64,000 bases of DNA from Sphaerisporangium fuscum (GTDB taxonomy: Bacteria; Actinomycetota; Actinomycetes; Streptosporangiales; Streptosporangiaceae): contig NZ_JAHDTF010000016.1 in the NCBI RefSeq assembly GCF_018531465.1, positions 1 to 64,000 of the forward strand. The letters are read 5' to 3'. Under the pieces are notes generated by a model. It did not search any database and had not been told where the DNA came from. It worked only from the letters and a program-made list of their open reading frames with translations. Positions 1 to 64,000 of this stretch are shown piece by piece. Each line of letters begins with the position of its first letter. Position 1 is the first letter of the stretch. The translations under genes were made by a program, and so were the position numbers.

Positions 1-1
1 G

Positions 2-2800
2 CCCGCTGACGCCGCGCCGGCGGCGAGCGTGACCGGCGGGGAGAACGGCGTGGCCGCCGCCGGTGAGGAGGCCGCCGCCGGGAAGGCCGCGCTCGGCCCC
101 ATGACGACGGAGGCCGCCGCCAGGGAGACCGCGCTCGCCCCCGTGGCGACGGAGGCCGGCGCCGATCAGGCGGCCGGCGAGAGCGCGCCGGCCGAGGCGC
201 CCGTGAAGCGCACTCGGGCGCGCCGCGCCACCGCCAAGGACCCCGACGCGCCCGCGACGACCCGTCGCACCCGCACCACCAAGAAGGACGCCGCCCAGGC
301 GGGCGAGGCCGCCGGGACCGAGGCCGAGGCCGCGCCGGTGAAGCGCCGCCGCACGCGGAAGACCGCCGAGGTCCCCGAGACCCCGGCGGAGCCGTCGGTC
401 GCCGCCGAGCCCGCCGCCGGGGCGCCCGCCACCACCGAGGCGGGCGCCGAGCCGCAGCCGGAGACCGCCGAGCCGTCCGTGAGCGTCGGCGCCGTGGCGG
501 AGGAGGCCGAGGTCGCCGAGGAGGTCCTCCGGACGCTTCCCGAGGAGGAGCCGCTCGACGACGAGCCGGCCGGTGAGGACATCACCGACGAGGCCGAGGC
601 GAGCGCTTCGCAGAGCTCCCTCTTCGCCGATCCGTTCGGCCTGGCCGCCATGGCCGAGCGCGCCGTGGCCCCGGCCGTCACCTTCCAGGCGCCCGCCGCG
701 GTGTTCACGCCGATCTTCCAGGCGCCCGAGCCGCGTCCCGCCGTGCCGCCGGTCGTACCGCAGCCGTTCCAGCGGGCCGAGCCCGTGGCCGATGAGCTCG
801 AGGAGGCCGACGACGCCGCCGAGGCGGTCGCCGACGACGAGGACGACGAGGGCGATGCCGGCAGCCGCCGCCGTCGCCGCCGTCGCGGAGGCCGCGGCCG
901 GGGCAAGGTCCGCGATGCCGACGAGACCGAAGAGACCGACGACGAGGGCGACGATCAGTCCGCCGCGGCCGACGAGGCGGAGACCGGCGAGGCCGAGCAG
1001 TCGCATGAGGCGGCCCAGGACGCCGACGAGGGCGGTTCGTCCTCACGGCGTCGCCGCCGCCGGCGTCGCAGGGGCGGTGACGATCTCGAGGCCCCCGCCG
1101 ACGACCCGCCGAACACGGTGGTGCGCATCCGCGCGCCGCGCGCGGGCCGGCCGGTGTCGGTCGACGAGGTGCAGAGCTTCCGCGGGTCGACCCGCCTGGA
1201 GGCCAAGAAGCAGCGCCGCCGCGAGGGCCGCGAGCAGGGCCGCCGCCGTCCGCCGGTGATCACCGAGTCGGAGTTCCTGGCCCGCCGCGAGTCGGTGGAG
1301 CGGGTGATGGTGGTGCGCCGCCAGGGCGGCCGCACGCAGATCGCCGTGCTCGAGGACGGCGTGCTCGTCGAGCACTACGTCGACCGCGAGGCCAGCCAGT
1401 CGTACGTCGGCAACGTCTACCTCGGCAAGGTGCAGAACGTCCTGCCGTCGATGGAGGCCGCGTTCATCGACGTCGGCAAGGGCCGCAACGCCGTGCTGTA
1501 CGCCGGCGAGGTGAACTTCGACACCGCCGGGCTCGAAGGCCAGCCCAAGCGCATCGAGTCGGCGCTGAAGTCCGGCCAGTCGGTGCTGGTCCAGGTCACC
1601 AAGGACCCCATGGGCCACAAGGGCGCCCGGCTCACCAGCCAGATCAGCCTGCCGGGCCGTTACCTGGTGTACGTCCCGGACGGCTCCATGACCGGCATCA
1701 GCCGCAAGCTCCCCGACAAGGAGCGCACCCGGCTGAAGAGCATCCTGAAGAAGGTCATGCCGGAGAACGCCGGTGTGATCGTCCGGACCGCCGCCGAGGG
1801 GGCCTCGGAGGAGGAGCTCAGCCGCGACGTCGCCCGGCTGTCGGCGCAGTGGGAGAACATCCAGCGCAAGGCCAAGTCGGCGAGCCCGCCCGAGCTGCTC
1901 TACTCCGAGCCCGACCTGACCATCCGCGTGGTGCGTGACGTCTTCAACGAAGACTTCTCCTCCCTGGTGGTGGCCGGCGACGAGGCGTGGGGCACCGTCG
2001 ACGAGTACGTCCGCTACGTCGCGCCGCACCTGGCCGACCGCCTCACCAAGTGGGAGGACGGCGACGTCTTCGCGGCCTACCGCATCGACGAGCAGATCGC
2101 CAAGGCGATGGAGCGCAAGGTGTGGCTGCCGAGCGGCGGCTCGCTGGTGATCGACCGCACCGAGGCGATGACCGTCGTCGACGTGAACACCGGCAAGTTC
2201 ACCGGCCACGGCGGCAACCTCGAGGAGACCGTCACCAAGAACAACCTCGAGGCGGCCGAGGAGATCGTCCGGCAGCTGCGGCTGCGCGACATCGGCGGCA
2301 TCATCGTGATCGACTTCATCGACATGGTGCTGGAGAGCAACCGCGACCTGGTGCTGCGGCGCATGCTGGAGTGCCTGGCCCGCGACCGCACCAAGCACCA
2401 GGTCGCCGAGGTCACCTCCCTGGGCCTGGTCCAGATGACCCGCAAGCGGGTGGGCCAGGGCCTGCTGGAGGCGTTCTCGACGCCGTGCGAGTGCTGCAAC
2501 GGGCGCGGGCTCATCGTCTCGACCGAGCCGGTCGAGGCCAAGCCCGAGCCGCGTGGCACGCAGGGCAAGATGGCGATCGAGAAGGCGGTGGCCGAGAAGC
2601 TGGGCAAGGTCAAGGCCGGTGCCGACAAGCTTCTCAAGGAGGTGGGTGTCGCTGTCGCGGCGAACGGCGAGGCCGGTCGTGATAGCGTGACCGATGCGCT
2701 TGACAGCTCCTCCGACGAGGACGGCCAAGACGCTCAGCCTTCCGCCCGGGGGCGGCGACGCTCCCGCAAGGCCACCAGACCGGCTGGGCCGGCCGAATAG
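2..2800 (+). CDS. rne: Ribonuclease E/G, 5' end outside window
   Basis: Endoribonuclease of the RNase E/G family, acting in mRNA decay and rRNA/tRNA processing. The reading frame is open from position 2, so the true start lies upstream; the GTG at 29 is probably internal. The first ~400 codons are Ala/Pro/Glu-rich with two Arg-rich blocks (about nt 862-905 and 1048-1075), the N-terminal extension typical of actinobacterial RNase E. The S1 domain follows at about nt 1290-1510. The catalytic aspartates lie in VVDVNTGKF (about nt 2174-2200) and IDFIDM (about nt 2309-2326), and the Zn-link is CECC (about nt 2490). A short basic tail ends the protein. It lies directly upstream of rplU, the usual actinobacterial order. 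RNase E versus G naming is by architecture. Confidence 0.95.
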   Translation, partial: PADAAPAASVTGGENGVAAAGEEAAAGKAALGPMTTEAAARETALAPVATEAGADQAAGESAPAEAPVKRTRARRATAKDPDAPATTRRTRTTKKDAAQAGEAAGTEAEAAPVKRRRTRKTAEVPETPAEPSVAAEPAAGAPATTEAGAEPQPETAEPSVSVGAVAEEAEVAEEVLRTLPEEEPLDDEPAGEDITDEAEASASQSSLFADPFGLAAMAERAVAPAVTFQAPAAVFTPIFQAPEPRPAVPPVVPQPFQRAEPVADELEEADDAAEAVADDEDDEGDAGSRRRRRRRGGRGRGKVRDADETEETDDEGDDQSAAADEAETGEAEQSHEAAQDADEGGSSSRRRRRRRRRGGDDLEAPADDPPNTVVRIRAPRAGRPVSVDEVQSFRGSTRLEAKKQRRREGREQGRRRPPVITESEFLARRESVERVMVVRRQGGRTQIAVLEDGVLVEHYVDREASQSYVGNVYLGKVQNVLPSMEAAFIDVGKGRNAVLYAGEVNFDTAGLEGQPKRIESALKSGQSVLVQVTKDPMGHKGARLTSQISLPGRYLVYVPDGSMTGISRKLPDKERTRLKSILKKVMPENAGVIVRTAAEGASEEELSRDVARLSAQWENIQRKAKSASPPELLYSEPDLTIRVVRDVFNEDFSSLVVAGDEAWGTVDEYVRYVAPHLADRLTKWEDGDVFAAYRIDEQIAKAMERKVWLPSGGSLVIDRTEAMTVVDVNTGKFTGHGGNLEETVTKNNLEAAEEIVRQLRLRDIGGIIVIDFIDMVLESNRDLVLRRMLECLARDRTKHQVAEVTSLGLVQMTRKRVGQGLLEAFSTPCECCNGRGLIVSTEPVEAKPEPRGTQGKMAIEKAVAEKLGKVKAGADKLLKEVGVAVAANGEAGRDSVTDALDSSSDEDGQDAQPSARGRRRSRKATRPAGPAE

Positions 2801-2824
2801 GCCGGCGCCCGGCGTACCGTCCGG

Positions 2825-2855
2825 TTCGACCAGGGGGCCCGATATCCGGTATCCT
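2825..2855 (+). promoter_or_regulatory. Possible rplU-rpmA promoter
   Basis: TTCGAC (2825-2830) and TATCCT (2850-2855) are separated by 19 bp in the 185-bp gap before rplU. The spacing is long and the -35 match is weak. Placement upstream of a strongly expressed ribosomal protein pair is the main support. Confidence 0.35.
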
Positions 2856-2985
2856 GGTCAACCGGTGCGTCCGGTGGCGTGCCTAGCTTCGCGCGCCTAC
2901 CCGGTTCGCCGGTCGTGTATCGACGGGAGCTGGATGCTAGAGGCGCAGCGTTCAGCGAGCAATTAGCCAGAAGAAGGGTTCCGCG

Positions 2986-3300
2986 GTGTACGCGATCGTT
3001 CGTTGCGGCGGCAGGCAGCAGAAGGTCTCCGTCGGTGACGTCCTCGAGGTGGACAAGGTCGCCGGTGAGGTCGGCTCCACGGTGTCGCTGTCGCCGGTGC
3101 TCGTCGTCAACGACGGCGATGTCACCACCGACGCTGCCACGCTTGGCAAGTTCGAGGTGACCGCCGAGATTCTCGGCGAGACCAAGGGCCCCAAGATCCG
3201 CATCCTCAAGTACAAGAACAAGACCGGCTACAAGAAGCGCCAGGGTCACCGCCAGCGGTACACCCAGGTGAAGGTAACCGGCATCAACCCCGGGAAGTAG
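2986..3300 (+). CDS. rplU: 50S ribosomal protein L21
   Basis: Structural protein of the large ribosomal subunit that binds 23S rRNA. The 104-aa product matches the family length. It begins [11 protein letters not shown] and ends with the basic [15 protein letters not shown] segment typical of L21. The GTG start at 2986 is preceded by an AGAAGGG-like ribosome binding site. It is followed after 12 nt by rpmA, so the two are surely one transcript, as in most bacteria. Confidence 0.98.
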
Positions 3301-3312
3301 TGGTAGCGAACC

Positions 3313-3570
3313 ATGGCACACAAGAAGGGCGCCTCGTCCACCCGGAACGGCCGTGACTCCAACGCCCAGCGGCTCGGGGTCAAGCGTTTCGGTGGTCAGC
3401 TCGTGAACGCCGGCGAGATCATCGTCCGCCAGCGCGGCACTCACTTCCACCCGGGTGACAACGTCGGCCGTGGTGGCGACGACACGCTGTTCGCGCTGGT
3501 CGCGGGCCACGTGCAGTTCGGTAACAAGCGCGGCCGTCGCGCCGTCAGCATCGTCCCGGCCGCGGAGTAG
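3313..3570 (+). CDS. rpmA: 50S ribosomal protein L27
   Basis: Large-subunit protein whose N-terminal tail reaches the peptidyl transferase centre. The 85-aa product begins [16 protein letters not shown], the canonical L27 start without the cleaved N-terminal extension seen in Firmicutes. It contains the conserved [20 protein letters not shown] stretch. It pairs with rplU and is followed by a strong terminator before obgE. Confidence 0.98.
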
Positions 3571-3639
3571 ATCCGCTCTATCGGGACCATGGGCCGCCGG
3601 GCCGCGTGATGAACGCGGTGGCGGCCGAGCCAGAACGTT

Positions 3640-3673
3640 GATGAGGCGGATCGACCTGTCGATCCGCCTCATC
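3640..3673 (+). terminator. Terminator after rpmA
   Basis: A perfect 15-bp stem (3640-3654 with 3659-3673) has a 4-nt loop CCTG. It lies 70 nt after the rpmA stop. No long U-tract follows, as is common in actinobacteria. It separates the ribosomal pair from obgE. Confidence 0.85.
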
Positions 3674-3811
3674 GTCGTTGAGGCCCGTTTTCCGCCAGGC
3701 GCCTCGGCGCAGGCCGACGCGGAAGCCGGGTGAAGGGCCTCGCCGTCGCGATGAGCGCGGAGGAGGTACGGCGTACGGCCAGGGCGGTCGCGCCGGCGAG
3801 AGGGAGTAACG

Positions 3812-5164
3812 GTGGCTGAGTTCGTCGATCAGGTGGTCCTGTACATCAAGGCCGGTGACGGGGGACACGGCTGCGCGTCCATCCACCGGGAGAAGTTCAA
3901 GCCGCTCGGCGGCCCCGACGGCGGCAACGGCGGACGCGGCGGTGACGTCCTGCTCGAGGTCGACGCCAACACCTCCACGCTGCTCGACTACCACCACCGC
4001 CCCCACCGCAAGGCCCCCAACGGCAAGCAGGGCGCGGGCTCCAACCGTGACGGCGCCAACGGCGAGGACGTCGTGCTGAAGGTGCCCAACGGCACCGTCG
4101 TCAAGGACGCCAGGACCGGCGAGGTGCTGATCGACCTGGTCGGCGTGGGCACCCGTTACGTCGTCGCGCAGGGCGGTCACGGGGGCCTCGGCAACGCCGC
4201 GCTGGCCTCCACCAAGCGCAAGGCTCCGGGCTTCGCGCTGCTCGGCGAGCCGGGCGACGAGCTCGAGGTGATCCTGGAGCTCAAGACGGTGGCCGACGTC
4301 GCGCTCGTCGGGTTCCCCAACGCCGGGAAGTCGTCGCTGATCGCGGCGCTGAGCGCCGCCCGCCCGAAGATCGCCGACTATCCCTTCACGACGCTGGTGC
4401 CCAACCTCGGCGTCGTGACCGCCGGGGAGACGGTGTTCACCGTCGCCGACGTGCCGGGCCTGATCCCGGGCGCCTCCGAGGGGCGCGGCCTCGGGCACGA
4501 GTTCCTCCGGCACGTCGAGCGCTGCTCGACGATCGTCCACGTGCTCGACTGCGCGACGATCGAGCCGGGGCGCGACCCGCTCAGCGACTACGAGGCGATC
4601 GAGGCCGAACTGGCGGCGTACGGCGAGCTGGACGACCGTCCCCGCCTGGTCGTGCTGAACAAGGCCGACGTCCCCGACGCCCGCGAGCTGGCCGACATGG
4701 TGCGGCCGATGCTGGAGGAGAAGGACCTGCGGGTCTTCACGATCTCCGCCGCCACCCATGAGGGGTTGCGGGAGCTGTCGTTCGCCATGGCCGAGATGGT
4801 CACCGCCGACCGGGCGTCCCGGCCGGTCGAGGAGCCCACCAGGCTGGTGATCCGGCCCAGGCAGTACGGCGACACCGGGTTCGAGGTCCGGCGCATCGAC
4901 GACGACACCTTCCAGGTCACCGGTGAGAAGCCCGAGCGCTGGATCCGGCAGACCGACTTCAGCAACGACGAGGCCGTGGGCTACCTCGCCGACCGCCTGG
5001 AGCGGCTCGGCATCGAGAAGGCCCTCAGCGAGGCGGGCGCCAGGGACGGCGCCGAAGTGATCATCGGCCCGATGGAGGGCGGTTACGTGTTCGACTGGCA
5101 TCCGACCCTCGACGCCGCCGCGGTCGCTCAGGGCCCGCGCGGCACCGACGACCGTCTCGGCTAG
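3812..5164 (+). CDS. obgE: Obg family GTPase (CgtA)
   Basis: Ribosome-associated GTPase involved in 50S maturation and in growth and sporulation control. The 450 aa carry three domains: the glycine-rich Obg fold (about 1-158), the G domain with P-loop GFPNAGKSS (about 167-175), DVPG (about 213) and NKAD (about 283), and a C-terminal OCT domain (about 350-430). The GTG start at 3812 follows GAGAGGGAG. A 22-nt gap leads to proB, so obgE-proB-proA is probably one transcript, an order widespread in actinobacteria. Confidence 0.97.
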
Positions 5165-5186
5165 ACCGGCAGGAAGGACTTCGCGC

Positions 5187-6338
5187 GTGGACTACACCGG
5201 ACGGGAGCGAGTGGCGACCGCTTCGCGCCTGGTCGTCAAGGTCGGCTCGTCGTCGCTGACGACGCCGCAGGGCACGATCGACGTCGACCGGGTGGACGCC
5301 CTGGTCGACGTGCTCGCCGCGCGCCGCCGCGCGGGGACGCAGATCGTGCTGGTGTCCTCCGGCGCGATCGCGGCCGGGCTCGGGCCGCTCGGCCTGACCG
5401 CCCGGCCGCGCGACCTCGCCACCCAGCAGGCCGCCGCCTCGGTCGGCCAGGGCGTGCTGGTGGCCCGCTACACCTCCTCCTTCGCCAGGTACGGCCTGCG
5501 CGTCGGCCAGGTGCTGCTCACGGCCGACGACATGATGCGCCGTTCCCACCACCGCAACGCGCAGCGCACCCTGGCGCGGCTGCTGGAGCTCGGCATCGTC
5601 CCGGTGGTCAACGAGAACGACACAGTCGCCACCGACGAGATCCGCTTCGGCGACAACGACCGCCTGGCGGCCCTGGTGGCCCACCTCATCCACGCCGACG
5701 CGCTGGTGCTGCTGTCGGACGTCGACGCGCTGTACGACGGCGACCCGCGCCAGCCGGGCGCCCGGCGCATCCCGCAGGTCGCCGGGCCGGAGGATCTCGA
5801 GGGCGTCGAGCTCGGCAGGTCCGGCCGGGTGGGCACCGGCGGCATGATCACCAAGGTGGAGGCGGCGCGCATCGCGACCGGCGCGGGCGTCCCGGTGGTC
5901 CTGACGGCGGCCGCCCACGCCGCGCAGGCCCTCGCCGGGCATGACGTCGGCACCTACTTCCAGCCCGACGGCCGCCACCCCGGCACCCGCCTGCTGTGGC
6001 TCGCCCACGCCACCACCGGCCGGGGCCGCCTGCACCTGGACGCCGGGGCGGTGGAGGCCGTCGTCGGCCGGCGCAAGTCGCTGCTGCCCGCCGGAGTGAC
6101 CCTCGTCGAGGGCGACTTCAGCGCGGGCGACCCCGTCGACCTGTACAGCCCGCACGGCACGCCGGTGGCGCGCGGGCTGGTGAACTTCGACGCCGCGGAG
6201 ATCCCCGAGCTGCTCGGCCGTTCCACGCGCGAGCTGGCCGCCACGCTCGGGCCCGAGTACGAGCGGGAGCTGATCCACCGCGACGACATCGTCATACTGG
6301 ACCCGAGCATCGAGAGCAGGAGCGCGAGGCATGTCTGA
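5187..6338 (+). CDS. proB: Glutamate 5-kinase
   Basis: First step of proline synthesis: ATP-dependent phosphorylation of L-glutamate to gamma-glutamyl phosphate. The 383 aa comprise an amino-acid-kinase domain (about 1-260; KVGSSSL near the N-terminus, [17 protein letters not shown] near 150) and a C-terminal PUA domain (about 278-365). The GTG start is preceded by AGGAAGGA. Its 3' end overlaps proA by 8 nt, indicating coupled translation of the two enzymes that hand over the labile acyl phosphate. Confidence 0.97.
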
Positions 6339-7614
6339 GGCCGATGACTTCCTGAAGGTCGCCCACGCCGCCCGGGAGGCCGCCGCCGATCTGGCGCCGC
6401 TGCCGCGCGCGGCCAAGGACGCCGCTCTGCGCGCGATCGCCGACGCCCTCGAGGCGCGTGCCGGTGAGATCGTCGCGGCCAACGCCCTCGACGTGGAGGC
6501 GGCGCGGCGCGGCGGCACCGCCGAAGCCATGATCGACCGGCTCCGGCTCGACGAGAAGCGCGTGCGGGCCATCGCCGCGGCCGTCCGCCAGGTGGCCGAT
6601 CTGCCCGACCCCGTCGGCGAGGTCGTCCGGGGGAGCACCCTGCCGAACGGCCTGGAACTGCGGCAGATCCGTGTGCCGCTCGGCGTGGTCGGCATCATCT
6701 ACGAGGGGCGCCCCAACGTCACGGTGGACGCCGCCGCGCTCTGCCTCAAGAGCGGCAACGCCGTGCTGCTGCGCGGCTCCTCCAGCGCCTACCAGTCCAA
6801 CAGCGTCCTGGTGAAGGTCATGCAGGAGGCCCTCGACGCCACCGAGGTGCCGGCGGCGGCCGTGCAGCTCGTGCCGGGCACCACCCGCGAGTCCGTCAAG
6901 CACCTCATGCGGGCGCGGGGGCTGGTCGACGTCCTCATCCCGCGCGGCGGCGCGTCCCTGATCAACTCCGTGGTCGAGGAGTCGACGGTCCCGGTGATCG
7001 AGACCGGGGTCGGCAACTGCCACGTGTACGTCGACGCCGACGCCGATCTCGACCTGGCCCTGGAGATCCTCGTCAACGCCAAGGCCCAGCGGCCCTCGGT
7101 CTGCAACGCCGCCGAGACCTTCCTGGTCCACGCGGCGGTCGCCGACTCGTTCGTCCCCTCGGCGCTGGCGCGGCTGGCGCAGGAGGGCGTGACCGTGCAC
7201 GGCGACGAGCGGATCGCCTCCTACGGCCCCTCGGTGGTGCCCGCCACCGAGGACGACTTCGGGGCCGAATACCTCTCCCTCGACATCGCCGCGGCGGTCG
7301 TCGACTCCCTCGACGACGCCGTCGTCCACATCCGGCGATACGGCTCCGGCCACACCGACGCCATCGTCACCCGCTCCCAGCAGGCCGCGCGGCGGTTCGT
7401 CGCGCGGGTCGACTCGGCGGCGGTCGCGGTGAACGCCTCGACGCGGTTCACCGACGGCGGGGAGTTCGGGTTCGGGGCCGAGATCGGCATCTCCACCCAG
7501 AAGCTCCACGCGCGCGGCCCGATGGGCCTGCCGGAGCTCACCTCCACCAAGTGGGTGTACACCGGCGAGGGCCACCTGCGTACCGCCGCCGGCACCGTGA
7601 TCGCCGGATCGTAG
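6331..7614 (+). CDS. proA: Glutamate-5-semialdehyde dehydrogenase
   Basis: Second step of proline synthesis: NADPH-dependent reduction of gamma-glutamyl phosphate to glutamate-5-semialdehyde. The 427-aa length is typical. The catalytic cysteine lies in PSVCNAAET (about residue 258), and the conserved [14 protein letters not shown] stretch is near residue 125. The ATG overlaps the end of proB by 8 nt. A short hairpin follows the stop codon. Confidence 0.97.
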
Positions 7615-7619
7615 CCCCC

Positions 7620-7637
7620 GCGAGGGGCGTCCCTCGC
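7620..7637 (+). terminator. Probable terminator after proA
   Basis: A perfect 7-bp stem GCGAGGG/CCCTCGC with loop GCGT starts 6 nt after the proA stop. It is short but GC-only and well placed to end the obgE-proB-proA transcript. Confidence 0.5.
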
Positions 7638-7654
7638 CGCCGAGCGAGGGCGTG

Positions 7655-7715
7655 GGCACGGCCGCGGCGGTGGTCTGAGAGCGCCCCGAGCCGCCGAGCG
7701 GGGCGAGGCCGTAGG
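7655..7715. repeat. Diverged copy of the 114-bp intergenic repeat
   Basis: This segment contains GGGCACGGCCGCGGCGGTGG and then GAGCCGCCGAGCGGGGCGAG. It closely resembles parts of the tandem repeat at 37712-37940 (GCGCGGCGGTGGTCTGAG and GCCGAGCGGAGCGAGGCCAT). It is the only other copy I see in the window. Both copies lie just after the 3' end of a metabolic gene. Confidence 0.5.
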
Positions 7716-7810
7716 AACCGCCCCCTCGCGACGCCGCCGTTTACGGATTTTCGGTGGAAGGTGGGGTGTGGTTTCGGCGCGCCGCCGTGGCTCGGGGACC
7801 GATCGGCGCT

Positions 7811-9637
7811 ATGGTGGCGTCTCCTATGGGCGGACGGCGAGTGGGCGGGCTCGGGCGAGTCGGCCCGTACACCATGGTGGAGCGCCTCGGCCGCGGCGGC
7901 ATGGGCGACGTCTACCTCGCCGTGGGCCGGCGCGGGGTCAAGGTCGCCGTCAAGATGCTGCGTGATCCGATCGGGGACGATCCCGATGCGCGATTAAGGC
8001 TGGACCGCGAGGTGCGCGCGCTGCGCCGGGTCGAGAGCCCCTACGTCGCGCGCGTCCTCGACGCCGATCTGTCCGGTGACCGGCCGTACCTCGTGATGGA
8101 GCACATCGAGGGGGAGACCCTCCTCGACAAGGTGCGGCGCAGCGGCCCCCTGTCGGGGGCGAACCTCATCGAGCTCGCCCGAGGGCTGGCCACCGCGATA
8201 GCCATCATCCACGCCGCCGGAGTGATCCACCGCGACGTGAAGCCCGCCAACGTGGTGCTCGGCCCCGACGGCCCCGTGCTGATCGACTTCGGGATCGCCC
8301 AGGTGGCCGACGCGACCCGCGTCACCATGACCGGAACGTTCCTCGGCACCCCGGGCTACTCCGCCCCGGAGGTGTTCGCCGAGGAGCCGGTCGAGGAGCC
8401 CTCCGACGTGCACTCGTGGGCCGCGACGGTCGCCTTCGCGGCCACCGGACGGCCGACGTTCGGCAGGGGCAGCGTCGAGGCGCAGATGTACGCCGTCCTG
8501 AACGGGCGGGCGGACCTGGCCGGGGTGCCGGGGCTGCTGCTGCCGTTGATCAGGGCCGCGCTGAACCGCGAACCGGGCAAGCGGCCGACCGCCGCGCTGC
8601 TGGCCGACAGGCTCTCGCGCCTCGCCCGCGCGACCGCTCCGGCCACACCGGTCCTGGGCGCGCCGCCACGCCGCGACGAGCCGCCCTCTGGGCGCGTCAG
8701 AGACGAGCCCGCGCGCGTCCGAGGGGACGACCCGCCCGGTGGGCGTGGCAGGGCGGGAGAGCCATCAGGCGCGCGTCCGCGCGGCGAGGACACGCCGGGC
8801 GGCCGGGGACGTTCCGGGGAGCAGGAGCAGCCGGACGAGGCGGCCACGTCGCGGGCCCCGGAGGCGGCCGAGGCCGCCACCGACGGCGTGACTCCGCCGC
8901 CGCGGAAGAAGACGACCCAGCCGCGCCCGTCCGCGCGGACGGGGGTGCCCGGAGAGCGCGTCCGCGTCCGCCGCGCGGAAGGCCCCGAGCGCCGCGCCAA
9001 GGCCGAGGGCGCCGAGCACCGGCCGCGGGCCGAGGAGAAGGCCCGGCGTGCGGGGGGTGAGGCCAAGGAGGCGCAACTCGCCGCCGAGGCGGTGCAGGCC
9101 GGCGGCTCCACCGCGCCGGGCAGCGCGATGCTGGTCGTCCTGGCCATGGTGGCGGTGCCGTGCGTGGTGGCGTCGGTGATCTGGCCGCTCGCGACGTTCG
9201 TGATCACGGCGGCGTTCTGCGTGCTGGCCCGTGCCTGGTGGACCGGCCACTGGCTGGTCCGCAACCGCCGCTCGCCGCGCGTGCGCGGCACCCTGCGGGT
9301 GGTGACGCTCCCGGTGACCCTGAGCGGGGCGCTGCTCAGCGCGGCGCTGTGGCCGGGGCTTCCCGCCTCCGCCATTGCCGCCTCGGCCTTCTGGGTGGCG
9401 GCCGGAGGGCACATGGACGACGGGTGGTGGAACCAGGCGGGTCCCATGACGGTGGCCGGCGTGGTGTTCGGCGTGGTCTGCGGCGGTATCGTCGGCCGGG
9501 AGATCGAACGCGTGGGCGACCGCGCCCCCGACCTTCGCCGGGAGGGGCTGCGCGCGCTGTCGGTGCTCGGGGGTTTCGTCGCGCTGTGCGCGGCGGCCGT
9601 CCGGGTGCTCGCCTGGATCATCCCCCATGCGCTGTGA
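7811..9637 (+). CDS. Membrane-anchored Ser/Thr protein kinase (PknB-like)
   Basis: Eukaryotic-type kinase, 608 aa from the ATG at 7811; this start has GGGGA upstream, while an earlier in-frame GTG near 7754 has no ribosome binding site. The kinase domain (about 18-285) shows glycine loop GRGGMGDVY, VAVK lysine (about 48), HRDVKPANVV (about 140), DFGIA (about 159) and GTPGYSAPE. A ~170-residue Arg/Glu/Pro/Gly-rich linker follows, then four or five hydrophobic helices at the C-terminus (SAMLVVLAMVAVPCVVASVI onward). There are no PASTA repeats. The catalytic domain should face the cytoplasm; the multi-helix tail rather than a single-pass sensor is notable. Substrates are unknown. Confidence 0.9.
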   Translation: MVASPMGGRRVGGLGRVGPYTMVERLGRGGMGDVYLAVGRRGVKVAVKMLRDPIGDDPDARLRLDREVRALRRVESPYVARVLDADLSGDRPYLVMEHIEGETLLDKVRRSGPLSGANLIELARGLATAIAIIHAAGVIHRDVKPANVVLGPDGPVLIDFGIAQVADATRVTMTGTFLGTPGYSAPEVFAEEPVEEPSDVHSWAATVAFAATGRPTFGRGSVEAQMYAVLNGRADLAGVPGLLLPLIRAALNREPGKRPTAALLADRLSRLARATAPATPVLGAPPRRDEPPSGRVRDEPARVRGDDPPGGRGRAGEPSGARPRGEDTPGGRGRSGEQEQPDEAATSRAPEAAEAATDGVTPPPRKKTTQPRPSARTGVPGERVRVRRAEGPERRAKAEGAEHRPRAEEKARRAGGEAKEAQLAAEAVQAGGSTAPGSAMLVVLAMVAVPCVVASVIWPLATFVITAAFCVLARAWWTGHWLVRNRRSPRVRGTLRVVTLPVTLSGALLSAALWPGLPASAIAASAFWVAAGGHMDDGWWNQAGPMTVAGVVFGVVCGGIVGREIERVGDRAPDLRREGLRALSVLGGFVALCAAAVRVLAWIIPHAL

Positions 9638-9738
9638 CCCGCCCGTGGGGCGGGCCGGCGCATGGAGGATGATCACGCGGTGGCGATCGAATGGCGAAGA
9701 ATGCCCGGCCCTGCCGCGGCCGGGGGAAGGAACCACTC

Positions 9739-10218
9739 GTGACATATCCGGACCCTCAGTACCTCGGAACCGGAGGCGAGGTCACCGCGACCTACCGTCC
9801 CACCGGGCAGGAGCCCGATCTGGTCTACCCGAGCGGGAACACCGTGCACTACCTGGCCACCGGCGCCTCCACCGGCGGGCTGTTCGGCCTGTACCGCTGG
9901 GAGATGGGCCCGGAGCCGAGCGGGCCCTCACCACACTTCCACAGGTCGATCTCCGAGTCGTTCTACATCCTCACCGGGACGGTGCGGATCTACGACGGAA
10001 GGCGCTGGATCGACACGGTGCCGGGAGACTTCGTCCACGTACCGATCGGAGGGATCCACGCCTTCCGCAACGAGTCGGGCGAGCCGGCGTCGATGCTGCT
10101 GCACTTCTCGCCGGGAGCACCCCGCGAAGGCTACTTCGAGGGGCTGATCGACCTGGGCTCGGCGACCGAGGAGGAACGGGCGGAGTTCTATCTTCGCCAC
10201 GACAACCACTGGGTCTGA
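9739..10218 (+). CDS. Cupin-domain protein
   Basis: Small cytoplasmic cupin of 159 aa from the GTG at 9739, chosen because AAGGA sits just upstream; an in-frame ATG at 9691 lacks a good site. The cupin core spans about 35-115: HFHRSISESFYILTGTVRIY supplies the first motif and GDFVHVPIGGIHAFRNES the second, with His and Glu ligands for a metal. The C-terminal tail resembles sugar- or polyketide-linked cupins. Substrate unknown. It stands alone, convergent with the M48 protease gene. Confidence 0.75.
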   Translation: MTYPDPQYLGTGGEVTATYRPTGQEPDLVYPSGNTVHYLATGASTGGLFGLYRWEMGPEPSGPSPHFHRSISESFYILTGTVRIYDGRRWIDTVPGDFVHVPIGGIHAFRNESGEPASMLLHFSPGAPREGYFEGLIDLGSATEEERAEFYLRHDNHWV

Positions 10219-10258
10219 CCGGAGACTCCGGCCGCCCCGCGGGCCGCGACGGGCTCGC

Positions 10259-11275
10259 TCAGTTGTCCCGGCGGGCGAAGCGGTTGAAGATGCGCTCGCC
10301 GGCGTTGACCGCGCCCTCGGCGACGTCGCGGAGCACGCCGATGAACGGGTCCTGCGACTGCGCCCACGACTCACGGTAGGAACGCGCGGCAGCCTTGATC
10401 TCCTCGGAGACGCTGGCGTTGGCGTCGTCGGCCCGGCGGGGGTAGTTGCCGGCGAGGATCGCCTCGTATTCGCCCTGGCGGCGCCACCTGTCGAGCTCGG
10501 CGACCCGCATCACCGCGAAGGGGTGGGTGGTGCCGAGGAGGTTGAGCACCTTCAGCAGGCCGTCGCGCACGTCACCGGCGGTGTCGTACTCACGGGCCTG
10601 GTCGAGGAACGCCTCGATGTTCATCTCGTGCAGGCGGGAGCCTCCGGCGAGCTTCATCAGGGCGCGCATCGCGGCCTCGGGGTCCTGCCCGCACAGCAGG
10701 CCGCCGCGGTCGGCCGACAGCTCCGCCTTGCGCTGCCACTCCTCGAGCGCCGTCACGATGATCCGCAGCCCGATGTAGCCGAGGGGGATCCACGCCACGC
10801 GCGTGGCGAGCCTGGTGAGGATCGTCAGCATCGTGCCGTAGACGGCGTGGCCGGACAGGATGTGCGAGGTCTCGTGGCCGACGACGAAGCGCAGCTCCTC
10901 CTCGTCCATGAGGTCGAGAAGGCCGGTGTTGATCACGATGAACGGGTCGTCGAAGCCGATCGCCATGGCGTTCGGCTGCGGGTCCTGCTGGACGTAGATC
11001 TCGGGGATCCGGTGGAGGTCGAGCAGGTAGGCGCTGTCGCGGCCCATGTCGTACAGGTCGCGGAACTGGGTTTCGCTCGCCCGCACCGAGGAGGCGAGGA
11101 ACATCAGCCGGAGGCGGCGCTCGCTGAACAGGCCCGACATGCGCTTGAGCACCGAGTCGAAGCCGGACAGGGAGCGCATCGCGACGAGAGCGGACCGGTC
11201 AGCCGGATGTTCGTAGGCCCGGGAACTGATGCCGGGCAGCTGTACGCGGTTGCGATCCGGGGTGGTGGTGGTCAT
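10259..11275 (-). CDS. M48 family zinc metallopeptidase
   Basis: Protease of the M48 (HtpX/Ste24-like) family, 338 aa from the ATG at 11275; another ATG three codons upstream is possible. The zinc motif is HETSH (about 134-138), preceded by EEELRFVVG, with downstream ELSADRGGL giving the third ligand. A hydrophobic stretch lies between the two motifs. It lacks the N-terminal helices of HtpX, so it is probably peripheral or cytoplasmic. The acidic/basic C-terminal part is not diagnostic. It is divergent from nadD (126-bp gap). Role presumably in protein quality control. Confidence 0.85.
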   Translation of the reverse strand: MTTTTPDRNRVQLPGISSRAYEHPADRSALVAMRSLSGFDSVLKRMSGLFSERRLRLMFLASSVRASETQFRDLYDMGRDSAYLLDLHRIPEIYVQQDPQPNAMAIGFDDPFIVINTGLLDLMDEEELRFVVGHETSHILSGHAVYGTMLTILTRLATRVAWIPLGYIGLRIIVTALEEWQRKAELSADRGGLLCGQDPEAAMRALMKLAGGSRLHEMNIEAFLDQAREYDTAGDVRDGLLKVLNLLGTTHPFAVMRVAELDRWRRQGEYEAILAGNYPRRADDANASVSEEIKAAARSYRESWAQSQDPFIGVLRDVAEGAVNAGERIFNRFARRDN

Positions 11276-11388
11276 GGTCGGCATGCTACGTCGGGGCGGA
11301 TGCCGGTGCGCGGCCTTCTTTCGCGCGTCTCCCGATGACCTTCGCGGGACGGCAGGGGGCGGGTTCCCGCCACCTGCGGGAGGCAGGC

Positions 11389-11402
11389 TAGGGTCCGACG
11401 CA
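11389..11402 (+). promoter_or_regulatory. Putative -10 of a leaderless nadD transcript
   Basis: TAGGGT at 11389-11394 ends 7 nt before the nadD ATG at 11402, so transcription would start at or near the start codon. No ribosome binding site is visible upstream of that ATG, consistent with leaderless initiation, which is common in actinobacteria. No clear -35 is seen. Confidence 0.4.
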
Positions 11403-12007
11403 TGAGGAATGGGGCCCCCATCAGGCGGCTTGGCATCATGGGCGGGACCTTCGACCCGATCCACCACGGGCACCTGGTCGCGGCGAGCGAGGTCGCGCAC
11501 CACTTCGAGCTCGACGAGGTGGTGTTCGTCCCCACAGGGCAGCCGTGGCAGAAGGCCGAGCAGGCCGTGTCCGCGGTCGAGGACCGCTACCTCATGACGG
11601 TGATCGCCACCGCGTCCAACCCCCGCTTCTCGGTGAGCCGGGTGGACGTCGACCGTCCGGGGCCGACGTTCACGATCGACACGCTGCGCGACATCGCCAC
11701 GGGGTACGGCCCGGATGTGGAGCTGTACTTCATCACCGGCGCCGACGCGCTGGCGCAGATCCTCAGCTGGCGCGACGTCGACGAGCTTTTCACCATGGCG
11801 CATTTCGTAGGCTGTACCCGCCCGGGTCACGTCCTGCAGGACCCCGGGCTGCCGAAGGGCAAGGTGAGCCTCATCGAGATCCCGGCGCTGGCGATCTCGT
11901 CGTCGGAATGCCGGCAGCGGGTGGCCGCCGGCGAGCCCATCTGGTATCTCGTCCCCGACGGCATCGTCCAGTACATCAACAAGCGGCACCTGTACAGGAA
12001 GCCCTGA
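11402..12007 (+). CDS. nadD: Nicotinate-nucleotide adenylyltransferase
   Basis: Joins nicotinate mononucleotide and ATP to form deamido-NAD, the penultimate step of NAD synthesis. The 201 aa carry the nucleotidyltransferase signature [12 protein letters not shown] (14-25) and the C-terminal ISSSECR motif (about 162-168). It has no Shine-Dalgarno. It heads the conserved actinobacterial order nadD-rsfS-phosphatase. Confidence 0.96.
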
Positions 12008-12176
12008 CCGGAGAGGCTCCTCCTCGGCACGTTCCCTGCCTGAGCGCGGCGCGGTCATGCCGTGACCGTTCGCGCGAAGAAATCACATTGACCTCACGGG
12101 TGATCCTGGCAGGAGAATGGCTAGATTTGATGGGAGCGCCGACTCCGTACGCCGCACAGGAGGAACAACCCACATC

Positions 12177-12584
12177 GTGACCGCATCGGAAAGATCCCTC
12201 CAGCTCATCCGGCTCGCGGCCGAGGCCGCGGCCGACAAGCTGGCGGACGACATCATCGCCTACGACGTGAGCGACCAGCTCGTCATCACCGACGCCTTCC
12301 TGCTCTGCTCCGCCTCCAACGACCGCCAGGTGCGCGCCATCGTCGACGAGATCGAGGAGCGCCTGCGGATCGACCTGCACGCCAAGCCCGTCCGCCGCGA
12401 AGGCGAGCGCGAGGGCCGCTGGGTGCTGCTCGACTACCTCGACATCGTGGTCCACGTCCAGCACGAAGAGGACCGCACCTTCTACGCCCTCGAGCGCCTG
12501 TGGAAGGACTGCCCCGCCATCTCGCTCCCGGACAGCGTCTCGCACGTCCGAGCCCAGCGGGCCCGCGGGACGGCAGGTGAGTGA
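12177..12584 (+). CDS. rsfS: Ribosomal silencing factor RsfS
   Basis: Binds L14 and blocks subunit joining during nutrient limitation. The product is 135 aa from the GTG at 12177, which sits behind a clear AGGAGG; an in-frame ATG at 12117 has no such site. Conserved segments are KLADDIIAYDVSDQLVITD and the tail YDIVVH-like LDYLDIVVHVQHEEDRTFY ending in LERLWKDCP. It overlaps the downstream phosphatase by 8 nt. Confidence 0.95.
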   Translation: MTASERSLQLIRLAAEAAADKLADDIIAYDVSDQLVITDAFLLCSASNDRQVRAIVDEIEERLRIDLHAKPVRREGEREGRWVLLDYLDIVVHVQHEEDRTFYALERLWKDCPAISLPDSVSHVRAQRARGTAGE

Positions 12585-13233
12585 CGGCAAGGGCGCAGGC
12601 CGCCGCGTCGTCTTCTGGCGCCACGGGCAGACGCTGTGGAACGTCGAGCAACGCTTCCAGGGCCACACCGACATCCCGCTGGACGAGACCGGCGTCGCGC
12701 AGGCCGAGCGGGCGGCGTCGCTGCTCGCGTCCCTGCGGCCGTCGATGATCGTCTCGTCCCACCTGCGACGGGCCCAGGACACCGCCGCCGCGCTGGGCGC
12801 CCTGGTCGGCCTGGAGGTCAACGTCGACAAGGACCTCCGCGAGCGCGGGGGCGGCGAGTGGGAGGGCCTGACCCGCGCCGAGATCGCGGCCGGCTGGCCC
12901 GTCCAGTACGCCGAGTGGGAGGCCCCTGGCGGTGAGGTCGTGACCGACGTCGCCGACCGCGTCGCGGCCGCCACCCGCCGCTGGGCCGGGCAGCTGGACG
13001 ACGGTGGGCTCCTCGTCGTCGCCTCACACGGCGCGGCGATCCGTCTGGGGCTCGCGCGGCTGCTCGGCCTGCCCGAGGAGCTCTGGCCGGCCCTCGGCGG
13101 TCTCGGCAACTGCTCATGGTCGGTGCTGCAGGAGGGCCGCAAGGGCTGGCGCCTGCTCGAGCACAACGCCGGCACCCTTCCCGAGCCCGTGAACAGCGAC
13201 GACAGGCCCGAGGCCGCCCCCGCCGCGAGCTAG
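12577..13233 (+). CDS. Histidine phosphatase, GpgP-type by synteny
   Basis: Cofactor-independent phosphoglycerate-mutase-like phosphatase of 218 aa. The phospho-acceptor motif is RHGQTLWN with His at residue 16, followed by FQGHTDIPLDETG; the second active-site histidine is in VVASHGAAIRLG. The GTG start lies inside rsfS (8-nt overlap). In mycobacteria the gene after nadD and rsfS encodes glucosyl-3-phosphoglycerate phosphatase (Rv2419c), an enzyme of methylglucose lipopolysaccharide synthesis. The same order here suggests that function, but substrate choice in this superfamily cannot be read from sequence alone. Confidence 0.85.
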   Translation: MSDGKGAGRRVVFWRHGQTLWNVEQRFQGHTDIPLDETGVAQAERAASLLASLRPSMIVSSHLRRAQDTAAALGALVGLEVNVDKDLRERGGGEWEGLTRAEIAAGWPVQYAEWEAPGGEVVTDVADRVAAATRRWAGQLDDGGLLVVASHGAAIRLGLARLLGLPEELWPALGGLGNCSWSVLQEGRKGWRLLEHNAGTLPEPVNSDDRPEAAPAAS

Positions 13234-13238
13234 CCGGA

Positions 13239-13280
13239 CGTACGGCTTGCGCCCGCGCCGCCTCTGGCGCGAGCCGTACG
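13239..13280 (+). terminator. Terminator after nadD-rsfS-phosphatase
   Basis: A perfect 9-bp outer stem CGTACGGCT/AGCCGTACG (13239-13247 with 13272-13280) encloses an inner GCGCC/GGCGC stem. It starts 6 nt after the phosphatase stop. Confidence 0.7.
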
Positions 13281-13383
13281 ACGGCACCCGTGGCCGGGGC
13301 GCTCAGGTGTCGATTAGGTGAACCGCCGGGAATCGCTATATGCTCTCCGAGCGCCGCGACGGGAACACCCTGAGCGGTGACCA

Positions 13384-13456
13384 GGGGCTATAGCGCAGTT
13401 GGTAGCGCGCCTCCATGGCATGGAGGAGGTCTGGGGTTCGAATCCCCATAGCTCCA
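13384..13456 (+). tRNA. tRNA-Ala(GGC), copy 1
   Basis: 73-nt cloverleaf. The acceptor stem GGGGCTA/TAGCTCC contains the G3-U70 wobble that identifies alanine tRNAs. The D-arm contains AGTTGGTAGC. The anticodon stem CCTCC/GGAGG has loop ATGGCAT (anticodon GGC, reading GCC). The T-arm is CTGGGGTTCGAATCCCCA. The 3' CCA is not encoded. The same sequence recurs at 28689 and 41824. Tandem tRNA-derived units follow immediately. Confidence 0.96.
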
Positions 13457-13698
13457 CAGTTTGTGGGTAGCGCGGCAGCGTCGATGGCATGGAGGAGGTC
13501 TGGGGTTCGAATCCCCATAGCTCCACAGTTTGCGGGTGGCGCGGCAGCGTCGATGGCATGGAGCAGGTCTGGGGTTCGAATCCCCATAGCTCCACAGTTT
13601 GCGGGTGGCGCGGCAGCGTCGATGGCATGGAGCAGGCCTGGGGCCCGTATCCCCATAGCTCCACAGTTTGCGGGTAGCGCAGGGTGTGCAGGTCTAGG
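13457..13698 (+). repeat. Tandem 69-bp tRNA-Ala-derived units, array 1
   Basis: Three head-to-tail 69-bp units (13457-13525, 13526-13594, 13595-13663) and a fragment from 13664 follow tRNA-Ala copy 1. Each keeps the anticodon loop, 3' anticodon strand, T-arm and 3' acceptor strand of the tRNA. Each lacks the GGGGCTA 5' acceptor strand, and the 5' anticodon strand is replaced, so none can fold as a normal tRNA. Decay increases with distance: the third unit has TTCGAAT changed to CCCGTAT in the T-loop. The rest of the gap to 13779 shows no gene. Confidence 0.9.
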
Positions 13699-13734
13699 GC
13701 ACTGGACACGCGGGTCGGGATTCACTACCTCTAG

Positions 13735-15051
<1,317 letters not shown>

Positions 15052-15070
15052 GGGCCGTCCGGCGGCCGAT

Positions 15071-16228
15071 TCACCCCGATGCGCGGGCCGCGACGGCCGC
15101 CGCGAGGCGGGGGGAGGCGAACTCCGTGCCGCACACGAAGCGCAGCAGCGGCCCGAAGCTCGCCGCGGCCGCCAGGCCGGTGAAGTACAGCCCGGGGACG
15201 GATGACTGGAAGGAGCCGTCGAGCCGGGGGAAGCCGCCCGCCCGCGTGATCCGCGATCGCAGCCCCGGCGCGAGGAAACCCAGCGCGTCCAGGTCGACTC
15301 GGTAGCCCGTGGCGGCCATGACGTGGTCGGCGGTGATCTCACCCGAGCCGGTGGTGAGCACGATCTTGTCGCCGTCGGCCCGGGCCCCGGTCAGGCGCGT
15401 CCCGGAGATCACCGGCAGCCTGCCGGCGACCCTGTCCTTCAGCCACCAGGAACCGAGCGGGCCGAGCACCCTCCTGACGAGATCGAGCCGGGTCCCCTCC
15501 GGGAGGAACCGGAACATCGGCGCGAGGTTGGCGAAGGCGTACAGCGCCCACGAAGGGCCGAGGCAGGTGTCGGGCGCGAACCGCTTCCCCTGGCGCGGGT
15601 CGCCGCCCCACCGCACCTGCCGCCGCGCCAGGACGCGTACCGAGGCGCCGGCCTCGCGCAGCAGCGCGGCGCCTTCCAGCGCCGACTGCCCGGCGCCGAT
15701 CACGACGACGTCGCGTCCGGCGAACGGCGTGAGGTCGTGGTGCCGGGAGGAGTGCGAGACCAGGGCCGGATCGAGCCCGCGCAGCTCCTCGGGGACGTGG
15801 GCGAACCCGGTCAGGCCGCTCGCGACGACCACGGTGGCCGCCTCCACGTCCTCACCGGAGCCGAGCCTGAGACGGAACCGCCCGCCGTCATGGTCGAGCG
15901 AGACGACCGGGGTCTCCTCCAGGTCGTCCACCAGCCGCGAGCGGAACCACATTCCGTAGTCCACGAACAGCTCGATCGGCACGCTGTCGTGCTCGCCGAG
16001 CGCGGGGCGGCCGATCTCGGCGCAGTAGTCGGCGAGGGTGTGCCCGGGGGCGGGAGCCGACATGCTGGAGGCGTCGGGGGTGGATTTGAGCAGCATGCCC
16101 GCGGGCATCCCGTCCCGCCAGCTCGACATCGGCGTGCCGAAGGTCCGTACGGCGAGGCCCCGGCCGCGCAGGTGCGCGGTGGTGGACAGGCCGTAGGGGC
16201 CGGCACCGATGACGACGACGGGAGTCAT
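15071..16228 (-). CDS. FAD/NAD(P)-binding monooxygenase-like protein
   Basis: 385-aa flavoprotein, start at 16228 behind AAAGGA. Two Rossmann motifs are visible: VVIGAGPYG (FAD, residues 5-13) and VVVIGAGQSALEGA (NADPH, about 170). GMLLKSTPDASSMS after the first motif resembles lysine/ornithine N-monooxygenase and flavin-containing monooxygenase relatives. Its ATG overlaps the stop of the upstream ATP-grasp gene by 4 nt, so the two are translated together. Reaction unknown; hydroxylation of an amine or oxidation of the ATP-grasp product is conceivable. Confidence 0.8.
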   Translation of the reverse strand: MTPVVVIGAGPYGLSTTAHLRGRGLAVRTFGTPMSSWRDGMPAGMLLKSTPDASSMSAPAPGHTLADYCAEIGRPALGEHDSVPIELFVDYGMWFRSRLVDDLEETPVVSLDHDGGRFRLRLGSGEDVEAATVVVASGLTGFAHVPEELRGLDPALVSHSSRHHDLTPFAGRDVVVIGAGQSALEGAALLREAGASVRVLARRQVRWGGDPRQGKRFAPDTCLGPSWALYAFANLAPMFRFLPEGTRLDLVRRVLGPLGSWWLKDRVAGRLPVISGTRLTGARADGDKIVLTTGSGEITADHVMAATGYRVDLDALGFLAPGLRSRITRAGGFPRLDGSFQSSVPGLYFTGLAAAASFGPLLRFVCGTEFASPRLAAAVAARASG

Positions 16229-17544
16229 GCTGGGTCCTTTCGCTTGATCAGACGGAGCCGGAGCCGGCGCGCGGGCCCGGGGCGGCGGGCCGCGGCCAGG
16301 CGGCGCGAGCGCCACAGCTGCAGCAGGTGCGCCACTCCCGGCCCGACGAAGCGGAAGAGCATCACCACGAACGGGCGCGGGTCGTCCCGGGCCAGCCAGG
16401 CGAGCTCGGTCTCCGTGGCCCTGGCGGGGGCGGACGGCGTGGTGTACCCGCTGCGGCGGTAGGCGAGCATCGCCGGGAGGTCGATGTTCTCCACGACCAT
16501 GCGGCGCCCGTCGAGTTGGCCGGACGCCGGCACCTCCCGCCCGGTCAGGTCGAGGTGCATGGCCCGTACGACGTCGACGCCGGCCTCGGTCTCGAACAGC
16601 CGGAACTGCGCGCCCATCCGGGGGTTGAAGTCCAGGAGCTTGTAGCGGCCGTCGCGGCGGTCGTAGCGCCAGTCGAGGTCGGCGATGCCCTGGAAGCCGA
16701 TGTCCTTGACGAATCGTGTGGCCAGTTCCGCCAGCGCGGGGTTGGCGACGATGTACGCGCACGCCGTCATGCCCGCGTGCGGCGGCCAGGACCGTACCTT
16801 GACGCCGGTGAACAGCACCAGGCAGGTGGAGGCGGTGTCGCAGTACAGGTGGACAATCCAGTCCTCCGCCTCCTCGCGGGGCAGGTAGTCCTGGAGGATC
16901 ACGCTCGGGTGCTCGCCCCAGGTGCCGGCCAGGGCGAGCAGCTGGGCGGCGTCGTCGAAGCGGGTGGTCCCGGCGACGACGGGCGCCCTGCGGCGTTCGA
17001 AGGCCTCGAGGTTCTTGGCGACCACCGGGAAGCGGGCGACGGCGGCGTACTCCCGCACCTCCTCCAAGGAGGTGGGGAAGGCCGCGCCGGGGGTCGGTGC
17101 GCCGTACCGGACGCACAGCTCGTGCAGGCCGCGCTTGCTGGCCAGGCGGCGTGGCAGGAGGGGGTCCACGGCGGGGAACAGGAACCGCTCGCGCAGGATG
17201 TGCGCGTGCTCGGCGATGAGGACGGCGGCCTCCTCGTCGGTGGGGACGAGCACGGTGGGACGGCCGATGCGCCTGCCGATGGCGAGCAACCCTTCGACCA
17301 GGCGCGCGGCGTCCTCCAGGCCGGTGGTGGGCCACACGAAGCGGCCGGTCAGGTAGCGGGAGAAGGCGGCGGGGGTGAAGCGGTCCTCGGTGATCGCGTA
17401 CACCGGGACGCCCAGCCGGCCGAGACTGCGGATCGCGCCCACGCCGCCGTGGTGCAGAGGGTAGTGGCCGATCTTGACGATCAGCGCGGGCACCGACCGG
17501 TCCGCCTCGATGGCCATGCTCGGCACAGCAGCCCCCTTGGACAT
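16225..17544 (-). CDS. ATP-grasp carboxylate-amine ligase
   Basis: 439-aa protein of the ATP-grasp superfamily that activates a carboxylate as an acyl phosphate and couples it to an amine. VKIGHYPLHHGG lies near the N-terminus. The ATP-grasp core runs from about 120 to 310, with FPVVAKN (nucleotide-binding lysine), VILQDYLP, and YKLLDFNPRMGAQFRL supplying Mg ligands. The basic C-terminal tail RRPGPARRLRLRLIKRKD may contact membrane or nucleic acid. It is first in a two-gene operon with the flavoprotein. Substrates unknown. Confidence 0.82.
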   Translation of the reverse strand: MSKGAAVPSMAIEADRSVPALIVKIGHYPLHHGGVGAIRSLGRLGVPVYAITEDRFTPAAFSRYLTGRFVWPTTGLEDAARLVEGLLAIGRRIGRPTVLVPTDEEAAVLIAEHAHILRERFLFPAVDPLLPRRLASKRGLHELCVRYGAPTPGAAFPTSLEEVREYAAVARFPVVAKNLEAFERRRAPVVAGTTRFDDAAQLLALAGTWGEHPSVILQDYLPREEAEDWIVHLYCDTASTCLVLFTGVKVRSWPPHAGMTACAYIVANPALAELATRFVKDIGFQGIADLDWRYDRRDGRYKLLDFNPRMGAQFRLFETEAGVDVVRAMHLDLTGREVPASGQLDGRRMVVENIDLPAMLAYRRSGYTTPSAPARATETELAWLARDDPRPFVVMLFRFVGPGVAHLLQLWRSRRLAAARRPGPARRLRLRLIKRKDPA

Positions 17545-17609
17545 GGAACGACCAGGCGTTCCATGAGTGACCCCGACCCGAAGACGACCCCCGACACGTC
17601 GCGGGAGCC

Positions 17610-17637
17610 ACTATAAGCACTCAAGTCGTAAAAACTC
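17610..17637 (-). promoter_or_regulatory. Putative promoter of ATP-grasp operon
   Basis: Read on the minus strand, TATAGT (plus 17610-17615) is a good -10, with a weak GAGTTT-like -35 about 17 nt upstream. The local AT-rich patch at 17610-17645 stands out in an otherwise GC-rich gap. Confidence 0.35.
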
Positions 17638-17737
17638 TTGATATTGCCGCTTCTGGCCACGCGGACGATCAGGGTGTCTTCGGGCGGGTCGTTCAGGACG
17701 CCTTGCGGGGGAGCGCCACCACGCCGATGGCGAGGGC

Positions 17738-19084
17738 TCACCAGAAGCTCCCGGAGAAGGCGTGCGCGACGGCTCCGGCCGCCTGCCGGCCGCGCGCGGC
17801 GGCGTCGGCGAGCGTGCCGTCGGTGCCCGGGACGCCGGCGCGTAGCAGGACCTGCAGGACCACTGCCAGCACGGCGACGCCGATCGAGGTGGCCACCCGG
17901 ACCAGGATGTTGCTCATGGTCGTCGCGGCCGGGATCGCGGTCCTCGGCAGCCCCTGGTAGACCGCCGCCATGAACGAGGGGACGACCAGGCCGTGCCCGA
18001 GCCCCACGACGAACAGGGCACCCGCGAGCAGCGGCAGCGCGGTCGCGGCGTCGATCCGGGTGTAGGCCACGATGCCGAGCAGCGCGACGACGACGCCGGC
18101 GATCCCGACGCCGCGGGAGCCGAGCCGGTCGGTGAGGCGCCCGGCCAGCGGCATGGTGATCATCGCGCCGACTCCCAGCGGGGCGACCAGCAGGCCCGAG
18201 CCGAGGACGGTCTCGTGCCGGATGAGCTGGTGATACAGCGGCACCAGGATCAGCACGCCGAACACCGCCATGGAGTGGAAGAAGAGGGCGCCCACCGCCG
18301 TGGCGAACGCCCGGTGCCGCAACACCCTCAGGTCCAGCAGGGCGGCGTCGCCCCTGCGGAGCGACCGCAGGGCGAAGGCCGTCGTCAGCACCACTCCCGC
18401 CGCCAGCCCGGCCGGCGCCCTGGGGCCGGTGAGACCGCCGGGCTCGCCGGCCTGGGCCAGGCCGTAGACCAGGGCGGCGAGGCCGGGGGAGAGCAGGGCG
18501 AGCCCGAGGGCGTCCAGCCGCCCGGCCGCCTCGTTGCGTTCCTCGCGCGGCAGGAGCCAGACGGCGAGCAGCAGCGCCAGCCCGCAGAAGGGCACGTTGA
18601 TGTAGAACAGCCACCGCCAGGCGAGGTGGTCGAGGATCACCCCGCCGAGCACCGGTCCCAGGACGGGCGCGAGCATCGCGGGAACGGAGACCACCGCCAT
18701 CACCCGGCCCATGCGCTGCGGGCCCGCCGCCTGGGCCAGCATGCTCTGCCCGACCGGCATGAGCAGGCCGCCGCCGATCCCCTGGAGGATCCGGAACGCG
18801 ATGAGGCTCGCCGCCGACCAGGCGGCCCCGCACAGCACCGAGCCCGCGATGAACAGGGCGAGGGAGACGATCCACATCGTCCTGCCGCCGAAGCGCCGCA
18901 CCACCCAGCCGGTGATCGGGATCGTCATGGACAGCGCCAGGGTGTAGCCGGTGACCACCCACTGGATCGTGGACAGGGAACTGCCGAACTCGCTGCCGAG
19001 CCTGTTGACCGCGACGTTGACGATCGTGCTGTCCAGGACCGTCATGATCGCGCCGAGCGCCACCACCAGGGCCATTCGTCGCAT
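17738..19084 (-). CDS. DHA2-type MFS exporter, probably 3'-truncated
   Basis: Multidrug-type transporter of the EmrB/QacA (DHA2) family, 448 aa with about 13 hydrophobic helices. Motif C-like VPAMLAPVLGPVLGG and DSTIVNVAVNRL in helix 1 are visible. It ends AFSGSFW then TGA. Reading through this stop continues in frame for 14 more codons (ALAIGVVALPRKAS, to 17693), which looks like the rest of the last membrane helix, so TGG to TGA truncation is likely. At the other end its ATG abuts a TetR remnant with no intergenic promoter. Both ends look eroded, and it may not be expressed. Confidence 0.75.
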   Translation of the reverse strand: MRRMALVVALGAIMTVLDSTIVNVAVNRLGSEFGSSLSTIQWVVTGYTLALSMTIPITGWVVRRFGGRTMWIVSLALFIAGSVLCGAAWSAASLIAFRILQGIGGGLLMPVGQSMLAQAAGPQRMGRVMAVVSVPAMLAPVLGPVLGGVILDHLAWRWLFYINVPFCGLALLLAVWLLPREERNEAAGRLDALGLALLSPGLAALVYGLAQAGEPGGLTGPRAPAGLAAGVVLTTAFALRSLRRGDAALLDLRVLRHRAFATAVGALFFHSMAVFGVLILVPLYHQLIRHETVLGSGLLVAPLGVGAMITMPLAGRLTDRLGSRGVGIAGVVVALLGIVAYTRIDAATALPLLAGALFVVGLGHGLVVPSFMAAVYQGLPRTAIPAATTMSNILVRVATSIGVAVLAVVLQVLLRAGVPGTDGTLADAAARGRQAAGAVAHAFSGSFW

Positions 19085-19340
19085 GGCGGCGGTCGACGAC
19101 TACGTCCTCGGCTATGTCACGCGCGAGATCAGGGAGTCGGAGGCCCCCCGCCGTGAAGGGCTCACCCAGGCCGAGCGGACCGCGATGCTGCAGCCGTACC
19201 TGAGCGACCTGGTCGGGAGCGGCGACTTCCCGAACCTCGCCCCGCTGCTGAAGGACGGCCTTCCCGTCGTGGAGGACAACTTCGAGCGCGGCCTGAAATG
19301 GCTGTTCGACGGCATCGCCGCCGAGCTCTCCCTCCCCTGA
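19083..19340 (+). pseudogene. TetR-family regulator remnant lacking its HTH
   Basis: Eighty-five codons from 19083 encode AAVDDYVLGYVTRE, then LTQAERTAMLQPYLSDLV and FERGLKWLFDGIAAE. These resemble the C-terminal ligand-binding part of TetR regulators that sit divergently from efflux pumps. The N-terminal ~100 residues with the helix-turn-helix and the usual intergenic operator are missing. Upstream of 19083 the sequence is immediately the antisense of the MFS gene. A deletion that joined the middle of tetR to the start of the transporter explains this best. Confidence 0.75.
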
Positions 19341-19477
19341 CGCCTCCGGCGGCCATCGGGTTGCCCCGGGAGGGATGTCCACAATAGGCCACTACTGCTG
19401 GTGACCAAATGACCGCAAGCGGGGATATGAGCGGCGATAGTCGGAGAGTTCACGTCTGTCGCGAACGAAAGGCTGCG

Positions 19478-20344
19478 ATGAGATCCCTCCGGCACCCCCT
19501 CGCCCTGGTCGCCCTGGCCGCCGCCATGGTCATGTCCCCGCTGCTCGCCGCCCCCGCCTCCGCCGACCCGCCGGAGGTGGCGCTGTCGCTGTCGTCGTCC
19601 CAGGTCACCGTGGGGGACTCCGTCACGGTCACCGCCACCGTGACCAACGTCCACGGCTTCACGGTCCTGGGCGCCACCGCCCGGATCTTCACCATCCCCG
19701 CCGCCCTGCCGTCGTACGCCACCCTCACGGGGTGCACGGGGGCCACCGGGCCGTGCGGCACCGTCTCGGACGCCGGCGGGCCCATCGGGTTCCAGGCCCC
19801 GGTCGGGGCCCTCGCGGGCGGCGCGTCCGCGACCGTCGCCTTCACCTTGTCGATCGCCCAGAACGCCCAGCCGGGCGACCAGACGTTCCAGGGGGAGCTG
19901 CGGGGCTCGAACTACGGCTCCGTGACCGTCGCCGGGCCCGTCCTGACGGTCGTCGGCCAGGCCGACGCGGCCGTCGGCCTCACCGCCGCGCCCAAGCTCG
20001 GCCTGCTCGTCCCGAAGATCGAGTTCACGGTCCGGGTCACCGACAACGGGCCGGGCGTGCTGCGGGACGCCACCGTCACCATGCCGCTCCCCGCGGGCCT
20101 GTCCGGCCTCTCCGCCGACTGCGGCACCTCCGGGAGCGTCGTGACGTGCACGACCGGGCAGGTCGGCGTGGGCGCCTCGGTGACCAGGAAGTTCTCGGTC
20201 CCCGTGGGGCTGCTCGACATCGGGGTGCCCTACACCTTCCGCGCGGCGCGCACCGCCTCCGACCCGGTCGACCCGGTGGCCGCAGACGACGCGGCCCAGG
20301 TCCAGTGCACCGTCGTCTCGATCGTCCTGGTCACCTGCCACTGA
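19478..20344 (+). CDS. Secreted protein with two DUF11-like domains
   Basis: 288 aa from the ATG at 19478 (GAAAGG upstream). A Sec signal peptide (MRSLRHPLALVALAAAMVMS, cleavage likely after APASA) precedes two Ig-like beta-sandwich repeats, about 35-165 and 170-280, of the DUF11/CARDB type. Each starts with a VGDSVTVTATVTN- or VPKIEFTVRVTDNG-like strand. Four cysteines occur in pairs. There is no sortase motif or membrane anchor. Probably an extracellular structural or adhesion protein; no enzymatic motif is seen. Confidence 0.75.
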   Translation: MRSLRHPLALVALAAAMVMSPLLAAPASADPPEVALSLSSSQVTVGDSVTVTATVTNVHGFTVLGATARIFTIPAALPSYATLTGCTGATGPCGTVSDAGGPIGFQAPVGALAGGASATVAFTLSIAQNAQPGDQTFQGELRGSNYGSVTVAGPVLTVVGQADAAVGLTAAPKLGLLVPKIEFTVRVTDNGPGVLRDATVTMPLPAGLSGLSADCGTSGSVVTCTTGQVGVGASVTRKFSVPVGLLDIGVPYTFRAARTASDPVDPVAADDAAQVQCTVVSIVLVTCH

Positions 20345-20354
20345 CCGCGCCCGG

Positions 20355-20389
20355 GCCCTCTCCCCGGCGGTCACGCCAGGGGAGGGGGC
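20355..20389 (+). terminator. Terminator after secreted protein
   Basis: An 11-bp stem GCCCTCTCCCC/GGGGAGGGGGC (one mismatch) starts 10 nt after the stop codon and has a 13-nt loop. Confidence 0.6.
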
Positions 20390-20458
20390 TCCTTGCGAGG
20401 GACCGGCGCGGGCGGCCGATAACCTACCTGCCATGGTCCCGACTCTCCCGGCCACGCC

Positions 20459-20821
20459 ATGATCGGCGGGTTCGCCGCCTGGCTGATCGCCGGCTCGCTG
20501 CTCCTCGCGGTGCTGTGCGTGATCACGGCGATCAGGAACAGGCCGATGGGGGTCGTGCTGCTCGCCGGGCTGGCGGTCCTGGAGGTCGCCCTGCTCGTCC
20601 AGGCCGGCATCGGGATCGCCAAGGTGATCGGCGGGGAGAGCCATCACGAGACGCCGACGTTCATCGGCTACCTCGCGGGCACTATCGTGATCCCTCCCGC
20701 CGCCGCCTTCCTCGGGCTCGCCGAACGCAGCCGCTGGGGTACGGCGATCGCCGCCGTCGCCTGCTTCGCCATCCCCGTCATGACCGCCAGGCTGCTCCAG
20801 ATCTGGCAGGGCACGGCGTGA
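20459..20821 (+). CDS. Small four-helix membrane protein
   Basis: 120-aa hypothetical protein with four predicted transmembrane helices (about 4-24, 30-52, 67-86, 93-112). A short loop VIGGESHHETPT lies between helices 2 and 3. I recognise no family-specific catalytic motif. Its stop overlaps the start of the next membrane gene by 4 nt, so both products are probably made together. Confidence 0.65.
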   Translation: MIGGFAAWLIAGSLLLAVLCVITAIRNRPMGVVLLAGLAVLEVALLVQAGIGIAKVIGGESHHETPTFIGYLAGTIVIPPAAAFLGLAERSRWGTAIAAVACFAIPVMTARLLQIWQGTA

Positions 20822-21207
20822 CCGGTGCGCCCGTCAACACCGGGCCGGGCCGTCTGCTCGTCGCCGTGTACGGCCTGTTCGCCCTGGCCGCCGGATCGCG
20901 CGCCGGGCTGCAGATCGCGACGAAGTACCACGAGGCGCCGCTCGCCTACACGCTGTCGGCGTTCGCCGCCGCGGTCTACGTCGTGCTGACCGTGGCGCTG
21001 GCGCGCGGCGCCCGCCGTACCGCCCTGGCGGCCTGTGCGATCGAGCTGGCCGGGGTGCTCGTGGTCGGCACGATGAGCGTGTTCGACCCGGCCGCCTTCC
21101 CCCACGCCACCGTCTGGTCCGGGTACGGCAGCGGGTACGGTTTCGTCCCGCTGGTGCTGCCCGTGATCGGCCTGTTCTGGATTTTCAGTAGGTCGAAGTC
21201 CGAATAG
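20818..21207 (+). CDS. Small integral membrane protein
   Basis: 129 aa from the GTG at 20818, overlapping the upstream stop as GTGA. About four hydrophobic helices are visible, with LLVAVYGLFALAAGSRAGLQ at the N-terminus and a glycine/tyrosine loop SGYGSGYG before the last helix. The sequence resembles uncharacterised actinobacterial integral membrane proteins; no function can be assigned. Confidence 0.7.
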   Translation: MTGAPVNTGPGRLLVAVYGLFALAAGSRAGLQIATKYHEAPLAYTLSAFAAAVYVVLTVALARGARRTALAACAIELAGVLVVGTMSVFDPAAFPHATVWSGYGSGYGFVPLVLPVIGLFWIFSRSKSE

Positions 21208-21263
21208 CCGGCCCGATGATGGGCAGGGCAGGTTTCCGTACCCAGAGAAAGGGAGGAAGCCTG

Positions 21264-22001
21264 ATGAGCACGATCGAGCACTCGGTCGACGTGGCCGTGC
21301 CGGTCCGGACGGCCTACAACCAGTGGACGCAGTTCGAGAGCTTCCCCGAGTTCATGGAAGGCGTGGAGTCGGTCAAGCAGCTCGACGACACCCACCTGGC
21401 CTGGAACGTCCAGGTCGCCGGGGTCCACCGTGAGTTCGAAGCCGAGATCACCGAGCAGCGCCCGGACGAGCGCGTGGCGTGGCGCTCGCTCGACGAACCC
21501 CGCCAGGGCGGCGTGGTGACGTTCCACCGCCTCGACGGCGACACCACCCGCGTCATGCTCCAGATGGAGTACGACCCGGAGGGGTTCGTGGAGCAGATGG
21601 GCGACAAGCTTCAGCTCGTCCGGATGCGGGTCCACGGCGACCTGGAGCGGTTCAAGAAGTTCGTCGAGTCCAAGGGATACGAGACCGGCGGCTGGCGCGG
21701 TGAGGTGCCGACGCCGCCCGGCGGCGACCACGGCGCGGCCGCCCGCACGGCCCCGGACGCCGACGTCCTGTCCGGTACCGGCACCACCGCCGGGACGGGC
21801 GTGTCGCCGGAGAGCGGCCCCGGCCCGGCCACTCCCGCCGGCGCGGGGGCGGCGTACGGCGAGCCGATGCCGCCGCGGACGGTGGGGCGTGACTACCCGC
21901 CGGAGACTTCGCTCCCGGCTCCCGGCAGCGGCCCCGTCTCCCCGCAGGGCACTCCGCGCTGGGACGACGAGCCGCCGCTCACCCCGGAACGCCTCGCCTG
22001 A
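21264..22001 (+). CDS. SRPBCC-family cyclase/dehydrase-like protein
   Basis: 245 aa from the ATG at 21264, behind GGGAGGA. Residues 1-145 form a START/SRPBCC ligand-binding fold (STIEHSVDVAVPVRTAYNQW at the start; FPEFMEGVESV and a long C-terminal helix ending LERFKKFVESKG). The remaining ~100 residues are Gly/Pro/Ala-rich and presumably disordered. Such proteins are abundant in actinobacteria and often stress-linked, but the ligand is unknown. Confidence 0.8.
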   Translation: MSTIEHSVDVAVPVRTAYNQWTQFESFPEFMEGVESVKQLDDTHLAWNVQVAGVHREFEAEITEQRPDERVAWRSLDEPRQGGVVTFHRLDGDTTRVMLQMEYDPEGFVEQMGDKLQLVRMRVHGDLERFKKFVESKGYETGGWRGEVPTPPGGDHGAAARTAPDADVLSGTGTTAGTGVSPESGPGPATPAGAGAAYGEPMPPRTVGRDYPPETSLPAPGSGPVSPQGTPRWDDEPPLTPERLA

Positions 22002-22024
22002 GCGAGGAGACCGGATCGACCACG

Positions 22025-22048
22025 GAGGGCGGGGGAGACCCCGCCCTC
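22025..22048 (+). terminator. Terminator after SRPBCC gene
   Basis: A perfect 10-bp stem GAGGGCGGGG/CCCCGCCCTC with loop GAGA lies 23 nt after the stop codon. Confidence 0.75.
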
Positions 22049-22119
22049 TGTCGTGTGCTCCGGAGGGGGCATTACCTGTGTAAAGGCAGGGGCAAAAGTC
22101 TGTTACGCTAATGACATCC

Positions 22120-22134
22120 AATCATCCCATGATT
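22120..22134. promoter_or_regulatory. AATCAT-N3-ATGATT operator-like palindrome
   Basis: A perfect 6+6 bp inverted repeat, AATCATCCCATGATT, lies 37 bp before the CynX-type transporter ATG. It sits just downstream of a weak TGTAAA-N19-TACGCT promoter candidate (22079-22109). Its size and symmetry fit a dimeric repressor such as a GntR-family protein, but no such regulator is encoded next to it. Confidence 0.45.
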
Positions 22135-22171
22135 CGATGAGCGTCTGACAGCAGGAGGAACGACCCCCGCC

Positions 22172-23407
22172 ATGAGTGTGCTGGCCCCCGATGATTTCGC
22201 CACCGCCGCAGCCGACCGCAGGTCGGGCGCGGGCGGCCGGCTGGCGTGGCTGGTCGCTCTCGGCATCGTCCTGGCCGCGCTCAACCTGCGCACCGCCGTC
22301 ACCAGCGTCGGCCCCCTGCTGAACCAGGTCAGCGACGCGCTCGGCATGTCGGGCGTGGTGACCGGCCTGCTCACCACCCTGCCGGTGCTCTGCTTCGCCG
22401 TCTTCGGCGCCATGACGCCCGCGCTCGCCCGCCGTGCCGGCGAGCACCGCCTGCTGCTCGCCGCTCTGGTGTTCCTCGGCGCCGGGCTGCTCGTGCGCGT
22501 CCTGGTCGACTCGACACCGGTCTTCCTCGCCGCGAGCGTGCTGGCGCTGTCCGGGGGCGCGATCGGCAACGTGCTGATCCCGACCCTGATCAAGCGTCAC
22601 TTCCCGCGCCGCAGCGGGCCCATGACCACTCTGTACGCGACGGCTCTGGCCGTCGGCACCATGCTTGCCGCAGCCGCGACGGTCCCCATTGAGCGGGCCG
22701 CCGACGGTGACTGGCACGTCGCCCTCGGTGTGTGGGCGGCTCTCGCCGCTGTGGCCGCCATTCCGTGGCTTGCGCTTCTGCGCAGTGAGCCGGAGCGGGA
22801 CAGCGGGCGACAGGACGCCGGTCCGCGGGCTCTGGTGCGCAGCAGGCTGGCCTGGGCGATCGCCGGGTACTTCGGCACCCAGTCGCTCGTCGCCTACGTG
22901 ATGTTCGGCTGGCTCCCGCAGTTGCTGCAGGACCGCGGCTACACCACCGGCCAGGCCGGCGTGGCCCTGGCGGTGTTCTCGGCCCTCGGCATCCCCGTCT
23001 CCGTGGTGGTGCCCGCGGTCGCGGCGCGGATGAAGAGCCAGCGTCCGATGGTGATCGGGCTGGTCGTGCTGTACGTCATCGGCTTCGCCGGCATGCTCGC
23101 CGCGCCGGTCTCCACGATGTGGGTCTGGATCCTGGCCGTCGGCGTCGGCATGGGGTCGTTCCCCATGGCGCTGACCCTGCTGGCCCTCCGCACCCGCACT
23201 CCCGAGCTCACCGGCGCCCTGTCGGCGTTCGGCCAGAGCGTCGGGTACCTCATCGCCGGCGCGGGCCCGATCGTGGTGGGCGTCCTCTACTCCGCGACCG
23301 GCGGGTGGACCCTGCCGTTCGCGCTGCTGTTCGCCGTCGTGGCGGCGCAGGCCCTCACCGGCTGGTACGCCGCGGGCGACCGCTACGTCGAGGACGACCT
23401 GGCCTGA
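22172..23407 (+). CDS. CynX/NimT-type MFS transporter
   Basis: 411-aa major facilitator protein with about 12 helices. NLRTAVTSVGPLL in the first helix region and IGNVLIPTLIKRHFPRRSGPMTTLY in the middle are typical of the cyanate/2-nitroimidazole transporter group. The ATG at 22172 has AGGAGG 12 nt upstream. A palindrome and a strong terminator flank it, so it is monocistronic. Substrate cannot be assigned from sequence. Confidence 0.85.
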   Translation: MSVLAPDDFATAAADRRSGAGGRLAWLVALGIVLAALNLRTAVTSVGPLLNQVSDALGMSGVVTGLLTTLPVLCFAVFGAMTPALARRAGEHRLLLAALVFLGAGLLVRVLVDSTPVFLAASVLALSGGAIGNVLIPTLIKRHFPRRSGPMTTLYATALAVGTMLAAAATVPIERAADGDWHVALGVWAALAAVAAIPWLALLRSEPERDSGRQDAGPRALVRSRLAWAIAGYFGTQSLVAYVMFGWLPQLLQDRGYTTGQAGVALAVFSALGIPVSVVVPAVAARMKSQRPMVIGLVVLYVIGFAGMLAAPVSTMWVWILAVGVGMGSFPMALTLLALRTRTPELTGALSAFGQSVGYLIAGAGPIVVGVLYSATGGWTLPFALLFAVVAAQALTGWYAAGDRYVEDDLA

Positions 23408-23446
23408 TCCCCGGCGGGTCTCGCCGGCCTGCGCCACGTCCTACCT

Positions 23447-23477
23447 GTTCCCATGCCTGAGTTTCCGGCATGGGAAC
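23447..23477 (+). terminator. Terminator after CynX-type transporter
   Basis: A perfect 11-bp stem GTTCCCATGCC/GGCATGGGAAC (23447-23457 with 23467-23477) with a 9-nt loop is followed by TTGATTGTT. Confidence 0.85.
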
Positions 23478-23579
23478 TTGATTGTTAGCGTTCTCATCAG
23501 GACGCGTCAAGCATCACTTCGATTACGAATACCCTTCACCTGGGAAAGGCTGGTCGATGCCGCTTTTCGCGGCCGGGTC

Positions 23580-23608
23580 TTGACACTCTGTGGTGTTATC
23601 GCAAACAC
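23580..23608 (+). promoter_or_regulatory. Promoter with overlapping LacI-type operator
   Basis: TTGACA (23580-23585) is an exact -35 consensus; AACACT 18 nt downstream is a poor -10. The dyad GTGTTATCGCAAACAC (23593-23608) is symmetric around CG with matching GTGTT/AACAC arms, the geometry of LacI-family operators. It overlaps the spacer and -10, where a repressor would block transcription of the sugar transporter operon. No LacI gene is in the window. Confidence 0.45.
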
Positions 23609-23783
23609 TCAGAAATCCCAGCGAAACATGAGGCGGGCCCCACGTCATGGGCTCACCGATCGACCTCGTAGTTGTTTTCTCCGATCCGCTCACCCCTCCC
23701 TCGCCCCGTTCGCGCTGCTCAGAACAATCGCTTGCTCGAAGGCCGCGGACGCGGTGGGACACCCCCCACGATCAAGGAGAGAC

Positions 23784-24818
23784 ATGTTCAGCAAACCGCC
23801 GGTTTCCCCGGGAGTTCCACGTCCGCGACGGTGGGCACGGCGCCCGGGGACGGCCCGGCCGAGGCGGCTCCCGGCGATGCTCGCCGCCGGCCTCCTGGTC
23901 TCCCTGATGGCCGCCTGTGGCGGCGGAGGCGGCGGCTCGGGCAAGCTCACGCTCGGATTCGCCCAGGTCGGCGCGGAGAGCGGCTGGCGCACCGCCAACA
24001 CCAAGTCCATCCAGGAGTCGGCCGAGCAGGCCGGCATCAACCTGAAGTTCTCCGACGCCCAGCAGAAGCAGGAGAACCAGATCAAGGCCATCCGCTCCTA
24101 CATCCAGCAGAAGGTCGACGTCATCGCCTTCTCGCCGGTCGTGGAGTCCGGGTGGGACACCGTCCTCAAGGAGGCCAAGGACGCCAAGATCCCGGTGGTC
24201 CTGACCGACCGGGCCATCGACTCCGCCGACACCTCGCTCTATGTGAGCTTCCTCGGCTCCGACTTCGTCGAGGAGGGGCGCCGGGCCGCCGACTGGCTGG
24301 TCAAGGACAGCCAGGGCAAGTCGGGCCCGATCAACATCGTCCAGCTGGAGGGCACGACCGGGTCGGCCCCGGCGATCGACCGCAAGAAGGGCTTCGAGGA
24401 GGTCGTCTCCAAGGACCCGAAATTCAAGATCGTGGCGTCGCAGACCGGTGACTTCACCCGGGCCAAGGGCAAGGAGGTCATGCAGGCCTTCCTGAAGGCC
24501 CAGCCCAAGATCGACGTGCTGTTCGCGCACAACGACGACATGGCGCTCGGCGCCATCCAGGCCATCGAGGAGGCCGGCAAGAAGCCCGGCGTCGACATCA
24601 AGATCATTTCGATCGACGGCGTCAAGGACGCCTTCCAGGCCATGAAGGACGGAAAGATCAACGTGGTCGTCGAGTGCAACCCTCTGCTCGGCCCCCAGCT
24701 GATGGACATCGTCAAGAAGGTCACCAAGGGTGAGCAGGTGCCCAAGCGCATCCAGACGCAGGAAGGCGTCTTCACCCAGGACCAGGCCGCCGCGGCGCTG
24801 CCGAACCGCAAGTACTGA
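23784..24818 (+). CDS. Furanose-type sugar ABC transporter, binding lipoprotein
   Basis: 344 aa from the ATG at 23784, behind AAGGAGA. A long basic N-region and hydrophobic core end in a lipobox-like LMAAC, so it is probably a lipoprotein. The mature part is a periplasmic-binding-protein fold closely resembling E. coli YtfQ (galactofuranose): LGFAQVGAESGW, FSDAQQKQENQIKAIRSYI, DVIAFSPVVESGWDTVLKEA and HNDDMALGAIQAIEEAG. It is first in a four-gene operon with ATPase and two permeases. Sugar identity (galactofuranose or another furanose) is inferred from family. Confidence 0.92.
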   Translation: MFSKPPVSPGVPRPRRWARRPGTARPRRLPAMLAAGLLVSLMAACGGGGGGSGKLTLGFAQVGAESGWRTANTKSIQESAEQAGINLKFSDAQQKQENQIKAIRSYIQQKVDVIAFSPVVESGWDTVLKEAKDAKIPVVLTDRAIDSADTSLYVSFLGSDFVEEGRRAADWLVKDSQGKSGPINIVQLEGTTGSAPAIDRKKGFEEVVSKDPKFKIVASQTGDFTRAKGKEVMQAFLKAQPKIDVLFAHNDDMALGAIQAIEEAGKKPGVDIKIISIDGVKDAFQAMKDGKINVVVECNPLLGPQLMDIVKKVTKGEQVPKRIQTQEGVFTQDQAAAALPNRKY

Positions 24819-24825
24819 CGACCGG

Positions 24826-24870
24826 GCGGGCGGGCGCCGTACCGGCCCGAGCCGGACGGCTCCCGCCCGC
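24826..24870 (+). promoter_or_regulatory. Intercistronic hairpin after the binding-protein gene
   Basis: A 14-bp GC-rich stem with one mismatch (24826-24839 with 24857-24870) sits in the 109-bp gap between the binding-protein and ATPase genes. In many ABC operons such hairpins protect the binding-protein mRNA or attenuate the rest, keeping binding protein in excess. That role is inferred. Confidence 0.55.
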
Positions 24871-24927
24871 GCCGCGCCTCATCAAGCACGGTCACACGAC
24901 CCACGGCGCCGCGAGAGGAACGTGCGC

Positions 24928-26439
24928 ATGGCTGAGCCGCGACCCGTTCTGGAGATGACGGGCATCGGCAAGGAGTTCCCGGGCGTCCGGGCCCTGTCCG
25001 ACGTCGATCTCCGCCTGTTCCCCGGGGAGGTCCACGCGCTGATCGGCGAGAACGGCGCCGGGAAGTCGACGCTGATCAAGGTGCTGACCGGCGTCCACCG
25101 GCCCGACTCCGGGACCGTCCGCATCGAGGGACAACCGGTGCGCATCACCGGCACCCCGCAGGCGCGACAGGCCGGGATCAGCACGGTCTACCAGGAGGTC
25201 AACCTCTGCCCGAACCTGTCGATCGCCGAGAACATCTGCATCGGCCGTGAGCCGCGCCGCCGCGGCGTGATCCGCTGGAAACAGGTGCGCCGGCGGGCGG
25301 GCGAGCTGCTCGCCCGCGTGGGCCTGGACCTGGACGTGACCGCGCCGCTCGGCTCCTGCTCACTGGCGGTCCAGCAGCTCGTCGCCATCGTGCGCGCACT
25401 GGACGTCTCGGCCAAGGTGCTCATCCTGGACGAGCCCACCTCCAGCCTGGACCGCGGCGAGGTCGAGCGGCTGTTCACGGTGATGCGGCGGCTGAAGGAC
25501 GAGGGCGTGGCGATCCTGTTCGTCTCGCACTTCCTCGACCAGATCTACGAGATCTGCGACCGCATGACCGTGCTGCGCAACGGCAGGCTCGTCGGCGAGT
25601 ACCTCACCGCCGAGCTCAGCCGCATCGACCTCGTCCAGCGCATGATCGGCAAGGAGCTCCACGAGCTGGAGGAGCTGCACGACCACGACAGGCCGCCGGT
25701 CGGGCCGCCGCTGCTGGAGGCGCGCGGTGCGGGCCGCGGCGGAGCCGTCGCCCCGTTCGACCTCACCGTCCACGAGGGCGAGGTCGTCGGCCTGGCCGGT
25801 CTGCTCGGATCGGGACGTACCGAGATCGCCCGGCTGGTGTTCGGCGCCGACCCGGCCGACAGCGGGAGCATCGCCGTCGGCGGCCAGACGGTGCCGCTGC
25901 GCTCGCCGCGCGTGGCGATCTCGCGCGGCATCGCCTTCTGCTCGGAGAACCGCCGCGCCGAAGGCCTGGTCCCGGAGCTGACGGTCCGCGACAACATCAT
26001 CCTGGCCCTGCAGGCCGCCCGGGGCTGGGCCCGCCCGCTGCCCGCCGCCCGGCGGGAGGAACTGGTGGCCACCTACATCCGCACGCTCGGCATCCGTCCC
26101 GCGGACCCCGACATGCCGGTGGGCAACCTGAGCGGCGGCAACCAGCAGAAGGTGCTCCTCGCCCGCTGGCTGATCACCGAGCCCCGCCTGCTGATCCTCG
26201 ACGAGCCCACCCGGGGCATCGACATCGGGGCCAAGGCCGAGATCCAGAAGCTGGTGGTGTCGCTGTCGGAGCAGGGGATGGGGGTGCTGTTCATCTCCGC
26301 CGAGATCGAGGAGGTGCTGCGGCTCAGCCACAAGATCGAGGTGCTGCGCGACCGTCAGGTGGTGGCGGAGCTGGCCGTCGGCAAGGACCTGACCGCCGGG
26401 AGGGTCATGGAGACGATCGCGGGCGGAGCGGGCCGATGA
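24928..26439 (+). CDS. Sugar ABC transporter ATPase, two ATPase domains (YtfR-like)
   Basis: 503-aa fused double ATPase of the ribose/galactofuranose class. The first half has Walker A GENGAGKST and a variant signature CSLAVQQLVAI. The second half has the degenerate GLLGSGRTEI loop and a full LSGGNQQKV signature, with LILDEPT Walker B motifs in both. The ATG at 24928 is preferred over GTG 24922 because of spacing to AGAGGA. The ATPase energises the two downstream permeases; its stop overlaps the next start (ATGA). Confidence 0.93.
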   Translation: MAEPRPVLEMTGIGKEFPGVRALSDVDLRLFPGEVHALIGENGAGKSTLIKVLTGVHRPDSGTVRIEGQPVRITGTPQARQAGISTVYQEVNLCPNLSIAENICIGREPRRRGVIRWKQVRRRAGELLARVGLDLDVTAPLGSCSLAVQQLVAIVRALDVSAKVLILDEPTSSLDRGEVERLFTVMRRLKDEGVAILFVSHFLDQIYEICDRMTVLRNGRLVGEYLTAELSRIDLVQRMIGKELHELEELHDHDRPPVGPPLLEARGAGRGGAVAPFDLTVHEGEVVGLAGLLGSGRTEIARLVFGADPADSGSIAVGGQTVPLRSPRVAISRGIAFCSENRRAEGLVPELTVRDNIILALQAARGWARPLPAARREELVATYIRTLGIRPADPDMPVGNLSGGNQQKVLLARWLITEPRLLILDEPTRGIDIGAKAEIQKLVVSLSEQGMGVLFISAEIEEVLRLSHKIEVLRDRQVVAELAVGKDLTAGRVMETIAGGAGR

Positions 26440-27500
26440 GCACCACACCGGCGTCACGTCCCGCCGCCCTGCTCGGGCACCGGCTCTTCTGGCCCCTGGT
26501 GATCCTCGCCGCCCTGCTGGTGGGCAACGTCGTCTTCAACCACGACTTCCTGGCGGTCCGGGTCAAGGACGGCCACCTCTACGGCAGCCTCGTCGACATC
26601 GTCCACTTCGGGGCCCCGCTGATGCTCGTCTCCCTCGGGCTCACCCTGGTGATCGCGACCGGCGGCATCGACCTGTCCGTCGGCTCGGTGGTCGCGATCA
26701 GCGGCGCCCTGGCCTGCCTGTGGATCAGCGGGCAGGACGACCAGGGGAGCGTGGGCGGGACGGTGGCGGCCGTCGGCGTCGCCCTCGCCGCCTCGACGGT
26801 GCTCGGCGTGTGGAACGGGGTGCTCGTGGCCCGCGTCGGCGTGCAACCGATCATCGCCACGCTGATCCTGATGGTCGCCGGCCGGGGCATCGCCCAGCTC
26901 GTCACCGACGGGCAGATCATCACGATCTCCAGCCCCCCGTACAAGCTGATCGGCGGCGGATACTGGCTGACCCTGCCGTTCTCGGTCATCGTCGTCGGCG
27001 TCGTGGCCGTGCTCACCGGCCTGCTGACCCGCCGGACCGCTCTCGGGCTGCTGGTGGAGTCGGTCGGCGGCAACGCCGAGGCCAGCAGGCTGGTCGGCAT
27101 CCGCTCCCGAGGCCTGACGATCATGGTCTACACGTTCTGCTCCCTCTGCGCGGGCGTCGCCGGCCTGATGATCAGCTCGAACGTCTCCAGCGCCGACGGC
27201 AACAACGCCGGCCTGTGGATCGAGCTCGACGCGATCCTCGCGGTGGTCATCGGCGGTACCTCGCTGAACGGCGGGCGGTTCCACCTGAGCGGCACCATGG
27301 TGGGCGCTCTGATCATCCAGACCCTGTCGACCACCGTCTACAGCACCGGCATCCCCCCGGAGACCACGCTGGTCTTCAAGGCCGTGGTCGTGACCTGCGT
27401 CTGCCTGCTGCAGTCGCCGGCGTTCCGGGCGAAGGTGTTCCGGCGCCGGGCGCGGCGCGAGGCCACGGCCGTACCGGCGGACGCCGAGGCGGCGGCATGA
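26436..27500 (+). CDS. Sugar ABC transporter permease (YtfT-like)
   Basis: 354-aa BPD_transp_2 family permease with about ten helices. The signature ATGGIDLSVGSVVAISG and the loop YTFCSLCAGVAGLM match YtfT-type permeases. Translation is coupled to the ATPase by a 4-nt overlap. It forms a heterodimeric channel with the next gene product. Confidence 0.92.
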   Translation: MSTTPASRPAALLGHRLFWPLVILAALLVGNVVFNHDFLAVRVKDGHLYGSLVDIVHFGAPLMLVSLGLTLVIATGGIDLSVGSVVAISGALACLWISGQDDQGSVGGTVAAVGVALAASTVLGVWNGVLVARVGVQPIIATLILMVAGRGIAQLVTDGQIITISSPPYKLIGGGYWLTLPFSVIVVGVVAVLTGLLTRRTALGLLVESVGGNAEASRLVGIRSRGLTIMVYTFCSLCAGVAGLMISSNVSSADGNNAGLWIELDAILAVVIGGTSLNGGRFHLSGTMVGALIIQTLSTTVYSTGIPPETTLVFKAVVVTCVCLLQSPAFRAKVFRRRARREATAVPADAEAAA

Positions 27501-27552
27501 GGCACGGCGGGGGCGGCGAGGCGGCCACGGACGGCGAGGAACGAGGTACGGC

Positions 27553-28551
27553 ATGGCCACATTGACGAGAAAGCGGACCGCGGGCCTGGCGGTGATCACC
27601 TCGCGCGGCAGGCTGCCCGTGATCGTGACCGCGGGTCTGCTCGTGGTGATGTTCGCCGCGGGCTCGCTGCAGTACGACGGGTTCTTCTCCGGGCAGGTGG
27701 TGCTCAACCTGCTGATCGACAACGCGTTCCTGCTGGTCGCGGCGGTCGGGGCGACGTTCGTGATCCTCACCGGCGGCATCGACCTGTCGGTGGGCGCCAT
27801 GGTCGCGCTGTCCACGATGATCTGCGCGTCGCTCGTGCAGCACCACGGCTGGCCGATCTACGCGGTGATCCCGCTGGTGCTGGCGGTGGGTGCGGTCGCG
27901 GGGTTCGTGATGGGCTACGTGATCCACCATTTCCGGATCCAGCCGTTCATCGCGACCCTGGCGGGCATGTTCCTCGCCCGTGGGCTGTGCTACGTCATCA
28001 GCGTCGACTCCATCTCGATCACCGATCCGGTGTTCACCGACCTGGCGCAGGCGCGGCTCCCGCTCCCCGGCGGCACGTTCGTCTCGCCGAGCGTGGTCAT
28101 CGCGCTGGTCGTGGTGGCCGCGGCGTTCTACGTGCTCCACTACACCAGGCTCGGACGCGGCGTGTACGCCATCGGCGGCGGCGAGCAGTCGGCGCTGCTG
28201 ATGGGCCTGCCGGTCGCCCGCATCAAGATCACGGTCTACACCGTGAGCGGGCTGTGCTCGGCTCTCGCCGGGGTGCTGCTGACGTTCTACATGCTGTCGG
28301 GCTACAGCCTGCACGCCGTCGGCATGGAGCTCGACGCCATCGCCGCGGTCGTCATCGGCGGCACCCTGCTGACGGGCGGGTCGGGGTACGTGCTCGGCAC
28401 GCTCCTCGGCGTGCTGGTCCTCGGCCTCATGCAGACGATCATCAGCTTCCAGGGGACGCTCAGCTCCTGGTGGACCAAGATCGTGATCGGGATCCTGCTG
28501 TGCGTCTTCATCCTGCTGCAGCGCCTGATCGGCACCCGGAAGGCCCGGTAG
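27553..28551 (+). CDS. Sugar ABC transporter permease (YjfF-like)
   Basis: 332-aa second permease of the BPD_transp_2 family. LTGGIDLSVGAMVALSTM and FIATLAGMFLARGLCYVIS are characteristic of YjfF. It ends the operon; a 52-bp gap separates it from the first permease. Two different permeases with one double-ATPase is the YtfQRT-YjfF arrangement, which supports the furanose assignment. Confidence 0.92.
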   Translation: MATLTRKRTAGLAVITSRGRLPVIVTAGLLVVMFAAGSLQYDGFFSGQVVLNLLIDNAFLLVAAVGATFVILTGGIDLSVGAMVALSTMICASLVQHHGWPIYAVIPLVLAVGAVAGFVMGYVIHHFRIQPFIATLAGMFLARGLCYVISVDSISITDPVFTDLAQARLPLPGGTFVSPSVVIALVVVAAAFYVLHYTRLGRGVYAIGGGEQSALLMGLPVARIKITVYTVSGLCSALAGVLLTFYMLSGYSLHAVGMELDAIAAVVIGGTLLTGGSGYVLGTLLGVLVLGLMQTIISFQGTLSSWWTKIVIGILLCVFILLQRLIGTRKAR

Positions 28552-28671
28552 CCGTCCGGTCCGGGGCAGGTCGAGGGCCCGTACGGCCTGCGCCCGGCCG
28601 AAGCGTGACACACGGCCTGGTGAGCCGGCCTTCCGGTTCCGGTTTCCTTGTGGTGGCCCGGTTCCTATAGA

Positions 28672-28688
28672 CTGTCCGCGCATCGCAA
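28672..28688 (+). promoter_or_regulatory. Putative -10 region of tRNA-Ala copy 2
   Basis: CCTATAGACTGT ends about 12-15 nt before the tRNA (TATAGACT at about 28667-28674). No strong -35 is visible. At copy 3 the comparable GATACACT lies at about 41772-41779. Confidence 0.35.
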
Positions 28689-28761
28689 GGGGCTATAGCG
28701 CAGTTGGTAGCGCGCCTCCATGGCATGGAGGAGGTCTGGGGTTCGAATCCCCATAGCTCCA
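28689..28761 (+). tRNA. tRNA-Ala(GGC), copy 2
   Basis: Identical to the tRNA at 13384 over all 73 nt, including G3-U70 and anticodon GGC; CCA is not encoded. It is followed without a gap by two tRNA-derived 69-bp units and a terminator. Confidence 0.96.
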
Positions 28762-28899
28762 CACATTGTGGGTAGCGCGGCAGCGTCGATGGCATGGAGC
28801 AGGCCTGGGGTTCGAATCCCCATAGCTCCACAGTTTGTGGATAGCGCGGCAGCGTCGATGGCATGGAGCAGGCCTGAGGCCCGTATTCCCATAGCTCCA
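28762..28899 (+). repeat. Tandem 69-bp tRNA-Ala-derived units, array 2
   Basis: Two units (28762-28830 and 28831-28899) are of the same type as array 1. The last one carries the same T-loop change GGCCCGTAT seen in the last full unit of array 1. A terminator hairpin follows 9 nt later, so tRNA and units are probably one transcript. Confidence 0.9.
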
Positions 28900-28908
28900 C
28901 AATTCTCG

Positions 28909-28941
28909 AAATCCCGCTCGATCATCCGATCGGCGGGATTT
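28909..28941 (+). terminator. Terminator of tRNA-Ala array 2
   Basis: An outer 9-bp stem AAATCCCGC/GCGGGATTT and an inner 5-bp stem CGATC/GATCG with loop ATCC form a strong hairpin directly after the last repeat unit. Confidence 0.85.
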
Positions 28942-29003
28942 CTGCGTTCACCGGGGTCGTCTGTGGCACAGTCGAGGGATCAAAAGATCGAAAGGTGTGA
29001 GTC

Positions 29004-29786
29004 TTGGCAGTCCCCCTCGCCGCGTTGATGCTGGCCTCGTTGCTCACCTCTCCGTCCGCGGCGCTGCCCGCGTGCCCGCAGATATTCGCGCACGGCGGCT
29101 ACCCCACCGGTGCCGACGCCTGGGAGAGAGACCAGGTGCGTCAGCCCAACAACCCCACGGCCATCCGCCGGTACAAGGGCTGGGGCGCCTCGGGCGTGGA
29201 GGCCGATCTGCAGCTCACCAAGGACGGCACCAAGGCCGTCATGTGGCACAACACCTCCACATGGGGTCTGACGGGCGCGAAGAAGAACATCACCGACATC
29301 TGGTGGGCGGCTGGCGACACGGCGCTCAAGGGCCGCACCATCGACCGCGGCCCGTTCCGGGGCGAGACCGTCCACACCTTCCGTGAGTGGCTGGCCACGA
29401 TGAAGGCCACCGGCATGGTCGGGCTGGTCGAGATCAAGCCGGAGGCCCGGCAGTCGCTGCTCAGCTCCGACGCCTCCATCAGGTCGCGGGCCTGGGCCGA
29501 GGTGCTCGACCCCGTGAAGGAGAGCCACCGGTCGCAGGAGATCATCCTGTACTCCCACGACGGCGCTCTCGCCGCCGAGCTGAAGAAGAGGGTCAGCGCC
29601 GCGGGCATGACCCAGGTGCTGAGCGGCGGCCCCGTCTGGCCCGAGGTCACCAAGTGGGAGGAGCCGCCTCCCTCCTGGAAGCTGAACGAGAAGGCGTGGC
29701 GGGCGGCGCTCGACGGCGGCGCCAAGCGGGTGGCCACCGACTACACGGCCCAGTTCAGCGCCTGGCTCAAGGGGAAGTGCCGCTGA
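29004..29786 (+). CDS. Secreted glycerophosphodiester phosphodiesterase-like protein
   Basis: 260 aa from TTG 29004, behind GAAAGG; no better in-frame start exists. A signal peptide (LAVPLAALMLASLLTSPSAA) is followed by a GDPD TIM-barrel: AHGGYP replaces the usual HRG entry, GVEADLQLTKDG provides the metal-binding Glu/Asp, and VMWHN the second catalytic His. LVEIKPE lies in the middle strand. It should hydrolyse glycerophosphodiesters outside the cell. AHGG instead of HRG is unusual and may alter activity. Confidence 0.85.
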   Translation: MAVPLAALMLASLLTSPSAALPACPQIFAHGGYPTGADAWERDQVRQPNNPTAIRRYKGWGASGVEADLQLTKDGTKAVMWHNTSTWGLTGAKKNITDIWWAAGDTALKGRTIDRGPFRGETVHTFREWLATMKATGMVGLVEIKPEARQSLLSSDASIRSRAWAEVLDPVKESHRSQEIILYSHDGALAAELKKRVSAAGMTQVLSGGPVWPEVTKWEEPPPSWKLNEKAWRAALDGGAKRVATDYTAQFSAWLKGKCR

Positions 29787-29792
29787 CCACGC

Positions 29793-29810
29793 CGCGGGAG
29801 GCGTCCCGCG
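29793..29810 (+). terminator. Terminator after GDPD gene
   Basis: A perfect 7-bp stem CGCGGGA/TCCCGCG with loop GGCG begins 6 nt after the stop codon. Confidence 0.6.
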
Positions 29811-29881
29811 AAATGGGGTGGCCAGGCCGGGCCCACTAGAGTGACCCGCGGGAAGCTCAGATCTCCGGGAGGGTGGGCAGC

Positions 29882-30460
29882 GTGGAACCCGACACTTCGC
29901 GGGCCGGACGGCCGGGGCACGTGGTCGTACGACGTGCCCTGCCCACCGAGCCGTCCGTGCGCGCCTCGGCGTCGCTGTTCGTCACCGAGGCCGAGCGGCA
30001 GGGCGTCCGCGCGGGCCGGCGGATGCTGTACGTCGGCCCCGAACCCGCCGCCGAGCACATCGCCGAGGCCCTGCGCGTCGCCCCCGGGGCCGACGTGCTG
30101 GTGCGGCGCAAGCTCCTGCTGGCCGACGACGTGCCCGTCCGCATCGCCACCAGCTACTTCCGCCTCGACCTGTTCGGCGGCACGCCGATCTGTGATCCCG
30201 GCTTCGTCCGGCCGACCCTGCAGGCGGGCATCGAGGCGCTGGGCCACCGCTTCGGCCACGCCGAGGAGTACCTCCTCGCACGCCGCCCCACGGGTTACGA
30301 GTCCGAGACGCTGTGGCTGGAGGAGGGGGAGTGGGTCGTCCAGATCGTCCGCACCGGCCACGCCGTCGACGGCACCCCGATCCACACCCTGGAGACCGTC
30401 TGCGCCGCCTCCCGCAACATCTTCCCCATCACTCAGGTGTTCGGCGCCGACGAGTTCTGA
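29882..30460 (+). CDS. Stand-alone UTRA-domain protein
   Basis: 192 aa from GTG 29882, with GGGAGGG upstream. The whole protein corresponds to the UTRA effector-binding domain of HutC-type GntR regulators (VLVRRKLLLADDVPVRIATSYFRLDL; DGTPIHTLETVCAASRN). There is no winged-helix DNA-binding domain in the protein or in the 95 bp upstream. A -10-like TAGAGT lies at 29837. Either it is a ligand-binding accessory or repressor partner, or it descends from a GntR that lost its HTH. Its last 28 nt overlap the convergent MMPL gene. Confidence 0.75.
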   Translation: MEPDTSRAGRPGHVVVRRALPTEPSVRASASLFVTEAERQGVRAGRRMLYVGPEPAAEHIAEALRVAPGADVLVRRKLLLADDVPVRIATSYFRLDLFGGTPICDPGFVRPTLQAGIEALGHRFGHAEEYLLARRPTGYESETLWLEEGEWVVQIVRTGHAVDGTPIHTLETVCAASRNIFPITQVFGADEF

Positions 30461-32661
30461 TCCGCCGGGACGGCCGGTCGGCTTTTCGCCGACGGCGACC
30501 TGCGGATCCATCGCGGCAGGCGGGGCGGCGTCCAGGCGCGTGATCCGAGGAGGGTGATGGCGGCGGGCAGCAGCACGCCGCGCACGACGGTCGCGTCGAT
30601 GACGATGGCCACCGACAGCCCGACCCCCATCATCTTGTACTCGATCGCGGTCAGCAGGACGAAGACCGTGAAGGCGGCCGTCATGATCGCGGCCGCGCCG
30701 GTCACGACGCCCGCGCTGCCGCCCACGCCTTCGACCACCGCGTCCCGGGAGGTCGCGCCGGCGGTCCGGCGTTCCCGGATCCGGCTGAGGATGAAGATGT
30801 GGTAGTCCATGCTCAGGCCGAACAGGATGACGAACATGAACAGCGGCAGCCAGCCGACCACGCCGCCGTACGGGGTGAATCCGAGCACCCCGCCCAGGTG
30901 ACCGCCCTGGAAGGTCCAGGTCAGCACGCCGTAGGCGGCCCCGATCGACAGCAGGTTCAGCACGATCGACACCAGCGGGATCGCCAGGGAACGAAAGGCC
31001 GCGGCGAGCAGCACGAACGCCAGGACCAGGACGAAACCGAAGACCAGCGGAGTACGTCCAGTGAGCTGTTCGGTGAAGTCGTACGGTACGGCGGTCCGTC
31101 CGGTCACCGCGTAGCCGACATCCTTCAGGGAGTCGAAGGCGGCCGGCAGGGTGGTGCCGCGCAGGGTGTCCAGTGACGTGTTGGCGGCCTCACCGGTTCC
31201 GAAGTGGGCCAGCGGAACGCGCGCGATGAGGACGCCGTCCCGTCTGGTGGTCCAGCTCGCGCCGATCTCCGTCGCGGCCCGGCTGGCGGCGGGCGTCTCG
31301 AGCGCGCCCTCGCGCGTCTCCCACACCACCACGGTGGCGGGGGATGGAGATCCAGGGAAGGCATCCTGCATCCGGAGCGCGGCGTCCACCACGGGCACCG
31401 TCCGCGGCAGGCTGTCGGTGACCGCCGCGTCCTGCAGGCGCATCCCGAGCGCGGGCAGGGTCAGCACGATCAGCGCCAGCAGCGCCGCTCCACCCCACAG
31501 GACGGGGCGGCGTACGACCGCGTGGGCCACGGCCGACCAGAAGCGGGACCGCCCGGCGGTGACGCGGCGCCGGCCCGGCCAGGGGAGACGCCCCTTGTCG
31601 ACACGGTCACCCAGGACGGCCAGCAGCGCGGGCAGCACCGTGACCGATCCGATCAGCGCGAGACCGACCACCAGGACGGCGCCGATCGTCAGGCCGCGGA
31701 AGTTGTCCAGCCCCGTGAACAGCAGGCCGCCCAGGCACAGCATCACGGTCAGCCCGGAGACCAGGACGACGTGCCCCGAGGTGCGGGCGGTGACGCGCAG
31801 CGCCTCGGCGACACCGCGCCCGGCGGCCCTTTCCTCCCGTTCACGGCGCAGGTAGAACAGCGTGTAGTCGATGGACACGGCGATGCCGATGAGCAGCACC
31901 ATGGACGAGGTCGCGCTGTTGATCGGCACCCAGTGATCGATCAGCCGCAGGAAGCCGAACGTTCCGGCCACCACGGTGAGGGCCAGCAGCAGCGGGATGC
32001 CCGCGGCGACCAGCGAGCCGAACACCACGAGCAGGATCACCACGGTGAGCGGCAAGGACAGCCGCTCGGCCCGCTGGAAGTCTCCGCGGATGCCCTCGTC
32101 GACGGCCAGGGACAGGCTCCGGTCACCGGCCTGGGCGAGTCGGACCCGCGGGTGACGGGCCGCCACCTCCCGGATCGCCGAGACCGCCGTCTCGTAGTGC
32201 TCCCGCGACCGTTCGTCGGGTCCCGCGACCTCGAAGGTGACCAGGCCGGATCGGCCGTCCTTCGAGATCAGCCGCGTCGAGTGCGCGGTCAGGGGCGAGC
32301 GGACCGCCGCGACCGCGTCCGGCGTGCGGCTCAGTGCGGCCACCAGGTCCCGGGCGGCTTCCAGCGGCTCCGGGTCGTCGGTGAACCGGCGTCCGCCGTC
32401 GCGTGCCTGGATCAGCACGTTCTCCAGGACCGGCACGTTCACCCGCCGCTGGTCCAGCACGCGCTCGGCCCGCCCCGCCTCGCCCGGATCGGTGCTGCTC
32501 ACCGATGGGCCGGTCACCAGAGCGCTGGAGAGGATCCCGATGACGACCAGTGCCAGCCAGCAGGTGATCGCGAGTGTGCGGTGCCGGGTGGACCATCCGG
32601 CGATCCGTTCGACGAACGGGCGGCTGGGCGGCGGGCCGGCCGATTTGCTTTCAGGCAGCAT
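30433..32661 (-). CDS. MMPL-family RND transporter
   Basis: 742-aa transporter with the duplicated MMPL architecture: one N-terminal helix, an extracellular domain (about 55-200), five to six helices, a second extracellular domain and a second helix bundle. SSMVLLIGIAVSIDYTLFYLRR and FVILFGLSMDYHIFILSRIRE are the two proton-relay helices with their Asp-Tyr pairs. It should export lipids or other hydrophobic compounds. It lies 115 bp downstream of the small coiled-coil gene, in the same direction as the ArsR gene. Confidence 0.92.
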   Translation of the reverse strand: MLPESKSAGPPPSRPFVERIAGWSTRHRTLAITCWLALVVIGILSSALVTGPSVSSTDPGEAGRAERVLDQRRVNVPVLENVLIQARDGGRRFTDDPEPLEAARDLVAALSRTPDAVAAVRSPLTAHSTRLISKDGRSGLVTFEVAGPDERSREHYETAVSAIREVAARHPRVRLAQAGDRSLSLAVDEGIRGDFQRAERLSLPLTVVILLVVFGSLVAAGIPLLLALTVVAGTFGFLRLIDHWVPINSATSSMVLLIGIAVSIDYTLFYLRREREERAAGRGVAEALRVTARTSGHVVLVSGLTVMLCLGGLLFTGLDNFRGLTIGAVLVVGLALIGSVTVLPALLAVLGDRVDKGRLPWPGRRRVTAGRSRFWSAVAHAVVRRPVLWGGAALLALIVLTLPALGMRLQDAAVTDSLPRTVPVVDAALRMQDAFPGSPSPATVVVWETREGALETPAASRAATEIGASWTTRRDGVLIARVPLAHFGTGEAANTSLDTLRGTTLPAAFDSLKDVGYAVTGRTAVPYDFTEQLTGRTPLVFGFVLVLAFVLLAAAFRSLAIPLVSIVLNLLSIGAAYGVLTWTFQGGHLGGVLGFTPYGGVVGWLPLFMFVILFGLSMDYHIFILSRIRERRTAGATSRDAVVEGVGGSAGVVTGAAAIMTAAFTVFVLLTAIEYKMMGVGLSVAIVIDATVVRGVLLPAAITLLGSRAWTPPRLPRWIRRSPSAKSRPAVPADQNSSAPNT

Positions 32662-32776
32662 GAACTGCTGTCCTTTCCGTAGGAGGAGCGATCCTGTGAG
32701 AACTCGCCTGCGGGCGAGATGGTGCTTCTTCCACCTGGGCCGTCGAGTTGCCGCTCGTCGGCCCAGGGCCCTGCTT

Positions 32777-33076
32777 TCACTCGACCTGTTCGAGGATCCG
32801 CTCGATCGAGTCCATGCGTGCCTGTACGGCGGCCAGGCGTTCGGTGAGCTCGGCCAGCTGCCGTTCGGTGCTCTGCTGGACGGCGAGCCCGTCCTCGGCG
32901 AGCTTGCGGTACCACAGTTCGCGATCCAGCAGCATCCTGGCCCGCCGCCCGGCGCCGATCTGCCAGGCGACCACCGTGACCACCACGATGAGCAGGGTGA
33001 GCAGGCCCGCGGCCCCGACGACCTGGGTCCAGTCGGTGTCGTACATGAGAAGAGCCGGCAGTTCGCGGCCGTTCAT
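32777..33076 (-). CDS. Small single-pass membrane protein with coiled coil
   Basis: 99 aa from ATG 33076 (a GTG at 33079 is an alternative), coupled to the upstream ArsR gene as TGATG. One transmembrane helix (about 17-40, VGAAGLLTLLIVVVTVVAWQ) is followed by an amphipathic coiled coil of about 50 residues (QQSTERQLAELTERLAAVQ). No known domain. Its place between an ArsR repressor and an MMPL pump suggests a pump accessory or scaffold; that is inference. Confidence 0.75.
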   Translation of the reverse strand: MNGRELPALLMYDTDWTQVVGAAGLLTLLIVVVTVVAWQIGAGRRARMLLDRELWYRKLAEDGLAVQQSTERQLAELTERLAAVQARMDSIERILEQVE

Positions 33077-33423
33077 CACATGGATCCTTTCGTTCCGTCG
33101 CCGTCGTCGCCCGGCACGGTGAGGGTTCGGGCCGCGGTCTCGACGACCTCCGGCGTCAGAAGGAACGCGAACGGGTTCACCTCGTAGAACTTCATCGCCT
33201 TCCCGTCGTCCGAGATCTCCATCCGTGCCGACACCAGACCGGCCGCCTCCAGCTTTCGCAGGTGGACCTGGAGGAGGGCGCGACTGATCCCCAGCTCGCG
33301 GGCGAGCCGGCTGACGTAGTTGCGCTCGCGCACCAGCGCCGCGAGCACTCTGAGTCGGTGGGGGCTGGCCAGGGTGGCCAGCACGCGTACCAGGTCGTCG
33401 CCGCTCGGCGCGGAGCTGCTCAT
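33076..33423 (-). CDS. ArsR-type winged-helix regulator
   Basis: 115-aa transcription factor from ATG 33423. The wHTH (about 12-85) contains LASPHRLRVLAAL, VSRLARELGISRALLQVHLRKLEAAGLV and a beta-wing. The tail YEVNPFAFLLTPEVV resembles ArsR-like proteins without metal sites, and no cysteines are present. It is first in a likely three-gene operon with the coiled-coil protein and the MMPL transporter and presumably represses it. Two 8-bp direct repeats lie just upstream. Confidence 0.85.
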   Translation of the reverse strand: MSSSAPSGDDLVRVLATLASPHRLRVLAALVRERNYVSRLARELGISRALLQVHLRKLEAAGLVSARMEISDDGKAMKFYEVNPFAFLLTPEVVETAARTLTVPGDDGDGTKGSM

Positions 33424-33434
33424 TCGTCGACCCC

Positions 33435-33462
33435 GCACATGCAAAGAAAAGTTAGCACATGC
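33435..33462 (-). promoter_or_regulatory. Direct-repeat operator candidate for ArsR operon
   Basis: GCACATGC occurs at 33435-33442 and again at 33455-33462, exactly 20 bp (two helical turns) apart, 12 nt upstream of the ArsR start. On the coding strand a TAACTT -10-like element lies between them. Autoregulation by the ArsR protein is plausible. Confidence 0.45.
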
Positions 33463-33574
33463 CTCATCTGATTGGCCCTCCCTGCCGGAGGCGGTACGGA
33501 CGCCCGTCACGGTGAGGTCCGGACGTGCGGAAAAGGGTTGGCCGGGGCAGGAAGGCGGCTGGGAGACTTGGGCC

Positions 33575-34411
33575 ATGCCGTGGACGTTCTCCGAGCGCAT
33601 CGCCGAGTTCCCCGACGCCGCCGAAGCCTGGCTGCGGCGCGATCCCGTCCGCAACACCGTGCCGCTCACCGTGCTCGCCCGCGTCCGGGGCGGGCTGTGG
33701 GGGGACGGCGCCGTGTTCGGCTGGCTCACCGACGGCGGCGAGGTGAGGGGAGCCGTCGTCCACACCCCGCCCTACGCGCTGCTGCTGGCCGACATCCCGC
33801 AGGACTCGGTCGCCTCCCTGGCCGAAGGGCTGCGTGAGCGTGACCTCGCCGGGGTCAGCGGCCCGAAGGACCAGGTGGAGGCGTTCGCGTCGGCGGCCGG
33901 ACGCGAGCAGGCCGGGCGGACCTCCATGCGCCTCTACCGCCTCCGGACGCTGCTGGCCGCCTCGTCCACGGGCGCGGCGCGGGCGGCGGACGGCGACGAC
34001 GTCGAACTGGTCACCGGCTGGATGGCGGCCTTCTCGGAGGAGGCCGAACCCGGCTTCCGCCGCGCCGGAGGACGGGAAGCGGTGCGCGAGGATCCGAGGC
34101 CCCGGGTCGAGCACGGCGTCCGGCAGGGCGAGGTCGTGCTGTGGGAGGACGGCGGGCGGCGGGTGGCCACGGCGGCGTTCTCCCGTCCGATCCTCGGGAT
34201 GTCGCGCATCAGCTCGGTGTACACCCCGCCCAAGTTCCGCGAGCGGGGGTACGGCTCGGCGGTGACGCACGCGGCCACCCGCGCCGCCCAGGACGCGGGG
34301 GCCGACGTGGTCGTGCTCTTCACCAACCTGGCGAATCCAACATCGAACGCCATCTACCAGGCGCTCGGCTATCGCCCGGTCGGCGACTACACGGCCGTCA
34401 ACTTCCGGTAG
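33575..34411 (+). CDS. GNAT-family N-acetyltransferase
   Basis: 278 aa from ATG 33575, with GGGAG 10 nt upstream. The N-terminal ~120 residues are a degenerate GNAT-like half. The C-terminal half has the acetyl-CoA loop FRERGYGSAVTHAATRAA, with LFTNLANPTSNAIYQALGYRPVGDY giving the typical last strand. The tandem-GNAT organisation is common in actinobacteria; the acceptor is unknown. It is convergent with the expansin gene (6-bp gap). Confidence 0.85.
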   Translation: MPWTFSERIAEFPDAAEAWLRRDPVRNTVPLTVLARVRGGLWGDGAVFGWLTDGGEVRGAVVHTPPYALLLADIPQDSVASLAEGLRERDLAGVSGPKDQVEAFASAAGREQAGRTSMRLYRLRTLLAASSTGAARAADGDDVELVTGWMAAFSEEAEPGFRRAGGREAVREDPRPRVEHGVRQGEVVLWEDGGRRVATAAFSRPILGMSRISSVYTPPKFRERGYGSAVTHAATRAAQDAGADVVVLFTNLANPTSNAIYQALGYRPVGDYTAVNFR

Positions 34412-34417
34412 CCGCTC

Positions 34418-35770
34418 TCACGCGCAGGCGGCGCCGTTCAGGGTGAAACCCGAGGGGGCGGAGGCGGCGCCGGTGGCGGAGGCGGTGAAGCCCAGGTCGA
34501 TGACGCCGCCCGCGGCCACGTTGCCGTTCCAGGAGGCGTTCTTCACCGTCACCGTGGTGCCCGACTGCGTCCAGACGCCGTTCCAGCCGGACACCGTCAC
34601 GCCCGGGGCCACGGTGAAGGTCACCGTCCAGCCCGTCAGCGCGGCGCCCCTGTTGGTGAGGCTGATCTGCCCGTTGAAGCCGCCCTGCCACTCGCTCTGC
34701 TTGGTGTAGGAGGCGGAGCAGGCGCCGGGGGTGGGCGTGACCGTCGGAGTGGGCGTGGGGGTCGGTGGCGGTCCCGGGGTCGAGGTGCCGGTCGTGTAGG
34801 CGATCCCGGTGTAGGCCGCGCCGCACGGGCCGCAGGAGGACGGGAGCGAGAAGGAGTACACCCGGCCGCCGTTGACGAGCGCGTCCGAGACGTCCCTCAC
34901 CCGGATCTGGTATTGCGTGCCGCCAGAGACGGTGGGGGCGATGATGTACGACTGGCCCATGTCGCCGTTCATCTGCGCGGCCTTCCAGACGCCGTCCGCC
35001 AGGTACTCCACGCCGTGGATGCCGTTGGCGAGATGGGAGACGGCGATCGCCGGCCAGTAGCGCTGGGCGCCCTGCAGGAAGCCGATCCGGATGTCGCCGG
35101 TGTAGTCGGGGGCCGGGACGAACGACCAGGTGATGTGACGGTTGTTCCAGTGCCCGGGGTACATGTCGCCGACGGGGCCTCCGTTCCTGACGAATCTGTT
35201 CAGCGAATTCTTGGCCAGGTCGAGGTGGTAGGGGTCGTCGCGGCACCAGGCGTTGGCGTCGCCGCAGCTGTCGGCCACGAGCATCGTCAGCGTGGCGCCG
35301 TTGTAGGCGTCGCCCACCCAGGAGCCGTTGCGGCAGAAGGCCTGGCCGGGCGCCCCGTCGTTGACGCCGGTGCAGTAGTCGGAGATCGACACCCGCACCC
35401 AGCGGCCGCAGTTGAGCCCGTTGTTCCACATGCCGATCTTGGACGACATCGACGCGGGCAGGGGGCGGGGGTAGTTCCCGTAGTCGCCGGGGGTGTTGAA
35501 GACGTTGAGCGCGACGAAGTCCTGGCTCTCGAGCTCCGGCTGCGGCAGGCCGCAGCCGCCGTAGGGGGAGCCGAGGCCGTCGAAGTAGGTCGCGTTGCCG
35601 GTCACCGGCGCGGGCGGGTCCGCCACCGCCGAGGCCGTCGTCGCCGGCTGCGCGACGAGCAGTGCCGTGACCAGCGAGGTGGCGAGCAGTGCCGCCGGCC
35701 ACCATCGGCGGCGCCTTCTCGCCGGTTCTGCCGCCTGACAGGTATCACCCATGGCCGTCCTGTCTTTCAT
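34418..35770 (-). CDS. Secreted expansin-like protein with C-terminal CBM2
   Basis: 450 aa from ATG 35770, behind GGAGG. The signal peptide has a twin-Arg-rich n-region (RRRRRWWPAALLATSLV), cleavage probably after ASA. A double-psi beta-barrel expansin/RlpA domain follows (about 55-190; ATYFDGLGSPYGGCG, VADSCGD and HLDLA, where the Asp is the conserved expansin residue). The expansin C-terminal beta-sandwich (about 195-315) comes next, then a Thr/Pro linker (PTPTPTPT) and a type-2 cellulose-binding module (about 350-450; Trp in WQGGFNGQ, GWTVTF, NASWNG). It should loosen cellulose non-hydrolytically outside the cell. Confidence 0.88.
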   Translation of the reverse strand: MKDRTAMGDTCQAAEPARRRRRWWPAALLATSLVTALLVAQPATTASAVADPPAPVTGNATYFDGLGSPYGGCGLPQPELESQDFVALNVFNTPGDYGNYPRPLPASMSSKIGMWNNGLNCGRWVRVSISDYCTGVNDGAPGQAFCRNGSWVGDAYNGATLTMLVADSCGDANAWCRDDPYHLDLAKNSLNRFVRNGGPVGDMYPGHWNNRHITWSFVPAPDYTGDIRIGFLQGAQRYWPAIAVSHLANGIHGVEYLADGVWKAAQMNGDMGQSYIIAPTVSGGTQYQIRVRDVSDALVNGGRVYSFSLPSSCGPCGAAYTGIAYTTGTSTPGPPPTPTPTPTVTPTPGACSASYTKQSEWQGGFNGQISLTNRGAALTGWTVTFTVAPGVTVSGWNGVWTQSGTTVTVKNASWNGNVAAGGVIDLGFTASATGAASAPSGFTLNGAACA

Positions 35771-36163
35771 CGCCGCCTCCGTTTACGCCGTCCCTGACCT
35801 CGCCGGACCGTGCTCGCGGTCCTCCACGAGGGCGGGGTCACCGTAAATCCGGATGAAAACGGCGGACAAACACGTGCCGGTGTCCTCCGTCTCCGCCGCA
35901 GGTCATCGTGGTACGTCCCGCCCGCCGTCGGTGAAAGTTGCATGAACTGACCGGTCGACCAGGCAGCGGAGGAGGTGTGACAACCGTCTCGGATCGGACA
36001 CAATTGCGCGGCCACCGAGGGGCCCTAGTGGCAATTGCCGTCATTTGTGACAAGTTGGAAATTCCCCGAACGAGAAGCTTAACTATCTGTCCTGACCAGA
36101 CTTGACGGCATATGTGATGTACCTCTATTTAATGAGGAGTCGGATAACAGGGTCGAGTGTTGG
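35771..36163. other. Divergent control region of expansin and methyltransferase
   Basis: 393 bp without a gene. It contains nested inverted repeats around 36001-36037 (CAATTGC ... GCAATTG enclosing GCCAC ... GTGGC) and two TGTGACAA words (35977 and 36046). A good promoter for the rightward gene lies at 36102-36131. I looked for, but do not see, the TGGGAGCGCTCCCA operator of CebR-regulated cellulase genes. The leftward leader to the expansin is long (about 200 nt). Confidence 0.5.
36102..36131 (+). promoter_or_regulatory. Promoter of methyltransferase gene
   Basis: TTGACG (36102-36107), an 18-bp spacer and TATTTA (36126-36131) make one of the best housekeeping-type promoters in the window, 33 bp before the start codon. 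Confidence 0.6.
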
Positions 36164-36826
36164 GTGGACGGGATGACAGCGAGAGGCTCGCGCTCGGCGC
36201 ACCGGGCTGCGCAGGCCGACGCGTTCGATCGGATCGGCGAACGGTACGACGAAGCCTTCCCGTACAAGGGCGGGCAGATCGCCTCCGCCGAATGGGTTCT
36301 ACGCAAGCTCCGCCCGGGCGCCCGGGTGCTGGACGTCGGCTGCGGCACCGGGCTGCCGACGGCCAGGCAGTTCGTGGACGCCGGATGCCACGTGACGGGC
36401 ATCGACATCTCGCCCGTGATGCTCGAACTGGCCGACAAGCACGTCCCGGAGGCCGACCTGCGCCGGGTCGACGTCGTCGACCTGGACGCGACACTCGGCC
36501 GCTTCGACGCGGTCGTCGCCTACTTCTCCCTGTCGATGCTCCCGCGCGGCGAGATCATGAGCGCCCTGCTCAAGCTGCACGAGCTGCTCGTCCCCGGCGG
36601 CTGGCTCGCGGTGGGCATGGTGGAGATGGACGTCGACGACGTGCTGATCCAGGTGCTCGGCGCGCCGGTCCGGATGACGGGCTACCCCCGGTGCTCGCTC
36701 CGCGCGGTGGTGGAGGAGGCCGGGTTCAGCGTCCGTGAGCAGATGGACCTGGCCTACGTCCCGGCGAACGACGGCGATCCGCTGGAGATGCAGATCTTCC
36801 TCAACTGCCGCCGCAACACGTTCTGA
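36164..36826 (+). CDS. Class I SAM-dependent methyltransferase
   Basis: 220 aa from GTG 36164 (ATG 36173 is an equally plausible start). The Rossmann core has motif I VLDVGCGTGLPTARQF (about 55-70), GIDISPVMLELA and FDAVVAYFSLSMLPRGEI, followed by LLVPGGWLAVGMVEMD. The substrate is not evident. It is monocistronic, ahead of the SDR gene that has its own promoter. Confidence 0.87.
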   Translation: MDGMTARGSRSAHRAAQADAFDRIGERYDEAFPYKGGQIASAEWVLRKLRPGARVLDVGCGTGLPTARQFVDAGCHVTGIDISPVMLELADKHVPEADLRRVDVVDLDATLGRFDAVVAYFSLSMLPRGEIMSALLKLHELLVPGGWLAVGMVEMDVDDVLIQVLGAPVRMTGYPRCSLRAVVEEAGFSVREQMDLAYVPANDGDPLEMQIFLNCRRNTF

Positions 36827-36845
36827 GCCCGCCGCGCGCGCGTGT

Positions 36846-36896
36846 TTGACGGGTGAGGACGCGGGCGTCTAGGTTCCGGGATACCGACTGGTCGGT
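36846..36896 (+). promoter_or_regulatory. Promoter and TetR-type operator of SDR gene
   Basis: TTGACG (36846-36851), an 18-bp spacer and TAGGTT (36870-36875) form a promoter. The perfect dyad ACCGAC-TG-GTCGGT (36883-36896) lies where transcription would start, 16 bp before the ATG. This is a textbook TetR-family operator position. The sequence resembles the site between the afsA-like and receptor genes (46224-46241). Confidence 0.6.
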
Positions 36897-36912
36897 TCGA
36901 ACGGAGAGCGCT

Positions 36913-37704
36913 ATGCGGGTGCGGGACCGGGTCGTCGTGGTGACCGGCGCGGCGAGCGGCATCGGACGGGCGATGGCCGAGCGGTTCGCGGCGGAGGGCG
37001 CCGCGGGCGTCGTCGTCTCCGACCTCGACGAGGCGGGCGCGGCGCGGGTGGCCGAGAAGATCGGCGAGCGAGCGGTCGCCGTACGTGCCGACGTGTCGTC
37101 GCAGGACGAGGTGCGCGCCCTGGTCGAGGCCGCCGAGCAGGCCTTCGGCCCGGTCGGCCTGTTCTGCTCCAACGCCGGCGTCATCACCGGCCACGGGCTG
37201 GAGGCGGGCGACGACGAGTGGGAGAGCACCCTCGCCGTGAACGTGCTCGCCCACGTGTACGCCGCCCGCGCGGTCGTGCCCGGCATGGTCGAGCGCGGCG
37301 AGGGCTACCTGCTGAGCACGTGCTCGGCCGCGGGGCTCATCAGCTGCCCCGGCGACGCGCCGTACGCGGTGACCAAGTCGGCCGCGATCGCCTTCGCCGA
37401 ATGGCTCGCGATCCACTACCGGCCCAAGGGCGTCAAGGTGAGCGTGCTCTGCCCGCAGGGCGTGCGCACCGCCATGCTGGAGCGCGGCGTCGAGGAGGAC
37501 CATCTCACCTTCCGCGCGGTCGCCGCCTCCGGCACGATCCTTTCGCCGGCCCAGGTGGCGCAGGCGGTGGTCGACGGCCTCGAGGCGGAGCGGTTCCACA
37601 TCTTCCCCCACCCCGAGGTCGCCGAGTTCGTCCGGCGCAAGTACGACGACCCGGACCGCTGGCTGGCCGGCATGGCCCGCTTCGTCGACTCCCTGGAAGA
37701 GTGA
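36913..37704 (+). CDS. Short-chain dehydrogenase/reductase
   Basis: 263-aa NAD(P)-dependent oxidoreductase of the classical SDR family: cofactor motif TGAASGIG (about 12-19), NAG (about 85), catalytic Ser in STCSAAG, and Tyr/Lys in YAVTKSA (YxxxK). ATG 36913 follows GGAGA. A TetR-type dyad overlaps its presumed transcription start. Substrate unknown; TetR-controlled SDRs often act on acyl or steroid intermediates. Confidence 0.88.
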   Translation: MRVRDRVVVVTGAASGIGRAMAERFAAEGAAGVVVSDLDEAGAARVAEKIGERAVAVRADVSSQDEVRALVEAAEQAFGPVGLFCSNAGVITGHGLEAGDDEWESTLAVNVLAHVYAARAVVPGMVERGEGYLLSTCSAAGLISCPGDAPYAVTKSAAIAFAEWLAIHYRPKGVKVSVLCPQGVRTAMLERGVEEDHLTFRAVAASGTILSPAQVAQAVVDGLEAERFHIFPHPEVAEFVRRKYDDPDRWLAGMARFVDSLEE

Positions 37705-37711
37705 GCGCGAG

Positions 37712-37940
37712 GGGCGCGGCGGTGGTCTGAGGAGGAGGGAGGGTGAGGGACGAGCCCGGACGACGACGAAGGCCGCCGCCTCGAGGAGCGCCTCTCGCCG
37801 CCGAGCGGAGCGAGGCCATGGGCACGGGCGCGGCGGTGGTCTGAGGAGGAGGGAGGGTGAGGGACGAGCCCGGACGACGACGAAGACCGCCGCCTCAAGG
37901 AGCGCCCCTCGCACGCCGAGCGAAGCGAGGCCATGAGCAC
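37712..37940. repeat. 114-bp tandem intergenic repeat (two copies)
   Basis: Two head-to-tail units start at 37712 and 37826 (GGGCGCGGCGGTGGTCTGAG) and end with GCGAGGCCATG(G/A)GCAC. They differ by a few substitutions and one indel. They fill the gap between the SDR stop and the membrane-protein gene. A diverged copy occurs after proA (7655-7715). I see no gene in them. Confidence 0.8.
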
Positions 37941-37966
37941 AGCGAGCCCGCCGCGCAGCGAGGTCG

Positions 37967-38572
37967 TCAGACGTTGAGGGCGGCGAAGGCGCCCGCGCCG
38001 ATCAGCGCGACGGCCCAGGCCAGGTCCAGGTTGAACCACGCCCGGCGCAGCACCGAGACGCCCAGCCGCTCGTAGACCACCACGGCCAGTGTCGCGGTGA
38101 CGGCCAGCATCGCCAGGGTGTGCACCGCGGTGAACAGCAGCGTCTGCTCGCTCAACGCCAGGACGGCCTCGTGGTGACCGGTCAGCGTGATCGGGAGCAG
38201 CATCAGCCCCGCGCCGTGCGCGGTCGCCATCAGGAACGACCACCCCGCCAGCTGCCACCCCGTGACCCGCATCCCGACCCAGCGAGGATGCCGCCGCCGC
38301 AGCAGCTTCCAGATCCCGAACCCGCACACCAGCGCCGCCACGCCGTACGAGGCCGGCCTCGGCGGGGTGGCCACCCGGGCCGCCGCCACGAGCGCCAGGG
38401 TGAGCAGCACCGATGCGGCGTGCCCGAGCACGATCGGCGGCAGCGCCTTCAGGACGGCCCGGCGCGACCTCTCCTGCAGGCCGAGCGCGACCGCGAACAG
38501 CCACCCCATGGCGGGGTTCAGGCCGTGGAAGGCGCCGAACCCCGCCAGGGCGAGCCATTGGGTGAGTTCCAT
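37967..38572 (-). CDS. Polytopic membrane protein linked to methanethiol oxidase
   Basis: 201 aa with about six transmembrane helices. GAFHGLNPAMGWLFAVALGL in helix 1 resembles the HxxNP region of NicO/UreH/RcnA-type metal transporters. TAHGAGLMLLP and TAVHTLAMLA place more histidines in membrane segments. It starts 3 nt after the SBP56 stop, so the genes are co-transcribed. A role in moving copper or another metal to the oxidase, or in sulfur compound transport, is inference. Confidence 0.7.
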   Translation of the reverse strand: MELTQWLALAGFGAFHGLNPAMGWLFAVALGLQERSRRAVLKALPPIVLGHAASVLLTLALVAAARVATPPRPASYGVAALVCGFGIWKLLRRRHPRWVGMRVTGWQLAGWSFLMATAHGAGLMLLPITLTGHHEAVLALSEQTLLFTAVHTLAMLAVTATLAVVVYERLGVSVLRRAWFNLDLAWAVALIGAGAFAALNV

Positions 38573-38575
38573 GCG

Positions 38576-39976
38576 TCAGGACGGGTAGCAGTAGGAGTCG
38601 GACGAGGAGTCGCCGCCCTGCAGCCGCACCTGGTGGGGCCGGCGTCCGTCGGTGGCGAAGTCGACCAGGAAACCCTCGTCGAAGGCGATGGACCCGTCGT
38701 CGGCGATGTCGACCTTGGCCAGCCAGCCCGAGATGCCGTAGGGGTAGAAGACGTCGTCCCAGGAGCGGTAGAGCGAGTTGGTGAAGTAGACGCGCCTGCC
38801 GTCGCGGCTCACCTCGACCATCTGCGGGCCGCCGTTGCGGGGCGTGCCCGGTGTGCCGGGATGGGGGTCGCGCCGGGCGATGCCGCCGATCCGCACCGAC
38901 CCGGTCTGACGCGGGTGGAGCGGGTCGGACACGTCGTAGGCCAGCAGTTCGCCGGTGCCCCAGGCCGACACCAGCAGGATGCGGTCGTCGAGGGTGAGGG
39001 AGATGTCGCTGACCAGCGGCGGGACCGCGCCGAACTGCTTGAGCGGCTCGGGGAGGAGAGCGGGGTCGGCGGGCTCGGCCGGGATCGTGATCGTCTTCCT
39101 GGCCTTCCAGACGCCGTCGTCCAGGTACCAGGTGAAGATGTTGGCCGACAGGTCCTCGACGCTGATCACGGTGTTGACGAACCCGTAGGTCTTGGTGGGG
39201 TCGTGGGCGGGGCGCAGCTCCAGGGCCATCTGGTGCTGGTCACCGAGGTCGATCTCCTGCAGGTGGGTGCGCTTGCGCAGGTCCCACACGTGCAGCTTGT
39301 GGCCGTACTTCCGGCCGACCAGCAGCTCGAGGTCGGGGCCCGCCTCGATCATGTTCGGGGTGCCCCACTCGCTGGTGACCATGCGGTCGTGTCCGAGATG
39401 CCACCAGAAGTCGTAGTGCAGCTGCTGGGTGCCCCGGTCGGCCTCCCACTGGCCGAGCGGCTCGAAGGTGTCGTGGTCGAGCATGAACACCCCGCCCGGC
39501 GCGTCGCCGTCCACGTTCCCCAGCGCGCTGACGTAGACGGCGTCGGTGCCGCAGTGCACGGTGTGCGGCCGGCTGTAGCCGGTGCGCTCGAAGAGCGTCT
39601 CCGGCTCGATCGTCTTGACCAGCTTGGGGTGGGCGGGGTCGTCCTTGACGTCGAAGATGTAGATCCGGGAGGAGCGCAGGCCCGGGACGACCAGGTAGCG
39701 CCGCTCGACGTGGGGGTGCGGCGCGTACGGGCACAGCGCGGCGCTGCAGACGTTCCACCCGAAGTGGTGGAGCTCGTCCCCGGGCACCGACATGTCGTGG
39801 ACGCCGACGACCGTCCCGTAGCCCGGCGAGTCGGGGTCGAGGTCGACGGTGGCCAGCCCGTCCGGCCTGCCGTTCCCTTCGGCGTCGAGCAGCGCGAGGT
39901 ACGCGAGCCGCTCCCTCGGCGCCCGCATCGCCTCGGTGGCGGAGGGATAGAACGTGGGATCGGGTTGGATCAGCAC
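38576..39976 (-). CDS. Selenium-binding protein 56 / methanethiol oxidase family
   Basis: 466-aa beta-propeller of the SBP56 family, whose characterised bacterial members oxidise methanethiol to formaldehyde, H2S and H2O2 with copper. Family-typical segments are PHTVHCGTDAVYVSALGN, LHYDFWWHLGHDRMVTSEWG, RKYGHKLHVWDL, DLGDQHQMALELRPAHDPTK, and VSDISLTLDDRILLVSAWGTGE. Histidine-rich clusters fit a metal site. GTG 39976 follows AAAGGGG. No signal peptide is seen, unlike exported proteobacterial enzymes. It is coupled to the downstream membrane protein. Confidence 0.9.
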   Translation of the reverse strand: MLIQPDPTFYPSATEAMRAPRERLAYLALLDAEGNGRPDGLATVDLDPDSPGYGTVVGVHDMSVPGDELHHFGWNVCSAALCPYAPHPHVERRYLVVPGLRSSRIYIFDVKDDPAHPKLVKTIEPETLFERTGYSRPHTVHCGTDAVYVSALGNVDGDAPGGVFMLDHDTFEPLGQWEADRGTQQLHYDFWWHLGHDRMVTSEWGTPNMIEAGPDLELLVGRKYGHKLHVWDLRKRTHLQEIDLGDQHQMALELRPAHDPTKTYGFVNTVISVEDLSANIFTWYLDDGVWKARKTITIPAEPADPALLPEPLKQFGAVPPLVSDISLTLDDRILLVSAWGTGELLAYDVSDPLHPRQTGSVRIGGIARRDPHPGTPGTPRNGGPQMVEVSRDGRRVYFTNSLYRSWDDVFYPYGISGWLAKVDIADDGSIAFDEGFLVDFATDGRRPHQVRLQGGDSSSDSYCYPS

Positions 39977-39989
39977 GACGGCCCCTTTC

Positions 39990-40039
39990 GGACAAGGCTA
40001 TATAACCCATCAATCTTGTAGGAAAAGCTGGCCTTGTCC
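39990..40039 (-). promoter_or_regulatory. Inverted repeats flanking the methanethiol oxidase promoter
   Basis: GGACAAGGC (39990-39998) and GCCTTGTCC (40031-40039) are perfect 9-bp inverted repeats 41 bp apart. The AT-rich segment between them reads GGTTATATAGCC on the coding strand, giving a TATATA -10 about 13 nt before the inner arm. The arms could be two half-sites of a regulator or pair in the mRNA. Confidence 0.45.
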
Positions 40040-40167
40040 AGTGATTGGCCGCCATCGGCCGCGCGGCGGGTCACGCGCCGGGCACGGTTCGCCGTCGCTT
40101 GGATGACGGCTCAGGCGGAACGTGAGAAGGGTTCGTCGTAGGGGGTGACACCGAGGGAGGCCTTCCG

Positions 40168-41646
40168 ATGAAGTCACGAATCCTCGTCTGTGCGCTGCTG
40201 GCGCTCGCCCTCCTGTTATCCGGCTGCGGAGCGTCGTCCCACGACGCCTCCTCCGCCCGCCAGCCCGCCCACCCCGCGGGCCCGGCCCAGGGCCGGAGCG
40301 AGGAGGTGCCCCTCCGGACCCCCGGCGGCGGCCAGGGCACACCGTCCCAGGACACCATCTCCACCTTCGCGCTCGACGTCGACACCGCCTCGTACGACTA
40401 CGCCCGCGCCACCCTGCGCGAGGGCCGCCTGCCCGACCCGGCGCAGGTCAGACCCGAGGAGTTCGTCAACGCCTTCGACCAGGGGTACGCCGAGCCCGAA
40501 GACGACGGGTTCTCCGTCCAGATCGACGGCGCCAGGGCCGGCGCCGACGGCGCCGCTCTGCTGCGGGTCGGACTGCAGACCCGGACGGCCGACAGCGCGG
40601 CCCGCAGGCCCGCCGACCTGACCTTCGTGGTCGACGTCTCCGGCTCGATGGGCGACCCGGGCCGGCTCGACCTCGTGCTCGACGCCCTGCACACCATGGT
40701 GGACCGGCTCGGGCCGGGCGACGAGGTGGCCATCGTGTCCTTCAGCGACCAGGCGACGGTGCGCCTTCCGATGTCCCCCGTGAGCGACCGCGCCCGGCTG
40801 CACGAGGCCATCGACACTCTCGCCGTCGAAGGGTCCACCAACCTCGAAGCCGGGCTCGTGACCGGGTACCGGGAAGCCGCCCGCGCCTTCCGGCCGGTGG
40901 CGGTCAACCGGGTCGTCCTGCTCTCCGACGGCCTCGCCAACACCGGGGACACCTCCTGGCAGGGCATCCTCGACCGGGTCGAGGAGTACGCCGCCCGCCG
41001 GGTGGCGCTGCTGTGCGTCGGCGTCGGGCGGGAGTACGGCGACACGCTCATGGAGCAGCTCGCCGACCACGGGGACGGCGCCGCGCTCTACGTCGCCACA
41101 CAGGAGGAGGCACGCAAGGCGTTCGTCGAACGGCTCCCCGCCACGCTCGACCTGCGCGCCCGCGACGCCAAGGCCCAGGTCGCGTTCAACCCCGCCGCCG
41201 TCGCCTCCTACCGGCTCGTGGGGTACGAGAACCGGATGCTCTCCCAGCAGGACTTCCGCGACGACGCCAAGGACGGCGGCGAGGTGGGCCCCGGCCACGC
41301 CGTGACCGCGCTGTACGCGCTGCGGCTGCGCCCCGGGGCGTCCGGGCAGGTGGCCGTGGCCACCGTACGCTGGCAGGACCCCGACACCCGCGAGCCCGCC
41401 GAGACGAGCCGGGCCGTGGAGATGTCGCAGCTGTCCGGCGAGCTGTGGAACGGCGCCCCGCCGAGGCTCCAGGTGGACGCGGTCGCGGCGGCCTTCGCGC
41501 AGCGGCTCAGGCGCGCCGGCGACGAATTCTTCCCCGATGGGCTCGACGGCCTCGCCGGGCACGCCGAGCGGCTCGCCACCGCCACCCAGGACCCGATGGT
41601 GACCGAACTGGCCACCCTGATCCGCACGGCCCGCACCATGGAGTGA
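40168..41646 (+). CDS. VWA-domain lipoprotein (YfbK-like)
   Basis: 492 aa. Signal peptide with lipobox LLLSGC (Cys about 20), so membrane-anchored outside the cytoplasm. The N-terminal YfbK region TFALDVDTASYDYARATLREG precedes a von Willebrand A domain (about 150-320) with intact MIDAS: DVSGSMG, the Thr in GSTNLEAGL and the Asp in LLSDGLANTG. The C-terminal DUF3520 region ends the protein. Such proteins are thought to mediate metal-dependent protein contacts; the partner is unknown. It is monocistronic, ending in a terminator hairpin. Confidence 0.88.
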   Translation: MKSRILVCALLALALLLSGCGASSHDASSARQPAHPAGPAQGRSEEVPLRTPGGGQGTPSQDTISTFALDVDTASYDYARATLREGRLPDPAQVRPEEFVNAFDQGYAEPEDDGFSVQIDGARAGADGAALLRVGLQTRTADSAARRPADLTFVVDVSGSMGDPGRLDLVLDALHTMVDRLGPGDEVAIVSFSDQATVRLPMSPVSDRARLHEAIDTLAVEGSTNLEAGLVTGYREAARAFRPVAVNRVVLLSDGLANTGDTSWQGILDRVEEYAARRVALLCVGVGREYGDTLMEQLADHGDGAALYVATQEEARKAFVERLPATLDLRARDAKAQVAFNPAAVASYRLVGYENRMLSQQDFRDDAKDGGEVGPGHAVTALYALRLRPGASGQVAVATVRWQDPDTREPAETSRAVEMSQLSGELWNGAPPRLQVDAVAAAFAQRLRRAGDEFFPDGLDGLAGHAERLATATQDPMVTELATLIRTARTME

Positions 41647-41657
41647 GCACCGCTCCC

Positions 41658-41690
41658 GGCCCGCGGGCCCGCCCCCGGTGGCCGCGGGCC
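41658..41690 (+). terminator. Terminator after VWA gene
   Basis: A perfect 9-bp stem GGCCCGCGG/CCGCGGGCC (41658-41666 with 41682-41690) begins 11 nt after the stop codon. Confidence 0.6.
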
Positions 41691-41823
41691 GAGCGTCGGG
41701 CGAGAGACGGCCGAGGCTTCGGAGGCCGGCCTCTCGGATCTTCGTCCGGTTCGGCACCCCGGTCGATGTCCGATACACTGGCTGCGCGCCACCCGGTCGA
41801 CCCGACCGGTCACGGCGTGACCA

Positions 41824-41896
41824 GGGGCTATAGCGCAGTTGGTAGCGCGCCTCCATGGCATGGAGGAGGTCTGGGGTTCGAATCCCCATAGCTCCA
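41824..41896 (+). tRNA. tRNA-Ala(GGC), copy 3
   Basis: Identical to the copies at 13384 and 28689, with the alanine G3-U70 pair and anticodon GGC. The upstream word GTGACCA is shared with copy 1. A GATACACT -10-like sequence lies about 45 bp upstream. Confidence 0.96.
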
Positions 41897-42003
41897 CAGT
41901 TTGTGGGTAGCGCGGCAGCGTCGATGGCATGGAGCAGGCCCGGGGTTCGAATCCCCATAGCTCCACACTTTGTACGTAGCGCGGCAGCGTCGATGGCGTG
42001 GAA
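41897..42003 (+). repeat. Tandem 69-bp tRNA-Ala-derived units, array 3
   Basis: One full unit (41897-41965) and a 38-bp partial unit (41966-42003), which breaks off within the anticodon region, follow copy 3. The full unit keeps an intact T-arm. A terminator follows directly. Confidence 0.88.
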
Positions 42004-42009
42004 TGATCA

Positions 42010-42040
42010 CGCGCTGATCATTTCGATCGGCGCGGGTTTT
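42010..42040 (+). terminator. Terminator of tRNA-Ala array 3
   Basis: Stem CGCGC (42010-42014) with GCGCG (42030-42034) plus inner GATC/GATC pairing is followed by GGTTTT. It ends the tRNA transcript and lies before the convergent peptidase gene. Confidence 0.75.
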
Positions 42041-42070
42041 CGGTTTCCGGGGGTCGGTGCGGGAACTCCT

Positions 42071-42829
42071 TCACGGCCGATCCGCGGCACCGGCCGGCTT
42101 CGTGATCGTTCCGAACTTCTCGCCCGCGTTGAGGCGGGTGATGAGGTCCGCCACCGCACGACGTCCCCCGTTCGCCGTCACCCACGTGCTCACCTGGCAC
42201 GCCGCCTTGGCGTAGGTCCGCTTGTCCGTGCCGGCCGCTCGCAGCCAACCGTCCAGCGTCGCGGGAAGAGGGCCGTCCGCGCGCACCAGGCACCGGTCGG
42301 CGGCCGACTCCGGCGCGAGGTAGCGCCGATCATCCGAGACCAGCACGGCCAAGCCTTCGTCGAACCACTGCGGCACCTCGTCACCGCCCGAGTCCAGCCG
42401 CGCGTGCAGTTCGACGTGCGACATCTCGTGGGAGGCGATGACCGGGTCCACGCCGCCGGGCGACAGCATCACCGCGCGGTTCAGCACGGCGATGCCCCGC
42501 TCCCCGCCTCCGCCGATCCGCCGGTAACAGCCGTCGGTGAGGCAGGCGAGGATACGCGGCGAGGTCCTCCTGCCGCCGTAGAAGTCGCGGACGCGCCGGT
42601 TCGCCTCCTCCACCACCGAGATCACCTGCTTCCCGCGCCACGCCGGCAGATCCGCTTCCGCGTAGACGCCGGGGGCCAGTCGTGCCAGCCCGTAACACCC
42701 CGGACAGGTCGTGGCGGCGACGGACGGAAAGGCCGAAGCCACGACGGCGACCGCCGCCACCGGCAGGGCCGCGAGCCCCGTGAGCAGCCAGACCCGGCCC
42801 CGACGCGCCGTCCCGCCCCGATCAGGCAT
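42071..42829 (-). CDS. Exported HExxH metallopeptidase-like protein
   Basis: 252 aa from ATG 42829 (GAGG 8 nt upstream). An N-terminal membrane segment or signal (WLLTGLAALPVAAVAVVASAF) is followed by an extracytoplasmic domain with HEMSH (about 120-124) and, about 20 residues later, WFDEGLAVLVSDD. This is the gluzincin pattern in which a downstream Glu completes the zinc site. Six cysteines suggest disulfides. I recognise no named family; substrate unknown. Confidence 0.75.
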   Translation of the reverse strand: MPDRGGTARRGRVWLLTGLAALPVAAVAVVASAFPSVAATTCPGCYGLARLAPGVYAEADLPAWRGKQVISVVEEANRRVRDFYGGRRTSPRILACLTDGCYRRIGGGGERGIAVLNRAVMLSPGGVDPVIASHEMSHVELHARLDSGGDEVPQWFDEGLAVLVSDDRRYLAPESAADRCLVRADGPLPATLDGWLRAAGTDKRTYAKAACQVSTWVTANGGRRAVADLITRLNAGEKFGTITKPAGAADRP

Positions 42830-42966
42830 CTGCGGCACCTCGGTGAGCTCTCGCTTCGATCATGCCGGCCACCTTCTTGCACGCCCGGCGCTCGGCACAT
42901 CGGACCAGGGGCTGACGTCCCCTGGTCTGAGGCCGGAGTCCTGGGTGGCCGGATAACGTCGGCGGC

Positions 42967-44100
42967 ATGGACGACACGAGCCCTCTCCTGGTCCGGCGGC
43001 TGAGCCGCGGTCAGCTGGTCGCGTTCGACTGCCTGATGGCGTGGGGGATCTCGCTGGCCTTCCTCACTTCGTCCGCCCCGGCGCAGACACCCCCATGGGT
43101 GCGGCCGGCCGTCGCGCTGGGGCTGGGGCTGCCGCTGGCCGTCCGGCGGCTCCGGCCGAGGACGGTGTTCTGCGGCGTCCTGGCGGTCGCGCTGGTCGCG
43201 ACCGTGTTCCACGTGGTGCGCATGCCGTACCTGGCACCCGCCTGCGCTCTCTACACGGTGGCTCTGACCGGCAGGGAGATCGCCGGGCTGCCGACCGCAT
43301 GGGTCGCCGCGCTGACGGCGTTCGTGCTGACCGGGTTGCTGGTGGCTCCGGTGTGGTGGGAGGACGGCCTGCGGGAGGCGTTGTCCGGCGTCGCGGCCAT
43401 GGGCGGGGCCTGGACGGTGGGGCGCGCCGTCGCCGAGCGCCGGGCGTACGCCAAAAGGACGGCCGAGCAGCTGGCCCGCGAGTCGGTGGCCGAGGAACGG
43501 CTGCGCATCGCCCGCGAACTGCACGACGTGGTCGCGCACAGCATGGGCCTGATCGCGGTCAAGGCGGGCGTCGCCAACCACGTCATCGGGAGCAGTCCGG
43601 AGGAGGCGGGCGACGCGCTGCGGGTGATCGAGTCCGAGAGCCGCAGCGCGCTGGCCGAGATGCGCCGCATGCTCGGGCTGCTGCGCACGGACCCCGCCGA
43701 ACTGGCGCCGTTCCCCGGCGTCCACGGGCTGCCGTCGCTGGGTGAACGGGCGAACCTGGCGGGAGTAAAGGTCGAGATGGACGTGCGGGGGGTCGAGGAA
43801 CTGCCGCAGGGAGTGGGGCTCACGGTGTACCGGATCGCGCAGGAGGCGATCACAAATGTGATCAAGCATGCGTCGCCGGCACACTGCCGGGTGGACATCG
43901 AGGCCGACGGGAGGCGGGTGCGCGTCGAGGTGACCGACGACGGGCCCGGGCGCAGGACGCTGCCGCCCAACGCCGGCGGGCACGGGCTGATCGGGATGCG
44001 GGAGCGGGTCCTCATGTACGGCGGCGTGTTCGAAGCCGGTCCCCGGTCCGGCGCGGGCTTCCGCGTCTTCGCGTGCCTGCCGTACGAGGGAGTGTCATGA
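42967..44100 (+). CDS. Sensor histidine kinase (NarX/DesK-type)
   Basis: 377 aa. About four to five transmembrane helices occupy residues 12-155 with little extracellular sequence, so it probably senses a membrane or intramembrane signal. The HisKA_3 domain has the phospho-accepting His in ARELHDVVAHSMG (about 185). The HATPase_c domain shows N-box AQEAITNVIKHA and G-box GHGLIGMRERV. The stop overlaps the response regulator start (ATGA). Confidence 0.92.
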   Translation: MDDTSPLLVRRLSRGQLVAFDCLMAWGISLAFLTSSAPAQTPPWVRPAVALGLGLPLAVRRLRPRTVFCGVLAVALVATVFHVVRMPYLAPACALYTVALTGREIAGLPTAWVAALTAFVLTGLLVAPVWWEDGLREALSGVAAMGGAWTVGRAVAERRAYAKRTAEQLARESVAEERLRIARELHDVVAHSMGLIAVKAGVANHVIGSSPEEAGDALRVIESESRSALAEMRRMLGLLRTDPAELAPFPGVHGLPSLGERANLAGVKVEMDVRGVEELPQGVGLTVYRIAQEAITNVIKHASPAHCRVDIEADGRRVRVEVTDDGPGRRTLPPNAGGHGLIGMRERVLMYGGVFEAGPRSGAGFRVFACLPYEGVS

Positions 44101-44759
44101 TCCGGGTGGTGGTCGCGGACGACCAGGCCCTGCTCCGGGGCAGCTTCCGGGTCCTGCTGGAGTCCGAGCCCGACATCACCGTGGTCGGCGAGGCGGGCGA
44201 CGGCGCCGAGGCGGTCGAGCTGGTCCGGCGCGAGGATCCCGACGTGGTGCTGATGGACGTGCGCATGCCGGGGATGGACGGCATCGAGGCGACGCGGCGC
44301 ATCGACGGGCGGGCCAGGGTGCTGATCCTGACGATGTTCGACCTGGACGCCTACGTCTACGGGGCGCTGCGGGCCGGGGCGAGCGGCTTCCTGCTGAAGG
44401 ACGTTCCGCCGGCCGACCTGCTGGCGGCGGTACGGGTGGTGGCGGCCGGGCAGGGGCTGCTGGCGCCGGCCGTGACGCGCAAGCTGATCGAGGAGTTCGC
44501 CCGGATCCCCGCCCGGCCGGTCGTCCGTGGCCTGGACGGCGTGACCGGGCGCGAGAGGGAGGTGCTCACGCTGATCGCCCGAGGGCTGTCGAACACCGAG
44601 ATCGCCGCCCACCTGCACCTGAGCCTCGCCACCGTTAAGACCCACATCGGGCGCCTGCTCACCAAGCTCGACGCCCGCGACCGGGCTCAGCTCGTCATCG
44701 CCGCCTACGAGAGCGGCCTGGTGACGGCGGCGCCGGCTCGTGGGGGTGACGGCGGCTGA
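44097..44759 (+). CDS. NarL/LuxR-type response regulator
   Basis: 220 aa. The receiver domain (1-120) has acidic pair DD (8-9), phospho-acceptor Asp54 in VVLMDVRMPG and Lys in FLLKDVP. A linker leads to a LuxR-type HTH (about 150-210; LTGRE-like VTGREREVLTLIARGLSN, LSLATVKTHIGRLLTKL). It pairs with the kinase encoded by the overlapping upstream gene. No target is evident from position. Confidence 0.94.
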   Translation: MIRVVVADDQALLRGSFRVLLESEPDITVVGEAGDGAEAVELVRREDPDVVLMDVRMPGMDGIEATRRIDGRARVLILTMFDLDAYVYGALRAGASGFLLKDVPPADLLAAVRVVAAGQGLLAPAVTRKLIEEFARIPARPVVRGLDGVTGREREVLTLIARGLSNTEIAAHLHLSLATVKTHIGRLLTKLDARDRAQLVIAAYESGLVTAAPARGGDGG

Positions 44760-44910
44760 GGGTGGTTCACCTGGCCGGCCACCGTACGGCGGCGCCGTCT
44801 TCGCCGTAGCCGGTTCCCGCCGACCCGGCGCCGAAGAGAAAGCGTCAGGCCCAGCGCCGGGACACCACGGGGGCCGGGGCGCGCGGCTGCTGAGCAGGGG
44901 TGTGCTCGGG

Positions 44911-45031
44911 GGTGTGCGGTTCGGTGGGGGAAGGGTGCCGGGGTCGGGTCGGGCGGGTGGTGAGGGCCTGTGGTGAGGGAGGTGTGTGGGTTCGGTGGGG
45001 GAGGGGCGGGGTCAGGTTGGGCGGGTGATGA
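44911..45031. repeat. G-rich imperfect duplication at the afsA 3' end
   Basis: GGTGTGCGGTTCGGTGGGGG (from 44911) and GGTGTGTGGGTTCGGTGGGG (from 44981) begin two imperfect ~50-bp copies 70 bp apart. Both end with GGGCGGGTG(G/A)TGA. The second copy runs into the last codons of the afsA-like gene. The plus strand carries many G runs. The remainder of the 44760-45011 gap shows no gene. Confidence 0.55.
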
Positions 45032-46175
45032 TCAGGCCGGTGCTGGCGGGGGTGCCGTACTGGTCGATGGAGACGCGGACCGGGACCTCGCCGCCGGGGA
45101 GCGGGGCCTCAGGGTGGGCGTGGACCTGGCAGGGGTCGGTCAGTTCGACGTAACGGCGGAACGTCGCGTACATCTTGGCCGGTACGACGGGCACCGGGTG
45201 TGTGACCAGGAGGGCGGCCTGGCGCATGGCCTCCATGAGGGCCATCCCGGGTACGTGGTCGACCTCGTGGTCGAAGAGCACGGGGTGGGCGGGGTCCACT
45301 CGCAGCGGCCAGCCGCCGTCCGGTGACCCCTGCGCCAGCACGACGTCCTCGGGCCGGTCGCGGCCGACGAGCGCGGGATCGACCGGCTCGGCCAGGGACG
45401 CGGCGACAATGCCGGGGCCGCGCAGGGATGCGGCCGCAATGCCGGGGCCGGCCTGGGATGCGGCGACAATGCCGGGGCCGCGCAGGGATGCGGCGGCAAT
45501 GCCGGGGTCGGGCGGGGACGCGGCGGCAATGCCGGGGTCGGCCAGGGATGCGGCCACAAAGCCAGGGCCGGGCGGGGGCGCGGTGGCAATGCCGGGGTCG
45601 GCCAGCGATGCGGCGGGAATGCCGGAATCGGGTGGGGATGCGGCGGGGGTTCGCCGGGAGGAGGTGGCGCGCAGGCGGTCGTACGCCGCCCGCGAGACGC
45701 AGTCGAACCTGCCCTCGCCCATGCCGATGAGCTCCCCGTCACGGTAGAGGTCCACGTGGCCGCGCAGGCCTGCCAGGGTCGTGCCCCGGTGGCGCACCTC
45801 ACTGCGGGTGAAGCGCAGCACCAGGTTGGTCGGGCCCCAGCCGACGGTGAGGTCTCCGAGGCCGGCCTCGTACGACAGGTCCCACAGCAGGAAGCGGCGG
45901 TCGAGCGGGCAGTCGAGCTCGGCGTGGCTGACCACCAGGCCCGCCTGGCGTACGGTCTCGGCGATCAGCAGCGGATCGTGGCACCCTCCGACGGGCCGGT
46001 AGAAGCTGTGCGTCCGGGGCCACTGCGCGGCGAGCAGGGAGGTCTTCTCGTCGAGGCTCCGCCATCCGGTGATCATCACCTCCGACACGGCCGCGCGGTG
46101 CACCAGATGACGGGAGACGGGCTGCTCGAAAAAGGCGGGGCCGACCGATAACTCCGGCATGACGTGGACGTTCAT
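45012..46175 (-). CDS. AfsA-family gamma-butyrolactone synthase-like protein
   Basis: 387 aa from ATG 46175, behind GGAGGTGA. Two AfsA hot-dog domains are present: about 15-165 (VHRAAVSEVMITGW, WPRTHSFYRP, DPLLIAETVRQ, GWGPTNLVLRF) and about 275-387 (DPAHPVLFDHEVDHVPGMAL, MEAMRQAALLV, RYVELTDPC). AfsA/ScbA enzymes condense a beta-ketoacyl chain with dihydroxyacetone phosphate to start A-factor-type signal synthesis. Family members are about 300 aa; the extra length here is a linker of eight 10-residue repeats (about 182-262). It is divergent from an ArpA-like receptor across 90 bp. Confidence 0.88.
   Translation of the reverse strand: MNVHVMPELSVGPAFFEQPVSRHLVHRAAVSEVMITGWRSLDEKTSLLAAQWPRTHSFYRPVGGCHDPLLIAETVRQAGLVVSHAELDCPLDRRFLLWDLSYEAGLGDLTVGWGPTNLVLRFTRSEVRHRGTTLAGLRGHVDLYRDGELIGMGEGRFDCVSRAAYDRLRATSSRRTPAASPPDSGIPAASLADPGIATAPPPGPGFVAASLADPGIAAASPPDPGIAAASLRGPGIVAASQAGPGIAAASLRGPGIVAASLAEPVDPALVGRDRPEDVVLAQGSPDGGWPLRVDPAHPVLFDHEVDHVPGMALMEAMRQAALLVTHPVPVVPAKMYATFRRYVELTDPCQVHAHPEAPLPGGEVPVRVSIDQYGTPASTGLIITRPT
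45391..45650 (-). repeat. In-frame 30-bp minisatellite in the afsA-like gene
   Basis: Eight consecutive 30-bp units run from 45391 to 45630 with a partial ninth to about 45650. Most share a GGGATGCGGC core followed by CAATGCCGGGG. They encode 10-residue units such as DPGIAAASLR and GPGIVAASLA. Because the unit is a multiple of three, copy-number change keeps the reading frame. Confidence 0.93.
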
Positions 46176-46219
46176 GGCTGTCACCTCCAGAGTTCCTGCC
46201 TGAGAGGTAACGCGGCCGA

Positions 46220-46245
46220 TACAATACCGACCGAGCGGTTTCTTT
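46220..46245. promoter_or_regulatory. ARE-like operator and promoter between afsA-like and receptor genes
   Basis: TACAAT (46220-46225) is a near-perfect -10 for the rightward receptor gene. Overlapping it, ACAATACCGACCGAGCGGTT (from 46221) followed by TCTTT has ACCG/CGGT arms at 46226-46229 and 46236-46239. This resembles the autoregulatory elements bound by ArpA/ScbR-type receptors. In this 90-bp divergent space a bound receptor would cover the receptor promoter and sit near the afsA-like promoter. Confidence 0.65.
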
Positions 46246-46265
46246 CAGGAGGAACTTCATCCCTC

Positions 46266-46886
46266 ATGGCTAAACAGGCACGTGCACTGGCGACCAGGCA
46301 GCGGGTTCTCGAAGGCGCGGCGGAGGTGTTCGAGGAGTACGGCTACGCCGCGACCACCATGGCCCAGATCCTGGAGCGCTGCGGAGTGACCAAGGGGGCG
46401 CTGTACTTCCACTTCGGCTCCAAGGAGAAACTGGCGAGGGCGATACTCGAGGCCGACGAGAGGCTCCTGGCGTCCCTCGTCGCCTCCGACCGGCCGGCTC
46501 TCCAGGTGGTCATCGACGCGAGCCACGGCTTCGCCAGGGAGCTCCAGACCAACGTCATCGCCCGGGCCAGCGTGCGGTTGGCGATCGAGCACGGCACGTT
46601 CTCACAGGTCGAGTTCACCACCCACGTGATGTGGCAGGACGGTGCCAGGGATCTCCTGGCGCGGGCGGGGCGCGAGGGCGTGCTGCTGCCCGGCGTCGAC
46701 GTCGAGGCGGTGGCCGAGACCGTGGTCGCGGCCTTCACGGGGGCGCAGATCGTCTCCCAGGCCGTGTCGGACCGGCGTGACCTGCGCCGCAGGCTGACCA
46801 ATTTCTGGACCCTGCTGCTGCCGGGCATCGTGCGGCCGGAACTCGTCGGCCGCTTCGACCCCTCCGGCGGCTATATCAGCGTGTAG
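46266..46886 (+). CDS. TetR-family receptor, ArpA/ScbR-like
   Basis: 206 aa from ATG 46266; AGGAGG lies 13 nt upstream, slightly far. The N-terminus MAKQARALATRQRVLEGAAE and HTH TMAQILERCGVTKGALYFHFGSKEKLA closely follow the gamma-butyrolactone receptor pattern. The ligand domain contains the long helix QTNVIARASVRLAIEHGTF. It would repress until the butyrolactone binds. It is divergent from the afsA-like synthase. Its 3' end overlaps the convergent SDR by 16 nt. Confidence 0.87.
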   Translation: MAKQARALATRQRVLEGAAEVFEEYGYAATTMAQILERCGVTKGALYFHFGSKEKLARAILEADERLLASLVASDRPALQVVIDASHGFARELQTNVIARASVRLAIEHGTFSQVEFTTHVMWQDGARDLLARAGREGVLLPGVDVEAVAETVVAAFTGAQIVSQAVSDRRDLRRRLTNFWTLLLPGIVRPELVGRFDPSGGYISV

Positions 46887-47632
46887 CCGCCGTCCACGGG
46901 CAGCGTGACGCCGGTCACGAACGACGCGCGGTCGCTGGCGAGCCACGCCGCCGCCTCGGCGACCTCCTCGGGTTCGGCGGTCCTGCCCTGGGGTGTGACG
47001 GCGTGCAGCAGTTCCTCCATCCCCGGCCGCAGGGCGAACCACGCCTCGATCATCTCCGAGCGCGTGGTGCCCGGCGCGATCGCGTTGACCCGGATGCCCT
47101 GCTTGGCGTACTCCGCGGCGGCGGCCCGGGTCGCCCCGACGACGGCGTGCTTGGCGATGACGTACGGCGCCGCCACCGGGGTCGCGACCAGGCCTCCGAC
47201 GCTGCTGGTGTTCACGATGGCCCCGCCGCCGCCGGCGAGCATCTGCCGGATCTGCCGGCTCATGCAGAGCCACACCCCCCGCAGGTTGACCTCGACGATC
47301 GCGTCGAAGACCTCGTCGTCCATCAGGTGCATGGGCGTCTGCTCGGCGCCCAGTCCCGCGTTGTTGAACGCCACGTCGAGCCGCCCGTAATCGCCGACGG
47401 CGGTGGAGACCGCACGCTCGACCTCCTCGGGCCGGGTCACGTCGGTCACCGAGTAGGCGGCCTCGAATCCCTTCGCCGTCAATTCGTCGACCAGGTCCCT
47501 CAATTCGCGTTCCCGGCGTGCCGCGAGGACGACCGCGGCGCCTTCGCGGGCGAATACCCGCGCCGCCGCGGCGCCGATCCCGCTGCTGGCCCCCGTTATA
47601 AGGGCGACCTTTCCAGATAATATTCCCGACAT
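46871..47632 (-). CDS. SDR-family oxidoreductase next to the AfsA module
   Basis: 253-aa classical SDR from ATG 47632: TGASSGIG (about 13-20), NNAG (about 90), catalytic Ser in NTSSVGG and Tyr/Lys in YVIAKHA, and C-terminal FVTGVTLPVDGGYTL. It faces the receptor gene convergently. Butyrolactone pathways need a ketoreductase (ScbB/BarS1-type SDR), so this is a candidate; an unrelated SDR is equally possible on sequence alone. An AT-rich upstream stretch has TATACAAT on the coding strand near 47685. Confidence 0.82.
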   Translation of the reverse strand: MSGILSGKVALITGASSGIGAAAARVFAREGAAVVLAARRERELRDLVDELTAKGFEAAYSVTDVTRPEEVERAVSTAVGDYGRLDVAFNNAGLGAEQTPMHLMDDEVFDAIVEVNLRGVWLCMSRQIRQMLAGGGGAIVNTSSVGGLVATPVAAPYVIAKHAVVGATRAAAAEYAKQGIRVNAIAPGTTRSEMIEAWFALRPGMEELLHAVTPQGRTAEPEEVAEAAAWLASDRASFVTGVTLPVDGGYTLI

Positions 47633-47727
47633 GTCTATATTGTCATCGCGTCGCTCGCCTATTGGCAATGGCGGGATTGTATAAACTGTGTGAATTCCCT
47701 TGAAATGGGATATCGCCTTTTCCGGGT

Positions 47728-49377
47728 TTAGGTGCCTGCGCGATAACGGTGCATGAGCGCCACCGCCATCGCCCCCTCGCCCACCCCCGAGGCGACCCGC
47801 TTCACCGAACGCGCCCGCACGTCCCCGGCCGCGAAGACCCCCGGCACGCTGGTCTCCAGCAGGTACGGCTCCCGGTCCAGGCCGAACACGCCCGCGGGCA
47901 CGTCCGCCCCGGTGAGCACGAACCCGTGGTCGTCGCGTGCCACCGCGCCGCCGAGCCACGCGGTGCGCGGCCGGGCGCCGATGAAGGTGAACACGAAGCC
48001 CGCGTCCTCCTCAATGGTCTCGCCCGTGACGACGTCGGCGAGCGTGATGCGCTCCAGGCGCTCCCCGCCGGACAGCCCGACGACCTTCGTGCCGAGCCGG
48101 ACCTCGATGGACGGCGTCCGGCGGATCTCGTCCACCAGGTACTGCGACATGCCGGCCTCCAGGGAGGCGGCCCTGATCAGCATCGTCACCCGGCTGGCGT
48201 ACTTGGCGAAGTGCAGGGCCGCCTGCCCGGCCGAGTTGGCGCCCCCGATGACGTGCACGTGCTGCGAGATGCACGACTGGCTCTCGGTGGTCGCCGCGCC
48301 GTAGTACAGCCCCGCGCCGGCGAAGCGGTCGGCGCCCGGCACGTCCAGGCGGTTGTAGGAGACGCCCATGGACAGCAGCACCATCTCCGCGCTGATCTCG
48401 GTGCCGTCGGCCAGCGTGATGATCCGGGCGGGATCGGCTCTGCGCAGGCCCGTCACCTCGACCGGATACAGCAGCTCGGCCCCGAACCGCCGTACCTGCG
48501 AGACGGCCCGGCGCGCCAGGTCGCGCCCCGACAACCCCGCCGGGAAGCCCAGGTAGTTCTCGATCAGGCTGGAGGTGCCCGCCTGGCCGCCCGGCACGTC
48601 GAAGTCGACCAGCAGGGCCGACAACCCCTCCGAGGCCGCGTAGACACCCGCCGCGAGCCCCGCGGGGCCGGCGCCGATGATCACGGTCTCGTAGTGCGGG
48701 CGCGACGCCGAGGCCGACAGGCCGAGCCGCTCGGCGAGCCGCGCGCTCGTCGGCGCGGCCAGCGGCTCGCCGTCCGGGAAGATCACCAGGGGCAGGGCGT
48801 CCGTCCGGCCCTCGGCGAGCCGGCGGGCCTCGGGGTCCACCTCGACGTCGAGGAAGCGGAACGGCTGCTCGTTGCGCGTGAGGAAGTCGCGGACGGCGTG
48901 CGTCGCGGGGGAGACCAGGAACCCGACCACCGTGATGCCCTGGTAGGCGGGCCGGTAGGAGGCCAGCCAGTCCGACAGCAGGTCGTCCAGCACCGGGAAC
49001 AGGCGCTCTTCGGGCGGGTCCCACGGCTTCATCAGGTAGTGGTGCAGCCGTACCCGGTTGATGGCCGTGATCGCCGCGTCGGTGTCGGCGTACGCCGTCA
49101 GCAGCACGCGCCTGGCGTCGGGGAACCTCGCCCCCGCCTCCAGCAGGAAGTCGACTCCCGTCATCTCGGGCATCCGCTGGTCCACCAGGAACAGCGCCGG
49201 GTCCTCGCCGCGCCGGTCCAGCGCGTCGAGGATGCCGAGCGCCTCCTTGCCGGAGGAGGCGCCGAGGACGCGATAGCTGCCGGAGTAGACGGTGCGCAGG
49301 TCACGCCGGACGGCGCGCAGCACCTGCGGGTCGTCGTCGACGGCGAGGATCACCGGCCTGCCGGTCTCGTCGCTCAC
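47728..49377 (-). CDS. Receiver-domain fused to thioredoxin-reductase-like flavoenzyme
   Basis: 549 aa from GTG 49377. Residues 1-130 are a response-regulator receiver with acidic triad DDD (14-16) and phospho-acceptor Asp66 in FLVDQRMP, and LTAYAD and MKPWDPP. Residues ~135-210 resemble a thioredoxin/glutaredoxin fold without CxxC. From ~220 a TrxR-like FAD/NADPH module runs (IIGAGPAGLAAGVYAASEG, GGANSAGQAA, AGDVRARSVKRVASGVGEGA). The redox CxxC is replaced by a single Cys in TTESQSCISQ, so it is not a normal thioredoxin reductase. Coupled to the UBP zinc-finger gene (GTGA overlap). Confidence 0.9.
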   Translation of the reverse strand: MSDETGRPVILAVDDDPQVLRAVRRDLRTVYSGSYRVLGASSGKEALGILDALDRRGEDPALFLVDQRMPEMTGVDFLLEAGARFPDARRVLLTAYADTDAAITAINRVRLHHYLMKPWDPPEERLFPVLDDLLSDWLASYRPAYQGITVVGFLVSPATHAVRDFLTRNEQPFRFLDVEVDPEARRLAEGRTDALPLVIFPDGEPLAAPTSARLAERLGLSASASRPHYETVIIGAGPAGLAAGVYAASEGLSALLVDFDVPGGQAGTSSLIENYLGFPAGLSGRDLARRAVSQVRRFGAELLYPVEVTGLRRADPARIITLADGTEISAEMVLLSMGVSYNRLDVPGADRFAGAGLYYGAATTESQSCISQHVHVIGGANSAGQAALHFAKYASRVTMLIRAASLEAGMSQYLVDEIRRTPSIEVRLGTKVVGLSGGERLERITLADVVTGETIEEDAGFVFTFIGARPRTAWLGGAVARDDHGFVLTGADVPAGVFGLDREPYLLETSVPGVFAAGDVRARSVKRVASGVGEGAMAVALMHRYRAGT

Positions 49378-49634
49378 TGCCCGACGACCTCCTCGTCCAC
49401 GTAGCACCAGGCCCAGCTCTCACCCGGCTCGACGGAGGCGGCGATCGGATGCCCGCTCGACCGGTGGTGCTTGGTCGCGTGCCGCCCCCGGGAGGAGTCG
49501 CAGCATCCGACGTGCCCGCAGCTGAGGCACTCTCGCAGGTGCACCCAGCGCTGTCCGAGCGCCAGGCATTCCTCGCATCCGGTGGACGCGGCCGTCACCG
49601 GCCGGATCTGGTCGAGGTGCGTGCATCGGGCCAC
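49374..49634 (-). CDS. UBP-type zinc-finger protein
   Basis: 86 aa from GTG 49634, chosen for AAGGAGG upstream. The zf-UBP pattern is CTHL, CEECLALG, CLSCGHVGCC and the histidines HATKHHRSSGHP. In eukaryotes this fold binds the free C-terminus of ubiquitin. In bacteria it occurs as a small protein beside redox-signalling genes, with unknown ligand. Here it is the first gene of a two-gene operon with the receiver-TrxR fusion. Confidence 0.88.
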   Translation of the reverse strand: MARCTHLDQIRPVTAASTGCEECLALGQRWVHLRECLSCGHVGCCDSSRGRHATKHHRSSGHPIAASVEPGESWAWCYVDEEVVGQ

Positions 49635-49824
49635 GGCGGCCTCCTTCTGCGGCAGGGGCATGGGCCAGGTGGTGCACACACTAGGCACCAGGCCCGCCCG
49701 GCGGGTGCCGACCTGATTTAGTCGGGCGAATCCCGGCGCACCCGACGAAGTGTGACCGGATCCTTTGACCCGCCCGCCGGTACGGTGCGACGCTCCGGCT
49801 CATCGGGTGCGAGAGGAGCAGGCC

Positions 49825-51324
49825 ATGGACGGCGGCACGGTGGCGGAGGCCGAATTACGGGCCCATCCGCTCTTCGACGGGCTCACCGGCGAGCAGTACT
49901 CCTGGCTCGCGTCGGCGGCCCGGTCCCGGGAACTGGCCGACGGCGAGATGCTGTTCGAAGAGGGGACGCCGGCGACGTTCTTCGTCGTCCTCCTCGACGG
50001 CGAGCTGCTGATCTCCAAGCTCGTCGACGACCGGGAGGAGGTGCTGGCCCGCCACTCCACGCGGCCCGGCGCCGAGACCCGCGCCTCACTGGCCCACACC
50101 TTCACCGGCGAGCTGTGCGTGCTCGCCGGCGACGCCTACCTGGCCACGGCGACCTCGGTCGGCGACAGCCGCGTCGCCCTGTACGGCAGGGACGCCTTCC
50201 TGCAGATGCTGGTGCGCACGCCGAGCGTGTCTGAGCTGGTCGTCCCCGTGCTCGCGCTCCGCGCCCAGGACATGATCGTCAGCGCCGGGCGGCGCTCCAC
50301 CCTGGCCTCGCTCGGCACCCTGGCGGCGGGGATCGCCCACGAGCTCAACAACCCCGTCGCCGCGGTGACCCGCGCGATCGGCGAGCTGGACGGCGCGGTG
50401 GCCGAGCTGGAGGAGGCCGCCGAGACCTGGGGGGAGATCGCCACCGCGGCGGAGCGGGAGGCCGTACGCGCGGCGCAACGCGACTGGTGCGCCCGCCCGC
50501 GCGGCTCGGGCCCCGGTGACGCGCTGGCGATGACCGAGACCGAGGAACGCCTGCAGGACTGGGCGGAGGACCACGGCCTCGCCGACGGGGCCTGCCTGGC
50601 CGAGCTGCTGGCCGAGCGCGGCCTCGACGTCGACTGGCTCGAGGACCTCGCGGGACGGCTGCGGGCCGACCGCCTCCCGGCCGCGCTGCGCTACCTGTCG
50701 GAGAGCCTGCGGGTGCGCTCCTCGGCGATCGAGGTACGGGACGCCGGCACGCGCGTGCAGGCGATCGTGCGCAACACCAAGGAGTACACCAACCTCGACC
50801 GCGCGCCCGAGGCCGACGTCGACGTCCGGGAGGGGCTGGAGGCCACCCTGGCGATGCTCCGGCCGAAGCTCGCCGGCGTCACCGTGGTCCGCGACTACGG
50901 CACGACGCTGCCGCGGATCCCGGGCTTCCCCACCGAGCTGAACCAGGTGTGGACCAACCTCATCGACAACGCGGCGGGTGCGATGGGCGGCGGCGGCGAG
51001 CTGACGGTGAGCGCGCGGGCCGAGGGCGGCTGCGTCCTGGTCGAGATCGCCGACACCGGGCCGGGCATCGACCCCTCGGTGCTCCCCCGCGTGTTCGAGC
51101 CGTTCTTCACCACCAAGGACATCGGTGCCGGGACCGGTCTCGGCCTGCACCTGACCCACCGCATCGTGACCAGGCGGCACCGGGGGTCGATCACGGTGCG
51201 CTCCCGCCCGGGGGATACCCGCTTCCAGGTGAGACTCCCGGGGCGACCGGGTGGTGAAGCCTGTGCGGCGCCGCCGGCCCGGACAGGTCGCGCCGTGCCC
51301 GATGCCGGATCTCGGCCCAGGTGA
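49825..51324 (+). CDS. Cyclic-nucleotide-domain sensor histidine kinase
   Basis: 499 aa from ATG 49825, behind GAGGAG. An N-terminal cNMP-binding-type domain (about 10-130; LFEEGTPATFFVVLLDGEL) is followed by a histidine kinase: H-box GIAHELNNPVAAV (His about 172), N-box LNQVWTNLIDNAAGAM, G-boxes DTGPGIDP and GAGTGLGLHL. No transmembrane helix, so cytosolic. It is divergent from the UBP/receiver-TrxR operon and probably phosphorylates that receiver. The last ~24 residues are non-conserved and overlap the convergent LtrA gene by 134 nt. Confidence 0.9.
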   Translation: MDGGTVAEAELRAHPLFDGLTGEQYSWLASAARSRELADGEMLFEEGTPATFFVVLLDGELLISKLVDDREEVLARHSTRPGAETRASLAHTFTGELCVLAGDAYLATATSVGDSRVALYGRDAFLQMLVRTPSVSELVVPVLALRAQDMIVSAGRRSTLASLGTLAAGIAHELNNPVAAVTRAIGELDGAVAELEEAAETWGEIATAAEREAVRAAQRDWCARPRGSGPGDALAMTETEERLQDWAEDHGLADGACLAELLAERGLDVDWLEDLAGRLRADRLPAALRYLSESLRVRSSAIEVRDAGTRVQAIVRNTKEYTNLDRAPEADVDVREGLEATLAMLRPKLAGVTVVRDYGTTLPRIPGFPTELNQVWTNLIDNAAGAMGGGGELTVSARAEGGCVLVEIADTGPGIDPSVLPRVFEPFFTTKDIGAGTGLGLHLTHRIVTRRHRGSITVRSRPGDTRFQVRLPGRPGGEACAAPPARTGRAVPDAGSRPR

Positions 51325-52546
51325 GCAGCACCAGGACGGCCGCGAGCGCGGCGGTCACCTCCAGCGGGGTCAGGAAGGCGGACACCGCGCCCACGGCCAG
51401 CGCCCCCAGGGCGGCGGCCACCCGGGAGGCGACCAGCCGCCTGCTGAGCGGGCGCCGGATCACCAGGTGCGCCGCCGTCGTCGCCAGCAGGAACGCCGAG
51501 GCGCCGCCGGCCAGCGCGAGCCCAGCGCCCGCGGGGAGGTGGCCGGCCGGGTGCTCGATGAGCACCTCGGAGCCGACCGCCGTGGACGCGAGCCCCGCGA
51601 AGATCAGCAGGTGGCCGTACCCGTAGGCGAAGCCGCGCACCAGCGTCGAACGCCCGCTCGTGAGGGCGTTGATGATCACACGGTCGTCGACGTGCTCGAA
51701 GTAGACCCACCACAGGCAGGCGGCGATCACGAACGCGAAGAACGCGACGGGGAACGCCGCCGGCGTCCAGCCCGTGCCCCGCGCGCCCCACGCCACCGCC
51801 AGCACCGACTCGCCGAGCACGATGAGGGTGAACAGGCCGAGCCGTTCGGGCAGGTGGGAGGCGTGCGCGGGGGGCGAGTCGACCCTGAGGTAGGCCAGGA
51901 ACGGCGTGGCGATCTCCACCAGCAGCGCCAGCGCCCACAGCGTCAGGTGCCAGGGCGCGGGGACGGCCACCGAGGCCAGCCAGAGGGCCCCGCCGGCGGT
52001 GAACCCGGCGACGTAGATGCCGCAGAGCTGCCGCAGGGCCGGGTACGACACCGGGGCGCCGGCCTCGTCGGTGCCGGCGTGCCGCCCGGGAGCGGCCCCG
52101 GCGGCGTCGGCGGCGTTGCGGGAGGCGGCGAAGCGCGCGTAGCCGTACAGGCCGACGAGGATCGCCTGGAGCGCGGCGTTGGCCAGCGCGAACCCCTGCG
52201 GGCCGCCGAGACCGGCGCCCGGTGAGGGGGACATCGCGACGCCGATCGTGCCCGCCAGCATCAGGGAGCCGAACATGCCCGCGAGCAGGGCGATCCTGAA
52301 GTGCGCCGCCTCGGTCTCGAACAGGTCGGCGTAGTAGGCGAAGCTCATCCACACCCACCACACCGGCACGAACAACGCCAGGAACACAAGGACGCCGTGA
52401 GGCGTCATGTCTCCGCGCAGCAGGCGTGCCAGCTCCGACACCGCGACGACGAAGACCAGGTCGAAGAAGAGCTCCAGCCACGAGGCGTGGGTCTCCTTCG
52501 TGGAGCCCGCCAGATGGCGCAGCTTCGGGAAGCGCGCGCTGCTCAC
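51191..52546 (-). CDS. Low-temperature-requirement A (LtrA) family membrane protein
   Basis: 451 aa with about 12 hydrophobic segments. ASWLELFFDLVFVVAVSELA at the N-terminus and GLFTLIVLGESVLAVAWG in the middle are LtrA hallmarks. Function in bacteria is unsettled. It is the last gene of the leftward arm (30-nt gap after the SDR). The C-terminal tail of ~45 residues, Pro/Gly/His-rich, lies in the region overlapping the kinase gene and is probably dispensable. Confidence 0.85.
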   Translation of the reverse strand: MSSARFPKLRHLAGSTKETHASWLELFFDLVFVVAVSELARLLRGDMTPHGVLVFLALFVPVWWVWMSFAYYADLFETEAAHFRIALLAGMFGSLMLAGTIGVAMSPSPGAGLGGPQGFALANAALQAILVGLYGYARFAASRNAADAAGAAPGRHAGTDEAGAPVSYPALRQLCGIYVAGFTAGGALWLASVAVPAPWHLTLWALALLVEIATPFLAYLRVDSPPAHASHLPERLGLFTLIVLGESVLAVAWGARGTGWTPAAFPVAFFAFVIAACLWWVYFEHVDDRVIINALTSGRSTLVRGFAYGYGHLLIFAGLASTAVGSEVLIEHPAGHLPAGAGLALAGGASAFLLATTAAHLVIRRPLSRRLVASRVAAALGALAVGAVSAFLTPLEVTAALAAVLVLLTWAEIRHRARRDLSGPAAPHRLHHPVAPGVSPGSGYPPGGSAP

Positions 52547-52576
52547 GTACCTCCTCGTGAAGGGTCGCGGAACGGA

Positions 52577-53299
52577 TCAAAGGACGAGTTCGGCCGGTAC
52601 ATGCCCCGCGGGCATCTCGGCCACGCGCACCACCGCCTCCGCGACGTCGTCGGGGCGCAGCATGGACGACCGGGGCATCCAGCCGCGCGCCCAGTCGGCC
52701 ATCGGCGTGTCGACCACCCCGGGGCAGATCGCGCAGGCCGCCACCCCCTCGCCCGCCAGTTCCTGGTGGAGGGCGGCGGTGAAGCCGACCACGCCGAACT
52801 TGGCGGCGCAGTACAGCGAGAACCCGGCGTCCGCCCGTTTGCCGGAGATGGAGGCGATGTTGGCGATCAGCGAGCGGCCCCGGTCGCGGGCGGCCTTGCG
52901 CAGGTAGGGGAGCGCCGCCTGGGAGAACGTGATCGTGGCTCGCAGGTCGATGTCGAGCACCTCGGCCACGGTCTGCTCGCTGTAGGAGTCGAGCGGCCCG
53001 GCCGCCAGCACCCCCGCGCTGTTGACCAGCACGTCCAGCCGTCCCCAGTGCTCGGCGTGGGCCGCGACGGCGGCCCTGGCCGAGCCGGCCTCCGCCACGT
53101 CGGCCACCACCCCGTGCACCTCCGGGGCGGCGCCGCGGCCCCACTCGTGCCCAAGGTGGTCCACGGCCTTGCCCAGCTTGCCGGAGTCGCGGCCGAGGAC
53201 CGTCACCGCGTACCCCCGCGCGAGCAGGGCCCCGGCGACGGCCAGGCCGATGCCGCTGGAGCCGCCGGTGACCAGAGCCGCCTGACTTGGAGCGCTCAT
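52577..53299 (-). CDS. SDR-family oxidoreductase in the leftward arm
   Basis: 240-aa SDR: TGGSSGIG (about 11-18), NSAGVLAAG (about 90), catalytic Ser in NIASISGKRA and Tyr/Lys in YCAAKFG, PGVVDTPM. The ATG overlaps the GMC gene stop by 4 nt. The GMC-SDR pair suggests consecutive alcohol/ketone chemistry on one substrate; identity unknown. Confidence 0.87.
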   Translation of the reverse strand: MSAPSQAALVTGGSSGIGLAVAGALLARGYAVTVLGRDSGKLGKAVDHLGHEWGRGAAPEVHGVVADVAEAGSARAAVAAHAEHWGRLDVLVNSAGVLAAGPLDSYSEQTVAEVLDIDLRATITFSQAALPYLRKAARDRGRSLIANIASISGKRADAGFSLYCAAKFGVVGFTAALHQELAGEGVAACAICPGVVDTPMADWARGWMPRSSMLRPDDVAEAVVRVAEMPAGHVPAELVL

Positions 53300-54759
53300 G
53301 CTGTCTGTTCCTCCACGATGCCGGGGACGATGGCGGCCATCGCGCGCTCGGCGAGCGCGCCGATGGTGAGAGCGGGGTTGGTGCAGGCGGCGCTGCCGCC
53401 GGGGACGAGCGCGCCGTCCACGACGTACAGCCCGGGGTAGCCGTTGACCCGGCCGTATCGGTCGGTGGCCAGGCCCAGCGGGACGCCGCCGCAGGGGTGG
53501 CCGGTGAGGCCCGCGTCGACCGCCTCGATCTTCCCGGCGCCGATCCGGTCGAACGTCGAGCGGGCTCCGTCGGCGATGACCGTGACGCCGGGGTCGGTGG
53601 AGGGCCAGCGAAGGCCCACCGCGTCGGTGCCGGCGTCGTAGTGGAAGGAGCCCTTGGCGGGGCCGAGGCCCATGCCGATGAGCCCCATGGAGCCCTCCGG
53701 CATCCCGGCCTGCGGGATCGGCATGCACGCCAGGGCGACGGGCGCGACGGGGTTGTCCAGGTCCTCGATGACCGCGCCGGCCGGGCCGCCCTCGCCCGGC
53801 CCGGTCGGCGGCAGCCCGCTCCTGATGATCACCAGGTCGCCGTTGGCGCCCCACCGGGTCCCGACGGCGTCGTCGAGCTTGGGCAGGGCGCCGGTCTCGC
53901 GGGCGCGGACCAGCAGCCGCGTGGTGGCGACCGATCCGGCGGTGAGGAACAGGTGCCGGGTGTGGACGTCGCGGTGGGCGAGCACGCGGCCGTTGTCGTC
54001 GATCTCGTCGTAGGCCACCACGAAGCCGTGGTCGTTCTCGTGCACGTCGGTGACGACGTGCAGCGGCAGCACCTCCACCTTGCCGGTGGCCTCCGCGCGC
54101 GCCAGGTAGGTGCGGTCGAGGCTGCGCTTGGCGCCGCTGTTGGAGCCGTACCAGACCTGTCCCGCGATCAGCGAGGGCGGTACGGCGCCGGCGAGCTCGG
54201 CGCGGATGACGTCCCAGTCGAGGCCGAGCTCGAACAGCCGCGCGGGGATCCCCGCGGCGGAGGCCTCCTCCAGCAGCACCCGCTGGCCCCGGTAGTGCTC
54301 GTGGGCGAGCACGTCGGCCGGCATCGTGGCCACGCCCACCCCCTCGCGCACCTTGGGGTACCACACCTCGTCCAGCTCGTCGTAGTCGAGCCAGGAGGGG
54401 AAGACGCGGGCGAACATGTCGCGCCGGGGCTGGTAGAGCACCGTGTTGTACACCAGCGACCCGCCGCCGACGCCGGCTCCCACCAGGACGTCGATGCCGT
54501 CGCCGCGCACGCGTTCGAGCACACCGGTGTAGACGTCGATCGGCACGTCCTCCTGGGCGGGGGCGACCGTGACGGGGCTGAGCCAGGCGGCGCGGCCGTC
54601 GGGCTTGTCGTAGGTGGCGAAGGTGTCGTGGGCGCCGGTGACGGGCCAGCGGCGGCCGCGCTCCATGACGACCGTCCGCACGCCGGCCTCGGCGAGCCGG
54701 AGCGCGGCGATGGCGCCGCCGAACCCGCTGCCGACGACCAGGGCCTCGATCTCGTTCAT
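53296..54759 (-). CDS. GMC-type oxidoreductase (cholesterol-oxidase-like)
   Basis: 487-aa flavoprotein. FAD motif LVVGSGFGGAIAALRLAEAG at the N-terminus, GAGVGGGSLVYNTVLYQP (about 90-107) typical of the cholesterol oxidase branch, and C-terminal YVVDGALVPGGSAACTNPAL with the conserved Asn in the final motif. GHPCGGVPLG near 415 replaces the usual His region. It should oxidise an alcohol, passing electrons to O2 or another acceptor. Translationally coupled to both neighbours by 4-nt overlaps. Confidence 0.9.
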   Translation of the reverse strand: MNEIEALVVGSGFGGAIAALRLAEAGVRTVVMERGRRWPVTGAHDTFATYDKPDGRAAWLSPVTVAPAQEDVPIDVYTGVLERVRGDGIDVLVGAGVGGGSLVYNTVLYQPRRDMFARVFPSWLDYDELDEVWYPKVREGVGVATMPADVLAHEHYRGQRVLLEEASAAGIPARLFELGLDWDVIRAELAGAVPPSLIAGQVWYGSNSGAKRSLDRTYLARAEATGKVEVLPLHVVTDVHENDHGFVVAYDEIDDNGRVLAHRDVHTRHLFLTAGSVATTRLLVRARETGALPKLDDAVGTRWGANGDLVIIRSGLPPTGPGEGGPAGAVIEDLDNPVAPVALACMPIPQAGMPEGSMGLIGMGLGPAKGSFHYDAGTDAVGLRWPSTDPGVTVIADGARSTFDRIGAGKIEAVDAGLTGHPCGGVPLGLATDRYGRVNGYPGLYVVDGALVPGGSAACTNPALTIGALAERAMAAIVPGIVEEQTA

Positions 54760-55787
54760 CTCCCGCCTCCGGCGATCAGGAGGGTCACCTCGTGGTCCTT
54801 GCCCAGCACCTCTTCGGCGAGGTCCAGGGGGGTCTTGCCGTCGTGGCCGACCAGGTCGAGCGGCGCCCCGGCCTCCACCAGGACGCGGGCGCAGTCGGCG
54901 TAGCCGTGCCACAGGGCGTCGTGCAGGGGGCTGTAGCCGTTGGTCGCGCCCTGGAAGGCCAGGTCGATGCCCGGCCGGGCGACGAGCAGCCGGGTGATGT
55001 CGGCGTGCCCGTTGTAGACGGCCTTGTGCAGGGGGACGGCCCCGAACGTCGGCTCGACGGCGTTGACGTCGGCGCCGGCCGCGAGCAGCGCCTCGACGAT
55101 CTCGGTGTGCCCGTCGCGGCAGGCCACCAGCAGCGCGGTGTGGGCGTCGTTGAACCCGTTGACGACCGGCCAGCGCATGTCGACGGGGAACCCGGACGCG
55201 AGCAGCTTGCGCACCGTGGTCACGTCGCCGCCGGTCACGGCGTCCATGAGCCTGTGGGCGTGCGCGGCGGCGTCGTCGGCCTCCTGGCGTGCCTTGAGCA
55301 GCCGGTCGGACTCGACGAGGCGTTCCTTGCCGAAGGTGTTGACGTTGAGCTCGTACTCGAAGTGCTCTTTGAGGGAGAACCCGTAGTGGGTGGACAGGTT
55401 CAGGCCGGCGCCGCGGTCGAGGAGCACCTCGACGATCTCGGGCCATTTGAACCACAGGGCGTCCATGAGCGGGGTGTGGCCGGTCGTCGGGGCCACCGAG
55501 TCGACGAAGGCGCCCGCGTCGAGCAGGGCGCGGACGATCTCCGCGCTGCCGCCCTGGCAGGCCTTGTGCAGGGCGGTCGCGCCGGCCTTGGCGTCGCCGG
55601 TGAGGACGTCGGCCCCGGCGGCGAGCAGCGCGCGTACGGCGGGGAGGTCCGCCCGGCCGCAGGCGGTCATCAGAGCGGTCAGGCCGGTTCCCGGATCGCG
55701 TTCGTCGGGATCGGCGCCCCGCTCCAGCAGGTCGTTGATCCGCGTGATGGCGCCGCGGCGCACCGCGGCGGTCAGCTCGCCTTTCAT
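54756..55787 (-). CDS. Ankyrin-repeat protein
   Basis: 343 aa from ATG 55787, behind AAAGGTGG. About eight ankyrin repeats are visible (GLTALMTACGRADLPAVRAL, GATALHKACQGGSAEIVRAL, GHTPLMDALWF, HTALLVACRDGHTEIVEALL and so on). A less regular helix-rich stretch (about 155-200) lies in the middle. There is no catalytic domain or signal peptide, so probably a cytosolic scaffold. First gene of the leftward arm, overlapping the GMC stop/start as ATGA; it may hold the enzymes of the block together. Confidence 0.88.
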   Translation of the reverse strand: MKGELTAAVRRGAITRINDLLERGADPDERDPGTGLTALMTACGRADLPAVRALLAAGADVLTGDAKAGATALHKACQGGSAEIVRALLDAGAFVDSVAPTTGHTPLMDALWFKWPEIVEVLLDRGAGLNLSTHYGFSLKEHFEYELNVNTFGKERLVESDRLLKARQEADDAAAHAHRLMDAVTGGDVTTVRKLLASGFPVDMRWPVVNGFNDAHTALLVACRDGHTEIVEALLAAGADVNAVEPTFGAVPLHKAVYNGHADITRLLVARPGIDLAFQGATNGYSPLHDALWHGYADCARVLVEAGAPLDLVGHDGKTPLDLAEEVLGKDHEVTLLIAGGGR

Positions 55788-55918
55788 GTGCCACCTTTCG
55801 GTCAGGCGTCCGATGAGGTGGACAGTAGGGCCGGTCACCCCTGCGTGGCCATGAACGACCCCTATTCGCCGGGCACTTTGTCAGATGGTGGCGGACACGG
55901 TCGGGCGTGCGAGGATAA

Positions 55919-55944
55919 TCGCATATTTCCGTTTCGCTATGCGA
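55919..55944. promoter_or_regulatory. TCGCATA-N12-TATGCGA inverted repeat
   Basis: A perfect 7+7 bp inverted repeat with a 12-bp spacer lies in the shared divergent control region, on the side of the leftward operon. It could be an operator for the ankyrin-GMC arm. It is distinct in sequence from the 16-bp palindrome 36 bp to the right. Confidence 0.4.
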
Positions 55945-55979
55945 CTTGACGTTATTTGCTCATTCAATCAGCGAAGTCC

Positions 55980-55995
55980 AGAAGTCCGGACTTCT
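55980..55995. promoter_or_regulatory. Perfect 16-bp palindrome AGAAGTCCGGACTTCT
   Basis: A gapless, perfect dyad lies directly upstream of the rightward -35 box, preceded by an extra half-site GAAGTCC (55973-55979). The position suits an activator or a repressor of the seven-gene rightward operon, and perhaps both arms. No regulator gene adjoins it within the window. Confidence 0.6.
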
Positions 55996-55998
55996 CCT

Positions 55999-56028
55999 TT
56001 GACCGCCGGATAAACCCGCTGGGATGCT
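55999..56028 (+). promoter_or_regulatory. Promoter of the rightward EthD-GlgX operon
   Basis: TTGACC (55999-56004), an 18-bp spacer and GATGCT (56023-56028) lie 34 bp before the EthD start. The -35 adjoins the 16-bp palindrome. Confidence 0.5.
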
Positions 56029-56062
56029 CAATTCGAAGATCCTCTCCGGAAAAGGAGATCCC

Positions 56063-56773
56063 ATGATCCATCAGTTCATCCTGGCGGCACCCAAGCCGGG
56101 CATGACCGCCCAGGAGTTCCAGGACTACTGGGTGAACGTTCACGCGGTGAAGTTCGCCGCCAAGATCCCCCAGATCCGGCGCTACCTCATCGACTCGCGC
56201 GTGCCGTTCGACGCCGACCGCGGCCGGCCGCCGCTCCCGCACCAGGGGATCGCCGAGATCTGGCTCGCCAACGACGAGGAGCAGCTCGCGTCCCTGCAGA
56301 CCGAGGAATTCCTCCAGGGCGCCCGGCTGGACGAGCCCAACTGGGCCGCCTTCTGGCTCACCATCGTCCTCGACACCGAGGCGCACGAGATCGTGCCGGG
56401 CCCGGCCGTCGCCGACGCCAAGCCCTCCTGGGTCAAGCTCACCACCCTCATCAAGCGCAAGCCCGGCCTCGCCCTCGACTACTACCGCGAGCAGACCCTG
56501 ACGCGGTACGCCCCCGAGGTCAGCGGCCTGCCCGGCCTGCGCCGGCACCTGCACGCGCACACCAGGAACGGCTTCTACACCTTCGGCGAGGCGAGCTTCG
56601 ACAGCGTCGAGCAGATCTGGTTCGACAACGTCGACGCCATGCGCAGCGCGCTGGCCTCCCGCCACTTCGAGGAAAGGGTACGGCCGGCGCTCGCCGCCGT
56701 CGCCGACCCCGCGCACGTGTTCTCGCTGGCCGCCAGGGAGGACTGGATCATCGGCCCGCAGGAGAGGTCATGA
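56063..56773 (+). CDS. EthD-domain protein (tandem)
   Basis: 236 aa from ATG 56063, behind AAAAGGAG. Two copies of the EthD/dimeric alpha-beta barrel fold: about 1-110 (FILAAPKPGMTAQEFQDYW, VHAVKFAAKIPQIRRYL) and about 125-236 (KLTTLIKRKPGLALDYYREQ, LPGLRRHL). EthD proteins accompany oxidative degradation systems, and some act as small isomerases or heme-binding helpers. First gene of the rightward operon; it overlaps the next start by 4 nt. Confidence 0.85.
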   Translation: MIHQFILAAPKPGMTAQEFQDYWVNVHAVKFAAKIPQIRRYLIDSRVPFDADRGRPPLPHQGIAEIWLANDEEQLASLQTEEFLQGARLDEPNWAAFWLTIVLDTEAHEIVPGPAVADAKPSWVKLTTLIKRKPGLALDYYREQTLTRYAPEVSGLPGLRRHLHAHTRNGFYTFGEASFDSVEQIWFDNVDAMRSALASRHFEERVRPALAAVADPAHVFSLAAREDWIIGPQERS

Positions 56774-57594
56774 GCAAGAAGATCCTGGTCGTCCTGTCCG
56801 AGCACGGCTACTGGGGCGAGGAACTGGTCGGCCCCCTCACCCACTTCGACCAGCGCGGCTACGAGGTCGTCTTCGCCACGCCCACCGGCGGCCGCCCGCA
56901 CGCCCTGCCGCCGAGCATGGACCCCGACTACGTCGACCCGCCGCTCGGCCGCTCCGTCACCTCGCCAGAGGTCGCCAAGCTCACCCGAGAGCTGGACGAA
57001 TCAGACCGGCTGGCCGGCCCCGCCGACATCTCCGCCTGGGTGCCCGAGCGGCCGTACACCAGCGAGGACGGCTACCTGCGCAAGCTGGAGGCCTACCACC
57101 GCGCCGTCGCGACGGTCGAGGCCGACATCGCCGGCTACGACGCCATCCTGATCGTCGGCGGCAGCGGCCCCATCGTGGACCTGGCCAACAACGAGCGCGT
57201 CCACGCCCTGATCCTGGCCTTCCTGCGGGCCGGCAAGCTCGTCGCCGCCGAGTGCTACGGCGTGGCCTGCCTGGCGTTCGCCCGCGAGTGGGAGGACCGC
57301 AAGAGCGTCATCTGGGGCAAGCACGTCACCGGCCACTGCAAGGAGTACGACTACAAGGACGGCACCGGCTTCCTCGGCACCGACTTCGTCATGGGGCCCC
57401 CGCCGTACCCGCTGGAGTACATCCTGCGCGACGCCACCGGGCCGGAGGGCCGCTACCACGGCAACTTCGGCAAGGAGACCTCGGTCATCGTCGACCACCC
57501 CTTCGTCACCGGACGCTCCACGCCCGACTCCTACCTGACCGGGCAGAAGATCGTCGAGGCGCTCGAAGACGGCCTGCGCCGGTTCGGCTGGTGA
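56770..57594 (+). CDS. DJ-1/PfpI-family protein 1
   Basis: 274-aa class I glutamine amidotransferase-like protein. VVLSEHGYWGEELVGPLTHF opens the fold, ILIVGGSGPIVDL is the central strand, and nucleophile-elbow Cys162 is in AAECYGVACLAF. The insert EDRKSVIWGKHVTGHCKEYDY is long. Relatives include glyoxalase III/chaperone-type Hsp31 proteins acting on reactive aldehydes. Gap of 7 nt to the ThDP gene. Reaction unknown. Confidence 0.85.
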   Translation: MSKKILVVLSEHGYWGEELVGPLTHFDQRGYEVVFATPTGGRPHALPPSMDPDYVDPPLGRSVTSPEVAKLTRELDESDRLAGPADISAWVPERPYTSEDGYLRKLEAYHRAVATVEADIAGYDAILIVGGSGPIVDLANNERVHALILAFLRAGKLVAAECYGVACLAFAREWEDRKSVIWGKHVTGHCKEYDYKDGTGFLGTDFVMGPPPYPLEYILRDATGPEGRYHGNFGKETSVIVDHPFVTGRSTPDSYLTGQKIVEALEDGLRRFGW

Positions 57595-57601
57595 GACACC
57601 C

Positions 57602-59227
57602 GTGACCAGACGCGGCAACGAGGCGATCATCGAGCAGTTCCTCGCCGACGGCATCACCCACATGTTCGGCAACCCCGGCACCGTCGAGCAGGGCTTCCTC
57701 GACGCGCTGGAGAAGTACGACGACTTCCACTACGTGCTGGCCCTGCAGGAGGCCGTCGCGGTGGGCATCGCCGACGGCTACGCCCGCGCCACCGGCGGAC
57801 CCGGCCTCGTCCAGCTGCACAGCGGCGTCGGCCTCGGCAACGGGATCGGCATGATGTACCAGGCCATGCGCGGCCACACCCCGCTGGTCGTGGTCGCCGG
57901 CGAGTCCGGCGTCCGCTACGAGGCGATGGACGCGCAGATGGCCGTCGACCTGGTCGCCATGGCCCGCCCGGTCACCAAGTACGCCACCAGGGTGACCGAC
58001 CCGTCGTCGGTGCTGCGGGTGCTGCGGCGCGCCGTCAAGACGGCGATGACGCCGCCGCGCGGCCCGGTCTTCGTGGCGCTCCCGCTGGACGTGCTCGACC
58101 AGCCCAACGACGAGCCGGTCCTGCCGTCCACGGTGCCGCACACCAGGACCGTCCCGGTGCACGAGCTGGTCGCCTCGGCGGCGGCGATGCTCCGCGGCGC
58201 CGGACGGCCGCTGGTGCTCATCGGCGACGGCGTGGCCGAGTCGGGCGCCCAGGAAGAGCTCACGCGCGTCGCCGAGCTGCTCGGCGCCGAGGTGCGCGGG
58301 GTGACGGTGTCGGAGATGTGCATCGACGCCCGCCACCCCCTGTACGGCGGCGAGCTCGGCCACATGTTCGGCGAGGTCAGCCGGGCGGCGGTCGAGAAGG
58401 CCGACGCGGTGCTCGTCGTCGGCACCTACCTGTTCCCCGAGGTCTTCCCCGACCTCGCCTCGCCGTTCCGGCCCGGCACCCGCATCGTGCACGTCGACCT
58501 GAACTCCTACGAGATCGCCAAGAACCACCCCGTGACGCTCGGCCTGGTCGCCGACCCCAGGGCCACGCTCGCCGCGCTCGAAGGCGAGCTGCGCCGGTCG
58601 ATGACCCCGGGGGAGCGCGAGGCGGCGGCGCGGCGGCTGCGGGCGGCCACCGAGGCCCGGCCGCCGGAGCGGGAGGACGACTCACTGCCGGCCGCCTTCG
58701 CCGCGCAGCTCGCGGCCCGGGCCCCCGAGGACGTGATGGTCTTCGACGAGGGCCTGACCGCCTCCGGCGTGCTCGCCGCCCACCTGCCGGCGCGGCTGCC
58801 CGGCCACTGGTTCCAGACGCGCGGCGGCTCGCTCGGCGTCGGCATCCCCGGCGCCGTCGGGATCAAGATCGCCCACCCGGAGAAGACCGTCGTCGGCTTC
58901 ACCGGCGACGGCGGCAGCATGTACACCATCCAGGCGCTGGCCACCGCGGTCCGCGAAGGCGTCGGCGCCAAGTTCGTCGTCTGCGACAACCGCGGATACC
59001 GGCTGCTCGACCTCAACATCGAGCAGTACTGGCGCGAGCGCGACATCCCCCCGCACGCCTTCCCCCGCTCCTTCGACCTGTCGCGGCCCGAGATCGGGTT
59101 CGTCGACATCGCCCGCGGCCTCGGCGTCGAGGCGGTGCGGGTGGACAAGCACAGTCAGGTGGAAGAGGCGGTCGAGCGGATGCTGCTGGACGACCGGCCC
59201 TTCCTGGTTCACCTCATCACGGAGTAG
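57602..59227 (+). CDS. Thiamine-diphosphate enzyme, benzoylformate-decarboxylase-like
   Basis: 541 aa from GTG 57602. N-terminal PYR domain with activating Glu50 in LALQEAVAVGIADGYAR and the LHSGVG segment that in benzoylformate decarboxylase carries an active-site His. Middle domain about 190-320. C-terminal PP domain with GFTGDGGSMYTIQALAT and CDNRGYRLLDL (GDG...N motif binding Mg and ThDP). It should decarboxylate a 2-oxoacid or join aldehydes. It lies between two DJ-1/PfpI genes, suggesting an aldehyde intermediate. Confidence 0.88.
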   Translation: MTRRGNEAIIEQFLADGITHMFGNPGTVEQGFLDALEKYDDFHYVLALQEAVAVGIADGYARATGGPGLVQLHSGVGLGNGIGMMYQAMRGHTPLVVVAGESGVRYEAMDAQMAVDLVAMARPVTKYATRVTDPSSVLRVLRRAVKTAMTPPRGPVFVALPLDVLDQPNDEPVLPSTVPHTRTVPVHELVASAAAMLRGAGRPLVLIGDGVAESGAQEELTRVAELLGAEVRGVTVSEMCIDARHPLYGGELGHMFGEVSRAAVEKADAVLVVGTYLFPEVFPDLASPFRPGTRIVHVDLNSYEIAKNHPVTLGLVADPRATLAALEGELRRSMTPGEREAAARRLRAATEARPPEREDDSLPAAFAAQLAARAPEDVMVFDEGLTASGVLAAHLPARLPGHWFQTRGGSLGVGIPGAVGIKIAHPEKTVVGFTGDGGSMYTIQALATAVREGVGAKFVVCDNRGYRLLDLNIEQYWRERDIPPHAFPRSFDLSRPEIGFVDIARGLGVEAVRVDKHSQVEEAVERMLLDDRPFLVHLITE

Positions 59228-59229
59228 CC

Positions 59230-59814
59230 GTGGCCCCTGTACGCGTCGCGATCCTCATGGAGAGCGACTTCTTCGAGCCCGAGATCTTCTACTACGAGCG
59301 CAGGTTCGCCGAGGAGGGGGTGGACCTCGACTTCCTCACCAGGCTCTGGGGGCAGCCGTCCCTGACCTTCACCGGCCACGAGTACCGCGCGCCGTTCACC
59401 GTCTCCAAGAGCCTGGAGGACGCCGACCCGGCCGGGTACGCCGCCGTCATCGTCCCCTCGGGCATGGTGTCGGACCGGCTGCGTTACACCGACGACGTCG
59501 ACCGGCTCGCCCCGGCCACCGAATTCCTGCTCCGCGCCTTCGACGACCCCGACGTCATCAAGGGGATCATCTGCCACGGCATGTGGCTCGCCTCCTCGAT
59601 CCCGCAGGTCGTGCGCGGACGCAAGATCGTCTGCCACAACAACCTGGTCGGCGACGTGCGGAACATGGGCGCGGAGTACGTCGACAGGGACGTCGTCGTG
59701 GACGGCGACCTGGTCACCGGCCGTTCGGGCCACCACTGCCACCTGTTCGCCAGGACCCTCATCGACCTGCTGCCGGACAGGGGCCCGCTCTCACAGAAGG
59801 GAGAGACGCCGTGA
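59230..59814 (+). CDS. DJ-1/PfpI-family protein 2
   Basis: 194 aa from GTG 59230, 2 nt after the ThDP gene stop. RVAILMESDFFEPEIFYYER is the conserved N-terminal strand-helix with Glu; AAVIVPSGMVSDRL and nucleophile Cys115 in IICHGMWLASSI follow. Shorter and more PfpI-like than the first DJ-1/PfpI protein of the operon, so they are not recent duplicates. Its stop overlaps the AGE-like gene start (GTGA). Confidence 0.83.
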   Translation: MAPVRVAILMESDFFEPEIFYYERRFAEEGVDLDFLTRLWGQPSLTFTGHEYRAPFTVSKSLEDADPAGYAAVIVPSGMVSDRLRYTDDVDRLAPATEFLLRAFDDPDVIKGIICHGMWLASSIPQVVRGRKIVCHNNLVGDVRNMGAEYVDRDVVVDGDLVTGRSGHHCHLFARTLIDLLPDRGPLSQKGETP

Positions 59815-61622
59815 ACTTCACCTTCTCCGACACGATCGCCGGCCGCGTCACCGGCTACGACGGCCCGACGAAGACGGCCACCGTCGTCACCGCCGACGGC
59901 CGCGACTTCGCCCTCTCGCTCGACGGGGAGCTCAGCGCCGAGCTGCTGCGCAACCTCGGCGAGCCGTACACCGACGCCACCGGGCAGCTGGAGGAGATGC
60001 TGGTACCCGGCCGGTTCCTGTTCGCCTACGGCGTGTTCTACCCCCACGGCGACACCCCGATCTTCGACGCCAAGCGCGTCGTCTTCGTCGGCCGGCGCCC
60101 CGGCGACCACCGGTTCGAGGAGTCGAACTGGTGGATCCACCAGCTGGAGGAGATCGCGGCCTTCTACCGCAAGGCCCAGTTCGGCGACGGGCCGGTCGAC
60201 TTCGGCGAGTACCGCACGATCATCAGGCTGGGCGGCGAGAAGACCTCCAGCCACGTGCAGGAGACCGACACGATCTCGCGCCTGGTGTACGGCATGGCCT
60301 CGGCGTACATGCTGACCGGCGACGACACCTACCTGGAGGTCGCCGAGCGCGGCACGGAGTATCTGCGGGCCAACCTGCGCTTCGTCGACCCCGACGAGGA
60401 CATCGTCTACTGGTACCACGGCCTGAAGGTCGACGGCGACGTCCAGCGCAAGCTGTTCACCTCGGAGTTCTCCGACGACTACGACGCCATCCCGATGTAC
60501 GAGCAGATCTACGCGCTCGCCGGCCCCGTCCAGACCTACCGGATCACCGGCGACCCGCGGATCAAGGCCGACGCCGACGCGACGCTGCGCCTGTTCGACA
60601 GGTACTTCCTGGACCGCGAGCAGGGCGGTTACTACTCGCACATCGACCCGATCCTGCTCAGCCCCGACCACGAGTCACTGGGGGAGAACCGGGCCCGCAA
60701 GAACTGGAACTCCGTCGGCGACCACGCCCCGGCGTACCTGGTCAACCTCTACCTGGCCACCGGCGACCCGGCGTACGCGAAGTTCCTGGAGTACACCTTC
60801 GACACCATCGTCGAGCACTTCCCCGACGACAAGAACAGCCCGTTCGTCCAGGAACGCTTCCACCGCGACTGGTCGCACGACCACAGCCACGGCTGGCAGC
60901 GCAACCGCGCCGTCGTCGGGCACAACCTGAAGATCGCCTGGAACCTCATGCGGATGCACTCGCTGAACCCCAAGCCGCAGTACATCGAGCTGGCCTCGCA
61001 CATCGGCGACGTGATGCCCGGCGTCGGCGCCGACCGGCAGCGCGGCGGCTGGTACGACGTCGTGGAGCGGGTGCGCAGGGACGGCGAGGACTACTTCCGC
61101 TTCGCGTGGCACGACCGCAAGGCGTGGTGGCAGCAGGAGCAGGCGATCCTGGCCTACCTCATCCTGTTCGGCATCACCCGCCAGGAGCGTTTCGGTGACG
61201 AGGCCCGCATCGCCGAGGCGTTCTACAACGCCTTCTTCCTCGACCACGACGAGGGGGCGGTGTACTTCAACGTGCTGGCGAACGGCATGCCGTACCTGCT
61301 CGGCACCGAGCGGTTCAAGGGCAGCCACTCGATGAGCATGTACCACTCCTCCGAGCTGTGCTACCTCGCCGCCGTCTACAACAACCTGCTCGTCAAGGGC
61401 AGATCGCTGGACCTGCACTTCAAGCCCGACCCCGGCGGCTTCCCCGGGCGCGTCCTGCGCGTCGCGCCCGACCTGCTGCCCCCGGGCTCGGTCAGGATCG
61501 GCGCCGTCGAGATCGACGGCGAGCCCTACGGCGACTACGACGCCGGCGCGCTCACCGTCAAGCTCCCCGAGGCGACGGGCAGGGTGAAGGTCAAGGTCAC
61601 GGTGGAGGCGACCCCGCGATGA
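59811..61622 (+). CDS. AGE-family-like alpha/alpha-barrel protein
   Basis: 603 aa from GTG 59811, behind AAGGGAG. An N-terminal ~105-residue beta domain precedes a long (alpha/alpha)6-barrel like N-acylglucosamine 2-epimerase/cellobiose-epimerase enzymes. Repeating helix pairs include SRLVYGMASAYMLTGDDTYL, MYEQIYALAGPVQTYRITGD, NSVGDHAPAYLVNLYLATGD and WHDRKAWWQQEQAILAYLIL. Histidines in HSHGWQRNRAVVGHNLK match catalytic positions of the family in general. Family length is ~400 aa; both ends are extended. It probably acts on a carbohydrate, consistent with GlgX downstream. Confidence 0.75.
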   Translation: MNFTFSDTIAGRVTGYDGPTKTATVVTADGRDFALSLDGELSAELLRNLGEPYTDATGQLEEMLVPGRFLFAYGVFYPHGDTPIFDAKRVVFVGRRPGDHRFEESNWWIHQLEEIAAFYRKAQFGDGPVDFGEYRTIIRLGGEKTSSHVQETDTISRLVYGMASAYMLTGDDTYLEVAERGTEYLRANLRFVDPDEDIVYWYHGLKVDGDVQRKLFTSEFSDDYDAIPMYEQIYALAGPVQTYRITGDPRIKADADATLRLFDRYFLDREQGGYYSHIDPILLSPDHESLGENRARKNWNSVGDHAPAYLVNLYLATGDPAYAKFLEYTFDTIVEHFPDDKNSPFVQERFHRDWSHDHSHGWQRNRAVVGHNLKIAWNLMRMHSLNPKPQYIELASHIGDVMPGVGADRQRGGWYDVVERVRRDGEDYFRFAWHDRKAWWQQEQAILAYLILFGITRQERFGDEARIAEAFYNAFFLDHDEGAVYFNVLANGMPYLLGTERFKGSHSMSMYHSSELCYLAAVYNNLLVKGRSLDLHFKPDPGGFPGRVLRVAPDLLPPGSVRIGAVEIDGEPYGDYDAGALTVKLPEATGRVKVKVTVEATPR

Positions 61623-61960
61623 GCGTCACCGTCACCAGCCGGACCGTCGACGGCGTCACCGTGGCCCGTATCGACGGCGAGATCACCAGCACCACCGCGT
61701 CCGGAGTGCAGGAGCGGCTCCTCCCGCTGGTGCGGGACGCCGGACGGCTCCTGGTCGACTTCTCCGCGGTGCCGTACGTGTCGAGCGCCGGCCTGCGGAT
61801 GCTCCTGCTGCTGTACCGCCGCGCCCAGCAACTGGCGGCGGCGATCGTCCTGGTCGGCCTGTCGGAGGAGGTCAGGTTCGTGATGTCGGCGACCGGGTTC
61901 CTCGACTTCTTCGAGATCGGCGACGATGTCGAGAGCGCCCTGGGACGCGTGCGGCCATGA
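61619..61960 (+). CDS. STAS-domain anti-sigma-factor antagonist-like protein
   Basis: 113-aa single STAS domain: VTVARIDGEITSTTASGVQE, LLVDFSAVPYVSSAGLRML. Ser55/Ser56 lies where SpoIIAA/RsbV proteins are phosphorylated by an anti-sigma kinase. Embedded between two sugar-enzyme genes with 4-nt overlaps on both sides and no anti-sigma kinase or sigma gene nearby, so its partner must be encoded elsewhere or it serves another role here. Confidence 0.88.
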   Translation: MSVTVTSRTVDGVTVARIDGEITSTTASGVQERLLPLVRDAGRLLVDFSAVPYVSSAGLRMLLLLYRRAQQLAAAIVLVGLSEEVRFVMSATGFLDFFEIGDDVESALGRVRP

Positions 61961-64000
61961 CCGCCGAACGCATCGACGAGTTCCCGACGCGCCGCATCGG
62001 GGGGTACCGCGTAGGCCACGGCCGCCCGTTCCCCTACGGCGCCCACCTGGTGCCGGGCGGGGTCAACTTCTCGGTCTACAGCGACCGCGCCACCTCGATG
62101 TCACTGGTGCTGTTCGAGCGGGGAGCGGACAAGCCGGTGGAGGAGCTGCCGTTCCCGCCCGAGTTCCGGCTCGGGAGCGTCTTCGCCATGACGGTCTTCG
62201 GGCTGGACCCGGAGAACCTGGAGTACGGCTTCCGCGCCGACGGCCCCTTCGACCCCGCGCGGGGCGACCGGTTCGACGCCGGGACCGTCCTGACCGATCC
62301 GCACGCCCGGCTGTTGTCGGGGCGCGACAGCTGGGGCGTGCCCCCCGACTGGGACAAGCCGTACCAGTACCGGGCCATGATCGCCTTCGAGGACTTCGAC
62401 TGGGAGGACGACGCCCCGCCGCGCATCCCCACCGAGGAGCTCGTCATCTACGAGACCCACGTCCGCGGCTTCACCCGGCACCCCTCCTCCGGGGTGTCGG
62501 CGCCGGGCACGTACGCGGGCCTGCGCGAGAAGATCCCCTACCTGCGGGAGCTCGGGGTGAACTGCGTCGAGCTGATGCCGGTGTTCGAGTTCGACGAGTT
62601 CGACAACTCGCGCGCCGACCCGCTGACCGGCAGGCGGCTGTACAACTACTGGGGCTACAACACCGTCGGCTTCTTCGCCCCCAAGGCCGGCTATGCCGCC
62701 ACCGGCGCCTACGGGATGCAGGCCGACGAGTTCAAGACGCTGGTCAAGGAGCTGCACAAGGCCGGCATCGAGGTGGTCCTCGACGTCGTCTTCAACCACA
62801 CCGCCGAGGGCAACGAGCACGGCCCCACGATCTCGTTCAAGGGCCTGGACAACTCGACGTACTACATGCTCACGCCCGAGGGCTACTACTACAACTTCAG
62901 CGGCACCGGGAACACCGTCAACTGCAACCATCCGGTCGTGCGCGACTTCGTCCTGGCCTGCCTGAGGTACTGGGTGTCGGAGTACCACGTCGACGGGTTC
63001 CGCTTCGACCTGGCCGCGATCCTCGACCGCGGCCCGGACGGCAGCCCGCTGCCCAACCCGCCGCTGCTGGAGCAGCTGGCCTACGACCCGATCCTCCGGC
63101 ACGCCAAGCTCATCGCCGAGGCCTGGGACGCCGGGGGCCTCTACCAGGTCGGCCACTTCCCCAACTACGGCCGCTGGGCCGAGTGGAACGGCAAGTACCG
63201 CGACGTGCTGCGCAGGTTCATCAAGGGCGACGAGGGCACGGTCGGCGAGCTGGCCGCCCGGATCGTCGGATCGCCCGACCTGTACGGCGGGCGCGGCCCG
63301 ACCGCCTCGGTCAACTTCGTGACCGCGCACGACGGATTCACCCTCCACGACCTGGTCTCCTACAACGACAAGCGCAACGAGGCCAACGGCGAGGGCAACG
63401 CCGACGGCGCCAACGACAACAACAGCTGGAACTGCGGCGTCGAGGGGCCGACCGGCGACCCCGAGGTCAACGCGCTGCGGATGAGGCAGATGAAGAACGC
63501 CCTGGCCATCCTGCTGACCAGCCAGGGCGTGCCCATGCTGCTGGCCGGCGACGAGGCCGGCCGCACCCAGCTCGGCAACAACAACACCTACTGCCAGGAC
63601 AACGAGCTGTCGTGGTTCGACTGGGACCTGGTGGAGACCAACGCCGAACTGGTGGGCTTCGTGCGCAGGCTGATCGCCTTCCGCCGGGCTCACCCGATCC
63701 TGCGGGAGGCGACCCACCCGCTCGGCGTCGACTTCTCCGGGGTCGGCCTGCCGGACGTCAGCTGGCACGGCGTGGATGCCTGGCGACCCGACTGGTCGCC
63801 CGGCAGCAGGCTGCTCGCCGTGATGCGCTGCGGGCGCGACGCGGCCGGGGCCAGGGACCACGTCTACGTGGCGATGAACTCCCACTGGGAGGGACACGAC
63901 CTGGAGCTGCCGGAGCTCACCGGCGGCGCCGTCTGGCGGGTCTTCGCCGACACCGGCACCGCGGCACCGGACGACGCGCACGAGCCCGGCGCCGAGCCGG
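61957..64000 (+). CDS. glgX: Glycogen debranching enzyme GlgX, 3' end outside window
   Basis: At least 681 aa, open to the window end. N-terminal CBM48 (about 25-130; PYGAHLVPGGVNFSVYSDRA) and a GH13 barrel: YETHVRGFTRH, DVVFNHTAEGNE, nucleophile Asp351 in DGFRFDLA, acid Glu388 in IAEAWDAGG, Asp459 in TAHDGF. DEAGRTQLGNNNTYCQDNE is typical of GlgX/isoamylases that cut alpha-1,6 branches of glycogen. Starts by ATGA overlap with the STAS gene. Usual length is ~700 aa, so only a little is missing. Confidence 0.95.
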   Translation, partial: MTAERIDEFPTRRIGGYRVGHGRPFPYGAHLVPGGVNFSVYSDRATSMSLVLFERGADKPVEELPFPPEFRLGSVFAMTVFGLDPENLEYGFRADGPFDPARGDRFDAGTVLTDPHARLLSGRDSWGVPPDWDKPYQYRAMIAFEDFDWEDDAPPRIPTEELVIYETHVRGFTRHPSSGVSAPGTYAGLREKIPYLRELGVNCVELMPVFEFDEFDNSRADPLTGRRLYNYWGYNTVGFFAPKAGYAATGAYGMQADEFKTLVKELHKAGIEVVLDVVFNHTAEGNEHGPTISFKGLDNSTYYMLTPEGYYYNFSGTGNTVNCNHPVVRDFVLACLRYWVSEYHVDGFRFDLAAILDRGPDGSPLPNPPLLEQLAYDPILRHAKLIAEAWDAGGLYQVGHFPNYGRWAEWNGKYRDVLRRFIKGDEGTVGELAARIVGSPDLYGGRGPTASVNFVTAHDGFTLHDLVSYNDKRNEANGEGNADGANDNNSWNCGVEGPTGDPEVNALRMRQMKNALAILLTSQGVPMLLAGDEAGRTQLGNNNTYCQDNELSWFDWDLVETNAELVGFVRRLIAFRRAHPILREATHPLGVDFSGVGLPDVSWHGVDAWRPDWSPGSRLLAVMRCGRDAAGARDHVYVAMNSHWEGHDLELPELTGGAVWRVFADTGTAAPDDAHEPGAEP

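Follow-up and report, generated by a model that had tools for sequence, protein, structure and literature searches.

tRNA-Ala(GGC) genes and the repeats behind them

The stretch of DNA analysed here (64 kb, hereafter the window) contains three tRNA-Ala(GGC) genes of identical sequence, all on the plus strand and recognised by both ARAGORN and Rfam (67.3 bits each): locus 1 at 13384–13456, locus 2 at 28689–28761 and locus 3 at 41824–41896. Locus 1 is situated downstream of rsfS and histidine-phosphatase genes, with obg farther upstream, and is preceded by TATGCT (13339–13344, plus strand); locus 2 is preceded by TATAGA (28666–28671, plus strand). We take both hexamers to be -10-like, and the flanks that contain them are kept in several genus mates. 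The GGC anticodon reads GCC, the commonest alanine codon in 21 genes of the window (692 of 1204 alanine codons). Three tRNA-Ala(GGC) genes are also found in each of the ten genus-mate genomes compared, indicating that the tRNA loci are old. From 13384 to 41896, the three genes enclose two slots whose sizes vary widely among genus mates (12.5 and 5 kb in genome G006, 38 and 5.5 kb in G010), as if tRNAs in direct repeat framed a region of gene turnover.

An array of 69-bp, tRNA-derived units abuts the 3′ end of each of these genes with no intervening base, and on this arrangement, already described in the original prediction, ARAGORN, Rfam and Tandem Repeats Finder agree. The latter delimits 69-bp arrays at 13415–13680, 28720–28901 and 41855–42002, with 91–95 % match. 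Comparison with the tRNA resolves array 1, on the plus strand like the others, into three full units (A1, 13457–13525; A2, 13526–13594; A3, 13595–13663) and a 17-base stub of a fourth (13664–13680, also delimited by Tandem Repeats Finder), that is, about 3.25 copies and not the 3.5 first proposed. The copy numbers given for the other two arrays were right: array 2 has exactly two full units (B1, 28762–28830; B2, 28831–28899), and array 3 has one (C1, 41897–41965) plus a 38-base stub of a second (41966 to about 42003), or about 1.5 copies.

Each unit extends from the D-arm to the 3′ end of the tRNA and lacks approximately its first 13 bases. The stretch from the anticodon loop onwards and the missing 5′ acceptor strand had been recognised correctly, although the D-arm part and the replacement of CCTCC had been overlooked. 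The D-arm pieces retained are CAGTT..GGTAGCGCG, and the D-arm part of the unit reads CAGTTTGTGGGTAGCGCG, compared to CAGTTGGTAGCGCG in the tRNA. At the place of the 5′ anticodon strand CCTCC of the tRNA the units carry GCAGCGTCG, after which they follow the tRNA through the anticodon loop, ATGGCAT, and on to its end; the last 42 bases of A1 do not differ from those of the tRNA. The T-loop change GGCCCGTAT, which gives the loop CCCGTAT, is common to A3 and B2, the last full units of arrays 1 and 2, as had been pointed out.

A gapped pattern describing a repeated tRNA-Ala 3′ end had four matches in the window and none in 100 shuffles, which rules out a chance origin of the repeats. The units are not hidden full tRNAs either, since only the three full tRNAs reached the RF00005 score in the window and neither ARAGORN nor Rfam called any unit. 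When all 58 tRNA genes of this genome were tested, a trailing 3′ half was found behind the three tRNA-Ala(GGC) genes only (scores 69–84, p 0/200); the next lowest p was 0.005, for a score of 19 at 283 bases downstream of its gene. No stop codon interrupts the antisense (minus-strand) frames at 13314–13709 and 28508–28900, which cross arrays 1 and 2 and would encode 23-residue repeats, the unit length being a multiple of three. Their third-position G+C (0.70 and 0.65, respectively) argues against a coding role. A longer antisense frame over array 3, with a value of 0.87, falls for the most part beyond the units, where another gene occupies the opposite strand. In our judgement all three are open by chance.

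A terminator scan identified a terminator-like hairpin after array 3 (42010–42034, plus strand) and none after array 1. After array 2, a hairpin at 28908–28942 (plus strand) is strong in the predicted fold and was not listed by the scan, so that the proposal that two arrays end in a terminator agrees with the scan for array 3 and with predicted folding for array 2.

Occurrence of the unit in other genomes

Whole-genome pattern searches found no units in any of the ten genus mates. No unit follows the tRNA at the 27 tRNA-Ala(GGC) loci inspected, out of 30 in these genomes; the upstream flanks of the window loci are kept at several of them, suggesting that the trailer alone was added in this genome. 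The lowest shuffle p among the 27 was 0.04, at a locus (L034) with an 11-base match, CGGCAGCGTCG, to the block region 155 bases downstream; given 27 tests, we take it as a chance match.

In a wider search, a sensitive unit pattern matched three of 341 genomes of the family: the window's own genome (six units) and two others, G248 and G263, with one unit each, leaving 338 genomes without a match. An earlier and narrower search had covered 297 of the 341, and the G263 unit, which ends in CAGCTCCA, is missed by an exact 3′-end pattern and was recovered by the sensitive one. Among 296 sampled genomes of the class, which include 28 of the same family, only the window's genome had the tRNA-Ala 3′ end in repeated form; the exact pattern used fits tRNA-Ala ends only and lets G263-like forms escape. 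A scan for GCNCNGCAGCGTNNATGGCATGG over 84,980 species, each represented by one genome, gave four matches, none beside an ARAGORN tRNA; this exact pattern likewise misses the G263 form, and genomes near the window's own may be missing from the species set. A literature search at title level, with most subscription journals outside its scope, found no report of this arrangement among the titles listed.

G248 and G263 belong to the same family and to another genus, probably Nonomuraea, since the tRNA flank of a further genome of that genus (G268) looks like that of Nonomuraea gerenzanensis over the stretch compared. Each carries a single 66-bp unit that abuts a tRNA-Ala(GGC) gene, with a terminator-like hairpin a short way downstream, and around these loci the two genomes share about 90–93 % DNA identity. 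No unit was found at 28 other loci inspected in their genus (lowest p 0.03). The block GCAGCGTC is present in all full units of the three species, and the 5′ part of the unit, which includes this foreign block, is identical at 19–21 of 24 positions in the pairs compared between genera.

Furthermore, GGAGC and the T-loop CCCGT of the G263 unit match those of A3 and B2. The probability of such sharing was estimated for changes that fall at random on independent sites. Four identical changes are shared by A3 and the G263 unit, which have five and eight changes over 42 sites (p = 3.5e-5, or 0.003 by a generous count that equates all changes falling on a common site); B2 shares five of its seven with the eight of G263 (p = 1.5e-5; generous, 0.001), and A3 has two sites in common with the G248 unit (p = 0.001; generous, 0.012). 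Compared singly with G248 or G263 on the same basis, A2, B1 and C1 share no site or one (p from 0.03 to 1). The foreign block, together with the changes in the T-loop and anticodon strand common to A3, B2 and the G263 unit, indicates that the unit had a single origin. Downstream of the arrays, the spacer gave no blastn match between genera, and the sharing leans toward a lateral transfer of the unit over old descent with many losses.

According to the original prediction, absence from close relatives with no detected transcript would reduce the repeats to a local neutral duplication. They are indeed absent from all ten genus mates, but their presence in two species of another genus indicates that the duplication is not purely local. 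The comparisons point instead to a rare and real family of partial tRNA-Ala repeats with a single origin.

Probable copying and overwriting of the units

Changes common to separate arrays rule out independent slippage at each locus and look as if the arrays had been copied as blocks, as first proposed. Additionally, A2 and A3 share GCGGGTGG. The simplest history would start from an array whose first unit was tRNA-like and whose second was altered; it would have been copied as a block between loci and lengthened at locus 1 by unequal crossing-over. The T-stems, on the other hand, mostly track the local tRNA, being TGGGG/CCCCA here and AGGAG/CTCCT in G248 and, in part, in G263, which suggests overwriting by the adjacent tRNA gene in both genera; B2, C1 and G263 have further T-stem changes of their own. 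Changes shared between arrays, combined with local matching to the neighbouring gene, are the pattern expected of tandem partial duplication with gene conversion.

We therefore consider it fairly probable that the repeats are a mostly neutral partial duplication of a tRNA within the tRNA trailer, of single origin, spread by recombination and probably with no dedicated function. A piece of tRNA-Ala(GGC) from the D-arm to the 3′ end would have been duplicated in tandem, with its 5′ anticodon strand swapped for GCAGCGTCG, in one event from which the unit found in the two species of the other genus would also derive. Between the tRNA and the terminator the array could then have been lengthened by unequal crossing-over. 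Recombination across the identical tRNA genes could have moved copies of it, as whole blocks, between the three tRNA-Ala loci, and the neighbouring tRNA gene could have overwritten part of it. The units would probably be transcribed within the tRNA trailer and trimmed off at maturation. The sequences themselves show the form and position of the units, their shared changes, their rarity and a spacer-like drift in one species pair; we infer recombination as the copying route, co-transcription and lack of function, and likewise the choice between transfer and old descent with loss for the sharing across genera.

The mostly neutral reading is suggested by the divergence between G248 and G263, the one species pair available, in which the unit (55 of 66 positions identical) has diverged like the following 60 bases (47 of 59, with two gap columns); upstream of the tRNA, 93 of 100 bases are identical. 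Three observations fit it less well. The identity of the 5′ part between genera exceeds the neutral expectation and needs either transfer or selection. G263 and A3 share the T-loop yet differ in both strands of the T-stem, so that overwriting must flank the loop and spare it, which is awkward for this account. Finally, the predicted folds of whole arrays are better than those of shuffles (z -4.4 for array 1 and -4.2 for array 2), although the tRNA and the repeats themselves contribute to these values.

A partial tRNA duplication of this kind would be a natural case in which all genes of one tRNA species have received a copy of part of the tRNA, kept partly matched to that of the host, and bears on the homogenisation of tRNA genes and on the rise of tRNA pseudogenes in bacteria. 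It had also been proposed that several 3′ strands compete for the single 5′ strand of the tRNA. This is possible on energy alone, because in the predicted minimum for arrays 1 and 2 the tRNA 5′ acceptor strand pairs with the 3′ strand of the last unit, a minimum that may differ from real folding during transcription; if the units are transcribed and stable, they would offer a testable case of such competition for one tRNA 5′ half.

Integration, trailer RNA and other readings

Other explanations are possible and less likely than neutral duplication, foremost among them, if still rather improbable, that tRNA-Ala(GGC) served as the target of an element whose tyrosine integrase acted with the crossover in the anticodon loop, and that the unit is a leftover attachment arm plus core, amplified after the loss of the remaining element. 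Unit and tRNA match without a break from the anticodon loop, the supposed crossover region, as far as the 3′ end, as in an attR site. Sixteen tRNA-Ala 3′-half fragments inspected in the genus, from six genus mates and the window's genome, comprise seven with the tRNA-Ala(CGC) loop TTCGCAT, which have this same boundary, six with TTTGCAA and three with an altered loop; those with TTCGCAT or TTTGCAA have unrelated sequence before the loop. The TTTGCAA fragments probably derive from tRNA-Ala(TGC), a parent compared in the window's genome only, where its T-stem differs from theirs. An apparent integrated element of about 5.8 kb occurs elsewhere in the window's genome (G000:C40:40922–46721; L170, L171), from an intact tRNA-Ala(CGC) at 46648 to a 3′-half fragment at 40922, with integrase matches beside the tRNA (45971–46519) and just past the fragment (40557–40742). 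In Gordonia phages Yeezy and Nadeem, tRNA-Ala 3′ ends lie beside a tyrosine integrase, and Yeezy has GCAGCG at a place similar to the block. G248, in turn, has a short tyrosine integrase remnant some 160 bases behind another tRNA-Ala(GGC) gene (L100, about 2086–2253). From the fragments, the element, the phage 3′ ends and the remnant we conclude that integration at tRNA-Ala is common here.

The arrays themselves, nevertheless, do not look like plain attachment arms, in which no tRNA similarity is expected before the core, because the D-arm sequences CAGTT and GGTAGCGCG precede it. Neither an element nor a tyrosine integrase was found at the arrays, the G248 remnant being at another locus; no integrase family was detected among the 30 window proteins scanned (3.8–44.8 kb), and a genome-wide search with PF00589, which covers the tyrosine type of integrase, had 29 matches in the genome and none in the window. 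In the viral collection, a longer block pattern had no matches and a shorter one had two, neither followed by a tRNA 3′ end; of the 366 phage records matching the array, three were inspected among the 15 matches listed, and the block was absent from these three. Were the units such a relic, one would expect an element with GCRGCAGCGTCR before the tRNA-Ala(GGC) core in its attachment site. A partial parallel is provided by the ssrA islands of Dehalococcoides where, as reported (PMC3146451), repeated 3′ ends downstream of the gene have a common non-matching motif just before them, much like the foreign motif here. Unlike such ssrA and tRNA attachment repeats, which bound islands, many with integration genes, the units of the window abut one another, enclose no island and reach into the D-arm.

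It is less likely again that the units are released from the tRNA precursor and act as a small RNA or sponge, as in the rtT and leuZ trailers. In the E. coli tyrT operon, tandem repeats of about 178 bases behind the tRNA each carry a piece of the tRNA 3′ end, and the 3′ trailer of E. coli leuZ is a sponge RNA that lies downstream of the tRNA and acts independently; it is not known to be tRNA-derived or repeated. The arrays resemble tyrT/rtT in being tandem repeats with tRNA 3′-end sequence behind a tRNA gene; they differ in that most of the unit consists of tRNA sequence, D-arm through 3′ end, in its length of 69 bases and in its occurrence at three loci. They would resemble leuZ if they gave an RNA with an action separate from the tRNA, and differ from it in being tRNA-derived and repeated. 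While rtT is released during tRNA processing, as reported (PMC4986893), the window units have no known transcript.

Several features would suit a functional trailer. The units are placed after the tRNA and before a terminator-like hairpin, both in arrays 2 and 3 and in G248 and G263. Owing to the change of GGAGG to GGAGC, pairing of GGAGC with GCTCC around the T-arm is seen in the predicted folds of five of the six full units of the window, and in seven of eight units the minimum-energy fold includes a small hairpin made by the block. However, G248 and G263 differ in the unit as much as in the spacer, B2 and G263 have broken T-stems, A3, B2, G248 and G263 have altered T-loops, and most genomes of the family lack any match to the unit pattern. 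A conserved RNA structure is ruled out for single units, whose eight predicted folds are no better than those of shuffles (z -1.8 to +0.9, compared to -2.5 for the tRNA). The tRNA was the sole Rfam family reached; the RtT family had no match at the gathering score in the window, nor at E up to 1 in 13300–13800.

We regard as improbable a further possibility, that the unit behaves as a non-coding, laterally transferred tRNA parasite spread by recombination, which would settle behind tRNA-Ala genes, be copied to every identical tRNA locus and acquire the host T-stem by gene conversion; such acquisition would keep the homology needed for further spread. Much less credible is the proposed role of the units as decoy attachment sites shielding tRNA-Ala genes from integrases: these genes are integration targets in the genus, but the anticodon-stem inverted repeat flanks the crossover of tRNA-targeting integrases and its left half is replaced in all units, which are thus not copies of the tRNA target. 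The other roles proposed for the units, as a source of tRNA 3′-half RNAs or as a tRNA-dosage sink, are purely hypothetical. An assembly or sequencing artefact is the least plausible explanation, even though the genome of the window is a 93-contig draft with an estimated contamination of 6.95 %, since the three arrays, which differ in unit number and sequence, belong to a single contig of 250 kb, and two other assemblies, of two and three contigs, also have related units.

Two further repeats were observed in the window, a 114-bp direct repeat in two copies with 94 % match at 37712–37940, and 8.6 copies of a 30-bp repeat at 45388–45646, within a predicted minus-strand gene (45012–46184).
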